A stretch of 64,000 nt of DNA, taken from Candidatus Nitrosopumilus sp. Its GTDB lineage: Archaea; Thermoproteota; Nitrososphaeria; Nitrososphaerales; Nitrosopumilaceae. The position numbers were made by a program, and so were the translations under genes. The notes under the pieces were generated by a model. The model saw only the letters and a program-made list of their open reading frames with translations, ran no database searches and was not told where the DNA came from. This document shows, piece after piece, positions 1 to 64,000 of the stretch; position 1 is the stretch's first letter, and each line of letters opens with the position of its first letter. The DNA lies in assembly GCF_028278985.1 (NCBI RefSeq), contig NZ_JANQTA010000018.1, positions 1-64,000 on the forward strand, given 5' to 3'.

Positions 1-2
1 CA

Positions 3-92
3 CCTGAACCAGAACCAACACCTGAACCAGAACCAACACCTGAACCAGAACCAACACCTGAACCAGAACCAACACCTGAACCAGAACCAACA
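3..92 (+). repeat. Five perfect copies of an 18-bp tandem repeat
   Basis: The unit CCTGAACCAGAACCAACA is repeated five times without a mismatch and encodes PEPEPT in the Alba frame. It may continue leftwards outside the window. Perfect identity at DNA level suggests recent slippage, so copy number may vary between strains. Confidence 0.95.
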
Positions 93-404
93 CCAGGCCA
101 AAATGACAGTGACACTGATTCAAAACCTGTTGAAGAACGAGATGTGATTTTTGTTGGCACAAAACCAATTATGACTTATGTTTCTGCCACTTTGACTCAA
201 CTTTCTACTAGGGATACTGTTACTATCAAGGCTAGAGGAAAGAGAATCACTCAAGCAGTTGATGTGTCTCAAATGATTGTAAAAAGAATGGATTCTGTTG
301 GTTATGTTGTTAGTGATGTTAGAATCTCATCTGATTCTTTAACATCCCAGGATGGAAAACAACGTAATGTTTCAACAATGGAAATTGATATCTCAAAAAA
401 CTAA
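3..404 (+). CDS. albA: Alba-family DNA/RNA-binding protein with Pro-Glu-Thr repeat extension (5' partial)
   Basis: The gene runs off the left edge, so its start is not seen. The visible N-terminal part is five exact PEPEPT hexapeptides, followed by a short acidic linker and a complete Alba domain of about 85 residues (from about position 141). The domain shows the family's opening VFVGxKPxMxYV-like segment and a basic KARGKRI stretch. Alba dimers coat DNA or RNA and act as nucleoid or RNA chaperones in most archaea. Usual Alba proteins are about 90-100 residues with no extension, so the disordered Pro/Glu-rich arm is the odd part. Repeat and domain share one reading frame without a stop. The domain call is firm; the role of the arm is unknown. 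Confidence 0.9.
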   Translation, partial: PEPEPTPEPEPTPEPEPTPEPEPTPEPEPTPGQNDSDTDSKPVEERDVIFVGTKPIMTYVSATLTQLSTRDTVTIKARGKRITQAVDVSQMIVKRMDSVGYVVSDVRISSDSLTSQDGKQRNVSTMEIDISKN

Positions 405-624
405 TTTAAAATATTTTATCATTATTGGTTCTGTTTCTTTATTTGCATTAATTCTTGTACTCAATTCTGATGACTCATGTGGCGTATCTCATATTCAAAT
501 TATTTCACAAATTAATTCGTATGAAAAAACACTTGATCCTGAATTTTGTGAAGAAATTGTAGAACGAATTGACACATTTAATGAAATATGTGAGCCAAAA
601 ATTGAAATTTTAGATTGTGGATAA
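352..624 (+). CDS. Small single-pass membrane protein, unknown function
   Basis: An ORF of up to 90 residues with one hydrophobic segment (about residues 19-37, rich in I, L, F, V) and a charged C-terminal domain holding four or five cysteines, including one at the penultimate residue. The layout suggests an N-terminally anchored protein with the Cys-containing part outside. The first ATG (352) lies inside the Alba gene; a second in-frame ATG at 367 shortens the overlap to 38 nt. The tail overlaps the convergent LysE gene by 15 nt. I recognise no family. It fills an otherwise empty 200-nt gap, which supports it being real. Confidence 0.5.
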   Translation: MENNVMFQQWKLISQKTNLKYFIIIGSVSLFALILVLNSDDSCGVSHIQIISQINSYEKTLDPEFCEEIVERIDTFNEICEPKIEILDCG

Positions 625-1236
625 ATCTACTTCTTTCAAAAAATTAATTCCAAAATAAACTAACATTGCACTTAATCCAATCGTTACTATTTTGTAATTT
701 CTGTTAGAAAGAATGTTTCTACTTTTAGATGCTAAATATGAAACTGCTCCCAACCACGCAAAATCCATCCATATGTGTAATGCAAACATGATGAGCACTC
801 CCCCAAATGCCCAGATCAACATGGCATCTGAAATGAGTTTGAAACCAATAGTCAGCCACCAAATTAGGAAAAATGGATTTAGTGCACTAAAAGCAATACC
901 AGCTAAAAGTGGGCCTCTAGTTGAATTACTGTTAATTGGATTGTTTTTGAAAACCGTTCTAATTTGTAATCCTGCAAAGACAAACAATGTAATGGCCCCT
1001 AAAATTGAAATTATTATTCTAAATTCAGGAAGTGCTTCAAAAGAGAAAACTCCAATTCCTAGCAAAATTACTAAAGGTAATTCCACCATTGTATGGCCAA
1101 TGGCCATTTTGATTCCTGCCTGAGCCCCCTGTTTCAATCCATAAGTGATATTTGCAGCAAAAAGTGGACCTGGTGCCATCACTCCTGAGGCTGATATGTC
1201 AATTACAATTAATGCAAATTCAAAAACTTGAATCAA
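610..1236 (-). CDS. LysE-family amino-acid exporter
   Basis: 208 residues with about six hydrophobic segments, the family's usual size. The N-terminal region reads APGPLF followed by GLKQGAQAG and a GHTMVE segment, the typical LysE/RhtB pattern. Family members export lysine, arginine, homoserine or threonine; the substrate cannot be told here. The start is TTG at 1236; the nearest upstream ATG in that strand is closed by a stop almost at once. It converges on the small membrane protein to its left. Confidence 0.85.
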   Translation of the reverse strand: MIQVFEFALIVIDISASGVMAPGPLFAANITYGLKQGAQAGIKMAIGHTMVELPLVILLGIGVFSFEALPEFRIIISILGAITLFVFAGLQIRTVFKNNPINSNSTRGPLLAGIAFSALNPFFLIWWLTIGFKLISDAMLIWAFGGVLIMFALHIWMDFAWLGAVSYLASKSRNILSNRNYKIVTIGLSAMLVYFGINFLKEVDLSTI

Positions 1237-1280
1237 TTATCTCATATCTGTGATATTTTGTTATGAAATAAAGCTTAGAA

Positions 1281-1994
1281 TTATCTATACATTGTATCTT
1301 TGAGATGTTTTGATTCTTCTTCAGTTTCTTTGATTACTGCTTCAGCTTTTTCAGCCTCTTGCTGTAATGATGGAATGTTGCATGATGCTCCTGGAATTAA
1401 TTGAGACATTGCAATACAAAGTTGTGCACTTGATTTGAAATCTGGACCATTTCCATCAGTATGGAAAATTATCACAATTACATCTTGACCGCTTAAACTA
1501 CCTTCATTTAGAAGCATTCCTGGAATTCCAGGAACAGTGCCGTGTTCTAAAACTTTGAGTCCTGCATCCTTTACTTTTTGTCTGGCAGCATCTGTACTAC
1601 CAATTCCTATCATTTCTTCATTTCCATCAGGTGATTTGATTGCAACACTGCTAACAATTAATCCAATTTTGTGTTTCTTTGCCCACTTTAGCATTGTTTT
1701 AGCTGTAATTCTATGCAATGACTGATCAAGAGTTAGATATGACAAAAAGACTCCAATTTTCAGATCTTCATTGACAAAAATTCTAGTTGGATAATTTGGT
1801 TTTCCGTCTTTTACCACACTGATTGGAGGAAAAATATCTGAATCGATAATTCCTACTTGTTCAAATTGTGATGTATGAATCATTGATTCTGTTGCAATGG
1901 CACTGCTAAATCCTACTGATGGAAATCCATCAATTAGGTATCCGTTTTCTAAATTAATTGGCTTAAGTTCTTTAATTCTAATTCTTGGATACAA
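1281..1994 (-). CDS. PAC2-family protein (proteasome assembly chaperone 2-like)
   Basis: 237 residues starting at a TTG. It carries the PAC2-family opening (LIDGFPSVGFSSAIATESM), the region around residues 120-160 with IGSTDAARQK, and the PGIPGMLLNEG segment. A C-terminal helical, Glu/Lys-rich tail (about residues 205-237) may be a short coiled coil. In eukaryotes PAC2 helps assemble the proteasome alpha ring; archaeal homologues are widespread but their role is not established. A proteasome beta subunit lies far away at 52 kb, so there is no operon link here. Confidence 0.85.
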   Translation of the reverse strand: MYPRIRIKELKPINLENGYLIDGFPSVGFSSAIATESMIHTSQFEQVGIIDSDIFPPISVVKDGKPNYPTRIFVNEDLKIGVFLSYLTLDQSLHRITAKTMLKWAKKHKIGLIVSSVAIKSPDGNEEMIGIGSTDAARQKVKDAGLKVLEHGTVPGIPGMLLNEGSLSGQDVIVIIFHTDGNGPDFKSSAQLCIAMSQLIPGASCNIPSLQQEAEKAEAVIKETEEESKHLKDTMYR

Positions 1995-2058
1995 TATCTT
2001 AATTTCTAAATTATAGAATAATAGTTTTTATCTACTTTTTTCGGCTAATGATAATTTC

Positions 2059-3153
2059 TTAGCAGGCACATTTATCTTCAATGCTGCTCAGATTATCAAG
2101 ATACATTCCTTCTTTCTTGTATTCTTCAACTACTGATGCTACATCTTTACTTAATTTAATGGCAATATGATTTGCAACTACGGCAAATCTCTGTTGAAAT
2201 TTGTAAATAAAGCAAAAAATCATATCGTGTTGTTGTAGCAACGGACCAGTTACATATAGTCCTGGAGATTTTGTAGATTCATCATATGAGTTTAGTTGTG
2301 CTTTTCCTTCCTCCCAATCAAACAACTCTTTGATTAATGATAGACTTCCTGCAAATCCTGTTGCAAGAATTGGTTTTGTTTTTGACGGAATTTTCTTTTG
2401 TTCAGTATAAACTGTATATTCATCTTGATTCTTTTCTACTTTGATAACTCTTCCAGTATGAAATTCAATTGTGTTGTTGGCATTAGCCCTTCTAAGTCTG
2501 TCTTTTGTATATGGTGATATTGTTCTGCTAGGATCAATATCTTCACTCTCAAGCAAGTTTTCCTTGTCAATAATTAGAACACGCTTTTTTCTTTCAGCCA
2601 AATTAATTGCCGTATCCATACCACTTTCATAACCCCCAACAACTAAAAATTCATCACCCTGAACTTCATCCCAATTGGTAATCAGACTGTTATGGATACA
2701 ATGCTCTGAACCTGGAAATGTATTGTCTTTTGGATATTGAAATTCACCACCAGACCAAACTAAGATTTGTGTTTCAATATTTCCTTTATCAGTATTGATG
2801 ACAAATCCTTCTTTAGTTTTTGTAACTGAATCTACGTTGGTCCAAGTTTGAACAGGTAACTCAAAATGGTCAGCAAGTTTTTTGAGATAAGCTGCATACT
2901 CATGTCCACTTGGATGTTCTGTTTGAAGTGTCAAAGCTGGAGATGTATCAAAAGAGATAGCGTTAAGATCTATCATTCTAAATGTATTGCTGAAAAATGA
3001 GGGAGTAAGTAACTTCATCTGCTTTGGCCATTTTAGAAACGAACTACCTATTTCATTGCGTTCTATAACTGTAAAATTAATTCCCATCTTTTTTAGAATT
3101 ATTGCAATTCCTATTCCTGATGGCCCTGCACCTACTACGACTACCTCGAACAT
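2059..3153 (-). CDS. FAD/NAD(P)-dependent pyridine nucleotide-disulfide-type oxidoreductase
   Basis: 364 residues with two Rossmann dinucleotide motifs: GAGPSGIG at about residues 8-15 for FAD, and GGYESGMD at about 173-180 for NAD(P)H. The architecture and the early KWPKQMKLLTPSF stretch resemble YpdA/flavin-monooxygenase-like reductases, not dihydrolipoamide dehydrogenases, because no CxxxxC redox pair follows the FAD motif. A Cys-Ala-Cys sits at the very C-terminus, which could be redox active or metal binding. It may be a low-molecular-weight thiol or disulfide reductase, but the substrate is not readable. Confidence 0.75.
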   Translation of the reverse strand: MFEVVVVGAGPSGIGIAIILKKMGINFTVIERNEIGSSFLKWPKQMKLLTPSFFSNTFRMIDLNAISFDTSPALTLQTEHPSGHEYAAYLKKLADHFELPVQTWTNVDSVTKTKEGFVINTDKGNIETQILVWSGGEFQYPKDNTFPGSEHCIHNSLITNWDEVQGDEFLVVGGYESGMDTAINLAERKKRVLIIDKENLLESEDIDPSRTISPYTKDRLRRANANNTIEFHTGRVIKVEKNQDEYTVYTEQKKIPSKTKPILATGFAGSLSLIKELFDWEEGKAQLNSYDESTKSPGLYVTGPLLQQHDMIFCFIYKFQQRFAVVANHIAIKLSKDVASVVEEYKKEGMYLDNLSSIEDKCAC

Positions 3154-3255
3154 AGGTTGTGTTTCGTGCGTAGACTATTAAAACGTTAAATAATTTTATT
3201 AACAATTAATAAGATTCCATTAAATCTTAATATACAAAAATGCCTTAGATTTCCT

Positions 3256-3429
3256 ATGGAAGAATACGAAGCATACGATGTTAAAGCAAGAAAAAAAGTC
3301 AAGATTATTGATCCCGAAGTTGTTCAACTCAAAAACAAGCGTTGGGCACTAAAAGGCAAGAGCTCTGAAACAGGTTTGACAGTATTTCGTATGATTGGAA
3401 AAGAACAAGCAGAAAAACTAAAAAAATAA
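3256..3429 (+). CDS. 57-residue DUF5679-like protein lacking cysteines
   Basis: A 57-codon ORF from ATG 3256 to TAA 3429. The middle (IIDPEVVQLKNKRWALKGK followed by TGLTVFRMIG) matches by eye the pattern of DUF5679 zinc-ribbon proteins, where a lysine-rich strand and a KNGRPALKG-like strand are framed by two CxxC pairs. Here no cysteine is present: the first pair is replaced around YDVKAR and the second around SSETG. It could be a ribbon fold kept without zinc. It sits 9 nt before the next zinc-ribbon gene and probably shares its transcript. A TTAATATAC stretch about 28 nt upstream of the ATG could serve as its TATA box. Confidence 0.7.
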   Translation: MEEYEAYDVKARKKVKIIDPEVVQLKNKRWALKGKSSETGLTVFRMIGKEQAEKLKK

Positions 3430-3438
3430 CTACCGACA

Positions 3439-4245
3439 ATGAGTGATGAAAATCAACCCTACAGTAAAACAGGCAAGTTTGTTGAAAATCTAAAAACCAC
3501 ACAAAATTCTACTGATGAGGATAAAGAGCTATATTCAAAATACGTCCCAAAATATATTCAAAAGAACTGGAAAAGTATATTCTCAAAACAATTGTATGGC
3601 ATTGGAAAAGATATACTTCATACCAATAACCTCTTGATACAATATGGCTTTACAAAACAAAGACCCCCCGTACCTGAACAGGGAAGTAGCCAGTATTCAT
3701 TTACTGATAAAAATGATCAAATACATCTGTGGGGTTTTGGAATGGTATTTGCATCAGGAAATCATGGATTATATTTATGGCGTCATGAATTTGTCCCAAA
3801 ATTACTTGATATTAATTCACTTCCATCCAATGTCTGGTCTCCAGAACAGCTTCCAGAATGTACAATTCCCAAAACTCCTGATGAAACATCATTAATGTTA
3901 CAACTTCTTGTGAAATCCATCAAGTGGTTAGAACGATATGAAAATTGGGTGGTTGCAACATGTGGACAATCATATCGTGATAAATCTCTACGGTCTCCAA
4001 ATTCATCTAGCACATCGTCTCTTTATTTAGATCAAAAGTGGTCAGAGTTAAATGAAAAATTTGAAAAAATTCTAAAGAATTCTGAACCGGAACCCGTTGA
4101 GGATGTTATTGAAACAGAACCTGTACAACCAAATTTTGAGCAGCCTTCTGTTGTGCCAAAGAACACTTGTGGAGCCTGTGGTGAAAACTATCCTGAAGAC
4201 ATGAAATTCTGTCCATCTTGTAGTTGGGAAGAATTACCCTGCTAA
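3439..4245 (+). CDS. Uncharacterised protein with C-terminal zinc ribbon
   Basis: 268 residues. The first 200 form a soluble domain with several aromatic stretches (for example HLWGFGMVF and WRHEFVPKLL) that I do not recognise. A Pro/Glu-rich linker follows, then a compact zinc ribbon of the pattern CxxCxxx-CPSC (CGACGENY near residue 243, CPSC near 258). Such tails are common in archaeal proteins and give no specific function. The ATG at 3439 lies 9 nt after the preceding small gene. Its TAA overlaps the TAG of the convergent feoB by 4 nt. Confidence 0.7.
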   Translation: MSDENQPYSKTGKFVENLKTTQNSTDEDKELYSKYVPKYIQKNWKSIFSKQLYGIGKDILHTNNLLIQYGFTKQRPPVPEQGSSQYSFTDKNDQIHLWGFGMVFASGNHGLYLWRHEFVPKLLDINSLPSNVWSPEQLPECTIPKTPDETSLMLQLLVKSIKWLERYENWVVATCGQSYRDKSLRSPNSSSTSSLYLDQKWSELNEKFEKILKNSEPEPVEDVIETEPVQPNFEQPSVVPKNTCGACGENYPEDMKFCPSCSWEELPC

Positions 4246-5879
4246 ATTCCACCAAGTTTCAAAATTTTATCTGAATGTGCTAGCAGTAATGTAAACGCAG
4301 TTACTGCAACAACCTGTTTTCCTATCATTTTAAGTGCAAATATCCATGACATTTCACGAATGACTGTCAAGAAAGTTACAATACATGGAAGCAAGGTTCC
4401 AGCAAGATAAACTGCTGTCAAAATCTGTATTGCAGAAAGTGAGTTTACTAGACTTGGTTCAGCAAGTAGCAACAAACCGTCTTTTCGAATAGATCCAAAA
4501 ATTATTGCAAGTGCTGAATCCTCAGGCAGATTGAAAAATTGCATTAGAAAACCAATCTCATTTGCAAAATAATCAATAATACCTATCCAATCTATGATGG
4601 ATGCAACAAATGTGATTGCAAAGAAAATCGGAAGTGCCATCTTAAAGAATTGACTAATGTTACTCTTTGATTCTCTCCAAATTGAACTAAATGAAGGCCT
4701 CTCAAAGAATACTTGACCTTCAATCACTGGCATGTTTAACTTTAAGCGATTTTCCTTTCTGCTAACTAGTCTGGTGTAAAGAATTGTAGTTCCAGTCAAA
4801 TAAAGCAAGAATGGGGTTACCAACCATGGCATTCCTGCAGCAGCAAAAACCGCAATAGATGAACCAAATTGATACGAACATGCAGAGCCAAAACTAATTG
4901 CAGAAACAGTTGAACCTCTTGAACAACTCGAACAGGATCTACTACTGATGACAGCCGGTACATTACAACCAAATCCCATAACTATTCGAGTTACATCTCT
5001 TCCACTGACTCCGATTCTTTTTACTAGAGGATGGATTGCTAATGATGTTCTGTCTAACAACCCTGTAGCTTTGTAAATTCCAAGTAATACTGCGTATATT
5101 ACAACTACAGGAGCTGCCCAAACAAAAAGAAATGGACCCATAGAAACGAATCCATAATCTCCTGCAAGAATATCTCTTAATGGCGATGGAAGCGTATTCA
5201 GGTATTCTATTGGTACAGTAAGGAGATTTGAAATAATTGGATGAACAAAGTCTGCAAAATAATTTGCTCCAATAACTGATAGAATAGATGGAGAAAGCAA
5301 TAATGCCAATCCAATTAAAATTCCCATGTGCTCTTTTTCCAGAACTGTTGGTTTTGGTTTAATTGAAATTCCTGTATGAAATGTTTTGTTTGAAAATGTT
5401 CTTGGATTCTCTAAAGCATCAAAAATTTTACTTTTTTGAGATTCGGTAATTCTTCTTGCATCAACAGGTATTATTGGTACTTTAAGATCTTGCTCTAGAT
5501 TTTCCAGTTTTGTTGCAGCATTTTTTGAATTGACTCTGTCCCAATTTGTTGCTATTATTACTCCTTTTTTGTTTTTGATTAATGGAAGAAAATATTCAAG
5601 ATCATCGTCAATGTTTGTGGCACGTGCAACAAGCAATATCGTGTCGTTTCCTTGCATTGATGAAATTGCAATCTTTGTTGTTTCGCTGTCTGAGTCAAAA
5701 ACAATCCCAGGTGTATCGATGAAGGTGTATTCATCTTTGTTGTAAGATTCTCTTGAAACAGTAGAACCTTTAAGATTACTACTTTCAGCATACTTTCCTG
5801 TAAGTGAGGAGATTAATTGTGATTTTCCAACTCCTTCTTTTCCAATTACTGCAAATTGAAAATATTCATTATATGTCAT
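4242..5879 (-). CDS. feoB: FeoB-type ferrous iron transporter, short form
   Basis: 545 residues. An N-terminal GTPase domain has a P-loop GKEGVGKS (about residues 13-20), DTPG near residue 56 and a TNWD motif in place of the usual NKxD. A membrane part with about seven or eight hydrophobic segments follows, with the FeoB gate signature GFGCNVPAV near residue 302 and GSIRKDGLLLLA near 460. Bacterial FeoB is about 750-770 residues, so this form is compact. Directly after the gate motif is an unusual cysteine cluster (SCSSCS), then another Cys. FeoB imports Fe(II) across the cytoplasmic membrane. No FeoA is adjacent, but a small unknown gene precedes it by 20 nt. Confidence 0.88.
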   Translation of the reverse strand: MTYNEYFQFAVIGKEGVGKSQLISSLTGKYAESSNLKGSTVSRESYNKDEYTFIDTPGIVFDSDSETTKIAISSMQGNDTILLVARATNIDDDLEYFLPLIKNKKGVIIATNWDRVNSKNAATKLENLEQDLKVPIIPVDARRITESQKSKIFDALENPRTFSNKTFHTGISIKPKPTVLEKEHMGILIGLALLLSPSILSVIGANYFADFVHPIISNLLTVPIEYLNTLPSPLRDILAGDYGFVSMGPFLFVWAAPVVVIYAVLLGIYKATGLLDRTSLAIHPLVKRIGVSGRDVTRIVMGFGCNVPAVISSRSCSSCSRGSTVSAISFGSACSYQFGSSIAVFAAAGMPWLVTPFLLYLTGTTILYTRLVSRKENRLKLNMPVIEGQVFFERPSFSSIWRESKSNISQFFKMALPIFFAITFVASIIDWIGIIDYFANEIGFLMQFFNLPEDSALAIIFGSIRKDGLLLLAEPSLVNSLSAIQILTAVYLAGTLLPCIVTFLTVIREMSWIFALKMIGKQVVAVTAFTLLLAHSDKILKLGGI

Positions 5880-5899
5880 AAAAAAAATGTGAATTGGAC

Positions 5900-6154
5900 C
5901 TAGCTACATGATATCTTATTGATTTGAAATATTTCAGTCATGGTGGCATACTCTTCGATTTTTTGTTGTATGTCATCAGAAGTTGTATCATCCATGCCAG
6001 AAAAACCAGCTTGGAAAGCGATTTTATTTCCAGATACGTTCACATTTGCCACCTCCATATCTGCATAGACGTTAACGATTTCATTAGCCCACTCTTGTGC
6101 TTCGTTTTGGTCCACGTTTTGGACGTCAAGATTTACTTGAATCATCTTTGTCAT
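5900..6154 (-). CDS. Small unknown protein upstream of feoB
   Basis: 84 residues, acidic (pattern of alternating Val/Asp/Asn strands and a Glu-rich helix), reading like a compact alpha/beta domain. It ends CS and has no CxxC pair or membrane segment. It does not look like FeoA (no SH3-like beta barrel pattern of Gly and Leu). It is 20 nt upstream of feoB on the same strand, so co-transcription is likely. The ATG at 6154 is preceded by AT-rich sequence. It may be a cytosolic partner of the transporter, by position only. Confidence 0.6.
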   Translation of the reverse strand: MTKMIQVNLDVQNVDQNEAQEWANEIVNVYADMEVANVNVSGNKIAFQAGFSGMDDTTSDDIQQKIEEYATMTEIFQINKISCS

Positions 6155-6340
6155 ATGCCCACTTTTAGGCTCGCCCTATTTATCTATTATTAAAAATACC
6201 ATGAGATTTGATATTTATTATTAAAAATCACTAATTTACTAATAATTCTAAGAATGGCACCTGCCGACTTGTAGAATAAACAACATTTTCTAATTTTGTG
6301 TTAACAGGAATAGTAAATTAAACAAAGTAGGATTTTCAGA

Positions 6341-6892
6341 TCAAACTTTTGGAAGAGTTATTCCTTTTTGGTTTTGATATTTTCCTTTTCTGTCTTTGTA
6401 TGTTGTTTCGGGCTCTTCGTCACTTTCAAAAAACAAGACTTGAGCCAGGCCTTCATTTGCATAAATTTTTGCCGGTAATGGGGTTGTATTTGATATCTCT
6501 AGAGTTACATGACCTTCCCATTCAGGTTCAAATGGTGTGACATTAACTATAATTCCACATCTAGCATAAGTTGATTTTCCAAGACATACAGTCATTACAT
6601 TTTTTGGGATTTTGAAATATTCAACACTACGTGCAAGTGCAAATGAATTTGGAGGGACGATACACACTGGTCCTTTAAAATCAACAAAAGATTCAGAACT
6701 GAAATTTTTTGGGTCAATTATTGAATTGTTCACATTTGTAAAAATCTTAAACTCATCAGATACCCGCAAATCATATCCAAAAGACGAAACTCCATATGAA
6801 ATTGCATCGTCTCTCATCTGTGCTTGTTCAAAGGGTTCTATCATCCCATTTTCTAATGCTTGTTTTTTTATCCATCTGTCATTTTTGATCAT
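6341..6892 (-). CDS. dcd: dCTP deaminase
   Basis: 183 residues, the normal length for the family. Visible marks are the [13 protein letters not shown] segment (about residues 36-48), the KSTYARCGI stretch near residue 105, the catalytic-glutamate region [16 protein letters not shown], and the C-terminal [13 protein letters not shown] loop that closes over the triphosphate. The enzyme turns dCTP into dUTP for dTTP synthesis; some archaeal forms also hydrolyse dUTP, and the sequence alone does not decide. It fits with the ThyX-like gene at 55 kb only if that protein is a thymidylate synthase. Confidence 0.93.
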
Positions 6893-6917
6893 ACTGTTTA
6901 CTTACACCTCGACATTT

Positions 6918-7076
6918 TCAATAACCAATTTTTTCTATTGTACACAATACAGGACGTTCTTTACCACATTTTATGCAAATTTCAGAATGATTGCTGTTTA
7001 TTTTTCCGCATGGACATTTCCAATAATCTATAGTGAAACTATGGTCCTCTTTTGTTGAGTCTAGGTTATTTTTCAT
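6918..7076 (-). CDS. 52-residue zinc-ribbon microprotein
   Basis: An ORF from ATG 7076 to TGA 6918. It contains two metal-knuckle pairs, CPCG near residue 21 and CIKCG near residue 34, then a lone Cys near 45. This is the arrangement of a small rubredoxin-like or ribbon fold. It lies 25 nt upstream of dcd on the same strand, so it may be co-transcribed. The function is unknown. Support comes from the motif and from the otherwise empty 370-nt gap. Confidence 0.6.
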   Translation of the reverse strand: MKNNLDSTKEDHSFTIDYWKCPCGKINSNHSEICIKCGKERPVLCTIEKIGY

Positions 7077-7204
7077 TTGTAAATGCCTCTAACAATTATT
7101 TGAATTTCATTTAACAGGTATTTCGTATCTTGTTTTGATTTTTGATTCGATATGATTTTCTTTTCGAGATATTGCACGTCGACGACTAATGATAATAATA
7201 ATTT

Positions 7205-7245
7205 AAGTGCTTATAATAATTATTATTAAGAATTATATAATACTT
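7205..7245 (+). promoter_or_regulatory. Putative operator and TATA box of the cobW operon
   Basis: A perfect 12-bp palindrome TAATAATTATTA (7214-7225) is flanked by near-matching CTTA/TAAG arms. A TATATAATA element at about 7235-7243 lies about 20-27 nt before the ATG, as expected for a leaderless archaeal gene. The AT palindrome next to TGATAATAATAA resembles Fur-superfamily boxes in style, which would suit a metal-chaperone operon. That link is inferred. Confidence 0.45.
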
Positions 7246-7261
7246 AATAATTGGTTGATCT

Positions 7262-8644
7262 ATGAGTGATACCAATCAACAAGTAGAAACAGTTCGTCCT
7301 AGTGATTATCGTGTTCCAGTTACTGTAGTTACTGGATTTCTAGGTTCTGGGAAAACCACTTTACTAAATTATATTCTAACAAAAGAACATGGAAAACGAA
7401 TTGCAGTAATCGAAAATGAATTTGGAGAAATTGGAATTGATAATGAGTTAGTAGTTGGTGCAGATGAAGAAATTTTTGAGATGAGTAATGGTTGTATTTG
7501 CTGCACTGTTAGAGGAGATCTTATTAGAGTTTTAGGAAACCTAATGAAAAGAAAAGACAAATTTGATTATATTTTAATTGAAACAACCGGTATGGCAGAC
7601 CCATCACCAGTTGCCCAAACATTCTTTGTTGATGATGATACAAAAGATAGTTTTGATCTTGACGCAATAGTTACAGTTGTTGATGCAAAACATGTTTGGC
7701 AACATATTGATGATAGTAGTGAATGCCAAGAACAAATCGCCTTTGCAGATATTATTTTACTAAATAAAACAGACCTTGTTACACCTGCTGAGATAGACAA
7801 GTTAGAACAAAAAATCTATTCTATGAATTCATTGGTTAAAATTTACCGAACACAAAATTCTGAAGTAGAACTTGAAAAGATTCTAAATGTAAAATCATTT
7901 GATCTAAAAGGAAAATTAGAACGCAAGCCAGATTTCCTTAAGGAAGATTTACCCTTTGAATGGATTGGAAAATACAAAATTTCAAACGGTCTTTATGAGA
8001 TTAATTTCAAAGAAGGACCTGACCCATCTATTAACATGGCAGTAATTCCTGTTAAGGAATCAGATGACATGGAATCAATCAAAGATATGGGTGTGAGAAC
8101 ATTTTCCAATAATATTGGCCCATATGCTAACGAGGATACGTTCACTCAATCCGAAAATCCAATAAAATTCACATTTCCTGAAGAGGGTTCATCAAAAATA
8201 AAATTCAAAATTGAAAATTCTGATTCAGATACATATGCAATATTTACAGAACATCTTCCTTCAGAGTATGAAATGACAATTTTAGATGGTGAACAAGTTA
8301 AAGAGCCACTAGAAACAAAGATTTATCCTCATAGTCACACTCACGACAATACCGTTTCTTCAATTGGAATAGACATTCCTGGTTCTGTTGATTACAACAA
8401 ATTTAATGAGTGGTTAGGAGATCTTTTACGAACAAAAGGAACTGACATCTTCCGCTCAAAGGGAATTGTTAGCATTAAAGATAGAGATGATAGAATCATT
8501 TTCCAAGGCGTACACATGTTACTTGATGTTACATCTGATAGACAATGGGAAGAAAATGAACAGAGAATAAACAATCTTGTATTCATCGGACGAAATCTGA
8601 ATCGAGAAGAAATCACAAAAGGATTTAGTTCATGTCTAATCTAA
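7262..8644 (+). CDS. CobW/COG0523-family GTPase, putative metal chaperone
   Basis: 460 residues. The P-loop [11 protein letters not shown] is near residue 24, the diagnostic CxCC metal site lies in [12 protein letters not shown] near residue 77, and ETTGMADP and NKTD motifs follow. A His cluster (HSHTHD, about residue 357) precedes the CobW C-terminal domain. The insertion between GTPase and C-terminal domains (about residues 220-350) is longer than in YeiR/YciC-like members. COG0523 proteins deliver Zn, Co or Fe to target enzymes. It starts an apparent operon with a WD40 protein (13-nt overlap) and precorrin-2 dehydrogenase, which could mean a link with metal insertion into tetrapyrroles, or a plain zinc role. 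Confidence 0.88.
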
Positions 8645-9672
8645 AAAATGAAGAAAAAAAATCAGATAGCATAGAACGTTGGGTTTTTGAGATATCTGAT
8701 TTTGCATCTAATGTGAAATGGTCTTATGATGGAATGTTTGTAGCAGTTGCATTAGTTTCAGGACCGATTAAGATTTTTAATTCCAAAAATGGTGAAGAAA
8801 AAACTTTGGACGGTCATGAATTTGGAACCATGGAAATTAGCTGGTCTCCTGATAATTCCAAACTAGCATCTGTAGGACAAGATGGTCATGTCAAGATTTG
8901 GAATGTTAAAACCCAAAAAATTACCAAGACATTGAAAGGAGGTTCTCAGTGGGTTGAGCATGTGTCTTGGTCTCCTAATGGCGATTATATTGCATCTGCA
9001 GCAGGTAAGATTCTAAAAATTTGGAGTTCAGATGGTAATCTGTTTCAAGAATACAAGGAACATCCAAGTACTATTACTGCATTTCAATGGAATGCAAATG
9101 GTACCGAGATTGCAACTACATCTTATGGAAAAATTTTGATTTTTCTAATTGGTGTAGATGAACCTAAGACAACCTTACCTTATCCAAGCTCTTTGGTATC
9201 TTTGTCTTGGCATTCAAGTGGAAAATGGATTGTTGCTGGTACACAAGAAGGTTCACTGGGTGGTTGGGAGTTACCCCCTACGGATGATTCACATTTTGAA
9301 ATAAATGGATACGAGACAAAAGTGACTCATTTATCTTGGAGTAAAAATGGAAGAAACCTTGCCTCTGCCGGAGGTAGCATGATTGTGATTTGGGATTTTT
9401 CAGGTAAGGGGCCAGAAGGAAAAGAGGCTAAAGTTCTTAGAGATGATAGAAGAATTACACAAATGTCTTACCAAAATAATGGAGATCTTTTAGTTTCTGG
9501 TACTAAGGATGGCTCGATTCTATTTTGGAGACCAACAGTTCCTGAAAAACCAAGACTTGTCTTTGAAGTGGATGGAGCAATAAGCCAATTAGAATGGTCA
9601 AAGGATGGTTCTTCTCTTGTAGTGTGCAGTGAAGATGGCAAAGTAAGAATTTGGAAATCACCTAGAGGTTAA
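8632..9672 (+). CDS. WD40-repeat beta-propeller protein
   Basis: 346 residues made of about seven WD40 units, each with a variant of the LxWSPDGxxLASxGxDGxVxIW pattern (for instance near residues 60-93, 98-135 and 300-345). It has no signal peptide or membrane segment, so it is probably a cytosolic scaffold. It overlaps the cobW stop by 13 nt and is 9 nt before the siroheme synthase gene, so the three are likely translated from one mRNA. The partner is not known; the position suggests a role with the CobW GTPase. Confidence 0.85.
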
Positions 9673-9680
9673 GTGAAAAA

Positions 9681-10340
9681 ATGATTGTTGATTTGGATCT
9701 AAAGGGAGGTCACGTAATTCTCATTGGAAGTGGTTTTGAAGGAATGTTGAAGTTAAAATCACTACTAACACAAGATTGTAAGATTTTGGTTTTCAGTGAA
9801 GAATCCAATAAAGAAATTCAGAAATATGTTAAACAAAAAAAGATTACTTTTAAGAAATTGAAAATAAAAAATTTGGATTTTTTAGAAAAATATGACCCAG
9901 TTATGATAATGGCTACAACTGAAGATAAAGAACTTAATAGAAAAATTTACGAAAAGGCAAAAGCCATGAATTGTTATGGTTATACAGTAGATGATCCATC
10001 ATTCAGTGATTTTTCTCATCCATCACTTATCAACATAGAAAACTTGGTGCAAATTGCAATATCTACTAAGGGAAAAAGCCCAATAATGTCAAAAAAGATA
10101 AGAATTGAATCAGAAAAAATCTTTAAAAAAATAATAAAAAAAGAATATCTGAACTACATTCGAATTCATGAATATGCTAGGGATCTGGCTAAAACGAAAA
10201 TTCAAACTGCCGATGAGCGAAGAGAATTCATGTATAGCCTGATGGATGATAAGAAACTCAATCGAAGTCTAAAAACAGGAAAACTAGCTGACGCAAAAAA
10301 GCAAATCAAAGTACTGTTTGATTTGTGGGTACAAAATTAG
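9681..10340 (+). CDS. Precorrin-2 dehydrogenase / siroheme synthase N-terminal (Met8/CysG-B type)
   Basis: 219 residues. An N-terminal Rossmann fold has GGHVILIGSGFEG, slightly diverged from the usual GGGxVA, then the family's VDDPSFSDFSHPSL segment (about residues 107-120) and ISTKGKSPIMSKKIR near 132-147. The C-terminal third is helical and basic. The reaction is NAD-dependent oxidation of precorrin-2 to sirohydrochlorin, and Met8-type members also insert Fe. A siroheme-dependent reductase (32.7 kb) and a CbiX-type chelatase (42.9 kb) are in the same window, so the pathway toward siroheme is plausible. Confidence 0.85.
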   Translation: MIVDLDLKGGHVILIGSGFEGMLKLKSLLTQDCKILVFSEESNKEIQKYVKQKKITFKKLKIKNLDFLEKYDPVMIMATTEDKELNRKIYEKAKAMNCYGYTVDDPSFSDFSHPSLINIENLVQIAISTKGKSPIMSKKIRIESEKIFKKIIKKEYLNYIRIHEYARDLAKTKIQTADERREFMYSLMDDKKLNRSLKTGKLADAKKQIKVLFDLWVQN

Positions 10341-10397
10341 TTTATCTTCTTGAAATTGACATTCAAGTTTTGTATTAAATAAAAAAAGAACAAGTGG

Positions 10398-10478
10398 TTA
10401 TCCACAAGTACAATTACAACTATTGTCATTGTTACATGAACTGCCACATGTGCAAGTACATTTACATTCGTCTGTCAT
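10398..10478 (-). CDS. 26-residue metallothionein-like Cys-rich peptide
   Basis: From ATG 10478 to TAA 10398 the peptide has 8 cysteines in 26 residues, arranged CxCxCxC, then x3, C, x5, CxCxC. That is the density and spacing of a metallothionein, though it matches no family I can name. A GGAGGTG Shine-Dalgarno stretch lies 4-6 nt before this ATG, which decides the start over an in-frame ATG at 10496 that would add six residues. It is divergent from an HxlR-type regulator, with palindromic DNA between them. It probably binds Cu(I), Zn(II) or another soft metal in the cytoplasm. Confidence 0.7.
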   Translation of the reverse strand: MTDECKCTCTCGSSCNNDNSCNCTCG

Positions 10479-10500
10479 GCCTTCACCTCCACTCATTTTC

Positions 10501-10556
10501 CTATAGTAACTATAGAAAGTTAAGTTAATAAACAGTCAAGTGTCAATAACTATAGT
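10501..10556. promoter_or_regulatory. Palindromic operator candidates between metallothionein-like gene and HxlR regulator
   Basis: CTATAGTAACTATAG (10501-10515) is a perfect inverted repeat of 7-bp arms around one base. A second self-complementary ACTATAGT occurs at 10549-10556. The repeated core matches a dimeric winged-helix regulator, and the two sites lie within about 25 nt of the two divergent starts. They could be TATA-overlapping operators for the gene pair. Confidence 0.5.
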
Positions 10557-10574
10557 AGGTTAGGTTTTGTTAAG

Positions 10575-10982
10575 TTGCCACGAATTATAGATTTTCTACC
10601 AGAAACTTGCAAAAATGAACCAATTGATAATACTTTTAGAATTATTGGCAAAAAATTTACTATTCATATTCTACGAAACATGGTGATACTTGATCAAAAC
10701 AGGTTTAACGAATTACTAAATTCAATTGAAGGGATTAACCCTAACACATTATCTGCTAGATTACGTGAAATGGAGAAAGAACGATTAATTGAAAAAAATA
10801 TCACAAAAGGCAATCCTGTCAAAATCGAATACTCGTTAACCAATAAAGGAAGAGCACTTCAACCTATCTTAGAAGAGATGGCAAAATTTTCAATGAAATT
10901 TTGTTGCGATGATATTTTTAAAGACGCAAAGCCTCGTACGTTTAAACAGGTCTATGGAAACACCTTGCCAATAATTGACTAG
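10575..10982 (+). CDS. HxlR-family winged-helix transcription regulator
   Basis: 135 residues from a TTG start. The HxlR/DUF24 pattern is clear: an early Cys (residue 12), GKKFTIHILRNM, the recognition region NPNTLSARLREMEKERLIEK (about residues 56-75), and a wing followed by LTNKGRALQPIL. Extra cysteines at residues 110-111 (FCCDD) are not typical and could sense thiols or metal. Family members act as dimers, and the N-terminal Cys is often the redox switch. Its neighbour is a Cys-rich peptide on the opposite strand, so the regulator probably controls that gene and itself. Confidence 0.82.
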   Translation: MPRIIDFLPETCKNEPIDNTFRIIGKKFTIHILRNMVILDQNRFNELLNSIEGINPNTLSARLREMEKERLIEKNITKGNPVKIEYSLTNKGRALQPILEEMAKFSMKFCCDDIFKDAKPRTFKQVYGNTLPIID

Positions 10983-10995
10983 AACAACTCAAAAA

Positions 10996-11958
10996 TTATT
11001 TTCTTAATTTGGACAGTAATGCTGAATAAATGAAAGGCAAAATTGTTGTAACTTCTGCATGTAGTGTTGATTGTCTGGCTTTCTGAGTTACTTTACCCCA
11101 GGAAATTGCTTCTCTGACTAGTGCACCACTAAGACTTCCATCAAATTCTTGAGCAGTTGTTATGTAAAATGCATAATCCAGTCCTTCTCTGTATTGATTC
11201 CACCATAATGTGTGATGTTTTGAAATTCCTCCCCCAATCATGAATGCTCCTGATTTTTCGGCTTTGAAAATATATCCTGAAAGCAAATCTGCATCTCCTG
11301 CCATGTTTAATTTGAAATCATTATGTTTTTGTGTAAATAACCAAATCTGACTTCCAACTGCCCCATCCATTATTCCTGGAACAACTACGCTAACGTCATT
11401 TTTGTATGCCCAATAAAGAAATGAGTCCTCGCCAAGATGCTTGCCAATCATCTTACAAATTTCAGCAGTATTCATTTCTTTTACTCCATTTTGATACTCT
11501 TCTTCTAAAAATGCCTGCATCTTTTCTTCAATTAATGGACCGTAACTATCCATTGGAACTAGAACGTTTCCTAGTCTGTGGATATTTTGATCAGCTAACT
11601 CATTATCATCCATTGTAAATGCACCTTCCTTGTAATGTGAAAAATGCCTTGCAATGTCATGATCTAGTGCTCCACATGTAGTAATTGCAACATCAAACCA
11701 CTTGTTTTTGATCATGTCTTTGATAATTCCTCTAAGTCCAGTTGATACTACAGCTCCTACAAATGACACAAATTTCAAACACTTTTCATCTGAAATCATT
11801 TTTGTTAAAATCTCTAATCCATCAGATAGATTGACTGATTCAAATCCTCCTGATTGGGACAACTCTTCAAATATTTTTTCAATTGGAGTGTCTGAATTGA
11901 TTTGGATATCTTTTACAGGACGACCGGGATCTATCATGATCTTCTTCGTTGAATCCAA
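10996..11958 (-). CDS. dys: Deoxyhypusine synthase
   Basis: Up to 320 residues from a TTG at 11958; an in-frame ATG at 11937 gives a start (MIDPGRPVKDI) that fits the family better. The C-terminal catalytic block is well kept: a glycine-rich GGGISKHH with the active-site lysine, YAFYITTAQEFDGSLSGA and EAISWGKV. The enzyme moves the aminobutyl group of spermidine to a lysine of aIF5A using NAD. Related agmatine- or homospermidine-type enzymes share the fold, but the KHH context supports true DHS. Confidence 0.9.
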   Translation of the reverse strand: MDSTKKIMIDPGRPVKDIQINSDTPIEKIFEELSQSGGFESVNLSDGLEILTKMISDEKCLKFVSFVGAVVSTGLRGIIKDMIKNKWFDVAITTCGALDHDIARHFSHYKEGAFTMDDNELADQNIHRLGNVLVPMDSYGPLIEEKMQAFLEEEYQNGVKEMNTAEICKMIGKHLGEDSFLYWAYKNDVSVVVPGIMDGAVGSQIWLFTQKHNDFKLNMAGDADLLSGYIFKAEKSGAFMIGGGISKHHTLWWNQYREGLDYAFYITTAQEFDGSLSGALVREAISWGKVTQKARQSTLHAEVTTILPFIYSALLSKLRK

Positions 11959-12031
11959 CTATAAAATCCTGCCTTAAACTTTGTAATCCTCCAAGAAAAC
12001 TTTAAACCCGCCCAATAACACCAAATTTCGA

Positions 12032-13126
12032 ATGTCAGGTAGAATCAAGGTTGGTTTAGTAGGAATAGGAAATTGTTTTTCTGGTTTAATTCAAGGAATT
12101 GAATATTATCGTAAAAATCCATCACAAGAAGTAATTGGAATTATTCATGACAAGTTAGCAGGTTATGGAATTCATGACATTGACTTTGTCTGTGGATTTG
12201 ATGTAGGTGAAAATAAAGTTGGAAAACCAATCAATGAAGCTATCTATGAGTATCCAAACATGGTTGACTGGATTCCAAAAGATGACATGCCAAAAACAGA
12301 TGCCAAAGTCTTTGAAAGTCCAGTTTTAGATGGAGTCGGATTGTGGGTTGAAAATAGAGTCAAACCAATCAAGAGCGAAAAATCTGATGAACAAATTGCT
12401 GAAGAGGCTAAAAAAATAATCAAGGATACTGGTGCAGAAATTATTGTATCTTATTTGCCAGTAGGTTCAGACAAAGTAACCCAGTTCTGGGCACAAGTTT
12501 GTCTTGATACAAACACTGCTTTTGTTAATTGCATTCCTTCCTTTATTGCATCAGACCCAGAATGGGCCAAAAAGTTTGAAGAGAAAAACATTCCGTGTAT
12601 TGGTGATGATATCAAAGGACAAGTCGGTGCTACAATTGTTCACAGAACATTAGCAAAACTTTGTAATGATAGAGGAACAAAGATTGAAAAAACATACCAA
12701 ATCAATGTTGGAGGCAACACTGATTTCCTAAACATGAAAGAACAAGACCGATTGGTCTCAAAGAAAATTTCAAAGACTGAAAGTGTTCAGAGTCAACTGG
12801 ATGAGAGATTAGATGATGATCAAATCTATGTCGGACCTTCTGACTTTATTCCATTTTTGGGGAATACAAAATTGATGTTTATGAGAATTGAAGGACGCCA
12901 ATGGGCAAACATACCATACAATATGGAAGTTCGTCTAGATGTTGATGATAAGGCAAACTCTGCTGGTATTGTAATTGATGCAGTTAGATTGGCAAAGATT
13001 GCACTTGATAGAGGTGTAGGCGGCCCAATCAAACCTGCTAGTGCATATCTGATGAAACATCCAATTGAACAAACATCTGATGTTGCAGCAAAACAAGCTT
13101 GTGAAAAGTTTGTAGCAGGCGAATAA
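12032..13126 (+). CDS. ino1: myo-Inositol-1-phosphate synthase
   Basis: 364 residues, the length of archaeal/actinobacterial INO1. It has GLVGIGNCFSGLIQGI as the NAD fold, the GFDVGENKVGKP region, the SYLPVGS and GDDIKGQVGATIVHR segments, and NVGGNTDFLNM with the lysine-rich SKKISKT stretch. It turns glucose-6-phosphate into inositol-1-phosphate for archaeal inositol lipids. A CTTTAAA element about 30 nt upstream of the ATG fits a TATA box with a nearly leaderless transcript. It abuts the convergent nitrilase gene with no spacer. Confidence 0.94.
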   Translation: MSGRIKVGLVGIGNCFSGLIQGIEYYRKNPSQEVIGIIHDKLAGYGIHDIDFVCGFDVGENKVGKPINEAIYEYPNMVDWIPKDDMPKTDAKVFESPVLDGVGLWVENRVKPIKSEKSDEQIAEEAKKIIKDTGAEIIVSYLPVGSDKVTQFWAQVCLDTNTAFVNCIPSFIASDPEWAKKFEEKNIPCIGDDIKGQVGATIVHRTLAKLCNDRGTKIEKTYQINVGGNTDFLNMKEQDRLVSKKISKTESVQSQLDERLDDDQIYVGPSDFIPFLGNTKLMFMRIEGRQWANIPYNMEVRLDVDDKANSAGIVIDAVRLAKIALDRGVGGPIKPASAYLMKHPIEQTSDVAAKQACEKFVAGE

Positions 13127-13858
13127 TCACTTAAAATTATTAGAATCAGAAAATCTCTTCTTTCTGCTTTTGACTAGTTTATCTAGATTGAAATCTTTTA
13201 CAATCTGATTTTCTCCTTTCAGTTTTGTTACCTTTGTGTTGACAACTTTATTTTTTTCAGACAAATCTATCATAATGCTTTGTCCTCCAAACCTTCTATT
13301 CTCTACATTTGCAGCCAGAATTGGAATTCTATTCTCCAATGCTCTTACCTGAACATACATGTGCCATGGTTCTATTCCTCGTCTAACAATTCTGCTGGGT
13401 GAGAGTAGAATCTGCGCTCCTTTTTTGGCCAAAGCGTTTGCTACCTTTGGAAAGACCATGTCATAACAAATTATGATGCCAAATTTACAGGCAGTTTTGA
13501 AGATTTTAGCCTCTTTTCCAGGCTTGACTGTGTCAATTTCATAGTCAAAAGGATGGATTTTCTTCTGATGCCCTATGATGTCTCCTTTGGGTCCAATTAC
13601 TGGGGATATGATATGTGTGACATTTTTTGTGTAAAATGCACCTGGAATAATCGTCATGCCATAGTCCTTTGCTATTTTTTTGAATTGAGCAAATTCTGAA
13701 TCAAAATCTGAAATAATATTGTTTTTGAGCCACTGCTCTGGCAGGCATACAATTTCGGTTTCTTTCTTGCCTAGTTTTTGCAAGATATTTGCAACCTTGG
13801 ATATTCCAATTTCATTTGTAGAATAGTTTACAGTCTGAACCATTCCTATCTTTGGCAT
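13127..13858 (-). CDS. Carbon-nitrogen (nitrilase-superfamily) hydrolase
   Basis: 243 residues, slightly shorter than most omega-amidase-like members (about 260-275). The Glu-Lys-Cys triad is visible: the Glu in VCLPEQW (near residue 41), the Lys in HQKKIHPFD (near 100), and the Cys in IIICYDMVFP (near 128). It cleaves an amide C-N bond; the substrate is not readable. The C-terminal tail is basic (KSRKKRF). It starts at ATG 13858. Confidence 0.85.
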   Translation of the reverse strand: MPKIGMVQTVNYSTNEIGISKVANILQKLGKKETEIVCLPEQWLKNNIISDFDSEFAQFKKIAKDYGMTIIPGAFYTKNVTHIISPVIGPKGDIIGHQKKIHPFDYEIDTVKPGKEAKIFKTACKFGIIICYDMVFPKVANALAKKGAQILLSPSRIVRRGIEPWHMYVQVRALENRIPILAANVENRRFGGQSIMIDLSEKNKVVNTKVTKLKGENQIVKDFNLDKLVKSRKKRFSDSNNFK

Positions 13859-14031
13859 GTAATAACAAAATCAACTTCATAATTATAAGTAGGCATGAAT
13901 AGTCGATCACTTTTGATTTCAGTATAACCACCACTACGAAAAATATCATAATACAACAAGAAAAATTATGCAATTATGTCAACTAAACTTGTTAACCATC
14001 GATTATCCTACATAAAGTGAAATTATTCCTA

Positions 14032-17000
14032 TTGGTTCATGTTAAAAAAGTCGAGATCTTCGGTTTCAAATCATTTGGATTCAAAAATACTACTGTAAAT
14101 TTTGAACCTGGCCTAGTATCGATCTCAGGGCCTAATGGTTCAGGAAAAAGTAACATCTTGGATGCCATTATTTTTGCAATGGGTGAAAACAAACCCAAAG
14201 TTATGAGAGTTGACAAATTACGTTCATTGATTCATGATATTGAGGGTACTAGACGCGGACCAAAAATGGCTCGTTCCAGTGTACACTTTGATAATTCTGA
14301 TAGAAAAATTCCAGTTGACTCTGATATTGTAGAAATTACAAGAGAACTTGATGAGCAAGGTGATAACACATACTATCTAAACAAAAAGAAAACTAATCGA
14401 AGTCATATCCTTGATCTCCTTGATATGGCAAATGCCGGATTGGGCCAACTCAATGCTGTCCAACAAGGAACTGTGACAAGAATCTCTGAATTTACTTCTG
14501 AAGAAAAAAGAAAGACAATCGAAGATTTGATTGGTCTATCTTACTTTGATGAAAAAAAGACAGAGGCTGTAAAACAGCTAGATGAAGCTGATAGAAGATT
14601 GGAGATTGCTCTTGCAAAAATGGGAGAAATCAAGAAAAGAATTGATGAGCTTGAAGAAGAACGTAACCAAAAACTCCGTCATGATGTGCTTGAGCGTGAA
14701 TTAAACAGGTACAAAGCAATTTCTGCTGCAAACAGAATGAAGGTAATTTCTGCTCAAAAATCTACTAAAGAAGGAACACTACGTGAAATTATTTCTGAAG
14801 TCACAAAATTAGATGATGAGAGAAAGACTTTGAGAACTGAAATTGAATCCTTGGAAACTGAAAAATCAAAATTAATGGCAGAGGCAAATGATTACACTCA
14901 AGCTAAAGCTGCACTTGATTCAGAAATCAGTTCTGCAATGGAACAATATGAAATTGATAACAGTGCAATTTCTGCATCTAAGAAAAGAGTTGAACAAATA
15001 GAAAATAGAATTCCTGAAATAAAATTAGAACTTGATGGAATTCACAATGCACGAAGTGATATCGATACACAAATTTTAAAAATTAAAGAATCAATTGATG
15101 AAACAAATGTAAAGAAAGATAAAATTAATGATGACATGGAAGTTGTTGATTCACAAAGAAATAAAATTCTTACAGAACAATCTGAAGCTGCAGCAAAAAA
15201 GTCAGAAATTGATAACAAAATTCAATCTCTTACTGATCAATTGAACTCTGCAAAACTAAAGTTATCAAAAATTCAACATGAAAAAGATGAATCTGAAATA
15301 AAAATCAAAACAAATTCAGAAAAGTTTACTGACATTGAAAATGATGTTGTAAAGCTAACTGGTTATAGGGATCAACTTGAATCTATGGTTAAAAATCATG
15401 ATGCAACAATTGTAGAATTAAAATCAAGAATTAAAAAATTACACATACGAAAATCCAAAATTAATAATGACATGGATGAACTATCCTTAATACTAGAAAA
15501 ATCAAGTAAGGCCGCAACACAATATGAATCAAAAATAAAAACTGTCAAAGGTTTCATGCATGAAGATTATACTGTTGCAAAATTAAAAGAAGATGCTGAT
15601 AAACTTGGAATAGAAGGTTTAGTTTATGAAATGATTTCTTGGGATAAGAAATACGAGCGTTCTGTCCTAGCTGTTAGTTCTGATTGGATAAAGGCAATTG
15701 TCGTAAAAGACTTTGCAACATTGTTGGGAATTGCAGAAGTTGCTCGTGGTAAAAAATTACCAAAATTAAAAATCATACCTCTTGATGCAATTCCAAAATT
15801 CAAATTGGATTTGCCCAAGGAATCAGGGGTTTTAGGCGTGCTTTCTGACTATGTAAAGTGTAATGATGCCTATTCTGCACTCAAAACCTTCTTGTTTGGA
15901 AATATTGTCCTTACTGAAACTCGTGAATCAGCATATGCAGTTTCTCAAAATGGATACAAAGCAGTAACTATGGATGGTGAATATTTTGAGGCAAAAGGAG
16001 GAACTGTTGTAATTGATATTAATTCAAAGATTTCAAAACTTACAAAATTAATTTCTATGAGTGGTGATATTGATGGCTTATTCCAATCTATAGGTATTAT
16101 CAAAAAATATCTTCAAAAGAAAAAATACTCTCTAAAGAAATTAGAAGATTCTATCCAGTCTTATTCTGAAAGATTATCTATATCTGAAAAATCTCTTACT
16201 TCAACTAATGAAAATTATTCTAATTTGAAATCAAGAATCACTTCAGCCCAAACCATGAAAGAGCAATTAAAACAAAGAATTTCTGAATTAAAATCTAGAA
16301 ATGATTCTATTGATTCTGAAGTCTTGACAAATGAATCTCATGTAGACTCGTTAAATGAAAGAATAACAATCATGGAAGAAAATTACGCTAGCGGTGAACA
16401 GACAAGAATAGCAAATGAACTTTCAAAAATCAATCTAAAGAAAGCTAATGTTGAGAAACTCTACACTACAATTATGAACGAATTTAGAGATAAATCCGCA
16501 CAATTAACAACTTTGCAAACCCAAGATAACCGAGAACAATCACAATCTAATCGTCTTCATGATGAAGAAAACTCACTAAATTCTGAAAAACAGGAACTGC
16601 AAACAAAAATTCAAGAGCTAGAAACACAAAAAGAATCTAAAAATGAAGTTTTGGTTCAATTAAGAGAAAAAGAACAAGAACTCATTGAAACATCTGGTTC
16701 TTCTATTGGACAACTAAAAGAATTTGATGACAAATTAAAAACATTGACTGATCAAGACCGTGACCTTACTAAACAAATTAACACGCTAGAAAGGCAATCT
16801 GATTCTCTTAATCGTGATTTGAAAGATTTGATAGAAAATGAGGCTAAATTACAGCAAATTTTGACGGCATTTGGATTTGACAAAGATATGGAAACCTTTG
16901 ATGTTGATGGAATTGTTCAGGAATTAACTGCAGAACTAAATTCGCTTAATGCACTAAATGCAAAAGCTCCTGAAACATATCTTGAGGTATCTCATGGATA

Positions 17001-17556
17001 CCGTTCAATGTCAACCAGGAAAAATTCACTTGAAGAAGAAAGAAATTCTATTGTTAAATTCATTGAAGATATCGAAAAAGACAAACGTCAAACATTCTTG
17101 GACGCATTTGATAAAGTTGACAAAGAGATCCGATTAATCTTCAACAAGATGACTGGTGGAAATGCTTGGTTAGAATTACAAAATGAAGATGATATTTTCA
17201 ATTCTGGAATATCTTATTTAATACAGTTCCCAAACAAACCGAAAAGAGAATCTACCTCAATTAGTGGTGGTGAAAAAACACTAGCTGCAATTGTCTTTGT
17301 ACTTGCACTTCAAAAATTAAAACCATCTCCATTTTACTTGTTTGATGAAGTTGATGCACACCTTGATGCTCCAAACTCTGAAAGACTATCTAACATTCTA
17401 GAAGAAAGATCAAAAGAAAGTCAATTCATTATGGTTTCATTAAAAGACTCTGTAGTTCAAAAAGCCAAATTGATTTATGGTGTCTTCCCAAAAAATGGTG
17501 TCTCAAATGTTGTGACATACAAAGATAAGCGAATGCCTTCAGTCAAAACAAGCTAG
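14032..17556 (+). CDS. smc: Chromosome segregation protein SMC
   Basis: About 1175 residues. The order is Walker A (GPNGSGKSNILDAI near the N-terminus), a coiled coil to about residue 500, a hinge (about 505-660, with DYTVAKL and a GGTVV segment), a second coiled coil, the signature ISGGEKTLAAIVF and Walker B FYLFDEVDAHLD. There is no ATG; the frame opens with a GTG at 14017, but TTG 14032 gives the usual MVHVKKVEIFGFKSFG opening, so I prefer it. SMC dimers organise and separate chromosomes. No scpA or scpB follows; the next gene is convergent and shares a CTAG that carries both stop codons. Confidence 0.95.
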   Translation: MVHVKKVEIFGFKSFGFKNTTVNFEPGLVSISGPNGSGKSNILDAIIFAMGENKPKVMRVDKLRSLIHDIEGTRRGPKMARSSVHFDNSDRKIPVDSDIVEITRELDEQGDNTYYLNKKKTNRSHILDLLDMANAGLGQLNAVQQGTVTRISEFTSEEKRKTIEDLIGLSYFDEKKTEAVKQLDEADRRLEIALAKMGEIKKRIDELEEERNQKLRHDVLERELNRYKAISAANRMKVISAQKSTKEGTLREIISEVTKLDDERKTLRTEIESLETEKSKLMAEANDYTQAKAALDSEISSAMEQYEIDNSAISASKKRVEQIENRIPEIKLELDGIHNARSDIDTQILKIKESIDETNVKKDKINDDMEVVDSQRNKILTEQSEAAAKKSEIDNKIQSLTDQLNSAKLKLSKIQHEKDESEIKIKTNSEKFTDIENDVVKLTGYRDQLESMVKNHDATIVELKSRIKKLHIRKSKINNDMDELSLILEKSSKAATQYESKIKTVKGFMHEDYTVAKLKEDADKLGIEGLVYEMISWDKKYERSVLAVSSDWIKAIVVKDFATLLGIAEVARGKKLPKLKIIPLDAIPKFKLDLPKESGVLGVLSDYVKCNDAYSALKTFLFGNIVLTETRESAYAVSQNGYKAVTMDGEYFEAKGGTVVIDINSKISKLTKLISMSGDIDGLFQSIGIIKKYLQKKKYSLKKLEDSIQSYSERLSISEKSLTSTNENYSNLKSRITSAQTMKEQLKQRISELKSRNDSIDSEVLTNESHVDSLNERITIMEENYASGEQTRIANELSKINLKKANVEKLYTTIMNEFRDKSAQLTTLQTQDNREQSQSNRLHDEENSLNSEKQELQTKIQELETQKESKNEVLVQLREKEQELIETSGSSIGQLKEFDDKLKTLTDQDRDLTKQINTLERQSDSLNRDLKDLIENEAKLQQILTAFGFDKDMETFDVDGIVQELTAELNSLNALNAKAPETYLEVSHGYRSMSTRKNSLEEERNSIVKFIEDIEKDKRQTFLDAFDKVDKEIRLIFNKMTGGNAWLELQNEDDIFNSGISYLIQFPNKPKRESTSISGGEKTLAAIVFVLALQKLKPSPFYLFDEVDAHLDAPNSERLSNILEERSKESQFIMVSLKDSVVQKAKLIYGVFPKNGVSNVVTYKDKRMPSVKTS

Positions 17557-18515
17557 TCTAGTTTAACATAACATGCAGTATGATGCATATTTTCAATTTC
17601 TTCTAACTCTGGTTCTGTATCACACTTTTCAATTGCATAAGGGCATCTTGCTTTGAATCTGCATCCTCCTAAATCTTTGATTTCTGTAGGCTCTAGAATT
17701 CGAATTTTCTTTTCTTTATGGAGATTTTCAGGATTTGGTTCTGAAATAGCATCAATTAGTGCCTGTGTGTATGGGTGTTTTGGAGATAGTAGTACATCAT
17801 CAATTGGTCCCATCTCGACAATTTTTCCTAAATACAAGATTGCAATTTTTTGCCCAAAATATCTGGCTGTTGCCAAATCATGTGTGATATAGATAAATGA
17901 TATTTCGTATTTTTCTTGCAATTCGTGCATTAATTCTAGCATTTCAGCTCTAATGGATACATCTAACATTGAAACTGGTTCATCTGCAAGAATTACTTTT
18001 GGTTTTAGTGCTAGTGCTCTAGCTAAAACTACTCTTTGTCTTTGTCCACCAGATAGCATATGTGGATATTTCTTTATGATTTGATCAGCTGGTTCTAGTT
18101 TTACTTCTTGCAATACTTCGATGACTCTTTTCTTTCTTGCATCTTTGTCTCCTACATTGTGAATTTCTAATGGCTCAACTACAATGTCTCCTATTTTCAT
18201 TCTAGGATTGATGGAATCATATGGATCTTGATGAATCATTTGGCAATTCATTCGAATGTATTCTAAATTCTGTTTATTTTTACTGATTTCCTTTCCTTCA
18301 AAAAATATTTTTCCAGAATCTGATGGAATTGATTTTAAGATTAATTTTGCAATGGTTGATTTTCCAGAGCCTGATTCTCCTGCAAGAACAAATACTTCGC
18401 CCTTGTTTAATGAAAATGAAACATCATCGGTTGCTTTAATGGTGGATTCTGTTCCAAACATCCCTTTTTTAACAAAATATTTTTTCAAATGTTCAATCTT
18501 TAGAATTTCATCCAC
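17553..18515 (-). CDS. ABC transporter ATP-binding protein, oligopeptide (OppF/DppF) type
   Basis: 320 residues. Walker A AGESGSGKST, signature LSGGQRQRV, Walker B VILADEPVSMLD and the H-loop ITHDLATARYF are intact. The C-terminal extension has the OppF/DppF Cys-rich block (CRFKARCPYAIEKCDTE...TACY), which is typical of peptide/nickel importers. No permease, binding protein or second ATPase is nearby; both neighbours are unrelated and on the other strand. It may serve permeases coded elsewhere. Confidence 0.88.
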   Translation of the reverse strand: MDEILKIEHLKKYFVKKGMFGTESTIKATDDVSFSLNKGEVFVLAGESGSGKSTIAKLILKSIPSDSGKIFFEGKEISKNKQNLEYIRMNCQMIHQDPYDSINPRMKIGDIVVEPLEIHNVGDKDARKKRVIEVLQEVKLEPADQIIKKYPHMLSGGQRQRVVLARALALKPKVILADEPVSMLDVSIRAEMLELMHELQEKYEISFIYITHDLATARYFGQKIAILYLGKIVEMGPIDDVLLSPKHPYTQALIDAISEPNPENLHKEKKIRILEPTEIKDLGGCRFKARCPYAIEKCDTEPELEEIENMHHTACYVKLD

Positions 18516-18612
18516 AAGTGACTCTTGTAAGAAGAACTATATCAAGAAATATGATTTATGCGTGATTAATTGGGATAAAGCATTTATGTAAACTAGATTT
18601 GATCTTAATACT

Positions 18613-19635
18613 TTGAATGACTCTGTTCAGAAAAATCAAGATTACAAAAAATTTGTAGTTGACAATAGGCTTCAATATTTCAAGCCTCATGCAACTAAAA
18701 TTGAAAAATCCTTTGCTGAAGAGGTATATTCCAGCCTGAATAGAAATTCAAAATTCATTCATCCAAAATTTTTCTATGATAAGAAAGGTTCTGAATTATT
18801 TGAGCAAATTTGCTCTCTTCCTGAATATTATCCTACTAGAACAGAGGAATCGATTCTCAGAAAACTCCAATCTCAGTTGTCAGAATTTTTAGACGACGAA
18901 TACCGTTTAGTGGAATTGGGTAGTGGTTCTGCAGTGAAAACAAGATTATTGCTTGATGTATTTTCTAAACTACAAGATAGAGTTGAATACTTTCCAATTG
19001 ATATCTCTGAAATCCTTGCAGAAAGTTCTGAACAATTACTTCAGAATTACAAAAATCTTACAATAACTGGCATAATCGATACTTATGAAGGTGGATTAGA
19101 ATTTCTAAAAACTTACGATGCTAAGAAAAATCTGATAATTTTTCTTGGTTCTAGTTTTGGCAACTTTTCACCTGTTGACGGCTACAAATTCTTAGAAACT
19201 GTTTACTCTACAATGAAAACTGGTGATTTATTTTTAATTGGACTAGATTTGGTAAAAGATACCACAATTTTGGAATCTGCATATGATGATTCACAGGGAA
19301 TTACTGCTAAATTCAATCTTAATGTTTTATCTAGAATTAATGATGAGCTTGATGCTGATTTTAATTTGAAAAACTTTGAGCACCACTCATTGTATAACGA
19401 AAATGATCAAAGAATTGAAATGTATTTGAAATCATTATCTGAACAATCTGTTGTTATTTCAAAATCTAATCTTGTTCTAAAATTAAAACAAGATGAATTA
19501 ATTCACACTGAATATTCTCACAAGTATCGCTTATCTCAAATTCATGATTTACTTGATGATGTTGGTTTTGAGTTGAAACATACTTGGCTAGATGACAAAA
19601 AGCATTTTTCATTAACTTTGGTTTCAAAAAATTAA
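18613..19635 (+). CDS. egtD: L-histidine N-alpha-trimethyltransferase EgtD
   Basis: 340 residues from a TTG start. The EgtD marks are FYDKKGSELFEQICSLPEYYPTRTE (read in parts, about residues 57-80), the SAM motif LVELGSGSAVKT, and the segment FLGSSFGNFSP. It would make hercynine (trimethylhistidine) from histidine and three SAM. It converges on egtB with TTAA carrying both stop codons, so the two form a tail-to-tail pair and not an operon. That arrangement, both genes side by side, strengthens the functional call. Confidence 0.9.
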   Translation: MNDSVQKNQDYKKFVVDNRLQYFKPHATKIEKSFAEEVYSSLNRNSKFIHPKFFYDKKGSELFEQICSLPEYYPTRTEESILRKLQSQLSEFLDDEYRLVELGSGSAVKTRLLLDVFSKLQDRVEYFPIDISEILAESSEQLLQNYKNLTITGIIDTYEGGLEFLKTYDAKKNLIIFLGSSFGNFSPVDGYKFLETVYSTMKTGDLFLIGLDLVKDTTILESAYDDSQGITAKFNLNVLSRINDELDADFNLKNFEHHSLYNENDQRIEMYLKSLSEQSVVISKSNLVLKLKQDELIHTEYSHKYRLSQIHDLLDDVGFELKHTWLDDKKHFSLTLVSKN

Positions 19636-20942
19636 TTATTTTCAGCACATCTAAAGCCTGAAAATAGCCATCTTTCATCTAATCTGAAGAAATTCCTGTA
19701 ACTTCCCCTGATTGACATTTCAGGTGTTCCAAATGAGCCTCCTCTGAGAACTTTTTGATTGGTAAACCACTTGTCATTATATTCATCAAATCCAGATTTG
19801 TATCCTGGGTATCCTGTAAATTCTGATGATGTCCATTCCCAAACATCTCCAATCATTTGTTGACATCCTGATGGACTTGTACTATTTGGATATGCTCCAA
19901 TTTCTGAACATCCCCACTGATATGATTCTAAAAGATTACATCTTTCAGAGGTTGGCTCATCATTTCCCCACGGAAAAATTGTTTTTTCTTGTTTTTCTTC
20001 ATTCCAACATGCAGCTTTTTCCCATTCTGCTTCTGTTGGGAGTCTTTTACCTGCCCATTTACAATAAGCATCTGCTTCATAGAAACTAACATGGCATACC
20101 GGTTCATTTGGATTGATTTTTCTAATTCCTAAAAAGTCTCTAACGTGCCATTCTCCGTTAATTTTCTCCCAGTACATTGGTGCTTTCCAGCTGTTGGCTT
20201 TTACCTTCTCCCAACCATCTGATAACCAATACTTGTATGTCTCATATCCGCCATCTTCAATAAATTCTAGATATTGCTCATTTGTTACAGGATAGACATC
20301 TAATTTGTAATCATTAAGATACACTTTGTGTTCTGGCAGTTCAATATCATAACAATAATCTTCTCCGTTGTATCCCATAGTGTAAAGACCTCCATTGATT
20401 TCTACTGATCTTTTTTGAATTGTCTCTTGTTTTCTGATTTGATTTTTTCTTACGGGATTGTATTGTTCTGCAAGTAAATGTTGTAGATCATAAACTAGTA
20501 ACTCTTGATGTTGGCATTCATGATGAAATCCCATTGTAATTAATCTAATTGCATCTTTTGAGAGTTCTTGACTTTCAATGAATTTTTCTACTCTTTGATT
20601 AATTGTGTTGAAATATTGAAAAATTTGATCAACTGTTGGGCGTGATGTGACTCCTCTGAGACCCTTATCGTGCGGAACTCCAAATTGTTGATAGTATGAA
20701 TTAAGATATTCTGAAAATTCTTTAGAATAGAATTCATAATTTTTATCTAATTTACTCATTATTGCTTCGTAAATCCAACTGACATGGCCAATATGCCACT
20801 TTGGTGGACTCATGAAAAAGGCTGTTTGAACAACAAAATCATCTTTTTCTAATGTTTTTACTAATTCTAAAGTCCTGTTTCTTGTTTCTCTAAATAATTC
20901 TACAAGCGGTTTTCTTTGCTCTAATTCAGGATTCGTGGTCAA
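19632..20942 (-). CDS. egtB: EgtB-type sulfoxide synthase (DinB plus FGE-sulfatase fold)
   Basis: 436 residues. The N-terminal DinB-like domain keeps the iron ligands: H in WHIGH (residue 50 or 53) and HxxxH at 140 and 144 within HHECQHQELL. The C-terminal FGE-like domain (about residues 180-436) has PVTNEQYLEFIEDGGY, HVSFYEADAYCKWAGKRLP, GDVWEWTSS and VLRGGSFG. EgtB joins a thiol (gamma-Glu-Cys or Cys) to hercynine with O2. No C-terminal methyltransferase is present, so OvoA is unlikely. The egtA, egtC and egtE genes are not in the window; the thiol donor cannot be told from the sequence. Confidence 0.88.
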   Translation of the reverse strand: MTTNPELEQRKPLVELFRETRNRTLELVKTLEKDDFVVQTAFFMSPPKWHIGHVSWIYEAIMSKLDKNYEFYSKEFSEYLNSYYQQFGVPHDKGLRGVTSRPTVDQIFQYFNTINQRVEKFIESQELSKDAIRLITMGFHHECQHQELLVYDLQHLLAEQYNPVRKNQIRKQETIQKRSVEINGGLYTMGYNGEDYCYDIELPEHKVYLNDYKLDVYPVTNEQYLEFIEDGGYETYKYWLSDGWEKVKANSWKAPMYWEKINGEWHVRDFLGIRKINPNEPVCHVSFYEADAYCKWAGKRLPTEAEWEKAACWNEEKQEKTIFPWGNDEPTSERCNLLESYQWGCSEIGAYPNSTSPSGCQQMIGDVWEWTSSEFTGYPGYKSGFDEYNDKWFTNQKVLRGGSFGTPEMSIRGSYRNFFRLDERWLFSGFRCAENN

Positions 20943-20991
20943 TACTCAAAATTGAATTTTTTACATTAATTATGTTTGCTGTTGATTTTTC

Positions 20992-22434
20992 CTAGTATCC
21001 TCTTGCAAAAATTGGAACACAAGTACTTTGTTCTGGACAGCATATGCATTTTTTGCTAGTATCTTCACTTCCAAATGGAATGACTCTGATGTCAGCTCCA
21101 GTTTCTTCTTTGACTTTTTCTTCACACTTTAATTCTCCACACCATGGAGCTTTGAAGAAACCCCCATCTTCTATCTTGGATTTAAATTCTGAATAATCAG
21201 AGATTTCTTTTGTATTCTTTTTGGATTCTTCTCTAGCTTTTTCTAACATCAGTCCTTGAATTTGGTCAAGAATTTCAGAAATCTTTCCAATCTCACTAAA
21301 TCCTAAATTGATTTTTTCACTATTGTATCTTTTTGCAACAACAATACTTTCTTTTTCAATATCTTTTGGTCCCAATTCAATTCTGATTGGAACTCCTTTC
21401 ATTTCCCAGTCATTGAATTTGTAACCTGGTGACATACCTGTTCTGTCATCAACATGAACTCTGAAATTCATCTCAGTTAATTTATTTTGAATTTCCTCTA
21501 CTTTTGGAATAACTTTGTCTCTTCCTTCATCATTTCTATAAATTGGAACAATTACAATTTGAATAGGTGCAACTTTAGGTGGTAAAACTAAACCTTGATC
21601 ATCTCCATGTGTCATGATCATTGCACCGATTAATCTCCATGAAACACCCCATGAAGTTTGCCAGGCAAAATGTTCTACATTATCTTTATCTGCAAATTTA
21701 ACTTCAAATGGTTTTGAGAAATTCTGACCTAGAAAATGAGATGTTCCCATTTGTAGTGCTTTTCCATCTGGCATAATTGATTCCATGGTAGTTGTATATA
21801 CAGCTCCGACAAACTTTTCTTTCTCACTCTTTTTTCCAGTTGTTACTGGAATAGCTAATTCTTCTTCTACTGTGTTTTTGTAAATTTCTAAAATTTTCAT
21901 TACTTCTTTTTCAGCTTCTTCTTGTGTAATGTGGACTGTGTGGCCTTCTTGCCACAAAAATTCTGAAGTTCTCAAAAATGGTTTTGTAGCCTTTATTTCA
22001 GCTCTTAATGCTGTATTCCAAAAATTGATCTTTAGTGGGAGGTCTCTCCAACTTTGAATCCATTTTGAATATAATGTGTATGCTAATGTTTCAGATGTTG
22101 GTCGTAAAGCTAGTCTGTCCCCAATTTCGTTTGTTCCTGAATGTGTTACCCAGAATACTTCTGGATTAAAACCTGCAAAATGCTTCTGTTCTTTTCCTAA
22201 GAGTGATTCCGGAATTAATACAGGCAAAAATCCATTTCTAATTCCATTTTTTGCAAATTTTGCATCAAATGTTCTCTGTAATGATTCCCATATGGAAAAA
22301 CCATCTGGTCTTAAAACAATCAATCCTTTTACAGGTGCATAGTCTGCAAGTTTTGCTTTGAGAACTACTTGAGTATACCATTCGCTAAAATCGTCATTTT
22401 TAGATACTGTAATACCGACATCTTCTTTGCTCAA
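20992..22434 (-). CDS. proS: Prolyl-tRNA synthetase (archaeal/eukaryotic type)
   Basis: 480 residues. Class II motifs are visible: RPTSETLAYTLYSKWIQSWRDLP around motif 2, FLWQEGHT, and motif 3 in the region of HGDDQGLVLPP. The C-terminal zinc-type domain carries CGELKCEE and CICCPEQSTC, and the protein ends with the conserved Tyr (RGY), as in archaeal/eukaryal ProRS. It lacks the bacterial editing insertion. It charges tRNA-Pro in the cytosol. It starts at ATG 22434; the 94-residue gene upstream lies 48 nt away. Confidence 0.95.
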   Translation of the reverse strand: MSKEDVGITVSKNDDFSEWYTQVVLKAKLADYAPVKGLIVLRPDGFSIWESLQRTFDAKFAKNGIRNGFLPVLIPESLLGKEQKHFAGFNPEVFWVTHSGTNEIGDRLALRPTSETLAYTLYSKWIQSWRDLPLKINFWNTALRAEIKATKPFLRTSEFLWQEGHTVHITQEEAEKEVMKILEIYKNTVEEELAIPVTTGKKSEKEKFVGAVYTTTMESIMPDGKALQMGTSHFLGQNFSKPFEVKFADKDNVEHFAWQTSWGVSWRLIGAMIMTHGDDQGLVLPPKVAPIQIVIVPIYRNDEGRDKVIPKVEEIQNKLTEMNFRVHVDDRTGMSPGYKFNDWEMKGVPIRIELGPKDIEKESIVVAKRYNSEKINLGFSEIGKISEILDQIQGLMLEKAREESKKNTKEISDYSEFKSKIEDGGFFKAPWCGELKCEEKVKEETGADIRVIPFGSEDTSKKCICCPEQSTCVPIFARGY

Positions 22435-22482
22435 ACTAGCATTACAAGAAATAATTAACTAATGAGCCTTTCGTGGATTGTT

Positions 22483-22767
22483 CTAAAGTTTGTCGCCTTT
22501 ACAGAGTACTTTTCCAGTTACTCTACTTTGAAAATTAGGACATACGAAACACTGGATAAAATGAGTATCTCCTTCTAGTACTGGACATTCGACATATTCT
22601 TGCTTCATTCTTTTGAGCATTTTTGGACTAACACCCTTCAACTTTAGTTTTCCTTTATCATCCATCATTCCTGATGCTTTTAATTCGTCTTTGATTTCTT
22701 GAGGTAGCTTCTGTCTTCCTTCTCTTTCTTTGATTTCTACTTCGTATTTGTGTTCTAGTTCATCCAT
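22483..22767 (-). CDS. Unknown small protein with four cysteines
   Basis: 94 residues. The N-terminal half is helical and highly charged (EKREGRQKLPQE-like), and the C-terminal third contains four Cys spaced C-x12-C-x2-C-x13-C with a His between the first two, a possible zinc or Fe-S site. It is on the same strand as proS, 48 nt upstream, and may be co-transcribed. I recognise no family. It starts at ATG 22767. Confidence 0.65.
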   Translation of the reverse strand: MDELEHKYEVEIKEREGRQKLPQEIKDELKASGMMDDKGKLKLKGVSPKMLKRMKQEYVECPVLEGDTHFIQCFVCPNFQSRVTGKVLCKGDKL

Positions 22768-22852
22768 ATCTTCTCACTAATACTCTGTGATTTATTACTA
22801 ACGTTTTTTCGATCTCAAAAAAGTTTAAACTTTAATATAATTAGCAATTTTT

Positions 22853-23521
22853 TTGCAAATCAGAAATCAATTGCTTGTAATTTTTGATGTTGAGGGTGTT
22901 TTGTATGATGAAGAATACCTTCCTATTCTTGCTGAAAAACTCAACAAACAGGATGAAATTTGGGAAATCACAAAACAAGGAATTCAAGGAAAAATCAATT
23001 GGGAAGAGGGCTTACGAACTAGAGTTGCTGCATTAAAAGGACTAGATGAAAAAACATGTCAGGAAGTTTCTGATGCATTACCAATTATGACTGGAGCAAA
23101 AGAAGCATGCAGAGTTCTCAAGGCCGCTGGCTGGAAATTAATGGCTGTATCTGGTGGATTTACTTTGATGATGGCAAGATTACAAAAAGAATTAGGCTTG
23201 GATTATGTATATTGTAATGAATTATTGTTCAAAGATGGAAAATTAGATGGCGTAAAAATCAATGTAGATTCTGATAAATCAAAATCTGCAAAAATCAAAA
23301 TTGCAGAGTGGGGAGAACAAAAAGAAGACATTGTTTGCGTGGTAGATGGAGCAAATGATGTAAAATTGTTTGATATTTGTGGATTAGGAATTGCCTATAG
23401 AGCACAAGATTTGGTTAAAGATTTAGCAACTACTACATTAGAAGAAAAAAACCTATCAAAGATACTTGATATCATCAACAAACATTTCAAATTAGAATTA
23501 GAAACCACGACTCCTGCATAA
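22853..23521 (+). CDS. HAD-superfamily phosphatase, phosphoserine phosphatase-like
   Basis: 222 residues from a TTG. Motif I is FDVEGVLYD, where the second acidic residue of the usual DxD is Glu; motif II lies in MAVSGGFTLM, and motif IV is VVDGANDVKL. The cap region and overall length match SerB-like HAD-IB enzymes, which make serine from phosphoserine. The AT-rich TTTAATATAATT about 20-25 nt upstream looks like a TATA box, giving a leaderless start at this TTG. The cysteine synthase downstream (25.5 kb) would fit a serine or phosphoserine supply. Confidence 0.78.
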   Translation: MQIRNQLLVIFDVEGVLYDEEYLPILAEKLNKQDEIWEITKQGIQGKINWEEGLRTRVAALKGLDEKTCQEVSDALPIMTGAKEACRVLKAAGWKLMAVSGGFTLMMARLQKELGLDYVYCNELLFKDGKLDGVKINVDSDKSKSAKIKIAEWGEQKEDIVCVVDGANDVKLFDICGLGIAYRAQDLVKDLATTTLEEKNLSKILDIINKHFKLELETTTPA

Positions 23522-23554
23522 ACAATTTTTAGAGCATCTATCCAACATTCTTCA

Positions 23555-24280
23555 TTGCAAATCATTCCAGTTCATATTAAAAAAGAGATAGATTCATCAG
23601 ATAATCTGTCTGATTTACTATTGAATGCTACATCAATTGAAGATGGAGATATTATTGTAGTGGCTCAAAAAATTATCTCAAAAAATGAAGGCAGGATTGT
23701 TACTTTATCATCTGTTTCCCCTTCATTGTTAGCAGAAGGAATTGCATCTCAATACAAAAAAGATCCTAGAATTGTAGAATTGGTTTTATCTGAAACAAAA
23801 AGAATTGTTCGCATGAATAATGGCATAATCATTGTAGAAACAAATCATGGCTTTGTTTGTGCAAATGCAGGAGTTGATGAAAGTAATATGGCTGAAGGTT
23901 TTGCCACTTTACTTCCAATTAATTCAGATAAATCGGCAGAAAATATTCGAAAATCTGTAAAAGATTCATCTCAAAAAAATATTGCCGTTTTGATTTCTGA
24001 TACTTTTGGTAGACCATTTAGAATGGGTCAGACAAATTGTGCAATTGGGATTTCTGGAATGGCGCCTCTCCTAGACTATGAAGGTACTTTGGACTCTTTT
24101 CAAAAGATTCTTCGTGTAACTGAAATTGCTGTTTCTGATGAATTATGTGCTGCAGCTGAATTAGTAATGAAAAAAACTACTAAATGCCCATTTGTTATCA
24201 TTCGTGGCTATTCTTTTGATTTTGAAGATCATGGGATCGAAAAAATAATTCGTTCTGAAAATGAAGATCTTTTTAGATGA
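23555..24280 (+). CDS. cofE: Coenzyme F420-0:L-glutamate ligase
   Basis: 241 residues from a TTG at 23555. CofE marks include EDGDIIVVAQKIISKNEGR (about residues 31-49), CANAGVDESN near 108, ISDTFGRPFRMGQTNCAIG near 145-163 and the C-terminal RGYSFDFEDHG. It adds glutamates to F420-0 with GTP. Its presence indicates that the organism makes F420. It follows the HAD gene by 33 nt on the same strand. Confidence 0.92.
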   Translation: MQIIPVHIKKEIDSSDNLSDLLLNATSIEDGDIIVVAQKIISKNEGRIVTLSSVSPSLLAEGIASQYKKDPRIVELVLSETKRIVRMNNGIIIVETNHGFVCANAGVDESNMAEGFATLLPINSDKSAENIRKSVKDSSQKNIAVLISDTFGRPFRMGQTNCAIGISGMAPLLDYEGTLDSFQKILRVTEIAVSDELCAAAELVMKKTTKCPFVIIRGYSFDFEDHGIEKIIRSENEDLFR

Positions 24281-24327
24281 CAAACGATGGCATAGAATTA
24301 TAATCTATAGAAGAAATTTTCTTTTCA

Positions 24328-25242
24328 ATGCAACTCAAAACTGAACTTCACTGTCACAATTCATTTTCAAATTTTCATCTTGGTGATCATGAGGCACCCT
24401 ATGATAGTAATGTGCTAATTCAAGAACAATTAGAGCGATCATACAGTCTGGGATTGGATGCAATTTTTGTAACCAATCATAATACATTAGATGGCTATCA
24501 TCAATTACTAGAATACAAAAATGATCATGAAAAATTCAAAAATATTGACGTTTTTCCTGGAGAGGAAGTCACCACTGATACCGGAGCACATGTTTTAGTT
24601 TATGGAATTCATGAATCAATTCCAGCTGGAATTTCAATTGATGAAGTTTTAGATGAAGTTAAAAAACAAGGTGGCGTTTCATCTGCCCCTCATCCATTTA
24701 GTCTTCTTGATGCCCTAAGAAATGATGCAAAAAAGTGTGATATGGTGGAAATTTTCAACAGTAACAATGTAGATATTCTTTCTAATTCTCGTGCAAAGCA
24801 ATATGCAGTAGATAATGAAATGATACAGGTGTCTGGTAGTGACTCTCATGTGTTATCTACTTTGGGAAGATGTGTTAATGTAATTGACTCTGAACGTAAT
24901 CTTGATGATGTATTACGTGCAATGAAACAGGGTCATGTCAAAATAACTCAAACTGGATATGCAACACAATCTGAAACTCTTGATCATCTTCAATACAAAA
25001 TCAATAACTCAAAAGAATATTTTATTGACTATATTCAAAAACATTATCCTAACGCAAAATGGCTATTGAACCTATTGTTGCAAATTTATGAATCTAATCA
25101 AAATAGCCGTATGTGGGAATTGTCTTACAAAACAGCTGTTTACTTGATGAAAAGAATTTCTTACAAAATCAATATTCAAAACCAAGATCCTGGTTTCATG
25201 AAAGAACGAAATCTTGCAACTATGTTCAAAATGGCATTGTGA
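24328..25242 (+). CDS. PHP-domain phosphoesterase
   Basis: 304 residues. The PHP metal motifs are visible: ELHCHNSFSN at the N-terminus (HxH), VTNHNTLDG, the PGEE motif near residue 77, PHPF near 130, and GSDSH near 172. The C-terminal third (about residues 215-304) is a helical region of unknown role. PHP proteins hydrolyse phosphoesters such as histidinol phosphate or nucleotide diphosphates with two or three metals. It starts at ATG 24328. Confidence 0.82.
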   Translation: MQLKTELHCHNSFSNFHLGDHEAPYDSNVLIQEQLERSYSLGLDAIFVTNHNTLDGYHQLLEYKNDHEKFKNIDVFPGEEVTTDTGAHVLVYGIHESIPAGISIDEVLDEVKKQGGVSSAPHPFSLLDALRNDAKKCDMVEIFNSNNVDILSNSRAKQYAVDNEMIQVSGSDSHVLSTLGRCVNVIDSERNLDDVLRAMKQGHVKITQTGYATQSETLDHLQYKINNSKEYFIDYIQKHYPNAKWLLNLLLQIYESNQNSRMWELSYKTAVYLMKRISYKINIQNQDPGFMKERNLATMFKMAL

Positions 25243-25309
25243 GAAAATAGGTCAAGCTAAACTCGAATAGATTTTAATATGACAAATCGCTTTTTATGAT
25301 CTGTATATC

Positions 25310-25543
25310 ATGTCTGAATCTGAAAAAAAATTAGATGCAACTGGCTTGTTTTGTCCTGAACCTGTTTTCAGAACAAAAATTGAAATTGAAAGAATGCAAG
25401 TTGGTGAAACATTAACAGTATCTGCAGATGATCCAGCAGCAGAAGAAGATATTTCTCGTTGGGTTCAAAGACAAGGTCACGAATTACTTGACATGTCAAA
25501 AGACGGAAACACCATTACATTCCAAATTAAAAAGGTGAAATAA
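25310..25543 (+). CDS. TusA/SirA-family sulfur carrier
   Basis: 77 residues. It has the diagnostic LDATGLFCPEPVFRTK with the CPxP motif (Cys 15) and the VGETLTVSADDPAA segment. TusA proteins carry persulfide sulfur for tRNA thiolation, molybdopterin or dissimilatory sulfur traffic. It lies 8 nt before cysteine synthase and starts at ATG 25310, so both are likely on one mRNA. Confidence 0.92.
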   Translation: MSESEKKLDATGLFCPEPVFRTKIEIERMQVGETLTVSADDPAAEEDISRWVQRQGHELLDMSKDGNTITFQIKKVK

Positions 25544-25551
25544 CCTACATC

Positions 25552-26550
25552 ATGACCACTGTAACTGATACAGATGTTTTGAACCGTGTTGGGAATACCC
25601 CCCTTGTGAATCTTGATTCTCTTTCTCATGATAATGCCAATTATTTTGCAAAACTAGAAGGCCATAACCCATTTGGTTCAGTGAAAGATAGAGCAGCATT
25701 TTGGATGATTAAGGATGGAGAAGAACGTGGAATTCTCACTAAAGGAAAAAGTATCATTATTGAGCCAACATCTGGAAATACTGGAATAGCTCTAACTGGA
25801 ATTGCAAATTTACTAGGATACAAAGTTGAAATTGTTATTCCTGAAAAAGCAAGCAACGAAACTAAAGAAATCATAAGAAATCTTGGAGCAAAAGTTTTTG
25901 AAACTACTGATGATCTTTGTCCAAAAGTTGGCGCTGGAACAGATCAAAGCATTGCATTGGCAACATCAATTGCATCATCCCGTCCCGATACCTATTATTC
26001 CCCTAATCAATATGCAAATGAGGCTAATTTCAAAGGCCATTACGTTGGAACAGGCCCTGAAATTTGGAAACAAACAGAAGGAAAAGTAACTCACTTCTTT
26101 ACTGGCGTAGGTACTGGAGGTACAATTACTGGAATTGGAACTTACCTTAAAGAGAAAAATCCTGATGTGAAAATCATTGGATGTCAACCACAACAAAACC
26201 ATTTGATTCAAGGATGGAGGAATTTTGAAGAATCCGCAAAACCTGACCTATTCTTAAAACGTGAAAATGTTGTAGATGATTGGGTTTCAGCTGATAACAA
26301 AGAATCTTTTACAGTTGTCAAGGAAGTATTTGAAAAAGATCAATTACTTATCAGTCCTTCTTCTGCTGCAGTTTATGCATGTATGAAAAAATATCCTATT
26401 GACGGTGATGCATGCGTTGTTGGAATATTTGCTGATGATGGTAGAAAATTCAAAAGTGTTTACGCTGAACAAAATGTTATGACTGAAGATGAATTTAACA
26501 ATGCAGCAAATTCAGCACAACATATGTCTGAATTAGCATATTCTTTGTAG
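25552..26550 (+). CDS. Cysteine synthase (PLP-dependent, CysK/CysM family)
   Basis: 332 residues. The PLP lysine is K45 in GSVKDRAAF, the substrate loop is EPTSGNTG, and the phosphate-binding loop is GVGTGGTITGIG. The C-terminus differs from plain CysK (a tail NNAANSAQHMSELAYSL). The donor may be O-acetylserine or O-phosphoserine; archaeal members of this group often use the latter, but the sequence does not decide. It is in an operon with TusA and abuts a convergent gene with no spacer. Confidence 0.9.
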   Translation: MTTVTDTDVLNRVGNTPLVNLDSLSHDNANYFAKLEGHNPFGSVKDRAAFWMIKDGEERGILTKGKSIIIEPTSGNTGIALTGIANLLGYKVEIVIPEKASNETKEIIRNLGAKVFETTDDLCPKVGAGTDQSIALATSIASSRPDTYYSPNQYANEANFKGHYVGTGPEIWKQTEGKVTHFFTGVGTGGTITGIGTYLKEKNPDVKIIGCQPQQNHLIQGWRNFEESAKPDLFLKRENVVDDWVSADNKESFTVVKEVFEKDQLLISPSSAAVYACMKKYPIDGDACVVGIFADDGRKFKSVYAEQNVMTEDEFNNAANSAQHMSELAYSL

Positions 26551-27024
26551 TTATTCTAAAATATTCTTGAGATTTTTCTCATAAAATTCTCTAAATGAAG
26601 TATTCATATCCATTTCATGACGCAAGCATTTGTTACTATGTTCTGTAATGCTTGTTTTGATTTCTTTACTCCACTGACTTTGTTGTTTGTCTTTTTTATC
26701 CATAATTGTTGGATTTTCTTTGATTTTCTCCATCATCTCAATTAACTCTAAACCCATTTGTCTGAATTTACTTGCTCTTAAAAGAAACATTTGTGCCTCC
26801 TCTTTGTTAACGAGTTTCATTAGTGCATAAACTTGATTATAGTATTCAAAACCCTTGTCACTGTATTTTTTGAAATCTTCTATTCTCTTATTCCAATATT
26901 CTTGAGTTGATTTTTCCTCGATTCTGTAGCTGAACTGAATTTCTCCCAATTCCATGCCTAGTTTTGCCAATTTGTCACTGTTTTCTTTGGCTGATTTCTT
27001 AAGATCATCAGAGTTCTCACTCAT
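26551..27024 (-). CDS. Unknown helical protein
   Basis: 157 residues, almost entirely helical and highly charged, with Lys/Glu heptad-like spacing that suggests a coiled coil or four-helix bundle. It has one Cys and no recognised domain. It starts at ATG 27024. The gene upstream on the same strand is a small zinc-ribbon protein 38 nt away, then trxB, so it may be the last gene of that transcript. Confidence 0.65.
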   Translation of the reverse strand: MSENSDDLKKSAKENSDKLAKLGMELGEIQFSYRIEEKSTQEYWNKRIEDFKKYSDKGFEYYNQVYALMKLVNKEEAQMFLLRASKFRQMGLELIEMMEKIKENPTIMDKKDKQQSQWSKEIKTSITEHSNKCLRHEMDMNTSFREFYEKNLKNILE

Positions 27025-27062
27025 GAATTCATCCCAGTATACTAGAATAAAGAGTTAGATGT

Positions 27063-27272
27063 CTATCTATTTTCCCACATTATCTTTGATTCGTCAGCAT
27101 ATTCTTTGATACAATTTTCACAAAAAGAATCCCATTCATCAATTTGTAATTTTTTAAAATAACTTACTGACCAATCATAACTTGGTTCCTTTCGATATTG
27201 AAATTGTTGAATTGTGTAAATGTCTTTTTCTTGGAATTTATTTAGACACTTTTTGCATTGTGCATTTTTCAT
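27063..27272 (-). CDS. 69-residue zinc-knuckle protein
   Basis: Two CxxC pairs (CKKC near residue 6, CENC near residue 52) frame a Tyr/Trp-rich middle. This is the layout of a treble-clef or ribbon zinc fold. It overlaps the end of trxB by 4 nt (27269-27272), a sign of translational coupling. The function is unknown; coupling suggests a redox-related or merely constitutive role. Confidence 0.65.
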   Translation of the reverse strand: MKNAQCKKCLNKFQEKDIYTIQQFQYRKEPSYDWSVSYFKKLQIDEWDSFCENCIKEYADESKIMWENR

Positions 27273-28273
27273 TCTTGCTTGTCAGCACTTTCTGTTAGAT
27301 ATTTATCAACATCAATTGCTGCCATACAACCATAACCTGCTGCAGTAATTGCTTGTCTGTAACTTCTATCATGAACATCTCCTGCTGCAAAAACTCCTTC
27401 AACATTGGTATGTGTTTTATTTTTTAGGACTACGTATCCTTCTTCATCTAAATCAATTTGGCTTTTGAATAATTTTGTATTTGGTTCATGACCAATTGCC
27501 ACAAACAATCCTCCTGCGTCTAAAGTTGATTCTTCATTTGTTTTTAGATTCTTTAACACTGCTTGTTGCATCTTTTGATCACCTTTAATGTCAGTCACTG
27601 CAGAGTCCCAATGGAATTTAATTTTTGGATTGTTTAATGCTCTATCTTGCATTATTTTACTTGCACGAAGCTCATTTCTTCTGTGAACAAGGTGAACTGT
27701 GGTTGCAAATTTTGTAAGAAATGTTGCTTCTTCAATAGCAGAATCTCCTCCACCTACTACGATTAGTTCTTGATTTCTAAAGAATGGACCGTCACATGTA
27801 GCACAATACGAAACTCCTTTTCCTCCAAACGTTTCTTCACCCTCTAATCCTAATTTTCTGGGGTTTGCACCAGTTGCAATAATTATTGTTCTACCCTCGT
27901 ATTCTTCAGAGGCAGTTAAAACTTTGAGTGGTTTTCGTCTAAAATCAACATCTACAGCCTCATCATCTACAATTGTTGTACCCATTCTTTGACATTGCTT
28001 CCTCATATCTATCATCAAATCTGGACCCATGATTCCATTTTCAAATCCTGGATAGTTTTCAACTTCAGTAGTGTTAACCAGCTGTCCTCCAGGTAAGATT
28101 CCTGATAAAATCAAAGTATCGTATCCTGCCCTAGCACAATAAATTCCTGCAGTATATCCTGATGGACCTGCACCAATGATTACTACGTCAAATTTTGTTT
28201 TCTTCTTATCTGGCATTTTTGGACTGTCGTCATTTGTTTCAAGAACTGCTGCACCTGCATCTGCTGCCATCAT
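27269..28273 (-). CDS. trxB: Thioredoxin reductase
   Basis: 334 residues. The FAD motif GAGPSGYTAGIY is near residue 34, the redox pair CATC sits near residue 155 in SYCATCDGPFF, the NADPH motif GGGDSAIEEA follows, and the C-terminal GVFAAGDVHD is present. It is the low-molecular-weight type that reduces thioredoxin with NADPH. An N-terminal extension of about 25 residues precedes the first strand (MMAADAGAAVLETN...), so the true start may be later. The neighbouring small zinc gene is coupled to it. Confidence 0.93.
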   Translation of the reverse strand: MMAADAGAAVLETNDDSPKMPDKKKTKFDVVIIGAGPSGYTAGIYCARAGYDTLILSGILPGGQLVNTTEVENYPGFENGIMGPDLMIDMRKQCQRMGTTIVDDEAVDVDFRRKPLKVLTASEEYEGRTIIIATGANPRKLGLEGEETFGGKGVSYCATCDGPFFRNQELIVVGGGDSAIEEATFLTKFATTVHLVHRRNELRASKIMQDRALNNPKIKFHWDSAVTDIKGDQKMQQAVLKNLKTNEESTLDAGGLFVAIGHEPNTKLFKSQIDLDEEGYVVLKNKTHTNVEGVFAAGDVHDRSYRQAITAAGYGCMAAIDVDKYLTESADKQE

Positions 28274-28321
28274 GATATTTCATTCATGAGTATTCATTAA
28301 TTTAAGTGAATATCCTATGGA

Positions 28322-28453
28322 TTATTCATTTTTCATTCTCATTAGAATCTGATCACATATTTTTCTCATCTCTGAATCAGATCCAACACTTGATTTTTTT
28401 ATTGCTTCTTGAATTGTAGATGAGCCATCTTTACTTAGAACTTCTATATTCAT
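28322..28453 (-). CDS. 43-residue hypothetical ORF
   Basis: A short ORF from ATG 28453 to TAA 28322 with coding-like Ser/Lys/Ile composition and one Cys, in a gap of about 310 nt between trxB and the UspA gene. No motif, no clear Shine-Dalgarno and no family. A GTG 12 nt further upstream is an alternative start. The rest of the gap is AT-rich and holds nothing else I can see. Confidence 0.35.
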   Translation of the reverse strand: MNIEVLSKDGSSTIQEAIKKSSVGSDSEMRKICDQILMRMKNE

Positions 28454-28591
28454 GATTTGATTCACATACGTATTTTCCACAAAAACAAATCTTTTCTCAA
28501 TTATATGCTATGATTTCTAAATTATCATCATTGAATATCAGTCTAGATAATCGATATGACATTTAAAATTATTTTAAAACAATATTCTATT

Positions 28592-29022
28592 GTGGTAATC
28601 AAAACAAAAAAATACTAGTCCCATTAGATGGTTCTAAAAATTCTATTCGTGGTTTGGATATGGCAATACATCTTGCAAGACAATCTCATGGGACAATTAC
28701 TGCGCTTGCTGTAAAATCTGTGCCTGGAATTTATGCGATTCACCCACTTGGATTTCTTGATTTCAATTCCATGAAAGAAGTAAAAAAATTTCTAAATGAT
28801 GCCAAAATTAGAGCAGCTAAAAAAGGCATTCAATTAACTGCAAAAGCACTTGCTGGTGATCCTGGTTATGATATTGCTAAGTTTACAAACAATTCTAAAA
28901 ACAAAATTGATCTTGTTGTTATTGGTGCTAGAGGTAGGGGTGCTGCACAAGAAATCTTCTTGGGAAGTGTTTCAAACTATGTGTTACATAAATCCAAAAA
29001 ACCAGTTATGGTTGTTAAATAA
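28592..29022 (+). CDS. Universal stress protein (UspA), with apparent frameshift at the 5' end
   Basis: The UspA fold is clear: ILVPLDGSKNS at the start, VIGARGRGAAQEIFLGSVS with the ATP-binding GxxGxxx9GS pattern, and KKPVMVVK at the end. The natural start would be GTG 28592 (MVIKTKK...), but an A7 run at 28606-28612 throws it into a different frame, and a TAG at 28616 stops it. One extra A would join the two parts exactly. In the present frame the first usable codon is TTG 28654, which loses the ATP-binding P-loop strand. It is a sequencing or homopolymer indel, a real null allele, or slippage. Confidence 0.75.
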
Positions 29023-29066
29023 GTGATAAACCTCCCAGATTCCCACAATAATTGCTATTACTATTT

Positions 29067-29528
29067 CTAATTGTATGGACTGTATTCTTTGTAGATTTTT
29101 GCTATTGAATGAAAATACATGTCTCTCATATCTTCTTCAACACAAACTGATAACATGTTCACTAGATCAGTAGATGTAATCATACCCACAACTTCTTTGC
29201 CTTCTAGAACTGGTAATTTTCTTACTTTTCTCTCATGCATTACATCTGCTGCAACTCTAACAGAATCTTTAGGATCTACTGCAAAAACTGGTGAAGACAT
29301 TATTTGTTTAATTGGTGAAGAAATGGGATAAGCATGTGCTGCAACTTTGACTGCAAAATCTCTATCTGTAACAATTCCCATTGGTTCATTATTTTCCATA
29401 ATCACAAGTGAACCAACTTTTGTATCTTCCATCATTTTTGCTGCTTCATTAATTGTTGCTGATGAATCAATTGAAATTACTGACCTACTCATTACATCTG
29501 CAATTGTTATGGATTTTGCTTCAGACAT
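29067..29528 (-). CDS. CBS-domain pair protein
   Basis: About 153 residues from ATG 29528 (a TTG at 29576 gives 169 but adds an odd hydrophobic N-terminus). Two CBS units are visible: VMSRSVISIDSSATINEAAKMM...GIVTDRDFA and IMSSPVFAVDPKDSVRVAADVM...GMITSTDL. Such pairs bind adenine nucleotides and act as energy sensors. It stands alone, without an IMPDH or transporter domain. A helical C-terminal tail follows. Confidence 0.9.
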   Translation of the reverse strand: MSEAKSITIADVMSRSVISIDSSATINEAAKMMEDTKVGSLVIMENNEPMGIVTDRDFAVKVAAHAYPISSPIKQIMSSPVFAVDPKDSVRVAADVMHERKVRKLPVLEGKEVVGMITSTDLVNMLSVCVEEDMRDMYFHSIAKIYKEYSPYN

Positions 29529-29640
29529 TGCTAACGATACGTATTTTTCAATATAAGGTGGATTCAAGAATACCAAAATTGAAAATCATGATTGGTAATT
29601 ATTGTAGTTGTTTTTAATCCAAAAAAATTATTTGTAACTG

Positions 29641-29976
29641 ATGCCAAATGTTCCTCTTTACATTATAGGTTTACCCAAAGATGAGCCTGTAAACGAAGTT
29701 TTAATGTCCAAAATTGGAGGGGCATTAGAAAAATTACAAAAAGTATTCCCCAATGTAATTGAGTCTAAAGTTTCAATCAAAACTCAAAATTCTGAAGGCT
29801 CTAGGAAGTTTTATGAAGTTACAACTACTGTTAATGCTGGTAAAAACAGCCTCATTTACAATGATTCTGGATGGGATCTTCTCAAAATATCTGATGAGAT
29901 TTGTAGAAAATTAGAATCAGAACTATCCACTAAGGAAAACAAGAGACAAAGAGAGAGCATACGCAAAAAGGAATAA
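29641..29976 (+). CDS. Unknown 111-residue protein, possibly HPF/RaiA-like
   Basis: The order of strand, helix (KIGGALEKLQKVFP), strands (VSIKTQ...FYEVTTTVNAG) and a long C-terminal helix with a basic end (KRQRESIRKKE) matches in outline ribosome hibernation factors (RaiA/HPF short form, about 100-115 residues). No strict motif proves it. It starts at ATG 29641, just after an AT-rich stretch, and precedes malate dehydrogenase by about 30 nt. Confidence 0.5.
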   Translation: MPNVPLYIIGLPKDEPVNEVLMSKIGGALEKLQKVFPNVIESKVSIKTQNSEGSRKFYEVTTTVNAGKNSLIYNDSGWDLLKISDEICRKLESELSTKENKRQRESIRKKE

Positions 29977-30006
29977 TTTTTGTATTTTACATTCAAAGTG
30001 ATTTTT

Positions 30007-30918
30007 TTGATTTCAATAATCGGAACTGGTCGTGTTGGTTCAACAATTGGCTTTTTGTGTGTCTCACATGCCTTAGATGATGTATTGTTTGTCAATGCTG
30101 ATAAAGAAATTGCAATTGGTGAATCATTGGATATTGCAAGTGCAATTCCTTCTTCCTCAAAATTTTCTATTAGTGCAACTGATGATATTTCCCAAATCAA
30201 AGATTCCAAAATTGTAGTTATTGCTGCAAGTGTGGGTGTCTACACTACTGATAGAGCAGAACACATTGATGAACAAGTCAAAATGATAAAGAGTATTGCT
30301 GGTGATGTAAAAAAATACTGTCCGTCTGCAATTGTTTTAGTAGTTTCAAATCCTCTGGATGTTTTAACATATTATTTTCAAAAACAATCCCAATTTTCAC
30401 GATTCAAAGTTATTGGTATTGCATCTAGTTTAGATTCCAGTAGATTTCGTTATCATGTTTCTGACAAACTTTCTGTTCCCCAATCTTCAATTAATGATGC
30501 ATTTGTTTTAGGTGAGCATGGTGACTCTATGGTTCCAATTTTTTCTAAAGTCACAATTAATGGAGATTCATTATTATCAAAAATTTCTGAAAATGATGTA
30601 GATGAAATAACTTCTAGTGTGAGAGACTATTGGAAGGCTTTAAGAAATCACAAGAGCAGGTCTATGTTTGGTATTGCAAAAAATGTCTTTGATGTGATAA
30701 ATTGTATCTATGCCTCCCAAGAAATGACTGTTTCAGCCGCAATTTTGCTAGAAAATGAGTATGGTGAATCTGATATTACAATGGGAATTCCTGTAAAAAT
30801 CAATAATAATGGAGTTTCAGAAATTGTTACAATTCCAATTAACGAGAAAGAATCTGAATTATTGAAAATATCTGCATCAAAGATTCGACATCAAATATTA
30901 TCTGTTAGTACTGAGTAA
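30007..30918 (+). CDS. mdh: Malate/lactate dehydrogenase-family protein
   Basis: About 303 residues from TTG 30007, giving MISIIGTGRVGST as the usual N-terminus; the frame opens at 29980. The catalytic His is in GEHGDSMVP, and the Asp/Arg pair in SLDSSRFR is kept. At the substrate-specificity loop the family has Arg (malate) or Gln (lactate), but here the aligned residues read GVYTTDR, so the discriminating position seems to be Val or Tyr. The substrate is therefore uncertain. The tail overlaps the convergent gene by 21 nt. Confidence 0.85.
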   Translation: MISIIGTGRVGSTIGFLCVSHALDDVLFVNADKEIAIGESLDIASAIPSSSKFSISATDDISQIKDSKIVVIAASVGVYTTDRAEHIDEQVKMIKSIAGDVKKYCPSAIVLVVSNPLDVLTYYFQKQSQFSRFKVIGIASSLDSSRFRYHVSDKLSVPQSSINDAFVLGEHGDSMVPIFSKVTINGDSLLSKISENDVDEITSSVRDYWKALRNHKSRSMFGIAKNVFDVINCIYASQEMTVSAAILLENEYGESDITMGIPVKINNNGVSEIVTIPINEKESELLKISASKIRHQILSVSTE

Positions 30919-31668
30919 TTTTTCTAATTCTTTACTGTGTTTTTCACAAAGTTGTGGATTTTTTAATTGTGATTCAAAAAGATCTTTTTGCCAGTGTGCA
31001 TTAAACAATCTACAGTCTTTGTTATCACAAAATGCATTTCCTGTTTCTACATAAAATATTGCTTGTAACAAGTAACCTTCAACTATTTTTCCAAGTCGAT
31101 TATCATGATATTCTAAAAATTGGCCTTTGTATTTCTCTTTAATTTCCTTAATTCTTTCTTCAGAAAAATCTCCAATTAACTCCATATAGTATTGTTTTGG
31201 CTTTGCAGGTGCCTCAATAATTCCTGTAGTTGAAATTATTGTAGGATTTGTTCCAATCAATGCTCTTGCATGATATCTGAAATCTTCTTCAGAAAATGTT
31301 GCAGTAAGTTTGTTTGTAAAAATTATGTGTAATGTATCTAGATTTTGTTCTTTAATTGATTCTGCAACAATTTGCTCTAGTTCATATCCGTCATAAAGAA
31401 AAACTTCATCATTTTCTGTCATATCTTTGTTTGATCTTTCTATTTCAATTTCATCTTGAGTTGGGTCGTGTTGCTGAAATGGTTTTTTTAATTCAAAAAC
31501 TCGTTTACTTGCAATATTTCTACATTCTTCATCTTGTAAATTCTGAAAAAAATTATCTCTGATTTCAATTTCTAAACCAAATATTGATTCTAAAAACTTC
31601 TTTTGATGAGTAATTTCTATTTCTGGAACTGTTGGTTCATCATATAGGATAATTTTATTGAGTTTCAC
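30898..31668 (-). CDS. Archaeal protein resembling DUF6775 putative metallopeptidases
   Basis: 256 residues. The C-terminal block FCDNKDCRLFNAHWQKDL followed by SQLKN..LCEKH has paired Cys and a NAHWQ motif typical, as far as I recall, of a small archaeal family (DUF6775). The N-terminal two thirds have a strand/helix mix with an HARALIGT segment. No HExxH peptidase motif is visible, so enzymatic activity is unproven. It starts at ATG 31668. The assignment rests on memory of the motif, not on a search. Confidence 0.55.
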   Translation of the reverse strand: MKLNKIILYDEPTVPEIEITHQKKFLESIFGLEIEIRDNFFQNLQDEECRNIASKRVFELKKPFQQHDPTQDEIEIERSNKDMTENDEVFLYDGYELEQIVAESIKEQNLDTLHIIFTNKLTATFSEEDFRYHARALIGTNPTIISTTGIIEAPAKPKQYYMELIGDFSEERIKEIKEKYKGQFLEYHDNRLGKIVEGYLLQAIFYVETGNAFCDNKDCRLFNAHWQKDLFESQLKNPQLCEKHSKELEKLLSTNR

Positions 31669-31690
31669 ACGTGTAATTGTGCCTAATTGT

Positions 31691-32521
31691 TTATCTTTCT
31701 AACTCTTTGATCTTCTCAGCTGCAATCTCTGCTGCTCTTTTACCTGAGAATAACATTGAACCAAATGTTGGTCCCATTCTAGCTAATCCATGAGTTTCTG
31801 TAACTGACATTCCTGCAGCAATTAATCCCGGATAAATTTCACCAGTTTTATGAACGACATGCTCTTCTCCATCATTTACAAACATTGGTTCCATACCTTT
31901 CCATTTTGCTAATCCTCGGTCTACAAGTCTTTTTACAGCAACTGAATCATGTCCAGATGCATCAATGATTACTTTAGATTCAAAAGCAACTGGATCAACA
32001 CATGTGATGTTTCTAGGTAATGCTGAAACTGGCATCCAATTTACAACAATTCCTGCTACTCTTCCATTTTTTAGAACTAAATCGTCAAACTTTGTTAGTT
32101 GTAAAAATTTAACACCTGCATCACATGCCCCTGCAATTAATTTAGAAACTGCATGAGGTCCTGGCGTCATGTATAATCCATCTTGAACTTTTTTGTATGG
32201 TACTCCCAATTCATCCCACATTTTTTGTGCTGGTTCTCTTACAGTTACAGGATTCATCATGTAACCTCCAAGCCAATAACCTCCTCCAAGATAGTTATTT
32301 TGTTCAATAACGAGAACTTTGAATCCCATGTTGGATAATTCTCTACTTGCAGTTAATCCAGCAGGACCTGCACCAATAATGATTACATCTGATTCTGCTC
32401 TATCAATTAAAACGTCATGAAATTCGTTTGCAATTGCACGTGTAATTTCAACTTCACGTGCATCTGTGAAAATTTTAGAAGACTGTTCTGCTACTTTTGC
32501 TTCTTGCATGCGTACTTTCAT
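31691..32521 (-). CDS. thi4: Thiazole synthase Thi4 (ribose-1,5-bisphosphate isomerase family)
   Basis: About 276 residues from ATG 32521; the ORF runs to TTG 32593. It has GAGPAGLTASREL for NAD/FAD, YLGGGYWLGGYMMNP, SGHDS and the C-terminal MGPTFGSMLFSGKRAAE. At the place of the yeast sulfur-donor Cys205 the sequence reads ITCVDP, so the Cys (about residue 174) is present. Methanogen Thi4 has His there and uses free sulfide catalytically; Cys forms give up their own sulfur. It makes the thiazole part of thiamin. It is divergent from the siroheme reductase gene. Confidence 0.9.
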   Translation of the reverse strand: MKVRMQEAKVAEQSSKIFTDAREVEITRAIANEFHDVLIDRAESDVIIIGAGPAGLTASRELSNMGFKVLVIEQNNYLGGGYWLGGYMMNPVTVREPAQKMWDELGVPYKKVQDGLYMTPGPHAVSKLIAGACDAGVKFLQLTKFDDLVLKNGRVAGIVVNWMPVSALPRNITCVDPVAFESKVIIDASGHDSVAVKRLVDRGLAKWKGMEPMFVNDGEEHVVHKTGEIYPGLIAAGMSVTETHGLARMGPTFGSMLFSGKRAAEIAAEKIKELER

Positions 32522-32686
32522 GCTCTTTTCAATTAATACTTTGCCACAAGAATTTTTGAAATTAGGTAGCACTAATGAATACGCTAGTAACAAATACAGG
32601 AAAATTCTGTATCTCCTTGAAAATTCATTACCAAAATCATCCCAATATCAAAAATTTATAACCAAACTAAAAGGAATTTCTTTGTA

Positions 32687-34495
32687 TTGACAGTATCTGA
32701 TCTAGAACAATCTCGACCTGATTCGAAAAAAGCAAAAATCGATTGGGCTCGTATGGAAGAGGCAGACAATTTTGCAAAAACTGTAAAATTATTCCGTCAG
32801 GGAAAATATGACGCAGATAGTTTTAGACGATTTAGACTACAACATGGTGCATACGGTACTAGAATGACCGGTGACTATGCTATGGTTCGTATCAAACTTC
32901 CAGCAGGTGAAGTCTATCCTAATCAGCTTGAAAGAATTGCTCAACTAAGTGAGCAATATTCTATTGGAAGTGCTCACTTTTCTACAAGGGAAAACATTCA
33001 ACTCCATTGGGTAATACTTGAAGATGTTTCTGAAATTCTTCGTTCTTTAGCTGAAGTTGGATTAACATCTAGAGAAGCTTGTGGTAACTCTGTTAGAAAT
33101 GTAATGTGTAGTCCGTTATCGGGAGTTTGTGAAAATGAAGAATTTGATGCAACACCTTATGCACTTGCAACTGCTAGATTTTTCTTAAGAAATCCAATGG
33201 CACAAAATCTTCCAAGAAAATTCAAATTCAATTTTACATGTTGTGAAAAATGTGGAATGGTGAGAATTGTTGATGTTGGTTTAATTCCTCAAATTAGAGA
33301 AGTTGATGGTGAAAAACAACGTGGTTTCAAAATCTTCCTTGGAGGAGGTCTTGGAAACAAATCTTATGTTGGACATCAATTAGAAGACTTTACTCCTGAA
33401 GAAGATTTACTTTACACTTCAATGGCTGTTATGCGTTTGTTTGATAGAATGGGTGATAGAAAAAATCTAGCACGAAACAGAATGCGTTATCTCGTTCATG
33501 ACATGGGTTGGGAAAAATTCCAAAACTTGGTTCTAAAAGAAAGAGCAATTGTTAGAGCAACACAATCAGTTGTAACTCAATTAGATGTTGATCATACTCC
33601 GGATGAAATCAAGCGTCCAATCAGAATTTCTGATGAAAGTGGTTCTGGTACTCCTGATGGATATGCTAGATGGCTTAAAGCAAATACCGAAAAGCAAAAG
33701 CAATCAGGCTACCGTTCTGTATTTTTGACATTAGAGGCAGGAGACATTACTGCAAATCAACTAGAGGCATTGGCCGGAATGATCAGAGACTTTTCTGCAG
33801 AAGGCAAGGCAAGAACTGGATTTACACAAAATATTGCACTTAGATATGTTCACGAAGATGATTTACCACTACTCTACTCAAAACTACTTGAGGTAGGACT
33901 GGCAAAATCAGGCGCACTAACCATGACTACTCCTATTGGTTGTTCTGGTACAACATCTTGTAATCTTGCATTGACGAACTCTCATCGTTTAGCCAAAGAG
34001 ATTCAAAGAAAATTCTTGGAACTCAAATACGATGAAGATGATGATTTGAGAGAGTCTTCTATCAAAATCAGTGGATGTCCAAACTCTTGTGGTCAACATG
34101 GAGTTGCAACAATTGGATTCTTTGGAGGTGGCGCTAGAGTTGGAAAAGACATGTATGCAAACTATCAGATGCTCTTAGGAGGACGTGCCGATGGTGAAGC
34201 AAGATTAGGTGATATTTGTTTACGTGTTCCAGCAAAACGTGTAATTCCTGTAATTCTCAAAGTAATTGAACTCTTTAAAACAAACAAAAAACCTGATGAT
34301 GATCTGAAAACTTGGATTCATAGAATTGTCAACAACAGCGGTGATACTGAAATCAAAACTATGGCTGACATCAAAAAAGCAGTAGAACCTTTGACAATTC
34401 CTCCAACTAAAGAAGAAGATCCTGATTTCTATCTTGATTATGGAAGTGATTCTAGTTATCATACAAAAACTGGCAAGGGTGAATGTGCTGCTTGA
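32687..34495 (+). CDS. Siroheme-[4Fe-4S] sulfite/nitrite reductase
   Basis: 602 residues from a TTG. It shows the two-repeat ferredoxin-like fold and the metal site CSGTTSC (near residue 420, CxxxxxC) and CPNSC (near 463, CxxxC) that bind siroheme and the cluster. It resembles ferredoxin-dependent assimilatory reductases, and sulfite or nitrite cannot be told apart by eye. A TTTATAAC element about 35 nt upstream may be the TATA box. The rhodanese gene overlaps its stop, which supports a sulfur role. Confidence 0.9.
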   Translation: MTVSDLEQSRPDSKKAKIDWARMEEADNFAKTVKLFRQGKYDADSFRRFRLQHGAYGTRMTGDYAMVRIKLPAGEVYPNQLERIAQLSEQYSIGSAHFSTRENIQLHWVILEDVSEILRSLAEVGLTSREACGNSVRNVMCSPLSGVCENEEFDATPYALATARFFLRNPMAQNLPRKFKFNFTCCEKCGMVRIVDVGLIPQIREVDGEKQRGFKIFLGGGLGNKSYVGHQLEDFTPEEDLLYTSMAVMRLFDRMGDRKNLARNRMRYLVHDMGWEKFQNLVLKERAIVRATQSVVTQLDVDHTPDEIKRPIRISDESGSGTPDGYARWLKANTEKQKQSGYRSVFLTLEAGDITANQLEALAGMIRDFSAEGKARTGFTQNIALRYVHEDDLPLLYSKLLEVGLAKSGALTMTTPIGCSGTTSCNLALTNSHRLAKEIQRKFLELKYDEDDDLRESSIKISGCPNSCGQHGVATIGFFGGGARVGKDMYANYQMLLGGRADGEARLGDICLRVPAKRVIPVILKVIELFKTNKKPDDDLKTWIHRIVNNSGDTEIKTMADIKKAVEPLTIPPTKEEDPDFYLDYGSDSSYHTKTGKGECAA

Positions 34496-35289
34496 CAGAT
34501 TCTGGTAAAATTACAACTGACGTTGATTCTTTACGTTCAGAAATTAGAGATAAGTCTGTTAGAGTTATTGATGTAAGACGAGAAGATGATTACAAACAAG
34601 ATCATATTCCAACTTCTGTAAATCTTCCACTTGCAAATCTATTATCTGATGACAGTCCTGACCGAGTTCAAAAATTAATTCAATCAATGGGAATTGATGA
34701 TGAAACACGTGTTGTTGTTTATGATGATACATTTGGTGCCTTGGCATCAAGGGTTGCTTGGACTCTGGAATATCTTGGACATTCTGATGTCACTTTGCTT
34801 GAAACCACGTACAGTAACTGGAAATCATTAGGATTGGAAAATGATTCAGATGTTCCTGAAGTTCAAAACAAAGAACACTCTGTTAACTTACAATCTGATA
34901 TTTTGGCAACATCTGATTATCTTGAAGGCGCAAAAGAGCGTGATGATGTGATTCTAATTGATAATCGTGAGAGGTTAAACTTCTTAGAACAACATATTCC
35001 TGGTGCAATTAGCCTTCCATATCGTACATTGGCAAGTAAGGACAAAATTTTACGCTCAAAAGAAGACATGAAAAGATTATTGGAAAATCGGGGAGTATCT
35101 GGTAATTCTGAAATTATTACTTATTGTGGCAGTGTTGGTACTCTTTCTGGATTGGCATATTATGCATTAAAATCAGCAGATTTGCCAAATGCAAAATTGT
35201 ATGTCCGCTCCTTTAAGGAATGGAAAAATCTTCAAAAACCAACTGTAAAACAAGAAGATGCAAGTTATTGGGATCTTTCTGCAGAATAA
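34492..35289 (+). CDS. Two-domain rhodanese (thiosulfate sulfurtransferase)
   Basis: About 265 residues. Start TTG 34492 or the in-frame ATG at 34483; both overlap the reductase gene. Two rhodanese domains are present: the first ends in YDDTFGALAS with Asp in place of the catalytic Cys, and the second has the active-site CGSVGT loop near residue 208. That is the normal TST layout of an inactive and an active domain. It moves sulfane sulfur to cyanide or another acceptor. Overlap with the sulfite/nitrite reductase suggests joint expression. It abuts the convergent TPR gene. Confidence 0.9.
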   Translation: MTDSGKITTDVDSLRSEIRDKSVRVIDVRREDDYKQDHIPTSVNLPLANLLSDDSPDRVQKLIQSMGIDDETRVVVYDDTFGALASRVAWTLEYLGHSDVTLLETTYSNWKSLGLENDSDVPEVQNKEHSVNLQSDILATSDYLEGAKERDDVILIDNRERLNFLEQHIPGAISLPYRTLASKDKILRSKEDMKRLLENRGVSGNSEIITYCGSVGTLSGLAYYALKSADLPNAKLYVRSFKEWKNLQKPTVKQEDASYWDLSAE

Positions 35290-36432
35290 TTAAGAAATTT
35301 TATTTCTAAGTTGCTTAGTAATTGTAACTTCAACGTTTTCAAAAAGAATGATCATCTTTTCTTTATTTTCAATCAAATAGTCGACTCCTCTATCTTTTAA
35401 TCTGATTTTCCATAATCTGATTTCTCGATGTTCATCAAAGAAGTTTTCAATCATATGTTCACCTGATCTTGTTGGATCAATAAACTCTTCAAAAATTTCC
35501 ATTGTCTTTTCTACATCTTCTTCTTCAATTGATTCTTTGACTGATTGAATTGCACTGCTTAATTCTTTGAGATTCTTTACAGGTTTTGGTAATCTCTTTC
35601 TTGTAATTCCAAACAACCCTTTCTTCTCTTTTCCCATTTTTTCTGCAACGTTTGGTGCTAAATCCCAAACCGGAATTCTACTTAGACCATCTCGTTTTTC
35701 ATTTTGAATGATTAATCCTTTTTCTGTTAATTTCTTTAATGCGTTTTCTGCATCAACTTTATCCAAGAATGTTGTCCAAACAATAGAGCCAATAGTATGA
35801 TATCCTTGTCTTACTGATTCTAGTACAACAACTTCTTCAATTCTTTTGAACCCTTCTTCTATTCTAACATTTACAAAATCTTTGTCTCTGATTGATTTTC
35901 TTGCATTCTTTACATCGATTTCAATAGAACGTTTGAGAGCTTCAAGTGATTCTGGAACTTGGTTTAACAAAGAAAGAAAACATGCTTTATTGTACCAAGC
36001 CATTCCATAAGTTGGATCTGATTCAATTGCTTTTTCTGCACAATCAAGTGCCTTTGAATAGTTTTTTTGCTCATAATGTACCAATCCTTTAAGATTCCAA
36101 GCTTCTGGATTTGTAACATCAATATCTAAAATTTTGTCATATACTTGAAGAGCTGCACTGTGATCATCTAAATGGAAATTTGCATATCCTAATTTCATCA
36201 AAGTTTCAACATTATCAGGATCAATTCTTAATGCTTGCTCAAAAACTACAACAGCTTCTTCTAGCTTTTCATCAGCCATTAAATTAATTCCTTTTTTGAA
36301 TAATTTTTTACGATTATAATCTGAATCAACAAGACTTCTTTCTTTAGGAATTGTTGAATCTGGTTTTTCCTCTACTTTTTCTTCAACCTTCTCTTCTTTG
36401 TCCTTTGATTTTTTTCCGAACGGTCTTTTCAC
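35290..36432 (-). CDS. TPR-repeat protein with charged N-terminus
   Basis: 380 residues. A Lys/Glu-rich N-terminal stretch (about residues 1-30) is followed by four TPR units (about residues 40-175) with A/G/P landmarks such as EALRIDPDNVETLMKLGYA. The second half holds a region that looks winged-helix-like (GSIVWTTFL...ALKKLTEKGLIIQ) and a final alpha/beta part. TPRs bind partner proteins; the partner is not known. It is divergent from the collagen-like gene, with a 124-nt shared promoter region. Confidence 0.8.
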   Translation of the reverse strand: MKRPFGKKSKDKEEKVEEKVEEKPDSTIPKERSLVDSDYNRKKLFKKGINLMADEKLEEAVVVFEQALRIDPDNVETLMKLGYANFHLDDHSAALQVYDKILDIDVTNPEAWNLKGLVHYEQKNYSKALDCAEKAIESDPTYGMAWYNKACFLSLLNQVPESLEALKRSIEIDVKNARKSIRDKDFVNVRIEEGFKRIEEVVVLESVRQGYHTIGSIVWTTFLDKVDAENALKKLTEKGLIIQNEKRDGLSRIPVWDLAPNVAEKMGKEKKGLFGITRKRLPKPVKNLKELSSAIQSVKESIEEEDVEKTMEIFEEFIDPTRSGEHMIENFFDEHREIRLWKIRLKDRGVDYLIENKEKMIILFENVEVTITKQLRNKIS

Positions 36433-36556
36433 TAGCTCAAAATGCGATTTAATCTAGATAAATACTATCCCTCGCGAGCCTAATGCTGTCCATGCGTAAA
36501 ATAGAATCTATTTTTGCGATCTAAATACAGAAATACTTGGAATATACACAAACGAT

Positions 36557-38179
36557 GTGTCATCTCAGTCACGAATAGAAATCCAAGGACAGGCACCATT
36601 CAAACAATCTGGTGTCTATGAAGCACAAATTGCCATTGCTGAAAGCAAACCTTCTGATGATGCAATTAAAACAAAACAATTCCAATCATTATGGCGAGGA
36701 AACTATCATCTTAGAGTCAAAGATGGAACCTTTACTGAAACACTTGGTTCTCCTGATAATCCTTTACCATCTTCAATTGAAAATCTTGATAAAATTTGGG
36801 TTATTGTAACTGATCTATTTTCTGCACTAAATTCTGTATTTGAAGTTCCATTAGCAAGACCTGGAAAAGAATCAAAACCAGCACCAACTCCAAAACCTGA
36901 AACAAAAACTACTGAGACACCAAAACCAAAACGAACAACAAAAACTGTTTCATCTCAAGGAGTAGCAGGTCCACCCGGTGACAAAGGTTCTCCTGGACAA
37001 CAAGGTCCAGCTGGAGATAAAGGTCCTATGGGTCCACCGGGGCAACAAGGTCCACCAGGACCAAAAGGTTCTGAAGGTCCAAAAGGTCCACCCGGTGACA
37101 AAGGTCCAACTGGAGACAAAGGATCTTCTGGTGACAAAGGTTTAGCTGGTGAAAGAGGTCTTACTGGCGATAAAGGAATTACTGGTGACAAAGGTGACAA
37201 AGGTGATAAAGGAATTACTGGTCCTCCTGGAGAAAAAGGAGAGAAAGGTCCAACAGGACCAATTGGCGATAAAGGTCCAGGCGGATTAAAAGGTCCTCTT
37301 GGAGAAAAAGGAGAGAAAGGTCCAACAGGTCCACCCGGTGATAAAGGAGTTTCTGGTTTACGTGGTCCTCCTGGAGAAAAAGGAGAGAAAGGTGCAGCTG
37401 GTCCAGCTGGCGATAAAGGATTAACAGGTCCTGCAGGTCCACCCGGAGAAAAAGGTCCGACCGGACAAGCAGGTGTTCAAGGTGAAAAAGGAATTCAAGG
37501 AGGTCCTGGACCCATTGGAGAGAAAGGTCCAGTTGGTTCACAAGGTGATAAAGGTCCTAATGGTCCACCAGGTCCTCTTGGCGATAAAGGATTAACAGGT
37601 CCAACAGGTCCACCCGGTGATAAAGGTCCTATCGGTCCACCCGGTCCAATTGGAGAAAAAGGAAACAAAGGTCCTGAAGGACCAATTGGAGAAAAAGGTC
37701 CACAAGGTCCACAAGGTCCTGCAGGCTCTAAAGGATTAACAGGAGTTCCAGGTCCACAAGGAGAGAAAGGTGACAAAGGTGCAACTGGTCCTGTAGGAGA
37801 AAAAGGATTAACAGGTCCAACAGGTCCACCCGGTGATAAAGGTCCTATCGGCCCACAAGGTTCACAAGGTGAAAGAGGTCCTGCCGGTCCATCGGGAGAA
37901 AAAGGTCCACAAGGTCCACAAGGAATTCAAGGTCCACAAGGTGAAAGAGGTCCAACAGGTCCGATTGGTTCTGTAGGTGAACAAGGTTCTGTAGGTGAAC
38001 AAGGTCCTGTAGGTCCAGCTGGTCCAAGAGGTCCACCAGGTCCACCCGGAGAAAAAGGGCCAGCAGGTGGAATGTCTCCAGAACAAAAAGCAATTTTTAA
38101 AGAGTTGTTAGAAATTTTAACAAACAAAAATATTATTTCAACAGAAGAACAAATCAAACTAATGAGTTATCTTTACTAA
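36557..38179 (+). CDS. Collagen-like Gly-X-Y repeat protein
   Basis: 540 residues from a GTG. Residues 1-100 form a folded domain of unknown family with aromatic strands. Residues 100-134 are a Pro/Lys/Thr linker. Residues 135-503 are 123 uninterrupted Gly-X-Y triplets, rich in GPP, GDK, GEK and GPT. A 37-residue helical tail follows. The frequent KGD/KGE and GEKGEKG patterns give the inter-chain salt bridges that stabilise bacterial collagens without hydroxyproline. I see no signal peptide or sorting motif, so its location is unclear. The protein probably trimerises into a rod. The short head and tail may drive trimer registration. Confidence 0.93.
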
Positions 38180-38228
38180 TTTACAAAAATAATTTACAAA
38201 AATAATTTACAAAAATAATTTACAAAAA
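38177..38228. repeat. Four perfect copies of a 13-bp repeat after the collagen-like gene
   Basis: TAATTTACAAAAA is repeated four times, with the stop codon of the collagen-like gene forming the start of the first copy. A partial fifth copy follows. The unit is AT-only apart from one C. It may be simple slippage DNA or a termination region. Confidence 0.95.
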
Positions 38229-38341
38229 TAATTTTAGTTTAGAATCTTTTTTAAAAATAAATGCGCAGTTTACTTTAAGGAAATATTTGAAAAAGGTAAA
38301 CAATTCGCCGTCTAATGACGATTGTTAATTTTTTGACGAGA

Positions 38342-38560
38342 TTATCGTCTTTTTGCTGCTTTTCTCTTTGGAGCGGCTCTGCGTTTAGCTGCCTTTCCCT
38401 TTGGAGCTGCTTTTTTAGCTGCAGTTTTTCTCTTTGGAGCTGCCTTTCTTTTTGCGGCTTTTCTCTTTGGAGCTGCTTTTTTAGCTGCAGTTTTTCTTTT
38501 AGCTGCCTTTCTCTTTGGAGCTGCTTTTCTCTTTGGAGCGGCTTTTCGTTTAGCTGCCAT
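38342..38560 (-). CDS. Lys/Ala/Arg/Pro-rich histone H1-tail-like protein
   Basis: 72 residues built almost only of A, K, R and P with a few T and G, in repeats of the APKRKAA and AAKRK kind. This is the composition of the C-terminal tail of eukaryotic H1 and of small bacterial H1-like proteins (Hc1, AlgP-type). It should bind DNA or RNA in an unstructured state. It starts at ATG 38560. The reverse frame of this repeat is Ser/Cys/Leu-rich and is not a real gene. No other histone gene is in the window. Confidence 0.75.
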   Translation of the reverse strand: MAAKRKAAPKRKAAPKRKAAKRKTAAKKAAPKRKAAKRKAAPKRKTAAKKAAPKGKAAKRRAAPKRKAAKRR

Positions 38561-38676
38561 TAGTGAATCGACATTTTCATTGTTTTTCAGTGGTTAAACT
38601 AAAGAAATTTACACAAACTGATTACTATTTGTCAAGTAATTTTTTACAAAAAAAATTGATTTGATCGATAATTTTT

Positions 38677-38883
38677 TCAATAAACACTTTCTGCAGATGG
38701 TCTGCGACCTTGTAACCAGCTTGTTTTACCACAAACTGTGCATTTGTACTTCCTTCTACGCTTGTAAGTAGCCATGTTTGGAAGAAAAACTAATTCTTGT
38801 TTTGTTTTTGTCATGCAAAATTTGCACCAACGATGTTCAATTTCTTGATCCATGATCGCTTCTTTTCTAAACTTATGCTCCAC
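38677..38883 (-). CDS. Small zinc-ribbon protein (about 58-68 residues)
   Basis: Two CxxC pairs (CKFC near residue 20, CTVC near residue 49) with a very basic middle (YKRRRKYK) fit a ribosomal or RNA-binding zinc ribbon. An ATG at 38853 (MDQEIEHRWC) is a likely start; the upstream ATG at 38883 overlaps the GTPase gene by 11 nt. It probably shares the transcript of the DRG GTPase. No firm ribosomal protein name fits. Confidence 0.7.
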   Translation of the reverse strand: MEHKFRKEAIMDQEIEHRWCKFCMTKTKQELVFLPNMATYKRRRKYKCTVCGKTSWLQGRRPSAESVY

Positions 38884-39982
38884 GTGTTTTGATAATTGTC
38901 AAAACATCTTCGTCTTGTAAAATATGTGTTAAACCAACTCTTTGTCCACCAAACTTTACACTTTTCCCCCACACCATTCCATATCTGAATTCTCTTTTCA
39001 TTCTTCTATGCAATTTATTACAAACGTCTTCAACTGAATCTCCTTCTCTTGCAATAAGTGGTTCTTTGTAATCAGTCTCTCCACCTTTTGGCCGCATGTA
39101 AATTCGAATGAACTTTAATTTTCCATAAATTTTTTCTCGCAACGCTTCAATGTTAATGTCTGAATTAGCTGACACTTCAATTACATCTGATTTTATTTTT
39201 GTTTTAAGCTCTGTTAAGAATTCCTTGTCAACTAAATCGATTTTGTTTAAGACTGTTAATGCTTTAGAATAACTAATGTTTCCTGCAATGAAATCTGAAA
39301 GTTGTTCTGATGTAATATCTTCTCTGATTACAACTCTAGCACTAACAATTCCATAAAGATGTAAAATATCTTTAAGATGTTTTTCAGTAATCTTTGTCAT
39401 CTTGACTTGTTGTGCAACTGCAATACCTCCCATCCCTGCTTTTTCAATTGTTAGATTTGGAGGAAGTTGGTTTAATCTAATTCCAATATTTCCTAATTCA
39501 TTCACTAGAACATCTTCGTGGTATGGTTGGAATACGTCTAAGACAAGTAGTACTAAATCAGCAGTTCTTGCTACTGAGAGAATTCTCTTACCTAGTCCTT
39601 TACCTGTAGATGCCCCTTTGATAATTCCTGGAAGGTCTAGAACCTGAATGTTTGCTCCTCTGTAATTCATCATTCCGGGAACTACTGTTAATGTGGTAAA
39701 CTGAAATGCCCCAACAGTAGATTTTGCTCCTGTCAATTTGTTAAGTAATGTGGATTTTCCTACACTTGGCAATCCGATAAAAACTACAGTCGCATCTCCT
39801 GTTCTTCGAACATCAAACCCATCTGATTTCATGCCTGATTTTTTGGCGACATTTTCTTCTTGCTCTCGTTTTAATTTTGCAATCTTTGCTTTGAGAAGAC
39901 CTAGATGATGTTCAGTAGCTTTATTGATTTGTGTTCTTGCCATTTCATCTTGGATGGCTTTGATCTTTTCAGGAATTCCCAT
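38873..39982 (-). CDS. DRG-family GTPase with TGS domain
   Basis: 369 residues. An N-terminal helical region with KATEHHLGLLKAKIAKLKRE leads to G1 GLPSVGKSTLLNKLTGAKS, G2/G3 with FTTLTVVPG and DLPGIIKGAS, G4 NKID and a C-terminal TGS domain (about residues 295-369, ending LTIIKTRGA). DRG proteins act in translation with partner proteins. A zinc-ribbon gene follows it on the same transcript, and it starts at ATG 39982. Confidence 0.92.
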   Translation of the reverse strand: MGIPEKIKAIQDEMARTQINKATEHHLGLLKAKIAKLKREQEENVAKKSGMKSDGFDVRRTGDATVVFIGLPSVGKSTLLNKLTGAKSTVGAFQFTTLTVVPGMMNYRGANIQVLDLPGIIKGASTGKGLGKRILSVARTADLVLLVLDVFQPYHEDVLVNELGNIGIRLNQLPPNLTIEKAGMGGIAVAQQVKMTKITEKHLKDILHLYGIVSARVVIREDITSEQLSDFIAGNISYSKALTVLNKIDLVDKEFLTELKTKIKSDVIEVSANSDINIEALREKIYGKLKFIRIYMRPKGGETDYKEPLIAREGDSVEDVCNKLHRRMKREFRYGMVWGKSVKFGGQRVGLTHILQDEDVLTIIKTRGA

Positions 39983-40085
39983 TCTCTATCATTTTTTACT
40001 GAATCTTTTCAAATAAAATCGTACTATTCTTTTAATTTGACAAACCTGCTTCTTACGCAGCAATTATTATTCGGTAATCTAGAGT

Positions 40086-40787
40086 ATGTATGTGAAAAAA
40101 TGTACTTTTGCAGTAGACATTGATGGAACAATTACAGAAAATGGTGGAGGTAGAATCCATCTTGATGCATTAGATGCCCTACGTAGATTAACAAACATGG
40201 GGCATAATGTAATTTTTGTCACTGGACGATCATCTGTTGAAGGATTTCTGTTATCCGTTTTTGGTGGTACCACAAAAGTTGCAGTTGGTGAAAATGGGGG
40301 TTGTATAACACTTGATTCTAATGACCATATCTTACTTGGAAATATTGAAGAATGTAAAACTGCTCTTGATATAATTCAAAATTCCATTGACAATGTAGTT
40401 GAGAAGCCTGTTTTTCCTAGAATGACTGAAGTTGTTTTAGAAAGAACCTTTGATCTAAATGATGCAAGAAAAATTTTATCTGAAAAGAAACTTGACGTTG
40501 AATTATCTGATAGCCAATATGCCTATCACATCAATTCACCTGGAATTGACAAAGGAACTGGATTCAAAGAAATTATGAAAAAAATGTCAATTAACTCTGA
40601 TGATGTTATTGCAATAGGTGATAGCGCTACTGATGTCCCATTGTTTAAGGTGGCAAAAACAAGTATTGCATTAGGAAATGCTGCTAATGATGTAAAATCT
40701 GAGGCAAATATCGTGGTTTCTGCAAAGGCAGGAGATGGGGTTTTAGAAGCATTAGATAAATTAGCACCTAAACTATCACAGATGTAA
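40086..40787 (+). CDS. Archaeal phosphoglycolate phosphatase (HAD-IIB)
   Basis: 233 residues. It has motif I VDIDGTITENGG, motif II VTGRSSVEG and motif IV AIGDSATDVPLF, with a type IIB cap. The GGGRIHLDALDALRRL sequence is in the style of the archaeal PGP family. It removes phosphoglycolate or a related sugar phosphate. It starts at ATG 40086 and ends one nt before argS, so both are likely transcribed together. Confidence 0.88.
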   Translation: MYVKKCTFAVDIDGTITENGGGRIHLDALDALRRLTNMGHNVIFVTGRSSVEGFLLSVFGGTTKVAVGENGGCITLDSNDHILLGNIEECKTALDIIQNSIDNVVEKPVFPRMTEVVLERTFDLNDARKILSEKKLDVELSDSQYAYHINSPGIDKGTGFKEIMKKMSINSDDVIAIGDSATDVPLFKVAKTSIALGNAANDVKSEANIVVSAKAGDGVLEALDKLAPKLSQM

Positions 40788-40788
40788 G

Positions 40789-42672
40789 ATGACTTTCAGA
40801 GCAATTTTAGACGAGGTTGAAAATAATCTAAAGAAAATTTTGTCAGATCTATCTGCTGCCGAAGTTAATTTTACAGTTGAACCTGCAAAACCAGGCTTTG
40901 GTGATGTCAGCTCTAATATTTCATTTCTCTTGGCAAAACAACTCAAAAAAAGTCCTAAAGATATTGCAGAAATGATTTCTCAAAAATATCAAGAATTACC
41001 TAAAACACTGGTCTTAAAATCTGAACCACATCCTTCTGGATATGTTAATTTTCTTGCAAACTGGGATAAACTAAATCAACTTATTCTATCTGAATCTAAT
41101 CTTCCTGAATTTGGTAGTGTAGACCTTGGAAAAAATTCTACTATTGTTGTAGAACATACCAGTGTAAACCCAAACAAAGCATTGCACATTGGGCACGTCC
41201 GAAATATCATTATCGGCGATACTGTTTCTAGAATTCTTAGAAAAGCCAATTACAATGTCAATGTTCTAAATTACATTGATGATTCTGGCCTTCAAGTTGC
41301 AGATATTATTGTTGGATTCAAACATTTTGGATTTGATCAAGAGCCACCTGATGGTAAAAAATTTGATCATTACTGTGGAGATGATGTTTATGTTAAGACC
41401 ACTGAAAAATATGAGCAGGATTCAAATCTTGAAGAAATTAGAAAAAATATTCTAAAAGAATTAGAAGATGGTGATTCAGAAATTGCACAATTTGGGGACA
41501 AAATTACCCGTCGTGTTCTATCAAACCAATTAGAGACCTGTTGGAATTTATCCGTCTCTTATAACTGTCTAAATTTTGAATCACAAATAATTCGTTCAGG
41601 TTTATGGTCCAAAATCTTTGAAAAACTCAAAGAAATGAATCTGGTAGAGTTTGAAAATGAGGGTAAAAATCAAGGTTGCTGGGTAATTCGTGGAGAAGGA
41701 AAAGAAGAAGATAAGGTAATAGTCAGAAGTAATGGAACTGCAACCTATATTGCAAAAGACATTCCATATGCTGCATGGAAATTAGGTTTACTTGAAGATC
41801 CATTCCATTATTCAAAATATGAAAAAGAACAACCTTTCTCAAAACTCCTTTGGCAAACTACTCTAAGTAACGGTGAAGATTCTCAAAACTTTTCAGGTGA
41901 AAAAGTAATCACTGTAATTGATTCTCGTCAAGCTCGATTACAGAATATCATTACTTCTCTGATGGGAAAATTCAAATCAGTTCCTGATGCATATGTTCAT
42001 CTTGGATACGAATCAGTTACACTAAGTTCTGATACTGCAAAGACTTTGGGATTGGAAACAGATGGAAAACAAGCTCAAATGTCAGGACGAAAAGGACTGT
42101 ATGTAAATGCAGATTCTGTTTATGATTTACTAAAGAAAAAAACAATTGAAGAAACAAAAACACGTCATCCTGAAATGTCTGATAATGAAATTAATCAAAT
42201 TGCACACAACGTTGCAGTAGGTACCTTACGATATGAGATGATTAAACAAGATTTAGACAAAATCATTGCTTTTGATCTTGGAAAGTCTCTTAGTCTTGAA
42301 GGCGATACTGCCCCATACATCCAGTATACTCATGCACGCGCATCCAGAATTTTGGAAAAAACACAACAAACTCCTTCAATAGATGTTGATTTTTCATTGC
42401 TAAAAGAAAAACCTGAACTTGATTTGGTAAAAACAATTGGATTGTTTGATCTTAATGTTAGAGATGCTGCAAAAAATTTGTCACCTAAAGTTATTTCACG
42501 GTATTGTCATGATTTGGCTGTAGCATTCAACTCTTTTTATGAAAAATCCAAAGTGCTGGATCTTGGAGATGAGAATCTTGAAAAATCAAGATTATGTTTG
42601 GTAAATTCATTTAAAATAACTATTGAGCGGGCATTAGATTTGCTTGGAATAGTTGCTCCTGAAAGAATGTAA
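40789..42672 (+). CDS. argS: Arginyl-tRNA synthetase
   Basis: 627 residues of class I type. The N-terminal Add-1 domain is followed by VEHTSVNPNKALHIGHVRN (HIGH box), YIDDSGLQVAD, and near residue 440 SGRKGLYVNAD in the KMSKS position. The C-terminal anticodon-binding domain carries QYTHARASRIL and ends PERM, as in other ArgRS. It starts 1 nt after the PGP gene stop. Confidence 0.95.
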   Translation: MTFRAILDEVENNLKKILSDLSAAEVNFTVEPAKPGFGDVSSNISFLLAKQLKKSPKDIAEMISQKYQELPKTLVLKSEPHPSGYVNFLANWDKLNQLILSESNLPEFGSVDLGKNSTIVVEHTSVNPNKALHIGHVRNIIIGDTVSRILRKANYNVNVLNYIDDSGLQVADIIVGFKHFGFDQEPPDGKKFDHYCGDDVYVKTTEKYEQDSNLEEIRKNILKELEDGDSEIAQFGDKITRRVLSNQLETCWNLSVSYNCLNFESQIIRSGLWSKIFEKLKEMNLVEFENEGKNQGCWVIRGEGKEEDKVIVRSNGTATYIAKDIPYAAWKLGLLEDPFHYSKYEKEQPFSKLLWQTTLSNGEDSQNFSGEKVITVIDSRQARLQNIITSLMGKFKSVPDAYVHLGYESVTLSSDTAKTLGLETDGKQAQMSGRKGLYVNADSVYDLLKKKTIEETKTRHPEMSDNEINQIAHNVAVGTLRYEMIKQDLDKIIAFDLGKSLSLEGDTAPYIQYTHARASRILEKTQQTPSIDVDFSLLKEKPELDLVKTIGLFDLNVRDAAKNLSPKVISRYCHDLAVAFNSFYEKSKVLDLGDENLEKSRLCLVNSFKITIERALDLLGIVAPERM

Positions 42673-42735
42673 TGTCCCAGGACGTGCACTACACGAATGC
42701 TGGCTGTCGCCCTGGGTTGTTGGCGTGCAAACCAA
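42673..42735 (+). ncRNA. GC-rich structured RNA candidate downstream of argS
   Basis: A block of about 60 nt is roughly 60% G+C in an AT-rich intergenic region. CCCAGG near 42677 can pair with CCTGGG near 42712, closing a stem around a GACGTGC...GCTGGC core. It does not fold as a tRNA and lacks C/D or H/ACA boxes I could fix. It may be an sRNA or a leader element of the following cbiX gene. The strand is not certain. The rest of the gap to cbiX is AT-rich and shows nothing else. Confidence 0.35.
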
Positions 42736-42896
42736 TCAATATTTAGCGAGTTAAACTAGGCCAAAAATGTTTAGAATTTTTTTCTACATCTCATGCCTAA
42801 ACTATATAAATTGGATGAACCATCCGATAATATAAGTATCTCAGTTTTTCTACACTTCCTAATGTACTTCTGTGTTTTATTTTTCTGGTGGGAGTT

Positions 42897-43646
42897 ATGA
42901 AGCACGGCATATTGATTATTGACAGGGGAAGCAGAGAGCAAGATGTAAGAGATGAACTCTCAGACATTTGTAGTGAATTAAAGAAAAGCGGCACATACCA
43001 GTACACTGGATTCTGCTTTCTGGAGGTGGTTTCTCCCTACATCAAAGATGGAATATCTGATGCGCTAAAACACAACCTTGACCGCCTTACGATTGTGCCT
43101 TATTTTCTATATCCCGGTAGAAAATGGAAGCTTGCAGTAAAGACTGCTATGGAATTTCAAAAGAATACTGCTACAGAGATTGTCATAACAAAACCGTTGA
43201 ACTCACATCCTGCAATGGCAGAACTTGTGAATCAAAGAATAGTTGAGGCAATAGACCTCCATGCAGTTGCTACACCAAAAGATAAAATCGATGTGTTGAT
43301 TATAGGGCATGGGAGCATGGATCCTGATGCAAAAACTGCATTACAGTATGTCAGAGACAAACTTCAGAGAACTTACAAAACAGTACAACATTGTTTTTTG
43401 GAAATAGAACAACCTAACATAAAACAAGGAATAGAAATATGCCAAAAAAACAACTCTCAAACACTTGTTGTGATGTTGTATTTCTTACACCGAGGCGCTC
43501 ACGTGAAATACGACATTAACCATGACCTTGATCCTGTAATGAAATCATCAACCATTAAACAAATCATAACAACCAAACATCTTGGTGCAGATCCTAAAAT
43601 AATCGATTTAGTAGATGAGAGAATATGTCAGGCAAACAGTATTTGA
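42897..43646 (+). CDS. cbiX: CbiX-type sirohydrochlorin chelatase, two-domain
   Basis: About 250 residues. Two halves of similar fold are visible. The second keeps the chelatase histidines (IGHGSMD near residue 140 and LHRGAHVKYD near 200). In the first half the equivalent places read IDRGSRE and YPGRKWK, so both His are replaced. It inserts Co or Fe into sirohydrochlorin. Start ATG 42897 follows GGTGGGAG; a GTG at 42888 is possible. Codon use looks somewhat richer in G and C than in the neighbours. Confidence 0.85.
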   Translation: MKHGILIIDRGSREQDVRDELSDICSELKKSGTYQYTGFCFLEVVSPYIKDGISDALKHNLDRLTIVPYFLYPGRKWKLAVKTAMEFQKNTATEIVITKPLNSHPAMAELVNQRIVEAIDLHAVATPKDKIDVLIIGHGSMDPDAKTALQYVRDKLQRTYKTVQHCFLEIEQPNIKQGIEICQKNNSQTLVVMLYFLHRGAHVKYDINHDLDPVMKSSTIKQIITTKHLGADPKIIDLVDERICQANSI

Positions 43647-43784
43647 TGTGAAAACCAATTTTTGTAATGCGAGATTTGGCTTAAAAGTTTGATATTTAAA
43701 AACTACTCTTATTTTATGAACTGATGCCTAAAAATACTAACATTATAGATTCAATCTTAAATAAAATCTCGTTTGAATTACTGA

Positions 43785-45227
43785 ATGAATGATCTGGGGA
43801 AGTGGTTTCCTTATTCTAACAAACTTCGATTAACCGGATTTGTAATTGGACCTATTATCTTTACAATAATTCTCTCCTTTCCAATCGAGGAATTGACATT
43901 TGAGGCCAAACTTGTGTTGGGTTTAGCTGCATGGATGGCAATTTGGTGGGGAACTGAGGCCATTCCATTTTACGTTACAGCTTCAATTCCATTTTTTGTT
44001 TTCCCCATTCTTGGCGTAGCAGAAATTGATAAGGTAATTTCTGCATATGGTGACAAGTTAGTGTTTTTGTTGATGGGTGGTTTTCTTGTTGCAAAAACAA
44101 TTGAAAAAGTGAATCTTCACAAGCGATTTGCATTAAACACTCTAAAAGTAGTTGGAACTAAACCAAAAAACATTGTTTTTGGATTTATCATTGTTACAGG
44201 ATGTCTTAGTGCCTGGATTACAAATACTGCAACAACTTTACTAATTCTCCCTATTGCAATTGCGGTAATTTCCCAAGTAGATGTTGCACAGAAAAAACAA
44301 TTTGCAACTTGTCTTATTCTTTCTGTTGCATATGCAGCAAGTCTTGGTGGAATGTCCACTTTAATTGGTACTGCACCAAATGCATTATTTGCATCATTAA
44401 GTGAATCCTTAGCAAATGTTGAAGTTATTTTCTTTGATTGGATGCTAGTCGGTGTTCCATTAAGTGCAGTTTCTCTTTTAGTTTTGTGGATATACATGAC
44501 AACTTCAACAAAATTAGATAACAAAAAACCAGTACTCAAAAACAAAAATATCATTACAGAAGAACTGAAAAAACTTGGAAATTGGAGCAAAAATGAAAAA
44601 ATTGTTTTGATAATTTTTGCTGCAACTGCTATTGCTTGGGTAACTAGAGGGTTATTTTGGAAAGACTTGGCTCCTTTTGTAGGAGATCATGTGATTGTTC
44701 TTGTTGCAGTAGCTGCATTATTGTTACTTCCTTCAGGCAACAAGAGAGAACGATTACTGGATTTGAGGACTGCTAGTAAAATTCCATGGGGTGTATTGAT
44801 ATTGATTGGTGGTGGTTTAGCTTTGGCGAGTGGCTTTACTGCAACTGGTCTTGATACATGGATTGCAGATAAGATGTTGTTTATTGGGGATCTTGATTAT
44901 TTCCTGATTGTTCTAATTATTGTGACAATTACTATGCTGACTAGTGAACTCATGAGTAACACTGCAGTGGCAGCTTTACTGTTGCCAATAATGGCTGTCT
45001 TGGGTAGTGCCAGTGAATTAGATCCTATCTTGTTTATGGCACCTGTTGCGTTTGCAACTAGTTATGGATTCATGATGCCTGTAGGAACTCCACCAAATGC
45101 AATTGCGATAGGAAGTGGTCATGTTTCAATTCGGCAAATGGTTCGATATGGACTTCCATTTGATCTAATTTGTATTCCAATAATCACAGTAATGATGGTG
45201 ATTTTACTACCATTAGTTTGGGGATAA
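43785..45227 (+). CDS. SLC13/DASS-family sodium-anion symporter
   Basis: 480 residues with about 11 membrane segments. The two family signatures are present: ITNTATTLLILP near residue 145 and MSNTAVAALLLP near residue 390, together with GTAPNAL and GTPPNAIAIGSG in the two halves, the Na+/carboxylate-binding clamps. It imports dicarboxylates, citrate or sulfate with Na+; the sequence does not fix the substrate. It starts at ATG 43785. Confidence 0.9.
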   Translation: MNDLGKWFPYSNKLRLTGFVIGPIIFTIILSFPIEELTFEAKLVLGLAAWMAIWWGTEAIPFYVTASIPFFVFPILGVAEIDKVISAYGDKLVFLLMGGFLVAKTIEKVNLHKRFALNTLKVVGTKPKNIVFGFIIVTGCLSAWITNTATTLLILPIAIAVISQVDVAQKKQFATCLILSVAYAASLGGMSTLIGTAPNALFASLSESLANVEVIFFDWMLVGVPLSAVSLLVLWIYMTTSTKLDNKKPVLKNKNIITEELKKLGNWSKNEKIVLIIFAATAIAWVTRGLFWKDLAPFVGDHVIVLVAVAALLLLPSGNKRERLLDLRTASKIPWGVLILIGGGLALASGFTATGLDTWIADKMLFIGDLDYFLIVLIIVTITMLTSELMSNTAVAALLLPIMAVLGSASELDPILFMAPVAFATSYGFMMPVGTPPNAIAIGSGHVSIRQMVRYGLPFDLICIPIITVMMVILLPLVWG

Positions 45228-45282
45228 TTATCTACAATTTCAACTTGAAAACCCATACAGTTTTGTATTTTCTTTTAATTTA

Positions 45283-45534
45283 ATGACTATGGGACATGAG
45301 GATTTCTTTGAGCAGCAATTAATTGAATTTACTTTTTGGGAAGATGGCTCTGAGAAAACTTTGGTAAAATATGATGGGTTTGAATTATTGCCTCCACATC
45401 TGAAAGAAGAATTGGATAAAAATCCATCTGAAATAATGTTAAAAGGTAAACATTGGAAAATAGTAGAAATTAATCGTGATCTTCGTGCTCATGGAAAAGG
45501 AATGCATGTTAAAATCAGACTTGATTTAGGTTAG
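45283..45534 (+). CDS. Unknown 83-residue protein
   Basis: Small soluble alpha/beta protein without cysteines. Segments QLIEFTFWEDG and GKHWKIVEINRDLRAHGKGMHVKI suggest a beta-barrel-like domain. It may be conserved among relatives, but I recognise no family. It begins at ATG 45283 and overlaps the convergent membrane gene by 20 nt. Confidence 0.6.
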   Translation: MTMGHEDFFEQQLIEFTFWEDGSEKTLVKYDGFELLPPHLKEELDKNPSEIMLKGKHWKIVEINRDLRAHGKGMHVKIRLDLG

Positions 45535-46603
45535 AAACTAAACTATCTAATTTCTTGGATGCAAAAGTAATTCCGAGACTTCCTGCAATTGCGCCTGGAA
45601 TAGTACTCATTATCCAAATATTTGTCAACAAATCTGTTGATGTGTGTAGGACATCATATGGAAATACATCATTATACACATAGATTTCTAAAAATGTCAT
45701 TCCTAGCATTGGGAAACTAAACATGAAAAACACAGAACCTAAAATTGAACCTGCAATCTTGTTTTTGTGTTTTTGAATGAATTTGTTGTTGTTTTTGTAA
45801 AGAATGTAATCAGCTCCTAATGTTACAATTAGAGGGATTATGTACATTGGCAAAAACATGAAAAGGTTTTCTGATGTGAAAATATTTGATGTGATATTCA
45901 TTACAACAAATGATAATGCAGCTGCACTTGCTGCTCCAAATTTGTTTATTGATTTTGATGCACTCCAAAATACCAATGAATATGCAAATGGCAATGCTAG
46001 AAAAGTTAGAATAATTGCAACATGTGGGTCTGGATTAAAATTATGAGTTTCTCCTTCTGATATTGGTAATACAAAAAAGAAGATTAACCACATCACATTA
46101 AACCAAAAAACTCCAAATGCTATTGGTAACATAGTTTTGATGAATTTATTATTCTGGCCAAATTCTGAGCGAATTCTACCCATTCCTACCAAAACCCCAA
46201 TAGACGTCATCAAAATTCCTAGAGCTAAAACAAGATGGGTTGGACTCAGTAACCCATCAAGACCAAACATTTCATGCCAGTAAAAATCTCCTGGGCCTGC
46301 TATTATCTGAAAAATTGATCCAACTATGATTAGTTTTGAACCAAAAGCAAACCCTTGTCTCCTTAGTTCTTTTTTTCTTGCCAAAACGCCGACGTTGATT
46401 AGGCCACTAATCAAACTGATTCCAACTCCTGTGTACAAAACTAGGTGTGATGGAGTAAAGAATGTCTCCGGCGTTCTTAGAAGGTGTGCAGTTATGTCCC
46501 AACTAGCCCCCCATACAGAAAGGGCTACTCCCACAAATGCCAGAAAATATGATGCAAGTGTAATTTTGGAATATTTTCTAACTGATTCTTTTTCTATTTT
46601 CAA
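45515..46603 (-). CDS. Multi-spanning membrane protein with repeated Trp/His motif
   Basis: 362 residues and about nine or ten membrane segments. Two similar motifs appear in the first half: WDITAHLLRTPETFFTPSHLVLYTG near residue 35-57 and YWHEMFGLDGLLSPTHLVLALG near 110-132. Each has W, acidic and His residues just before an SP(S/T)HLVL helix, suggesting an internal duplication and a paired metal or haem/quinone site. I recognise no named family. It starts at ATG 46603. Confidence 0.75.
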   Translation of the reverse strand: MKIEKESVRKYSKITLASYFLAFVGVALSVWGASWDITAHLLRTPETFFTPSHLVLYTGVGISLISGLINVGVLARKKELRRQGFAFGSKLIIVGSIFQIIAGPGDFYWHEMFGLDGLLSPTHLVLALGILMTSIGVLVGMGRIRSEFGQNNKFIKTMLPIAFGVFWFNVMWLIFFFVLPISEGETHNFNPDPHVAIILTFLALPFAYSLVFWSASKSINKFGAASAAALSFVVMNITSNIFTSENLFMFLPMYIIPLIVTLGADYILYKNNNKFIQKHKNKIAGSILGSVFFMFSFPMLGMTFLEIYVYNDVFPYDVLHTSTDLLTNIWIMSTIPGAIAGSLGITFASKKLDSLVSNLNQV

Positions 46604-46738
46604 CTATTTGATTTCTTTTTGATTAGATAAAACCCATTTGAATAAGAAAAATTTCACAAATTATCAGTTTTGTAGATTTTATTGTTTGTTCATTTTGAAT
46701 TACTGCCTACTTAATTCAATTATGGTAATGGTATTGTG

Positions 46739-46924
46739 ATGACACTTTTACTGTTAGGTATAGGACTTGGAATTGTTTTAATTGGAGCAATTTTTTGGAA
46801 ATATCTTAAAACTCCAAAATTTGATTATGTGTCTGTGGAATTGAATTGTAAGCATTGTGGGGATAGAACCAATGGTCTAAAATGTCCTCGTTGCGAAAAC
46901 AAGAAAATTTCCCCAAAATATTAA
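46739..46924 (+). CDS. Membrane-anchored zinc-ribbon peptide
   Basis: About 61 residues: an N-terminal hydrophobic helix (LLLLGIGLGIVLIGAIFW), a short linker and a ribbon CKHCGDRTNGLKCPRCENKK with two CxxC pairs. It would be tethered to the membrane with the metal site on one face. ATG 46739 is preferred; a GTG one codon earlier is possible. Its function is unknown. Confidence 0.65.
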   Translation: MTLLLLGIGLGIVLIGAIFWKYLKTPKFDYVSVELNCKHCGDRTNGLKCPRCENKKISPKY

Positions 46925-47012
46925 ATCAAATTTTAAATGTTTATTTTTTTAAACAGACAAATCATTAACATCTCTTTTCACGTAGTTAATTTGCGTCCTA
47001 ATGTGTATGTGC

Positions 47013-47061
47013 TTCAGGCCTTAAAGGAACAAAATTCCAATAATGCCTGAATCATTTTTTT
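47013..47061 (+). terminator. Hairpin followed by T-run
   Basis: TTCAGGC (47013-47019) pairs with GCCTGAA (47045-47051). Inside, GGAA and TTCC can form a second stem. A run of seven T follows at 47055-47061. This may terminate the gene ending at 46924 or be part of a small RNA. Bacterial-style hairpin terminators are not the rule in archaea, so the role is open. Confidence 0.4.
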
Positions 47062-47071
47062 CTAGATACAA

Positions 47072-47152
47072 TTAATCTGTAAATTCACTATCGTCAAAAT
47101 CGTAATCATCATCATCGTAATACTCGATGAAATCAAATTCTTCAAATCTCAT
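47072..47152 (-). CDS. 26-residue highly acidic microprotein (putative)
   Basis: From ATG 47152 to TAA 47072 the peptide is made mostly of D, E, F and Y. No motif or Shine-Dalgarno is visible. Such acidic microproteins exist, but coding by chance cannot be excluded. It sits in a 320-nt gap whose only other feature is the hairpin next to it. Confidence 0.35.
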   Translation of the reverse strand: MRFEEFDFIEYYDDDDYDFDDSEFTD

Positions 47153-47243
47153 GATAATTCTTTTCAAATCAAGCACTTAGATCTTAGGTTGATGAAATAC
47201 TGATACCTATGATAACTATAGAGATTATGTTTTGATTTTAGGC

Positions 47244-47756
47244 TCAGCCGTACATTGATTTTTCAGATGTTGCTTCTGATGAATTTGTAGTTGCTGATAG
47301 TCCGCTAAAATTGGAACGAAGAATCTTTTGAACGTGTCCTGAAACTCTAGCTACATTATCCCATGTGTCATGAAATGAAATCCTGTTTAATCCCTGCTCA
47401 TCAACATGTGAAAAAATTGCCAAGCCTACTATACTCTCTTTGTCTTTTACCCACTGATGACCAACTGAGCAAACTGTACAAATTTCGCTTATCTCCATAA
47501 TTGCTTTAGAAAATGAAGGGTTTCCCATTGTCAGTAATTTTGTATCATTAGGAGTAAATCTCATGTTTACATTCAAGTGAATTCTGTCATTCCTGTTTGC
47601 ATTTTTACTGACAATGACATTGGTTCCAACATGATATTGCCATTCAATCAAATTGCTTTTTTCTCTAACTTTGTCTGTTTGATCTTGATAATCTATGCCA
47701 GTAACTTTGATGTATTCTTCTACAAGTTGTTTCATTTCTTCAGAAGATTTTGTCAT
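47244..47756 (-). CDS. Unknown 170-residue protein
   Basis: A soluble alpha/beta protein with a helical start (MKQLVEEYIKVTG), several beta strands (YHVGTNVIVSK, RIHLNVNMRF) and a helix with CTVC near residue 94. The Ser/Thr-rich tail is probably disordered. The layout reminds me of small archaeal domains of unknown function, but I cannot name one. It starts at ATG 47756. Confidence 0.65.
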   Translation of the reverse strand: MTKSSEEMKQLVEEYIKVTGIDYQDQTDKVREKSNLIEWQYHVGTNVIVSKNANRNDRIHLNVNMRFTPNDTKLLTMGNPSFSKAIMEISEICTVCSVGHQWVKDKESIVGLAIFSHVDEQGLNRISFHDTWDNVARVSGHVQKILRSNFSGLSATTNSSEATSEKSMYG

Positions 47757-47811
47757 GTATGAAATTTAGAGTGGTCACATATATTCATCATGATTAACGA
47801 AAAAAAGAATT

Positions 47812-47946
47812 CTAGCAGTGACCACAACCACAAGAATCATGTCCTGAGGTGCCTGCAGATTCTTTTCCGTCACATCTGGAACATTTGTTAGAACCTGTTG
47901 GTGAGAAAAAACCAATTCCACATGAAACGCATTTTTGATTTGCCAT
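47812..47946 (-). CDS. 44-residue zinc-ribbon with Cys/His tail
   Basis: ATG 47946 to TAG 47812. CVSCG near residue 6 and CSRCD near residue 23 form a ribbon, and the protein ends in HDSCGCGHC, a second dense metal site. Seven Cys and two His in 44 residues. The function is unknown; metal storage or a protein-protein zinc site is possible. Confidence 0.65.
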   Translation of the reverse strand: MANQKCVSCGIGFFSPTGSNKCSRCDGKESAGTSGHDSCGCGHC

Positions 47947-48008
47947 GCAGCTTTCTACAAATAACAGTATTTAATGAATGCGTATTAATTGAAAAAGATA
48001 GTTCTGAG

Positions 48009-48329
48009 TCATTCTTTTTTCTGAAAAACTCTGTATTCGCCAATTATTGAATTACACTTGTGACATGTGTATTGGCCTCTTTCAATTAAGACTAACCCGT
48101 CTGCTACATCCTCATTTGGTGCTTCTTCAATCTGAATTTTAGTAGGCCCCTCAAATTCTGAATTGCATTCTTTGCAAAAATGTTTGATCATTATTGAGGT
48201 ATCTAGTTTTTCAAGTGATGCTAGAAAATGTTTATCTACGTTTGGAACAAGTTTGGATTTTGCAACTTGTTCATCTGTAAGTTCTGCATTCACCCATCCT
48301 CCTGAGCCTGCTAGTTGAATTTCTGTCAT
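48009..48329 (-). CDS. Unknown zinc-ribbon protein, 106 residues
   Basis: The first 45 residues form a helical or extended part. A ribbon follows: CKECNSEF near residue 52 and CHKCNSI near residue 89, separated by a strand-rich segment. It could be a transcription- or translation-related factor, but I recognise no family. It starts at ATG 48329. Confidence 0.7.
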   Translation of the reverse strand: MTEIQLAGSGGWVNAELTDEQVAKSKLVPNVDKHFLASLEKLDTSIMIKHFCKECNSEFEGPTKIQIEEAPNEDVADGLVLIERGQYTCHKCNSIIGEYRVFQKKE

Positions 48330-48389
48330 TATGATGATTCTTTATGCTTGGCATTAAAATACTGTTGGCATTAATTTGTCCACTGAAAA

Positions 48390-48515
48390 AAAAGTCAGTC
48401 TCCTTTACTGTGGAGACTCTGTAATGTATTAACTAGTTTATGTGAGCTTTGGGCCCCCAGCTAACACCGCGAGATGTCTCTGACTCAATGGGTACTATAG
48501 GGATGCACTTGTGAT
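48390..48515 (+). ncRNA. Structured RNA candidate with strong hairpin and GC-rich core
   Basis: AGTCTCC (48397-48403) and GGAGACT (48412-48418) form a perfect 7-bp stem with an 8-nt loop. A GC-rich block follows (48445-48505) with GAGATGTCTC, another small hairpin, and GGGCCCCC. The surrounding gap of about 300 nt between two genes is AT-rich. It does not look like tRNA, 5S, SRP or RNase P RNA to me. The strand is uncertain. The remaining intergenic sequence before TrmI holds nothing else visible. Confidence 0.4.
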
Positions 48516-48643
48516 AAAAAATTGGAATCAAAAATAATCACTTTTGGGTAAAATTTCTAAACGTTCGATCAGAAAATTTCATTCCTGATGCCAGAATTTC
48601 TCCCCACCAGTAGATTCTTATCTAATTTTCCTTGGATTTTTTC

Positions 48644-49486
48644 ATGGATAAAATCAAGCAGAATTCTCCTGTATTGTTTTACTTTAATAATTCAAAAAAA
48701 TGGCTTGTCAAGGTTTCAAAGAAAGAATCTCTTCATACTCATATTGGCGTGATAAAACATTCTGATGCTATTGGAAAAGAATATGGTTCCCGATTAGTTA
48801 CAAACAAAGACAAGTATGTCTATCTTCTCAAGCCAACAATGTATGATTATGTCATGAAAATTCAGCATGGTACTCAGATTGTTTATCCAAAAGATTTGGG
48901 CTACATTGTTGCAAGGGCTGGAATTGAAAGTGGCCAAAAAATTCTAGAGATTGGTACTGGTAGCGGCTCTTTGACTTCATTTGTTGCTAGTATTGTTAAA
49001 CCAAGAGGACATGTTTACACTTTTGATGTTGATGAAAAGTTTATGAAAATTGCTGAAAAAAATATTGAAAAAGCTGGAGTTTCAAAATATGTCACTCAAC
49101 ATAATCTTGACCTAAAAACTGCCAAGAAAATGCCTCTAAAAGACATGGATGTTGCATTGATTGATTTGGGTGATCCTTGGGTTGTGATTCCACAAGTACG
49201 TAAAATGCTAAAGGGCAGTGGCTCAATTTTTGCAATTTGTCCTACAATGAATCAACTTGAAAAACTGACTATGGCTTTAGTTGAAAATGAATTTACAGAT
49301 ATTGAATCAACAGAGCATATTCTGAGAACTATTGAGGCCCGTGAAGGAAAAACAAGACATTCTTTCCAAGGAATAGGCCATACTACATACTTGTGTTTTG
49401 CAAGAAAAGCTTTCTTTGAGCGTAGTTCCAAAAAATCTGCAAAAAAACCCAGTACTAAAACAGCAAAAAAGACCACAAAATCCTAA
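48644..49486 (+). CDS. trmI: tRNA (adenine-N1)-methyltransferase TrmI
   Basis: About 280 residues from ATG 48644 (frame opens with TTG 48632). An N-terminal beta-domain is followed by YPKDLGYIVARAGI, the SAM motif ILEIGTGSGSLTSF and DVALIDLGDPW near residue 165. It methylates A57/A58 of the tRNA T-loop as a tetramer. The last 20 residues (KKSAKKPSTKTAKK) are a basic tail beyond the usual end. Confidence 0.92.
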   Translation: MDKIKQNSPVLFYFNNSKKWLVKVSKKESLHTHIGVIKHSDAIGKEYGSRLVTNKDKYVYLLKPTMYDYVMKIQHGTQIVYPKDLGYIVARAGIESGQKILEIGTGSGSLTSFVASIVKPRGHVYTFDVDEKFMKIAEKNIEKAGVSKYVTQHNLDLKTAKKMPLKDMDVALIDLGDPWVVIPQVRKMLKGSGSIFAICPTMNQLEKLTMALVENEFTDIESTEHILRTIEAREGKTRHSFQGIGHTTYLCFARKAFFERSSKKSAKKPSTKTAKKTTKS

Positions 49487-49523
49487 AACAAGATTTATTC
49501 ATCTGGTTTCTAGTTAAACAGTA

Positions 49524-50387
49524 TTGGTTCGAAAAAACCTCACACCATCAATTGTTAAAAAAATGATTCCTGCTAGGAAGGCAAAATCTAGAAAGGGAGA
49601 AAATGGAACCGTTCTGATTGTTGGAGGAAGTTACATCTATCATGGTGCTCCTATACTATCTTCAATTGCAGCTTTGAGATGTGGAACCGATTTAGTATAT
49701 ACCTCAGTTCCAAAAATCAATGTGTCATCCACACGTTCAGTTTCTCCAAATCTTATTGTATTGCCTTTAGTTGATCAAAAACTTACCAAAGGCGCTGTTA
49801 ACAAATTACTTGGAACATTACCTAGAAATCTAGACTCTGCAACAATTGGAATGGGTCTAGCTATTCAAGAAAAAAATGCTCTGTTACATTTGGTAAAATC
49901 ATTATTGGACAGAGATGTACGATTATCCTTAGATGCAAGTGCACTCATTCCCGATGTCTTGCCTTTACTTGCCAACAAAAATGTGGTAGTGACACCTCAT
50001 GCAGGCGAATTCAAACGATTGTTTGGGACTGCTCCTTCAAACTCCAAAAAAGAAAGAATCACGCTAGTTGAAAAAATGGCAAAAAAATTTGGAATTACGA
50101 TTTTGCTTAAGGGACCGACAGATGTCATTTCCAATGGAGCAACCACATATCTTTATGAAAAAAAGACTCCTGGTATGACAGTAGGTGGAACTGGTGATGT
50201 TTTATCTGGCTTGGTTGCAGGAATGCTTTCTAAAAATCGAAAAACTGTAGAATCTGCTGCATCTGCCACTTTCATAAATGGACTTGCGGGAAAAGCAGTT
50301 CAAAAGAAATTTGGTTTACATATGACGTCGATGGATATACTTGATGAACTTCCATTTGTCATGAAGCCTTTTGATAAGATAGTGTGA
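49524..50387 (+). CDS. nnrD: ADP-dependent (S)-NAD(P)H-hydrate dehydratase
   Basis: 287 residues from a TTG. The ribokinase-like fold with GENGTVLIVGGSYIYHGAP near the N-terminus, VVTPHAGEFKRL near 150 and TVGGTGDVLSGLVAGML near 225 is typical of the YjeF C-terminal domain. It repairs hydrated NAD(P)H. The N-terminal epimerase domain is missing and may be a separate gene. Its TGA overlaps the GTG of the next gene by 4 nt. Confidence 0.92.
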   Translation: MVRKNLTPSIVKKMIPARKAKSRKGENGTVLIVGGSYIYHGAPILSSIAALRCGTDLVYTSVPKINVSSTRSVSPNLIVLPLVDQKLTKGAVNKLLGTLPRNLDSATIGMGLAIQEKNALLHLVKSLLDRDVRLSLDASALIPDVLPLLANKNVVVTPHAGEFKRLFGTAPSNSKKERITLVEKMAKKFGITILLKGPTDVISNGATTYLYEKKTPGMTVGGTGDVLSGLVAGMLSKNRKTVESAASATFINGLAGKAVQKKFGLHMTSMDILDELPFVMKPFDKIV

Positions 50388-51745
50388 GAAAGATGAACTC
50401 TCTAAAGCATGTTGATTCTCATATGGATGAATTAATCGCTGATCTGCAAAAATTGATTAGACAACCAAGTGTCTCTGCCAAAAATGAAGGAATTGAAGAG
50501 TGTGCTTCATTAGTAAAAAAAATGCTACAAAAAATTGGAATAAAATCTGAACTACTTCGATTAAAGAAAGGTGTTGCTCCAATTGTTTTTGGAGAAATAA
50601 AATCAAAACAAAATCCGTGTAAAACATTACTTTTTTACAATCATTATGATGTTCAGCCTGCTGAGCCTTTTGATTTATGGGATGATCCTCCTTTTAGTGG
50701 AAAAAGAAAAGGAAACAAAATTTTTGGGAGAGGCGCAACTGATGACAAGGGTGAATTAATTACAAGAATCAAAGCAGTAGAGGCATCTCTGAAAACCACT
50801 GGAGATGTTCCTTGCAACATCAAATTTCTCATTGAGGGTGAAGAAGAAACAGGAAGTGCACACATTGAACAATATTTGAAAAAATTCAAAAAGAAATTTT
50901 CTTGTGATGGTGTAATTTGGGAATTCGGATATGTTGATGCTAAGAATCGACCTATAGTTGGACTTGGAATGAAAGGATTGTTGTTTGTTGAATTATCTGT
51001 TAAGGAATCAATTCGTGATGCTCATTCTAGTTTGGCAGTTGTAGTAAAAAACCCTGCATGGCGGTTAATACAAGCTGTAAACACTCTTCGAAATGACGAT
51101 GGTAAGATATTGATCAAGGATTGGTACAAGGAAGTTACCCCACTATCGAAAAAAGATCTTCAATTAATCAAAAATGAACCCTTTGATGAAAAATCCTTCC
51201 AAAAAGAGTTTGGAATTACTTCTTTTGTTGGAAATAAGAAAGGAATTGAAGCTAAAAAGGCACTTGTTGCAGGCGCAACTTGTAATATCGCCGGATTTGT
51301 CTCTGGATATACTGGTGAGGGAGCAAAAACAGTTCTTCCAGGGGAGGCATTGGTGAAAATTGATTTTAGACTTGTTCCAAAAATGGATCCTCAAAAACAA
51401 GTAATGCGATTAAAAAAACATTTGAAATCAAAAGGATTCTCTGACATCAAAATCAAAGTTTTTCATGGAGAGGCAGCAGCTAGAACAAATTCATCCGAAC
51501 CTTTTGTGCAAAATGTCAAAGAAGCTGCAGACAAATCATATGGAAAATCTATCCTAAATGTTTCGAATGCTGGAACCGGCCCTATGTTCCCATTTGTTGA
51601 GATTCTAAAAGCCCCATGCATTTCAATTGGCAGTACATACATGTTTTCAAGAATACACTCTCCAAACGAATTTGCACGTGTTGATTTGTTAAAGAAAACA
51701 ACAAAATGCATTTGTCTGATTATGGAAAACTTTGGAAAATCTTAG
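50384..51745 (+). CDS. M20-family metallopeptidase (dipeptidase)
   Basis: 453 residues. The M20 marks are LLFYNHYDVQP (metal His and Asp), GRGATDDKGELI, and GEEETGS near residue 165; the dimerisation lid domain follows. Start GTG 50384 overlaps nnrD; ATG 50393 (MNSLKHVD) is an alternative. It cleaves dipeptides or acyl-amino acids with two Zn ions. The stop overlaps that of the convergent DoxX gene by 4 nt. Confidence 0.9.
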   Translation: MRKMNSLKHVDSHMDELIADLQKLIRQPSVSAKNEGIEECASLVKKMLQKIGIKSELLRLKKGVAPIVFGEIKSKQNPCKTLLFYNHYDVQPAEPFDLWDDPPFSGKRKGNKIFGRGATDDKGELITRIKAVEASLKTTGDVPCNIKFLIEGEEETGSAHIEQYLKKFKKKFSCDGVIWEFGYVDAKNRPIVGLGMKGLLFVELSVKESIRDAHSSLAVVVKNPAWRLIQAVNTLRNDDGKILIKDWYKEVTPLSKKDLQLIKNEPFDEKSFQKEFGITSFVGNKKGIEAKKALVAGATCNIAGFVSGYTGEGAKTVLPGEALVKIDFRLVPKMDPQKQVMRLKKHLKSKGFSDIKIKVFHGEAAARTNSSEPFVQNVKEAADKSYGKSILNVSNAGTGPMFPFVEILKAPCISIGSTYMFSRIHSPNEFARVDLLKKTTKCICLIMENFGKS

Positions 51746-52158
51746 TGAAGACATCTGGGTATTTTTTTGATTGCTTGAGCTAGAGATATTCTTCCTGGTC
51801 CTGCAATCATGATTACTAGTGATGCTGCAAGTAAAATTACATCAAATTCTACTCCTCCGTCACCTGTCATACTTTGAGCTCCCTTTACATGGAAAATTGC
51901 TCCTATCATAACTATAGAAAGCAACGCTCCTGAGAATCTACTAAGGACTCCAATTATCATCAAAACTCCTGGAACTACTTCTGCAAGTGCGATTGGAATT
52001 TGCATTTCCGGTGGTAATCCCATGTTTGGCAGAGCGTTTGCAAATCCTGGATTGAATTTCATCATTCCATGAAGAATAAAGATCACTCCGATAGAAGATC
52101 TTAAACCCATAAAGACAACATCGTTGAGTACTTTTGCCTTAATCTCTGCGGTGGTCAT
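51742..52158 (-). CDS. DoxX-family membrane protein
   Basis: About 138 residues from ATG 52158; the ORF extends to 52197 with a charged start. Four membrane segments are visible, with GVIFILHGMMKF in the first (the family's G-x-x-H-G-x-x-K pattern) and PIALAEVVPGVLMIIGV in the second. DoxX proteins are linked to thiosulfate-quinone oxidoreductase or to redox stress complexes. No partner is adjacent, so the role is open. Confidence 0.85.
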   Translation of the reverse strand: MTTAEIKAKVLNDVVFMGLRSSIGVIFILHGMMKFNPGFANALPNMGLPPEMQIPIALAEVVPGVLMIIGVLSRFSGALLSIVMIGAIFHVKGAQSMTGDGGVEFDVILLAASLVIMIAGPGRISLAQAIKKIPRCLH

Positions 52159-52251
52159 ACCTTCACACTGTTTTTTTAGTATAATTATCTTGCTCATTAT
52201 TTTCCCGCATATGTAGAAAGCCCTTTATTATGCGGACAAATTATTTGAAAT

Positions 52252-52848
52252 ATGTCAATGTACATGCCAGGAGCAACCGCTGTTGGAATTACTTTTGATG
52301 GTGGAGTAGTTTTTGCAAGCGAGAAAAGGATCGCATTTGGAAACTTTCTTGTAAGCAAATCAACCAAAAAGACATTTCCGATTACTCCTAAAGTTGGTGC
52401 AACCTGTGCTGGACTAGTTGCTGACATGCAAATTTTATCTTTACAAATTTCTGCTTTGGCAAAAATTAGAAAAATGGAACTAAAAAGAGAGGTTCCTCCA
52501 AACACCGTAGCCAAAATGATGTCAAACATGATGTATGAAAGACGATACTTTCCATTATTGACACAGGTGATTGTTGGTGGGGTCGTCGATAAACCAATAA
52601 TGTATACCTTAGATCCTTTGGGTTCAGTTCTACCTGATGATTATGCCGCAGTTGGAACTGGTGCTGAAATGGCATTAGGTGTTTTAGATCCACAATTCAA
52701 ACCAAACATGTCTAAAGATGAGGCAATTGATTTGGCAAAACGTGCAGTCAAATCTGCTTCTTTGAGAGACTCTGCAAGTGGTGATGGTTTAGATGTTCTT
52801 GTTATTACAAATGACGGAACTGAAGAATTTACAGAATCTATTAACTAG
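52252..52848 (+). CDS. psmB: Proteasome beta subunit, apparently non-catalytic
   Basis: 198 residues. It aligns well with archaeal beta subunits: Glu17 and Lys33 equivalents (E24, K40) and the SASLRDSASGDGLD block are kept. The N-terminus reads MPGATAVGITF; lined up on VGIT, the catalytic Thr1 position is Ala (residue 8) and Thr falls at position 2. So the subunit may be inactive and pair with a second beta subunit elsewhere. It starts at ATG 52252, leaving a 7-residue stub. The CTAG shared with the PUA gene carries both stops. Confidence 0.9.
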   Translation: MSMYMPGATAVGITFDGGVVFASEKRIAFGNFLVSKSTKKTFPITPKVGATCAGLVADMQILSLQISALAKIRKMELKREVPPNTVAKMMSNMMYERRYFPLLTQVIVGGVVDKPIMYTLDPLGSVLPDDYAAVGTGAEMALGVLDPQFKPNMSKDEAIDLAKRAVKSASLRDSASGDGLDVLVITNDGTEEFTESIN

Positions 52849-53321
52849 TCGTAGATAGTTTTTCCAATTTCCCAAAACTTGTCAGATATGTAGTGTAAAT
52901 TTTTTAAAACTTCTCCTTTATCCATTGTTTCTAATTCTGAACTTGATACCATTGCTTTTCCAACAGCTAAAAACTTATGTCGAGATTCTTCAATAATGCA
53001 AACTAGTTTGTCTTTTTCAAATTCTGAAAAACTTTTGATTCCTGGCCTCATTACATTAGCTCCTTTACACATGAATTTGACTGCCCCCATGTCTACCATT
53101 ACATTAGGAAATTTTTCTAGCATCTCTGTTTCTGAAAGAAATGGTAAATAGTCATCATTAATTTTTAAAATTTTTACACCTTTGCCTGTAATGAGCTGTG
53201 CATCATCTGTGATTTGATGTACTTTGAGATTTTTATTTTTAGGAAATTCAATTTCCCACTTTTCGGAAACTGTTTTGATGAGTGTTGAAGTTTCACTCTT
53301 TGAAATTAAATTTGATTTCAA
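52845..53321 (-). CDS. PUA-domain RNA-binding protein
   Basis: 158 residues. The C-terminal half is a PUA domain: VMVDMGAVKFMCKGANVMRPGI, and AVGKAMVSSSELETMDKGE near the end. The N-terminal half is an alpha/beta pre-PUA domain, as in the archaeal/eukaryotic MCT-1/Tma20 group. It probably binds ribosomal or tRNA-like RNA. Start ATG 53321 overlaps the homoserine dehydrogenase gene end by 4 nt, so the two are coupled. Confidence 0.85.
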   Translation of the reverse strand: MKSNLISKSETSTLIKTVSEKWEIEFPKNKNLKVHQITDDAQLITGKGVKILKINDDYLPFLSETEMLEKFPNVMVDMGAVKFMCKGANVMRPGIKSFSEFEKDKLVCIIEESRHKFLAVGKAMVSSSELETMDKGEVLKNLHYISDKFWEIGKTIYD

Positions 53322-54328
53322 GTTCGTGCTATCTCTTTTCTAATATCTAACAAGTCTCTAAGAATTGAACTGGCAGTTTCCATACCTCCTGCACCTCTGC
53401 CGATAATTGTTTGTGTGCCAGAGTGCTCAGATGTAAATGCAATTGCATTTAGAGTTCCATTTACGCATAATGGATCCTCATTTGAGACTTCGATAGGACT
53501 TACTTTGAGATCTTTGTTGCATGATGCAATCAATTTTACTGAGCAATTATTTTTTTCAGCTTTTTTAATGTCGTCAGTTGTAACTTTTCTAATTCCTGTA
53601 CAATTGATATCTGGTAGTGTGACTTTCATTCCCATAATCCAATTTGCTAAAATTACTAATTTTGCAGCTGCATCTAAACCATCCAAATCCAATGATTCGT
53701 CTGCCTCCACGTAGCCTTTGTCTTTGGCATCTTTTAGTGCTTCATCAAATGATAATCCTGTAGCCATATTTGTTAGGATGTAGTTAGTTGTTCCATTCAG
53801 AATTCCAGCAAATGATGTGATTCTCTCTCCACTTAGACTATTTTTTGCATAATCTAGAATTGGAGTGCCTCCTCCTACAGTACCGCTAAATTTGAACATG
53901 ACTTGATTATATGTTGCAAGTTCCATAAGTGATGGAAATGCAAGTGCTAGTGGTCCTTTGTTTACTGAGATCACATGCATCCCTTTTTTCATTGCAGTTG
54001 TAATGTGAGTCATACCTGGTTCTGCATCTTTGTAATTACTTGCAGTTGTTTCTATTAACACGTCAGCTTCGACATTTTTGAGTATTTCAATTCCTGTCAT
54101 GGAATTTTTTGTATTTGCATAATTTTTTACAGTCCCAAATTTTTTCTTTACTTCAACAAGTTTGTTAAATTCTAAACCTGAGGAATCAACTGCACTTCCT
54201 TTACTGTCAAAGACTCCAACAACTCTTGGTTTTACTCCATATTTTGCATACAGGTCTTCTGCTCTAGAATCAAATAACTTTACTAAACTTTGGCCAACAA
54301 CACCAAAACCACATAATATTATTCTCAA
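53318..54328 (-). CDS. hom: Homoserine dehydrogenase
   Basis: 336 residues. The NAD(P) fold with ILCGFGVVGQSLVKL at the N-terminus, ISVNKGPLA near 120, FSGTVGGGTPIL and GILNGTTNYIL follow; GYVEADESLDLDGLDAAAKL holds the catalytic Asp/Lys region. There is no C-terminal ACT domain, so no Thr feedback domain is visible. It converts aspartate semialdehyde to homoserine. It starts at ATG 54328. Confidence 0.94.
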   Translation of the reverse strand: MRIILCGFGVVGQSLVKLFDSRAEDLYAKYGVKPRVVGVFDSKGSAVDSSGLEFNKLVEVKKKFGTVKNYANTKNSMTGIEILKNVEADVLIETTASNYKDAEPGMTHITTAMKKGMHVISVNKGPLALAFPSLMELATYNQVMFKFSGTVGGGTPILDYAKNSLSGERITSFAGILNGTTNYILTNMATGLSFDEALKDAKDKGYVEADESLDLDGLDAAAKLVILANWIMGMKVTLPDINCTGIRKVTTDDIKKAEKNNCSVKLIASCNKDLKVSPIEVSNEDPLCVNGTLNAIAFTSEHSGTQTIIGRGAGGMETASSILRDLLDIRKEIART

Positions 54329-54405
54329 ATCGTTTCATTCCTTTTGTTCATTGTATGCCTCTTGATTTTCTTATCATTAATGGTGTTTTATTAATAATTT
54401 TTGAA

Positions 54406-54816
54406 TTAAGATGTTTCTTCTTCGTCTTTTTCATGTTTGAGAGAAATTGAGTTAATACAATATCTCAAGTTTGTTGGCTTTGGACCGTCATCAAATACAT
54501 GTCCTAGATGTGCACCACATTTGTTGCAGTTTACTTCCGTGCGAACCATTCCATATGATGTATCAGAGATGTACTCTATTCTTTCATCTTCAATCGGTTT
54601 CCAAAAACTGGGCCACCCTGAACCTGAATCAAATTTTGCTTCAGATGAAAATAATTCTTCACCACAGCATGTGCACTTGTAGTAACCTTCTAGTTTACTA
54701 TTGTTATATTTTCCAGAAAATGGTGGTTCTGTACCGTGATTAATACAAATCTCGTATTGATCTGGAGAAAGTTCTTCCTTCCATTCATCAGGTGATTTGG
54801 AAATTTTTTCTGTCAT
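54406..54816 (-). CDS. msrB: Peptide-methionine (R)-S-oxide reductase
   Basis: 136 residues. The two CxxC zinc pairs (CTCCGEEL and [10 protein letters not shown]), [11 protein letters not shown] and the catalytic Cys in RYCINSISL are present. It repairs methionine-R-sulfoxide with thioredoxin. It fits the trxB gene at 27 kb. It starts at ATG 54816. Confidence 0.95.
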
Positions 54817-54852
54817 GATTTGATATGGACTTTAACATATTAGAATATTTTT

Positions 54853-56487
54853 CTATTTTAGCTTCTTTCTTTTTTCTTCGGTTCTTTTTTCTGATTCAAA
54901 TCTTTCTAAATCATATTCTTTTAAATCCACAAATTTCATTATTTGACTAAGTTTTGGATGAACTTTGTTAATTTGGTGATACATCTGTTGAGCAACTCTT
55001 CTATAATCTACATGTCCCTGAGGAACCGTTCTTAATTCAATTAAATGACATGCCTCTCTTAAATTGAATTTCATAAAATATGGATAGTTGTATGCAAAGT
55101 TTACTACATATTGTCCTTGCTCTGGATATTTTTTCCTGATTTTCTCAAATGCATTTTTTGTATTGTCCATGCATTCTTTGAATTCTTTTTCAATTCCTAA
55201 AATTTTGATTTCATTTGACATATTATATCCATGATCAGTTGTCAGCAATTGTCTTTCAAGTGTCAATGCTCTATGCCTATGAAGATCTCTAAACATTCCA
55301 AAGTTATTACACAAATCAAATGTATAGTATACATTTTCAAATGCTCTTGAAGGTCTATGTCTTCTATTTGTTCTAAGTTTTGCAAAATCTTTGATAATTT
55401 TTTCTTTTTTAGTTATTGTCATCTTTTTTACTTGAGATGAAATGTTTTGATATGATGTACTTGGTGATTGCTCGTAAATTATACTTGTAATTATTTTATC
55501 AATGGCATTTTTTTCTGATTCATAATCCACTAATTTTGTAATTGTTCCTTTAACTGGTTTTGCTTTGATTTGTTTTGAAACTGAAATTGATTTCTTTTTG
55601 ATGTCTCTTAGATATTTTTGAAATGCTTTTCCGTATTTATCATCAGCACGCCTGACAAATGACTTTATTGTCGTGTCTAGTTCTTTTTTGATTTTTGAGG
55701 CTAATTCTTGCTCTTCTTTAAGTTCAGATGAGCCTAAAACTGTTAACAGATACTCAAAGGCTCTTCCATTGCCGGTAATTCCAACATTTGTTAAGGTTGA
55801 TGCTGGTAACAATCCTCTGAGAATATCTAATGCTTTGGCTTTAGTGGAGCCCTTGTAAATCATATTTGCTGATTTTATATCTCCCTCAACTTTTAATTTT
55901 GAAAAACTTTTTTCTTTTCCATCAGTTGAATCTTTAAAACTATATTTTTCAATTGGATATTTTTCTCTAACATAATTTACCATTGGTTCTATGTTTTTTG
56001 AATAAACATCAAATGAAAAATTACATGCTTCTTCATACAAATCTCCAAATTTAGATTTCATCAAGTCAGGATCTCTGTAAAATCTGTATTTTCCTTTTTC
56101 TTTTTTATTCCAAGCTACATATCTTGAAGACTTTTCTAAATATGATAAACCAATTCTTCTATCTTGAATTTTTTTTACAGCAATGTTTGTCAACCCCTCA
56201 ATTGCGATTTGAGCTTCACCAAGTTCAGCAACAGAGTCATCCCCATATTCTAATAAGACTCGATTGTAAAATTCCTCACCTCTACTTTTATTTTTTAAAA
56301 ATTCATCAAGAAAGATCTTTCTCATACTTTTGTCTGTTCTACTATATCTTGACATGAGTGCACCACGATCTACTTGTCTTGGTGTAATGATTGCAAAAAC
56401 ACTGCCATCCGTATTTGAAAAGTGATCGGACAGAATCTTTTTTTCTTTAATTGAAAACTCTGACAACATTGAAGTCAGGTTCTTCAA
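54853..56487 (-). CDS. Tandem ThyX-like flavoprotein (double length)
   Basis: 544 residues, twice the usual ThyX size (about 220-270). Two related halves are visible. Half one has [14 protein letters not shown] at residues 110-123, matching RHRxxSxxExSxRY except that RHR is RRI. Half two has [13 protein letters not shown] near residue 400, with RHR kept and the later residues changed. Each half thus keeps a different part of the ThyX motif. It may be a split-active-site thymidylate synthase or a protein with another role. It begins at ATG 56487 and ends in a basic tail. Confidence 0.8.
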
Positions 56488-56497
56488 TTATTAAATT

Positions 56498-56785
56498 CTA
56501 TTTCTTTTTTCCAATCTGAATTAGATCGGGACCTTTGTCACTTTCATTTCCTTTTTGTTGCCATCTGAACAAAACTTGTTTGAATGCTTCTGCATCCTCC
56601 GGGTTTTCAGTATACATTGCTGTGGTAACCCAGTATCCTCCCTTGGCTGTTTTTCCACCAACAGAATTCATCCAGAAATCTTTTGGCAAACTTTCTAATG
56701 CTTTGCTGTTTGGGTCCTTTGTAACTTCGACCCATCTATTTGCAATAAAGTTCAAAATCTGTTCAACTTCCTCTCTTTGAATCAT
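56498..56785 (-). CDS. Unknown 95-residue protein
   Basis: A small soluble protein with Trp residues at regular places (NRWVEV, DFWMNS, GYWVTTAMY, FRWQQK) and no Cys. It has the feel of a compact alpha/beta domain. It lies 10 nt upstream of the ThyX-like gene on the same strand, so co-transcription is likely. I recognise no family. It starts at ATG 56785. Confidence 0.65.
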   Translation of the reverse strand: MIQREEVEQILNFIANRWVEVTKDPNSKALESLPKDFWMNSVGGKTAKGGYWVTTAMYTENPEDAEAFKQVLFRWQQKGNESDKGPDLIQIGKKK

Positions 56786-56885
56786 GAGCCTAAGTCATAT
56801 CCTTCTAAATTTTAAAATTTCTAAATCTGCCTGGATTTTAGTTGGTAAAAATTAACTCACTAAAACTAAAAACATTTCTTACACT

Positions 56886-57797
56886 TTGTCGGTTATACAA
56901 ATCTCTAAACTACTTGGCATGACCCACGACGATATCGAGATAATCGGTAAAAACGTCAAAGACATGTACGGAACATTCATGGGTAAAGTCGCTGGAACAA
57001 TAACTGACATTGATGGCAGTATCCAATCTGTCGGAATCGACTGCGGTGCTCAAGGATTACAGCAAATCCAATATGAGCAATTAGTAGCTCAAAACGATGT
57101 TGTTATTTACATTCCAAAATGGAGACTCGACTCTCAAAGACTCATTCGTGAAAAACAACTAACTTTACGTCGTCTAAAAGCATTGATTGATATTGTTTCT
57201 GAAAACGATGATATGAAATCTGACGCAGAAATCATCCATCAAAAATACAAGTCAAAACTTGTAGAACTAGATGAAACAGAAGGCGAAATCAAAGCTAAAC
57301 TTGAGGCAAGATTGACAGAGTTAGATGAACAAATGAAGTCTGCAAAGATGTTAGTATTTGATGCAAAAGTACAATTCAAGAGCAATGAAATTTCAGAAGC
57401 AACATTTGAGACCGTGAAGTCATGCACAAATGAGGTAATTGAGCATGTTAATCACGAAGTCGCAGAAATTGCTAATGTAAAAAGTAGAATTGCTGACCTT
57501 GAATTAGAAGTTCAAGAATTAACAAACCCTCCACAACAAAACATCCAAGAATCTGCCGTTACATATCTGGAGACTTCTGAACCACAACAAGTAGTTCAGA
57601 CAATACTTCCAGAAGCACCAACAGAACCTATCACAACAACTTCAGAACCAATTGAAGTCGAGGCAGCCCCTATGCCAGAACCTCCATCTGAATCTGAAGT
57701 AACTTTCGCATTTCCAGAACCACCTCAACAGGTGACCCAAGAAACTACAAAAGACGATAATGATAACGACTGGCTTGCTAGAATGGAAGCACAATAA
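56886..57797 (+). CDS. cdvA: Cell division protein CdvA
   Basis: 303 residues from a TTG. The N-terminal PRC-barrel-like domain (GKNVKDMYGTFMGKVAGTI) is followed by a long coiled coil (about residues 85-215) and a Pro/Glu/Thr-rich linker. The end reads DNDWLARMEAQ, which may be the short segment that binds ESCRT-III (CdvB). CdvA marks the division site in the Cdv system. In this group the cdvB and cdvC genes lie elsewhere. Codon use is slightly C-richer than in the neighbours, suggesting high expression. Confidence 0.9.
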   Translation: MSVIQISKLLGMTHDDIEIIGKNVKDMYGTFMGKVAGTITDIDGSIQSVGIDCGAQGLQQIQYEQLVAQNDVVIYIPKWRLDSQRLIREKQLTLRRLKALIDIVSENDDMKSDAEIIHQKYKSKLVELDETEGEIKAKLEARLTELDEQMKSAKMLVFDAKVQFKSNEISEATFETVKSCTNEVIEHVNHEVAEIANVKSRIADLELEVQELTNPPQQNIQESAVTYLETSEPQQVVQTILPEAPTEPITTTSEPIEVEAAPMPEPPSESEVTFAFPEPPQQVTQETTKDDNDNDWLARMEAQ

Positions 57798-57855
57798 TTT
57801 TTTTAATTTATTTTTTCTTTAACATTTAGAAAGTATAACTTTCTACACTTTTTTG

Positions 57856-59763
57856 ATGTCTGAAATCTTTGAAATTGGACTAGGAAATAATAATCCTGAA
57901 ATTCGAAAAAAAGCTGATTCTGATTTTGTCTCTTTTTGGGATGAACAGGCTAAGCAGTTATCTTGGTTCTCTCCTTGGACTAAGACTTTAGATTGGAATC
58001 CTCCCTTTGCAAGGTGGTTTGTAGGCGGAAAAATCAACGCTTCTTATAATGCTCTAGATGTCCATCAGGCATCAAAATCTCAAAAACCTGCTATATTGTG
58101 GGAGGGCGAAAATGATGAATCACGTGTATTGACTTATGAGGATCTTTTTGTTCAAGTTCAAAAATTTGCAAATGTCCTGAAATCTCTTGGTGTCAAAAGT
58201 GGTGATCGTGTCACCATTTATCTTCCAATGGTTCCAGAATTACCAATTGCAATGTTGGCCTGTGCAAGAATTGGTGCCACACATACTGTGGTTTTCTCTG
58301 GATTTAGTGCAACATCAATTAAAGATAGAATTGATGATTCCAAATCCAAAGTTGTCATCACTGCTGATGGCGGATATCGAAGAGGCAAAGTTGTTAAACT
58401 CAAAGAAGTTATTGATGAGGCAATTCAGGGCTTTGATTTTGTAGAGCACGTAATTGTTTTAGAGAGAACAAAAAATGAAATTACTCTAACCTCGAAAGAT
58501 CATTTATGGCATAACTTAATGGATGAAGCATCCCCTTCCTGTGATGCTGAAAAATTAAACAGTGAACATCCTCTATACATTTTGTATACATCTGGTACTA
58601 CTGGAAAACCAAAAGGTGTTTTACATGGAACAGGTGGATACCTTACTCATTTACATTCCACATACAAGTGGGCATTTGACATTAAAGACTCTGATGTCTT
58701 TTTTTGTACGGCTGATATTGGTTGGGTAACTGGACATAGCTATGTAGTTTATGCCCCTCTTTTACACGGTGCAACTGAAGTAATGTATGAAGGCGCACCT
58801 GACTTTCCTGATGCATCTCGCATGTGGGATATATTGCAAAAATACAAAGTAACTATTTTTTACACAACACCTACTGCACTTCGAATGTTCATGAAGTTTG
58901 GAGATGATATTCCAAATTCTTTTGATCTATCGACATTAAGATTACTTGGAACTGTTGGCGAGCCAATTAATCCCGAAGTTTGGAAATGGTATTACAAAAC
59001 TATTGGTAAAGAAAAATGCCCAATCATTGACACATGGTGGCAAACTGAAACTGGTGGAATGCTGATCTCTTCACTTCCTGGAATTGAAACAATTCCATTA
59101 AAGCCCGGTTCTGGCACTCGTGCTATTCCAGGCGTAAATATTGCTGTAGTTGATGAAAATGGTACTGATGTGGCACCTAACACAAAGGGCTATCTTGTCA
59201 TAAAGAATCCTTGGCCAGGAATGCTTTTGACTTTATGGAATGATGATGAAAAATACAAAACTGTCTATTGGTCAAAATATGAAAATTGGTATTATCCTGG
59301 TGATTATGCTCTCAAAGATGATGATGATTACTTGTGGCTTTTAGGTCGTGCTGATGATGTTTTGAAAGTAGCTGGACATAGAATTGGTACTGCAGAATTG
59401 GAAAGTTGTATTGTATCTCATAATTCTGTTGCAGAATCTGCTGTATGTGGAATCCCGGATGAAGTTAAAGGAGAAGTAATTATCGCATTTGCTGTTTTGA
59501 AACAAGGTATTAGTAAAAATGATGAATTAGAAAAAGAAATTTTGTTAAAAATTCGTAATGATATTGGTCCAATTGCTACTCCAAAACAAATCTACTTTGT
59601 TTCTAAACTTCCAAAAACCCGTAGTGGAAAAATCATGCGAAGATTACTCAAAGCTATTGCAAAAAACGAAAAGATTGGTGATGTTAGTACTTTGGAGGAT
59701 GGAGCTGCAGTATCTGAAGTGCAACAATCAGTTGAAGATCTTAAACGCTCAATGAATGTGTGA
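57856..59763 (+). CDS. acs: AMP-forming acyl-CoA (acetyl-CoA) synthetase
   Basis: 635 residues from ATG 57856 (TTG one codon before). The ANL-family motifs are [15 protein letters not shown] near residue 246, [10 protein letters not shown] near 393, and the catalytic Lys in [12 protein letters not shown] near 593. The size and N-terminal domain fit acetyl-/propionyl-CoA synthetases. It makes acyl-CoA from acid, ATP and CoA. The substrate (acetate, propionate or a 3-hydroxypropionate-cycle acid) cannot be told by eye. Confidence 0.9.
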
Positions 59764-59781
59764 TGTATTTTCTCTGATCGG

Positions 59782-60315
59782 TTATTGCTTTTTCAATACT
59801 TCAAAATCTATTTTTGACAGCATTTCAAACATCTTTTTTAGGCCATCGTATTCTGATTTTGAATTTTTATCCAAACTATCGTATTTTTTTTCTTTTATTT
59901 CGTCAAGTTTCTTGTTTGCCTCTTTTACAAATTCTTTGTATTCATTAACCTGCTCATTATTCATTTTTGTTAAATCAAAAATCACTGTATTACTTCCAAG
60001 CAAATTTTTATTTTCATCATAAAGGCTGGTGGCTTGCAACAATCCTGGAAATGTTGTTTCATCTTGTCGCTTGAAAGTAATTCTTCTATAAGTGACTCTT
60101 CCTGTCTCAAACCATACCTTTAGCGATTCATTCATCTTTTCCCATGATTCTTTTGGTACGTGCTCAAAAATTGATTTTCCTAAAATTTCTGATTTCTCAT
60201 ATCCCAAGTTTGCAGCATATGTGGAATTACAGTCTAAAATCACGCCTATGGAATTGATTCTTCTCCACATTACTGGGGCGTCTTTGAGTGTTTTTCGTGC
60301 TTCTGTTTGAGTCAT
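59782..60315 (-). CDS. PAS-domain protein
   Basis: About 177 residues from ATG 60315 (ORF to 60366). A single PAS domain (INSIGVILDCNSTYAANLGYEKSEILGKS, read in parts) is followed by a coiled C-terminal helix rich in Lys and Glu. No kinase or output domain is attached. It may act as a small sensor or adaptor. It lies just downstream of the FEN1 gene on the same strand. Confidence 0.85.
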   Translation of the reverse strand: MTQTEARKTLKDAPVMWRRINSIGVILDCNSTYAANLGYEKSEILGKSIFEHVPKESWEKMNESLKVWFETGRVTYRRITFKRQDETTFPGLLQATSLYDENKNLLGSNTVIFDLTKMNNEQVNEYKEFVKEANKKLDEIKEKKYDSLDKNSKSEYDGLKKMFEMLSKIDFEVLKKQ

Positions 60316-60356
60316 TTTATTAAATTTAGACTGACTAGTTATTAAATTAAAATCTC

Positions 60357-61379
60357 TTAAAACCATTGATCTAGATTCTGGCTTTTCTTTTCTAGAGCTT
60401 TTTTTAGTCTGTTTAGGGTTGATTGCACTCTGTCTTCTGAAAAACTTCGTTCTTTCACTAAATACTGTGTTATTCCTTCATAATCGATTTTTTCAAAAAT
60501 AACTTCGTCTACTTTTGCTACTTCTGGTTCAAGAAATATTTTCCTTATTTGTTCAAAGTCTATTTCTTGTAATTGTTCTTGAATTTGAGGAATATCTTCT
60601 AATCTGGAATGTTGTTTTATCATTTTTAGTGCTGTCTTTGGCCCAATTCTTTCAAATCCGTTTGGATTAAAATCAGTCCCAATTAAAATTCCTACATCAA
60701 TTAATTCTTCTCTTGTTAATTGTAATTCATCAAGTGTCTTCTGTGTTTCAATAATTTCTGGGACAATATCGATGTATGTATTTCGATTTGGAATTTTTCT
60801 TCTTCCACTATTTGTAAAATTTCTTACTAGTTTTTTTGCACCACATAATATTGAATCGAAATCTTGACTTGCAGAAGCATATGCCTGTCCTGTATTTGTC
60901 AAATGTGCTGCGGTTGCTTCACCTTCTGATGGTGCATCGATGTATGGTATTCCAAAATACGTTAAAAGTTGTTTTGATTCTTTAACCATACCATCTTTCA
61001 TGCTTGTTGTTTGTTGTGCATATTTTCTTGCATCTTCCATATTTCCTTCTGCAATAGCTTTTTCGTATTTTACGGTTGCATCTTTTTTGATTTGTTTTCT
61101 TCGCTCAATTTCTGCTGTTTTTAGTGAGGGTGGTTTTCCATCAAAAACATAAACTGGTTTTATTCCCAATGACAAAAAATTGACATTTCTATACAGTAAT
61201 CCACTCAGATGACTCGTAATTCTGCCCTCTGAATCTGATAATTGAAGTCCATCTGGGCCTCTAATACTTGCTAGGAATTGATAGATCGCATTGTATGCAT
61301 CAATTGCTATGACTTTGTTTGCAAATGATTCTAAGGTTGTTTTCTCTCTAACAACTAGATCTTTAAGATTTAATCCCAT
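60357..61379 (-). CDS. fen1: Flap endonuclease 1
   Basis: 340 residues. The N-domain ([14 protein letters not shown]), FDGKPPSLK, and the I-domain with EGEATAAHL and ASQDFDSIL are clear, as is the H2TH region [21 protein letters not shown]. The C-terminus is a PIP box, SQNLDQWF, for PCNA binding. It removes 5' flaps during Okazaki fragment processing and repair. It starts at ATG 61379. Confidence 0.96.
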
Positions 61380-61487
61380 GATTTCATCTCCTTTTTGTCA
61401 TATTTTGCATTTGTTATTTTATGATTTTTCATAATAACCTCCCCTTTTAGCCTTGAATAGTTCTCATTACATCTTATGATTTGCAAT

Positions 61488-61649
61488 ATGCTAGGATGTG
61501 ATAGTGAGGCATTTACTCAAGTTATGTTTTATCACTTTGAAAAACAAAACCCAAAGCCTTACTGCAGACAAATTATGAGATTTTGCATTATTCATGCTAA
61601 GCTAATCTCAGAAGATGACAGCTCAATAAGGGTGCAAGTGCTAAATTGA
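61488..61649 (+). CDS. Small unknown ORF (53 residues), first of a coupled set
   Basis: ATG 61488 to TGA 61649, with three Cys and aromatic residues. No family is recognised. Its TGA overlaps the TTG of the next ORF by 4 nt, a pattern of translational coupling, and that supports coding. The region is divergent from FEN1 and begins an array of three small ORFs. Confidence 0.4.
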   Translation: MLGCDSEAFTQVMFYHFEKQNPKPYCRQIMRFCIIHAKLISEDDSSIRVQVLN

Positions 61650-61813
61650 GAAAAATTGAATTTGATATAATAGATAAAGATTATCTAGATTTCTTGTCTG
61701 TATGTGTTGATGAAGATCTAAGCGTTGAGGATAAACTCAAGAACATAATCAAATATCATGTAATTGTTTATAGAAACAGAAGGAAGCTTAAAAATCAGAA
61801 ACTTTTTTCATAA
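61646..61813 (+). CDS. Small unknown ORF (55 residues), second of a coupled set
   Basis: TTG 61646 to TAA 61813, charged and helical with a basic C-terminus (NRRKLKNQK). The frame has no earlier start. It is coupled to the ORF before it by a TTGA overlap. Function unknown. Confidence 0.4.
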   Translation: MRKIEFDIIDKDYLDFLSVCVDEDLSVEDKLKNIIKYHVIVYRNRRKLKNQKLFS

Positions 61814-61820
61814 TTTGTAG

Positions 61821-62081
61821 ATGAAGAATTTACCTCTAAATCTTGAAGATAAAATTTTTGAAATTAAATCTAATTCAGAAAGTGTAGTGAAAATAAAATC
61901 CTATTTCCCTTTACGTGAAAACGAAAAACAGGAAATAATCAAGATTCTTGAATTGAAAAATTTTGATGGGTTTACATCTATTTTTACTGATACTGTAAGT
62001 GATGAAGAGTGGGAAAAAACAAAACATCAAATAAAAAAGAAATTTCGAGATGAATTATTTGATATTGATAATGACTCCTGA
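61821..62081 (+). CDS. Small unknown protein (86 residues), third of the set
   Basis: ATG 61821, 7 nt after the stop of the previous ORF. Acidic and Lys/Glu-rich, with two helices and a short strand region and no Cys. It precedes the tRNA-Ser gene by 34 nt. I recognise no family; spacing suggests an operon with the two ORFs before it. Confidence 0.55.
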   Translation: MKNLPLNLEDKIFEIKSNSESVVKIKSYFPLRENEKQEIIKILELKNFDGFTSIFTDTVSDEEWEKTKHQIKKKFRDELFDIDNDS

Positions 62082-62115
62082 TTTGCTTTATTATGGAGAA
62101 TATTCAAGACTAAAT

Positions 62116-62197
62116 GCCGGGATAGCCAAGCGGTAAGGCGGCCGTCTCGAAAACGGCTACGCGCAAGCGTGCAGGGGTTCGAATCCCTTTCCCGGCG
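62116..62197 (+). tRNA. trnS-CGA: tRNA-Ser (anticodon CGA)
   Basis: The cloverleaf is complete: acceptor GCCGGGA (62116-62122) pairs with TCCCGGC (62190-62196), discriminator G at 62197. The anticodon stem GCCGT/ACGGC encloses loop CTCGAAA with anticodon CGA at 62148-62150, which reads UCG codons. A long variable arm (TACGCGCAAGCGTGC) and T-arm AGGGG-TTCGAAT-CCCTT complete it. No intron and no encoded CCA. Confidence 0.97.
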
Positions 62198-62205
62198 TCT
62201 AACAA

Positions 62206-62424
62206 ATGGTTAAAATCCCATCTTTCTCAAGAAATTTCATGACAAAAGAAACAGAATCTAAAATTCAAAATTCTGGGCTCTCGTTAGCTGATCTAATCGG
62301 TCATTTTAGAGAAAAATGCAAGATATGTGGTCATCATAGAATAATGCATAATGAATTGGGAAAGTGTGATGGTGTAATGAATAAGCCTTGTAACTCAGGA
62401 TGCGATGCATTTGATGCTGAATAA
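62206..62424 (+). CDS. Small Cys/His-rich protein
   Basis: 72 residues. A helical N-terminal part is followed by CKICGHHRIMHN and CDGVMNKPCNSGCDAF, so five Cys and three His make one or two metal sites. It begins 8 nt after the tRNA. The pattern is not a classic ribbon because spacing is irregular. The function is unknown. Confidence 0.65.
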   Translation: MVKIPSFSRNFMTKETESKIQNSGLSLADLIGHFREKCKICGHHRIMHNELGKCDGVMNKPCNSGCDAFDAE

Positions 62425-62468
62425 AACAAAAATGTAATTCTTTAATACGTTATTTTCAAAATCCTTTC

Positions 62469-63116
62469 ATGGATTCAGAAAATTTTGAAGAGAAGATTTA
62501 TCCTTTAGGATATGAACCTCAAACAACTCCTGAAAAAACTGATCCAAATGTTAGAAATCAATTATTGGATTTTATTTTACATTCGGGACCTTCAGAAGTT
62601 GTCGATACAGATCTATTTGCTGTAATGGCAAAGAGAAGATCCACAAGAAAATTTTCAACAAAACCTGTAGAGACAGAAAAAATTGATAAAATTATTGCAG
62701 CAGCTGATACTGCTCCCACTGCTGGAAACTATCAAGGTTTTGAAATATTTTATGTAAAAAATCCTGAGAAGAAAAAACAACTCATCCCAGCTTGTAATAA
62801 CCAACCATATGTTAATTCCCCAGTAGTTTTGGTTTTCTGTAAAAATCCAACAAGAGTAAAATTTGATTTTCCAGAATATGTTTTAAAAAAATTTGCAATA
62901 CAAGATGCTACTCTTGCAGCAGGATATTCTCAGCTAGCAGCTCAAGCATTAGGGTTGAGCTCAATTTGGATAGGAATGTTTGATGAACAAAAAGTTATGG
63001 ATGTCATAGAGACTGATTTGATACCTTCATCAGTATTATGCATTGGATATCCTGAGCAGACGAAATTTCCAAAACCCAGAAGGAATCTCAAAGATTTGGT
63101 TCATGTGGTTTGGTAA
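62469..63116 (+). CDS. Nitroreductase-family FMN protein
   Basis: 215 residues. The FMN-binding RRSTRKFSTKPV near residue 56, AADTAPTAGNYQGF near 79, and ATLAAGYSQLAAQALGLSSIWIG near 145-167 match the NfsB/BluB-like fold. A C-terminal PKPRRNLKDLVH segment is typical. It reduces a quinone, nitro compound or flavin; the substrate is unknown. It starts at ATG 62469. Confidence 0.9.
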   Translation: MDSENFEEKIYPLGYEPQTTPEKTDPNVRNQLLDFILHSGPSEVVDTDLFAVMAKRRSTRKFSTKPVETEKIDKIIAAADTAPTAGNYQGFEIFYVKNPEKKKQLIPACNNQPYVNSPVVLVFCKNPTRVKFDFPEYVLKKFAIQDATLAAGYSQLAAQALGLSSIWIGMFDEQKVMDVIETDLIPSSVLCIGYPEQTKFPKPRRNLKDLVHVVW

Positions 63117-63168
63117 GCTATGCCTAAAATTCTCCATCTTTAAATAATCATTCATCTCTGCATTACAT

Positions 63169-63402
63169 ATGACTGATGCATATGTGATGCTAAATTGCGA
63201 ATTAGGTGCAGAAGAAGAAATCATAGAACAATTAAAAGAGCTAGAACAAGTTGTTGATGTTTTTGAAACTATTGGCACTCATGATATGCTAGTGAAACTT
63301 CAAGCAGAAAACTTTGAAAAAATACGAGAAATTGTATCTTGGAATATTCAAAAACTCAAAAAAGTGCGCTCAACTGCCACTCTCATAAAAAAAGATAATT
63401 AA
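63169..63402 (+). CDS. Stand-alone Lrp/AsnC ligand-binding (RAM) domain
   Basis: 77 residues. The RAM fold (YVMLNCELGAEEEIIEQLKEL...VVDVFETIGTHDMLVKLQAEN) is complete but there is no DNA-binding helix-turn-helix. Such short proteins may bind amino acids or form mixed complexes with full-length Lrp. It starts at ATG 63169 and ends at TAA 63402, with a small ORF after it. Confidence 0.9.
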   Translation: MTDAYVMLNCELGAEEEIIEQLKELEQVVDVFETIGTHDMLVKLQAENFEKIREIVSWNIQKLKKVRSTATLIKKDN

Positions 63403-63422
63403 GATTAGCCTATAGTTTTTTC

Positions 63423-63599
63423 ATGGTTGATGAGAAAAATGAAATTGAAAAACTCATTGACAATATGATTTCTAGTGGTGATGAATTAGTCGCAAATCTT
63501 AAAACCGTTTTACCTGATTCTCTTGCTGAATCCATGACAATGTTTCAGGAATCAAATGTAGAGAATTTGAAGAAGATTAAAGATTTCTTAAATAAGTAA
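63423..63599 (+). CDS. 58-residue helical protein
   Basis: ATG 63423 to TAA 63599. It is acidic, mostly two helices, without Cys or membrane segment. It follows the RAM gene by 20 nt and may share its transcript. No family recognised. Confidence 0.55.
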   Translation: MVDEKNEIEKLIDNMISSGDELVANLKTVLPDSLAESMTMFQESNVENLKKIKDFLNK

Positions 63600-63675
63600 A
63601 TTCTACTTCCGATGAATACTACTATATCTTTTTTAACTATAATTCGAGCTGTAACTTGTGAGCCGAAGTAGAACT

Positions 63676-64000
63676 ATGTCCATAACTGTAAAGAAAAAAA
63701 CTGGTGATGCGTTTGATGCAATATTACAAATTCCACCAAAAATGATGCCTGATGCAAAACTTCATGATGATGGATGGTGGTCATTTACTGGACCTCATGG
63801 TTCATCTAAACTCAAATTTAATGAAAACAAATCTTTTGGAATTTTAGATCATAAATACATCGATGAAGAATCTACTTGGGATGTTCCAATGCGTGTGGTT
63901 TCAAGTGGTGATTATTCTGAAGTAATTATTACCCTAAACAAGCCTGATGAACTTAGTGATGAACAATTTGATCAAAGAATGGAAGAAATTGGAGAGATGG
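63676..64000 (+). CDS. Unknown protein, 3' truncated by the window edge
   Basis: 108 residues are visible from ATG 63676; an in-frame GTG at 63658 could add six. The strands ILQIPPKMM, DDGWWSFTGPHG and YSEVIITLNKPD give a pattern like the SRPBCC fold (polyketide cyclase/AHSA1), but the hydrophobic ligand pocket cannot be judged because the end is missing. It reads open to the right edge. Confidence 0.6.
   Translation, partial: MSITVKKKTGDAFDAILQIPPKMMPDAKLHDDGWWSFTGPHGSSKLKFNENKSFGILDHKYIDEESTWDVPMRVVSSGDYSEVIITLNKPDELSDEQFDQRMEEIGEM

Follow-up and report, generated by a model that had tools for sequence, protein, structure and literature searches.

A putative metallothionein-like peptide and its divergent HxlR-family regulator: a conserved gene pair in Nitrosopumilaceae

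The window analysed here, i.e. the whole stretch of 64,000 nucleotides from the genome G000 (1.69 Mb, 99% complete) of a marine ammonia-oxidising archaeon (AOA), contains a short cysteine-rich peptide gene and, divergent from it, a gene for an HxlR-family regulator; judged by comparative genomics, the two can with high confidence be regarded as a real conserved module, which spans about 600 bp with its own operator included. The explanation we favour, and hold to be fairly probable, is that the peptide is a metallothionein-like thiol/metal buffer, monocistronic and under the control of its own autoregulated, divergent HxlR repressor of a derived, YodB-like, Cys-sensing type, the expression as well as the binding of DNA and metal being inferred. 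If this is true, the HxlR-family regulators gain a metallothionein-like target, and a regulated cytosolic Cys peptide would offer a concrete sequestration route for the copper of AOA, though few species carry the pair. A literature search, from which subscription literature was largely missing, found no publication linking HxlR with metallothionein, no use of phrases of the 'archaeal metallothionein' type and no description of the peptide-HxlR pair.

The peptide gene and the conservation of the pair

The features of the locus are collected in Table 1. The peptide frame extends from an ATG at 10478 to a stop at 10400-10398, its product being MTDECKCTCTCGSSCNNDNSCNCTCG (26 aa), in which 8 of the 26 residues are Cys and six CxC motifs were counted by reading. 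The sequence-only reading had claimed a 26-residue peptide with eight Cys and a good Shine-Dalgarno sequence, and this is confirmed, the latter, GGAGGTGA, being the same in all six loci discussed below. A longer frame with MSGGEGM as its start was rejected, its upstream ATG missing in G232; the conservation of GG(D/E) seen in that frame arises because GG(D/E) is the Shine-Dalgarno sequence itself. Past the peptide stop, a run of T6 or longer begins within 20 nt in 6/6 loci, compared with a background of 9% when 60-nt stretches are drawn at random from the window.

Table 1 Features of the peptide-regulator locus in the window
Feature	Position	Strand	Basis
T7 tract behind the peptide stop, probable transcription terminator	10381..10387	-	T6 or longer in 6/6 loci
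Metallothionein-like peptide gene, 26 aa, 8 Cys, CxCxCxC...CxCxC	10398..10478	-	Divergent homologue in 6/6 close-HxlR genomes; Cys codons under purifying selection
Shine-Dalgarno sequence GGAGGTGA of the peptide	10483..10490	-	Identical in 6/6 loci
Palindrome CTATAGTAACTATAG, proposed HxlR operator	10501..10515	.	Element upstream of 56/59 homologues (no binding data)
Promoter core TATAGAAAGTTAAGTTAATAA, TATA-like TTAATAA/TTATTAA, proposed for both genes	10511..10531	.	Conserved in pair loci
Second ACTATAGT, probably incidental	10549..10556	.	Chance level; exact in 2/6 loci
HxlR-family regulator, 135 aa, Cys12, Cys110, Cys111	10575..10982	+	Pfam HxlR; fold match YodB, HypR, QsrR, HxlR

The search for the regulator covered 250 Nitrosopumilaceae genomes, 76 of which match at an E value of 1e-20 or better, the six best matches coming from G000 itself, G047 (90% identity), G038 (80%), G232 (76%), G093 (74%) and G088 (73%). 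All six genomes with an HxlR at least 73% identical encode a divergent CxC-rich peptide of 25-32 aa, and the distance between the peptide and HxlR starts is exactly 96 bp in each of them. These genomes represent G000 and five other species, assigned to four genera by program-assigned genus numbers. The sequence-only reading had advised a search of other thaumarchaeal genomes for the same pair, answered here by the five further species, and would have been refuted by a Cys pattern no longer kept in close relatives; such a loss is not seen, seven columns—C5, C7, C9, C11, C15, C21 and C23—being invariant in the alignment of the six peptides. The peptide from G038 has lost one Cys of its last CxC. 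A pattern combining the Shine-Dalgarno sequence with MxxxCxCxCxC was found in six genomes out of 400 of the order, the very same six (control: 0), the distribution of the pair thus being patchy. Among 60 HxlR loci in named genomes, filtered for peptides of at most 60 aa with at least five Cys, 17% Cys and two CxC, an upstream CxC peptide occurs only in three, belonging to the same species as pair genomes. Weak peptide matches elsewhere (L035-L043, E 0.13-0.96) were rejected as chance frames. Also set aside was a looser MxxxCxCxCxC pattern without the Shine-Dalgarno sequence, which in 100 genomes gave 21 matches in 14 genomes, only two of them being the pair, and matched the reversed control, too. 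Concerning a carrier element, the viral contigs and plasmids searched gave no sign of one: the former contained 136 pattern matches and no relative of the window HxlR, the latter 25 records, all below 60% identity.

The selection acting on the peptide was assessed over the 15 genome pairs. At codon positions 1+2, 20 differences fall in the eight Cys columns and 155 in the twelve non-Cys columns; at position 3 the counts are 37 and 99, respectively. The changes in Cys codons are mostly silent and those elsewhere are free; therefore, the cysteines have been kept and the loops left free, as expected of a metallothionein. In the genome G140, whose HxlR is 64% identical and falls into the same clade, the operator part AGTAGATATAGAAAGTTAAGTT is retained; the Shine-Dalgarno sequence has been lost, and the frame found where the peptide should be has just one Cys. 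The clade of seven sequences—the six paired HxlR proteins and that from G140—is supported by 100/99, with a weakly supported position of G140 inside it, and G140 is read as a case of peptide loss.

With regard to composition, all six peptides are devoid of Phe, Trp and Tyr, and a sole His is present in the peptide from G088, the other five having none. The composition criterion for metallothioneins, i.e. a small size, approximately 20-30% Cys, CxC clusters and almost no aromatics, is met. Membership in a known family is not: the Pfam search with the six pair peptides gave 0 families and the NCBIfam search with the window peptide without its Met gave 0 matches, leaving it outside the known metallothionein sequence families of both databases. 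Metal binding being inferred, the pair peptide is likely to be metallothionein-like in role. As for the earlier idea of a self-contained metal or thiol response module, comparative genomics—the pair in 6/6 genomes, the 96-bp spacing, the operator without another perfect copy in the genome and the poly-T—lends strong support to its module part, and the response part is only inferred from the Cys patterns, the homology to YodB and the neighbouring genes.

The HxlR regulator and the shared intergenic DNA

The regulator gene, starting with TTG at 10575 and with its stop ending at 10982, encodes a protein matching the Pfam family HxlR (PF01638) with an E value of 4.1e-22 and 78.3 bits (cut-off 20.8), no ArsR model being found in Pfam at E up to 1; an HxlR regulator with Cys at 12, 110 and 111, back to back with the peptide, was indeed what had been claimed. 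Its structure was modelled as a monomer from 44 sequences (pLDDT 85.5), a poor first model based on 11 sequences (pLDDT 48.6) having been discarded, and the fold matches those of HxlR (7bze, Z 13.7) and YodB (5hs7, Z 12.6), as well as HypR and QsrR.

The cysteines were compared in an alignment of 62 HxlR homologues—the six paired ones, that from G140 and 55 others, with L065 being N-terminally partial and poorly aligned there. Cys12 and Cys111 are shared by the six paired regulators and G140, with 0/55 of the others having them; Cys110 is found in 6/6, in G140 and in 35/55; and Cys15 in 2/6, in G140 and in 53/55. Position 15 is occupied by Glu in the window protein, G038 and G047, by Asp in G232, and by Cys in G088 and G093. 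In the alignment with YodB through a profile of 44 homologues, Cys15 corresponds to YodB Cys6 and Cys110 to YodB Cys101, the native YodB numbers having been derived from the chain offset. Compared with a YodB-type switch, the C-terminal cysteine is thus at the expected place (Cys110), whereas the N-terminal one is not, Cys12 lying three residues earlier. YodB itself forms Cys6-Cys101' disulfides between its subunits, according to the accessible portions of PMC8063818 and PMC6798810. That a set of three Cys stands in place of one suggests, on the basis of the alignment, a putative metal site. It should be stressed, however, that the link between the Cys set and the peptide is not replicated, since the six paired regulators form one clade, i.e. 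they have a single joint origin.

Two palindromes between the starts had been pointed out in the sequence-only reading. Both are present. The exact copy of CTATAGTAACTATAG is the sole one in the window and the only site without a mismatch in the whole G000 genome; with up to two mismatches, the window has four matches, two of them being both strands of this very site, vs. 0.05 expected. A wider regulon in G000 was not revealed, the palindrome having eight sites at up to two mismatches vs. ten for the reversed control, with only the pair standing out. The second one, ACTATAGT, is not significant and was not kept as a second operator: it is no evidence alone because chance would give 0.57 copies per window (44 of 100 shuffles contain one) and, of the six loci, only those of G000 and G232 have an exact copy.

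The promoter core TATAGAAAGTTAAGTTAATAA is exact in five of the six pair loci and has two mismatches in the sixth. At up to two mismatches it was found in 8/250 genomes, namely the six pair genomes, G140 and G118, the copies in the last two also lying immediately upstream of an HxlR homologue; with the reversed word as control, seven genomes had one match each. The core is inferred to be used in both directions. The leftward order of TTATTAAC, palindrome and Shine-Dalgarno sequence would fit, by inference, an archaeal promoter with a repressor site between the TATA box and the start. The word ACTATAGAAAGGTAAGT, mostly with ATA-N-T-N before it, scores at least 12/17 upstream of 56 of the 59 Nitrososphaerota HxlR homologues (one of 60 loci was dropped, having no upstream DNA) and in 1/59 of the 200-nt coding controls, the coding region being chosen as control because the reference word was drawn from the loci themselves. 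In the absence of binding data, the conservation indicates that the palindrome is not private to the window locus, being the predicted auto-operator of a wider HxlR group.

The partners facing the sister regulators were assigned by eye in the 59 loci, unless named by Pfam. In 13 of them the partner is a SEC-C-like Cys-rich protein of 108-116 aa (the SEC-C match is below the cut-off and absent at E 0.01), in 11 an HxH...CxxC mini-protein of 27-28 aa (with a longer frame given in one), in two a thioredoxin (Pfam), in four a pirin (two Pfam-checked), and in seven a protein of about 105 aa, one of two checked matching DUF3303. The sister regulators thus often, not always, face thiol/metal proteins. 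The 108-116 aa protein (L060, L069-L074, L077-L080; also L081 and L088), divergent from HxlR, has a Cys-rich N-terminus MECTDGTCKIENTENCACGSSKSYDQCCGC... and a helical remainder, no Pfam or NCBIfam family being found for it. The mini-protein, e.g. MTTQTQHKHQWTVTSKHWQCSTCGKTYG, comes from Nitrosotalea-type genomes (L050, L054-L059, L061, L063, L064, L067), and its start is directly behind the operator palindrome. The conserved protein of about 105 aa, MALYGIYGRHEIDACPIN... (L095-L098, L100, L101, L103), is encoded in marine genomes, divergently from a different HxlR group.

It is possible, although we put it forward only tentatively, that an HxlR-family redox switch has here been rebuilt into a metal sensor, Cys15 being lost, Cys12, Cys110 and Cys111 fixed and a metallothionein-like target captured. 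This would be part of an AOA habit, in which one regulator group with a near-constant bidirectional operator swaps its small metal/thiol partner—CxC peptide, HxH...CxxC, SEC-C-like, thioredoxin or pirin.

Neighbouring genes, the metal and the rival explanations

The settings of the pair differ between genomes, the only shared neighbours being those of G088 and G093 and, loosely, of G000, G047 and G140. The HxlR loci of the latter three lie in the same neighbourhood of about 9 kb (2062-10982 in the window), with genes for a FAD protein, a FeoB-like GTPase, CobW, WD40 and a siroheme-type dehydrogenase, which has been reshuffled, since the HxlR locus is found at three different points. The pair of G088 is accompanied by a multicopper oxidase and a DtxR-type repressor, and also by a ZIP-like transporter whose Pfam match stays below the cut-off; ZnuA, NikR-like and ABC genes are in the vicinity, too, and relatives of this oxidase and transporter are present around the pair of G093; DsbA-like proteins are near the pair in both. 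A multicopper oxidase lies 1.8 kb from the pair in G038, and a cupredoxin protein, a cation-efflux protein and a CobW GTPase are near it in G047, G232 and G000, respectively. The oxidase/cupredoxin queries match within 4 kb of 3/6 pair loci vs. 1/32 control HxlR loci (31 with full flanks, and G140 with one flank short); this enrichment (Fisher p 0.009) is post hoc, the queries coming from the pair loci themselves, and is not relied on. Cu-oxidase_3 matches in the six pair genomes range from 1 to 7.

Copper uptake by AOA is thought to proceed via multicopper oxidases and ZIP permeases (PMC7785015, as far as the part available goes), and AOA genomes are said, in the accessible part of PMC9723733, to encode no copper efflux proteins, the copper tolerance in culture being unexplained. 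A P1B metal ATPase of the CopA type was found in G000 and not in the other five pair genomes. That of G000 (L163, G000:C1:10295-12016) has, by eye, GMTCAGC and CPC motifs and adjoins a glutaredoxin-like frame; a CopA-like ATPase also occurs in 4/17 other checked genomes, unlike the no-efflux statement in the available part of PMC9723733. The peptide as a substitute for copper efflux was rejected: the ATPase is absent in 5/6 pair genomes but also in 13/17 others, i.e. there is no anti-correlation. With the evidence coming from the neighbourhood only and metal binding inferred, copper is to be taken as the leading guess rather than as a result. Four genomes of the same genus as the window also share a short conserved frame, MNKICPCKCGCERKISNVYYDTCIFCLLGEH... 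(L140, L142, L145, L146, L153, L154), with two copies each in G160 and G175; this frame may belong to a mobile element or encode a Cys peptide carried by a repeat.

In the explanation we favour, the transcription of the peptide would at rest be blocked by an HxlR dimer on the palindrome (10501-10515), which follows immediately downstream of the leftward TATA-like element. The signal, either a thiol oxidant or a thiophilic metal with Cu(I) as the most likely candidate, would then engage the thiols of Cys12, Cys110' and Cys111'—expected, by homology to YodB Cys6-Cys101', to meet across the dimer interface—and loosen the binding of HxlR to DNA; the peptide would be made, and its CxC thiolates would bind the metal and so end the signal, each of these steps being inferred. 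What counts against this explanation is the lack of a match to any known metallothionein model, the variation of the neighbouring genes together with the post hoc nature of their test and the synteny shared by two of the loci, and the patchy presence of the pair; moreover, HxlR-family members can be activators.

The closest competitors keep the module and change its signal. Zinc or another d10 metal could be stored instead of copper, the peptide buffering Zn(II), Cd(II) or As(III) and the regulator sensing that metal, as might be read from the cation-efflux protein in G232, the CobW GTPase in G000, the ZnuA, NikR-like and ABC genes in G088, and the zinc-binding look of the SEC-C-like and HxH...CxxC partners of the sister regulators; we regard this as doubtful while keeping it in consideration, given the multicopper oxidases or cupredoxin near four of the six pairs, the absence of His from five of the six peptides and their very short all-CxC layout, which is closer to the small fungal Cu(I)-thioneins. 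Rather unlikely, in our opinion, is a thiol-redox module, in which the regulator is an ordinary YodB-type sensor of disulfides or electrophiles and the peptide serves as a redox relay or is sacrificed as a thiol buffer, its binding of metal being of secondary importance. The nearest solved relatives of the regulator are, it is true, the thiol sensors YodB, HypR and QsrR, sister regulators face thioredoxin and pirin, and DsbA-like proteins are found close to two pairs; nevertheless, the canonical redox Cys15 has been exchanged for Glu or Asp in 4/6 paired regulators, the eight Cys have the CxC spacing typical of metal-thiolate clusters, and several metal genes are among the neighbours.

Very little credence can be given to the two remaining readings. 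A secreted or modified signal or antimicrobial peptide with a dedicated regulator would agree with a small, Cys-rich product divergent from its regulator, yet there is no leader, no maturation or export gene was recognised alongside in the loci examined, and the inter-Cys loops vary freely. An untranslated Cys-rich frame, arisen by chance in the regulatory DNA of HxlR, could be defended by the absence of protein evidence and a length of only 26 codons, but it would leave aside that the frame, start, Shine-Dalgarno sequence and Cys codons are kept in 6/6 loci, with silent changes in the Cys codons and free ones elsewhere, and that the frame decayed jointly with its Shine-Dalgarno sequence in G140.

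Comparison with known systems

The cyanobacterial smtA-smtB and nmtA-azuR systems resemble the present pair in having a small Cys-rich protein beside a dedicated repressor and a palindromic operator, the repressor being thought to be lifted by metal (PMC8790569, in its accessible part). Checked against an SmtB-type operon, an adjoining dedicated regulator and a palindrome in between are met in 6/6 loci, the repressor action being inferred. The cyanobacterial repressors, however, belong to the ArsR/SmtB family, a different winged-helix family from HxlR, and the window peptide, from an archaeal host, is not detectably related to the known metallothionein models. It is also half or less the size of the cyanobacterial metallothioneins.

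With YodB, HypR and QsrR, the thiol sensors of the HxlR (= DUF24) family, the regulator shares both the fold and the sequence family, including the equivalence of Cys110 with YodB Cys101 and of position 15 with YodB Cys6. An autoregulatory palindromic operator, predicted for the present regulator, is common to both, with TAGT/ACTA half-sites here and, as given in the available part of PMC8063818, a preference for TACT-N7-AGTA in YodB. The paired regulators differ in having lost Cys15 in 4/6 cases and gained the invariant Cys12 and Cys111, and in the target, which is a metallothionein-like peptide and not a quinone or azo reductase. Finally, the peptide is similar to yeast CUP1 and the copper-thionein from Neurospora crassa in being short, CxC-rich and without Phe, Trp and Tyr. 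No significant sequence relation to the yeast Cu-metallothionein was detected (E 2.3), and the resemblance to the small fungal copper metallothioneins is likely to be a convergence.

Follow-up and report, generated by a model that had tools for sequence, protein, structure and literature searches.

A collagen-like protein with its own head and tail domains, encoded at a conserved locus of the Nitrosopumilaceae

A collagen-like protein is encoded by a near-universal, single-copy gene at a fixed locus of the archaeal family Nitrosopumilaceae, and its parts follow one another in a constant order: an orphan beta-sandwich head, a linker, a charge-periodic Gly-X-Y rod and a conserved helical-hairpin tail. 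The best explanation, to which a probability of about 0.5 may be given, is that the protein forms a cytoplasmic homotrimeric rod that acts as a spacer or scaffold and is a core structural protein of the family.

Distribution and inheritance of the gene

In the window (the whole stretch of 64,000 nucleotides from Candidatus Nitrosopumilus sp. that was analysed), the open reading frame reported in an earlier note is present at 36557-38179 on the plus strand, with a GTG start and 540 codons for amino acids. The initiator codon, GTG or ATG, lies at a constant place among relatives, several of which have in-frame stops immediately 5' of it. In addition, a TATA-like promoter element, AAATACAGAAATACTT (36523-36538, plus strand), has a similar counterpart in most relatives compared, and in these the AAATACARAAATACTT-type stretch is found at a near-constant distance 5' of the start codon. 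The conserved place, the upstream stops and the spacing of the TATA-like element allow the start codon to be taken as fixed, and the promoter-to-start spacing suggests that the transcript is leaderless or nearly so.

The head domain was found in 205 of 250 Nitrosopumilaceae genomes, among them 122 of the 131 good ones, and in 22 of 22 genera, nearly always as a single copy per genome, whereas neither the single sequence nor a profile matched the genomes of other families of the order. The search of relatives for the N-terminal domain that the earlier note had proposed led, among the genomes searched, to every genus of one family and to none of the other families of the order. When 84,980 species genomes were scanned with a 7-row alignment (a first, broader alignment was too diverse), 107 relatives were retrieved, the best 80 of which are titled as thaumarchaea of the Nitrosopumilaceae group, including Nitrosopumilus, Nitrosarchaeum, Nitrosotenuis and Nitrosotalea, or as unspecified archaea. 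One relative is titled Nitrososphaeraceae (L146), and its head is 64% identical to that of the window. A collagen-like protein in an ammonia-oxidising archaeon is therefore real, in Nitrosopumilus and its relatives, but it is not the unusual occurrence for which it had been taken.

Eight of the good genomes without a match were examined. In five, the neighbouring TPR gene lies at a contig end or no more than about 220 bp from one; in two others the assembly is devoid of the TPR gene as well, and the last has a different neighbour. As most of these absences are contig ends, and repeats break assemblies at this place, true loss of the collagen gene seems to be rare. One copy, in a single-contig genome (L099:9380-10546, genome G101), is broken by an in-frame stop and an apparent frameshift, and may be a pseudogene or a sequencing error.

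Across genera, the gene order is sulfite reductase, rhodanese, TPR (on the opposite strand), collagen, DRG GTPase, HAD and ArgS; the stretch 3' of the collagen gene varies, and in one genome (L082) the TPR gene is 4.4 kb away from the collagen gene. Distances between heads follow those between the TPR, sulfite reductase, rhodanese and DRG neighbours (Mantel r 0.75-0.87, p 0.001), and the collagen gene has thus been inherited vertically, together with its neighbours, at a fixed locus.

The divergent TPR gene (35290-36432, minus strand) is kept beside the collagen gene but is older, being present also in ammonia-oxidiser families without the head-bearing collagen; a functional clue from this neighbour was therefore rejected. 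In several of the collagen-less families the divergent neighbour of the TPR gene encodes a small protein of about 96-127 amino acids, and in many Nitrosopumilaceae genera this small gene is found on the strand of the collagen gene, 5-45 bp 3' of its stop codon (at 39 loci it lies within 200 bp, at 7 it is more distant). Because the TPR gene and the small gene adjoin in several families without the collagen, the collagen gene seems to have entered between the two at the root of the Nitrosopumilaceae. The small protein of 94 amino acids (MSENREKIDFEMLDY..., in L073 and others) is without a Pfam match, forms an apparent operon with the collagen gene in Nitrosarchaeum, Nitrosotenuis and others, and was not found in the window. 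There, a 13-bp unit (TAATTTACAAAAA) is repeated in tandem without a mismatch, in 4.5 copies (38177-38234), from the collagen stop codon onwards; this repeat was not seen in six relatives compared. It is followed by a Lys/Ala/Pro-rich, histone-H1-like open reading frame (38342-38560, minus strand) built of repeats of about 33/66 bp, and a similar gene occupies the corresponding place in some relatives.

Head, rod and tail

The head comprises residues 2-101 (36560-36859; this and all following parts on the plus strand). An AlphaFold model built from 46 sequences gave a beta-sandwich with a pLDDT of 89.5, which supports the folded N-terminal domain that had been proposed. Relatives of the head were absent from Pfam, PDB sequences, PHROGs, phage records (tblastn) and IMG/VR viral contigs, and Foldseek retrieved nothing at E <= 0.001 from the PDB and viral structures. 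The best fold match, a weak one, is the surface adhesin domain of SgrA from Enterococcus faecium (probability 0.99, E 0.05, TM 0.53), and this modelled likeness is only a lead. A possible likeness of the head to a bacterial domain located ahead of collagen or tail-fibre modules is a further tentative lead. A Lys/Pro/Thr-rich linker of variable length (36860-36958) connects the head to the rod.

The rod (36959-38074) is an uninterrupted Gly-X-Y run over residues 135-506, i.e. 124 triplets or 372 residues including a final GGM; without the latter it is the 123 triplets and 369 residues counted before. It matches the Pfam Collagen family PF01391 with an E of 6e-60 (199 bits against a cut-off of 27.2), and both this score and the preservation of its glycines by selection place the protein among the collagen triple-helix repeat proteins. 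All 94 distinct complete genes contain a single unbroken run, with lengths of 68-163 triplets, a mode of 124 and 10,898 triplets in all. Among 16 relatives of the same length, none of 1984 glycine positions was changed, although 788 of the glycine codons (40%) differed in the third base; 1099 of 3968 X and Y residues (28%) differed. Such a run is not due to chance, and the glycine frame is under very strict purifying selection. In contrast to a loose spacer, a working triple helix requires this constancy, and the rod probably forms a triple helix.

The charges of the rod are ordered. Acids occupy X and bases occupy Y, with a net charge of about zero, and the frequent triplet is GDK/GEK (32 of 124, about every fourth triplet); the KGD and KGE salt-bridge pairs described as frequent in the earlier note number just six. 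From Nitrosopumilus to Nitrosotalea the values are nearly constant (acid in X in 0.27-0.37 and base in Y in 0.30-0.41 of the triplets), and the charge make-up is alike in marine and acid-soil genera, without a shift in the acidophile Nitrosotalea. In the window gene, K/R and D/E recur every 11.8 residues, a period of 3.94 triplets or about 3.4 nm (p 0.0005 by shuffling), and periods of 3.9-4.0 are found in most of the distant relatives, where significance was not reached in each case. DNA repeats of 36 and 72 bp underlie this period, which may be a mere trace of their duplication. Aligned to the window gene, the relatives show numerous internal indels with sizes near 7-8, 15-16 and 23-24 triplets, i.e. 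units of about 72 bp, so that length classes stepped by about 20 triplets, derived from total lengths, were dropped. Likewise, binding of the rod to DNA, whose pitch the 3.4-nm period resembles, was set aside because the rod is neutral overall. The genome gave no match to PF13640, a family of prolyl hydroxylases, in line with the comparison to hydroxyproline-free bacterial collagens in the earlier note.

The tail (34 amino acids, 38075-38176) is the most conserved part by column identity, with 83% over an aligned 40-residue construct. AlphaFold folds this construct into helices at 8-23 and 29-37 (pLDDT 89.5), a helix-turn-helix in keeping with the short helical tail noted earlier. The tail had no match in Pfam or the PDB, and in the searched genomes it was not credibly found anywhere but on these proteins; weak extra matches inside an NAD(P)HX-dehydratase-like gene were taken as chance. 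Its layout resembles that of the SHOCT domain (PMC3581485), which is also C-terminal, about 30 amino acids long and made of two amphipathic helices. The resemblance is one of layout only: the strongly conserved glycine of SHOCT is mostly absent from the collagen tails, none of 34 tails matches the Pfam SHOCT profile, and a SHOCT domain did not oligomerise in one experiment (PMC3581485).

Location and possible role

Most microbial collagens are found outside the cell or on phages. Nevertheless, none of the 94 genes encodes a convincing signal peptide, as had been stated for the window protein, and the single high hydrophobicity value (L077) stems from an upstream extension past the conserved start. 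The secreted collagens of the window's genome and of Nitrososphaeraceae, used as positive controls, gave clear signal-peptide scores. Moreover, LPXTG is absent from the window protein and the relatives checked, and no membrane segment was found in the collagen protein. The lack of an export signal, together with the equal charge pattern in marine and acid-soil genera, favours the cytoplasm, where the protein most likely stays.

A plausible course of assembly can be proposed. Three chains would join via the C-terminal helical hairpin, the predicted trimerisation element, which would also set the register, and the rod would then zip from the tail into a triple helix. With the collagen rise of 0.286 nm per residue, or 0.86 nm per triplet, the 124 triplets would span about 106 nm, and the helix would be stabilised without hydroxyproline by proline and evenly spaced acidic and basic triplets. 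At the far end, three beta-sandwich heads would bind a partner. Such a rod could serve as a stiff spacer or scaffold that is long relative to the cell width of 170-220 nm (cells of Nitrosopumilus maritimus measure 0.17-0.22 by 0.5-0.9 um; PMC4922055).

The main alternative, somewhat less likely than the cytoplasmic reading, is that the trimer is exported without a Sec or Tat signal and forms a stalk or adhesin on the cell surface, with the tail or the head anchored in or under the S-layer and the unanchored end binding to surfaces, cells or S-layer protein. It would be in line with the extracellular work of most bacterial collagen-like proteins and with the weak match of the head (E 0.05) to an adhesin domain, and NmPin, a prolyl isomerase of N. 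maritimus, has been reported between membrane and S-layer, with the export route left open (PMC4922055). As NmPin is reported outside the membrane, and as a missing Sec signal does not preclude other routes, a surface location has some plausibility. A collagen-like protein of Ca. Nitrosotenuis chungbukensis, annotated as an 'LPXTG-anchored collagen-like adhesin', has moreover been reported in transcriptome and proteome and discussed as a surface protein (PMC13037477). However, this assignment rests on a name. The genome of this member of the same family has three collagen open reading frames, including the orthologue of the window gene (L169), the adhesin may be any of the three, and no LPXTG was seen in two of them. 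Further points against a stalk are the missing signal peptides, LPXTG motifs and membrane segments, although other archaeal collagens use ordinary signal peptides, and a charge make-up that does not respond to the acidophilic life of Nitrosotalea.

It is rather unlikely that the cytoplasmic rods build an intracellular collagen cytoskeleton, in which charge-striped trimers, each about 100 nm in length and set apart or bundled through the 3.4-nm repeat, would aid the thin rod shape of the cells. Nitrosopumilaceae are described as rod-shaped (PMC13037477), in contrast to the coccoid Nitrososphaera and Nitrosocaldus (PMC13037477, PMC5797428), and the head is absent from the searched genomes of other families, including those of coccoid description. 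This single evolutionary contrast hints at a possible role in cell shape, but shape has been credited to the S-layer (PMC4922055).

Collagen-like fibres are known from prophages, for example of E. coli (PMC3368898), but it is very improbable that the collagen gene derives from a tail fibre of a virus or phage and was domesticated by the host, e.g., for a contractile or defence particle, as the head module is not shared with viral proteins in IMG/VR contigs, PHROGs or phage records, and the gene has housekeeping neighbours that its inheritance tracks. Just as implausible is a Gly-X-Y stretch without a triple helix, be it a polyelectrolyte spacer that is disordered or a mere side effect of the expansion of 36-bp repeats, for despite the visible 36/72-bp repeats and indels in such units, a spacer of this kind would tolerate loss of glycine (0/1984 against 28% of X and Y residues) and would not explain the preference of acids for X and of bases for Y.

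Relation to other collagens and significance

The streptococcal collagen-like proteins Scl1/SclA and Scl2/SclB and the Legionella protein Lcl (NF038330, NF038329, NF046116) are similar in their long, unbroken, hydroxyproline-free Gly-X-Y runs, their non-collagen flanking modules and their many charged triplets. The window protein differs from them in the lack of a signal peptide and LPXTG, an unrelated head, the helical-hairpin tail and its occurrence as one syntenic copy throughout a family. It scored 236.8 with the NCBIfam model of SclA (cut-off 400), and is thus not a member, and 216.9 with that of SclB (cut-off 325); in none of Sec signal, LPXTG and NCBIfam score does it conform to LPXTG-anchored adhesins of the Scl type.

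Within the order, secreted collagens (L104 of the window's own genome; L224 and L225 of Nitrososphaeraceae) are also archaeal and match Pfam Collagen, but have signal peptides, other end domains and shorter rods (53 triplets in L104, 21 in L224/L055). The second collagen gene of the window's genome (L104:6142-7170, minus strand, contig C8) encodes a signal peptide, 53 nearly uncharged triplets that, unlike the window rod, contain no Lys or Arg, and a different C-terminus, and adjoins two large open reading frames of about 515 amino acids. Relatives also contain other, far longer collagen-repeat frames of 956-2518 amino acids (G246:C1:1255060, G177:C1:815858, G065:C1:1907525). In the literature searched, the window protein is not described, and PMC13037477 is the sole paper to mention a collagen-like protein from a member of the Nitrosopumilaceae. 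Collagen-like proteins as such are already known; the window gene is a separate, family-defining form with its own head and tail.

It should be noted that automatic names such as 'LPXTG-anchored adhesin' may mislead for genes of this kind. Protein engineering could also profit from a collagen whose charges are periodic, which does without hydroxyproline and which has natural modules at both ends. To our knowledge, it would be the first time that a collagen, here a probably cytoplasmic one, can clearly be counted among the core genes of an archaeal family. Few marine organisms are as numerous as the Nitrosopumilaceae. A collagen that occurs once, unbroken, at one locus in nearly all of them, with no export signal and with two orphan end domains, suggests that their cells contain a basic component that has gone unrecognised, so that ideas on how these tiny cells, which have no wall, are organised or stiffened become testable.
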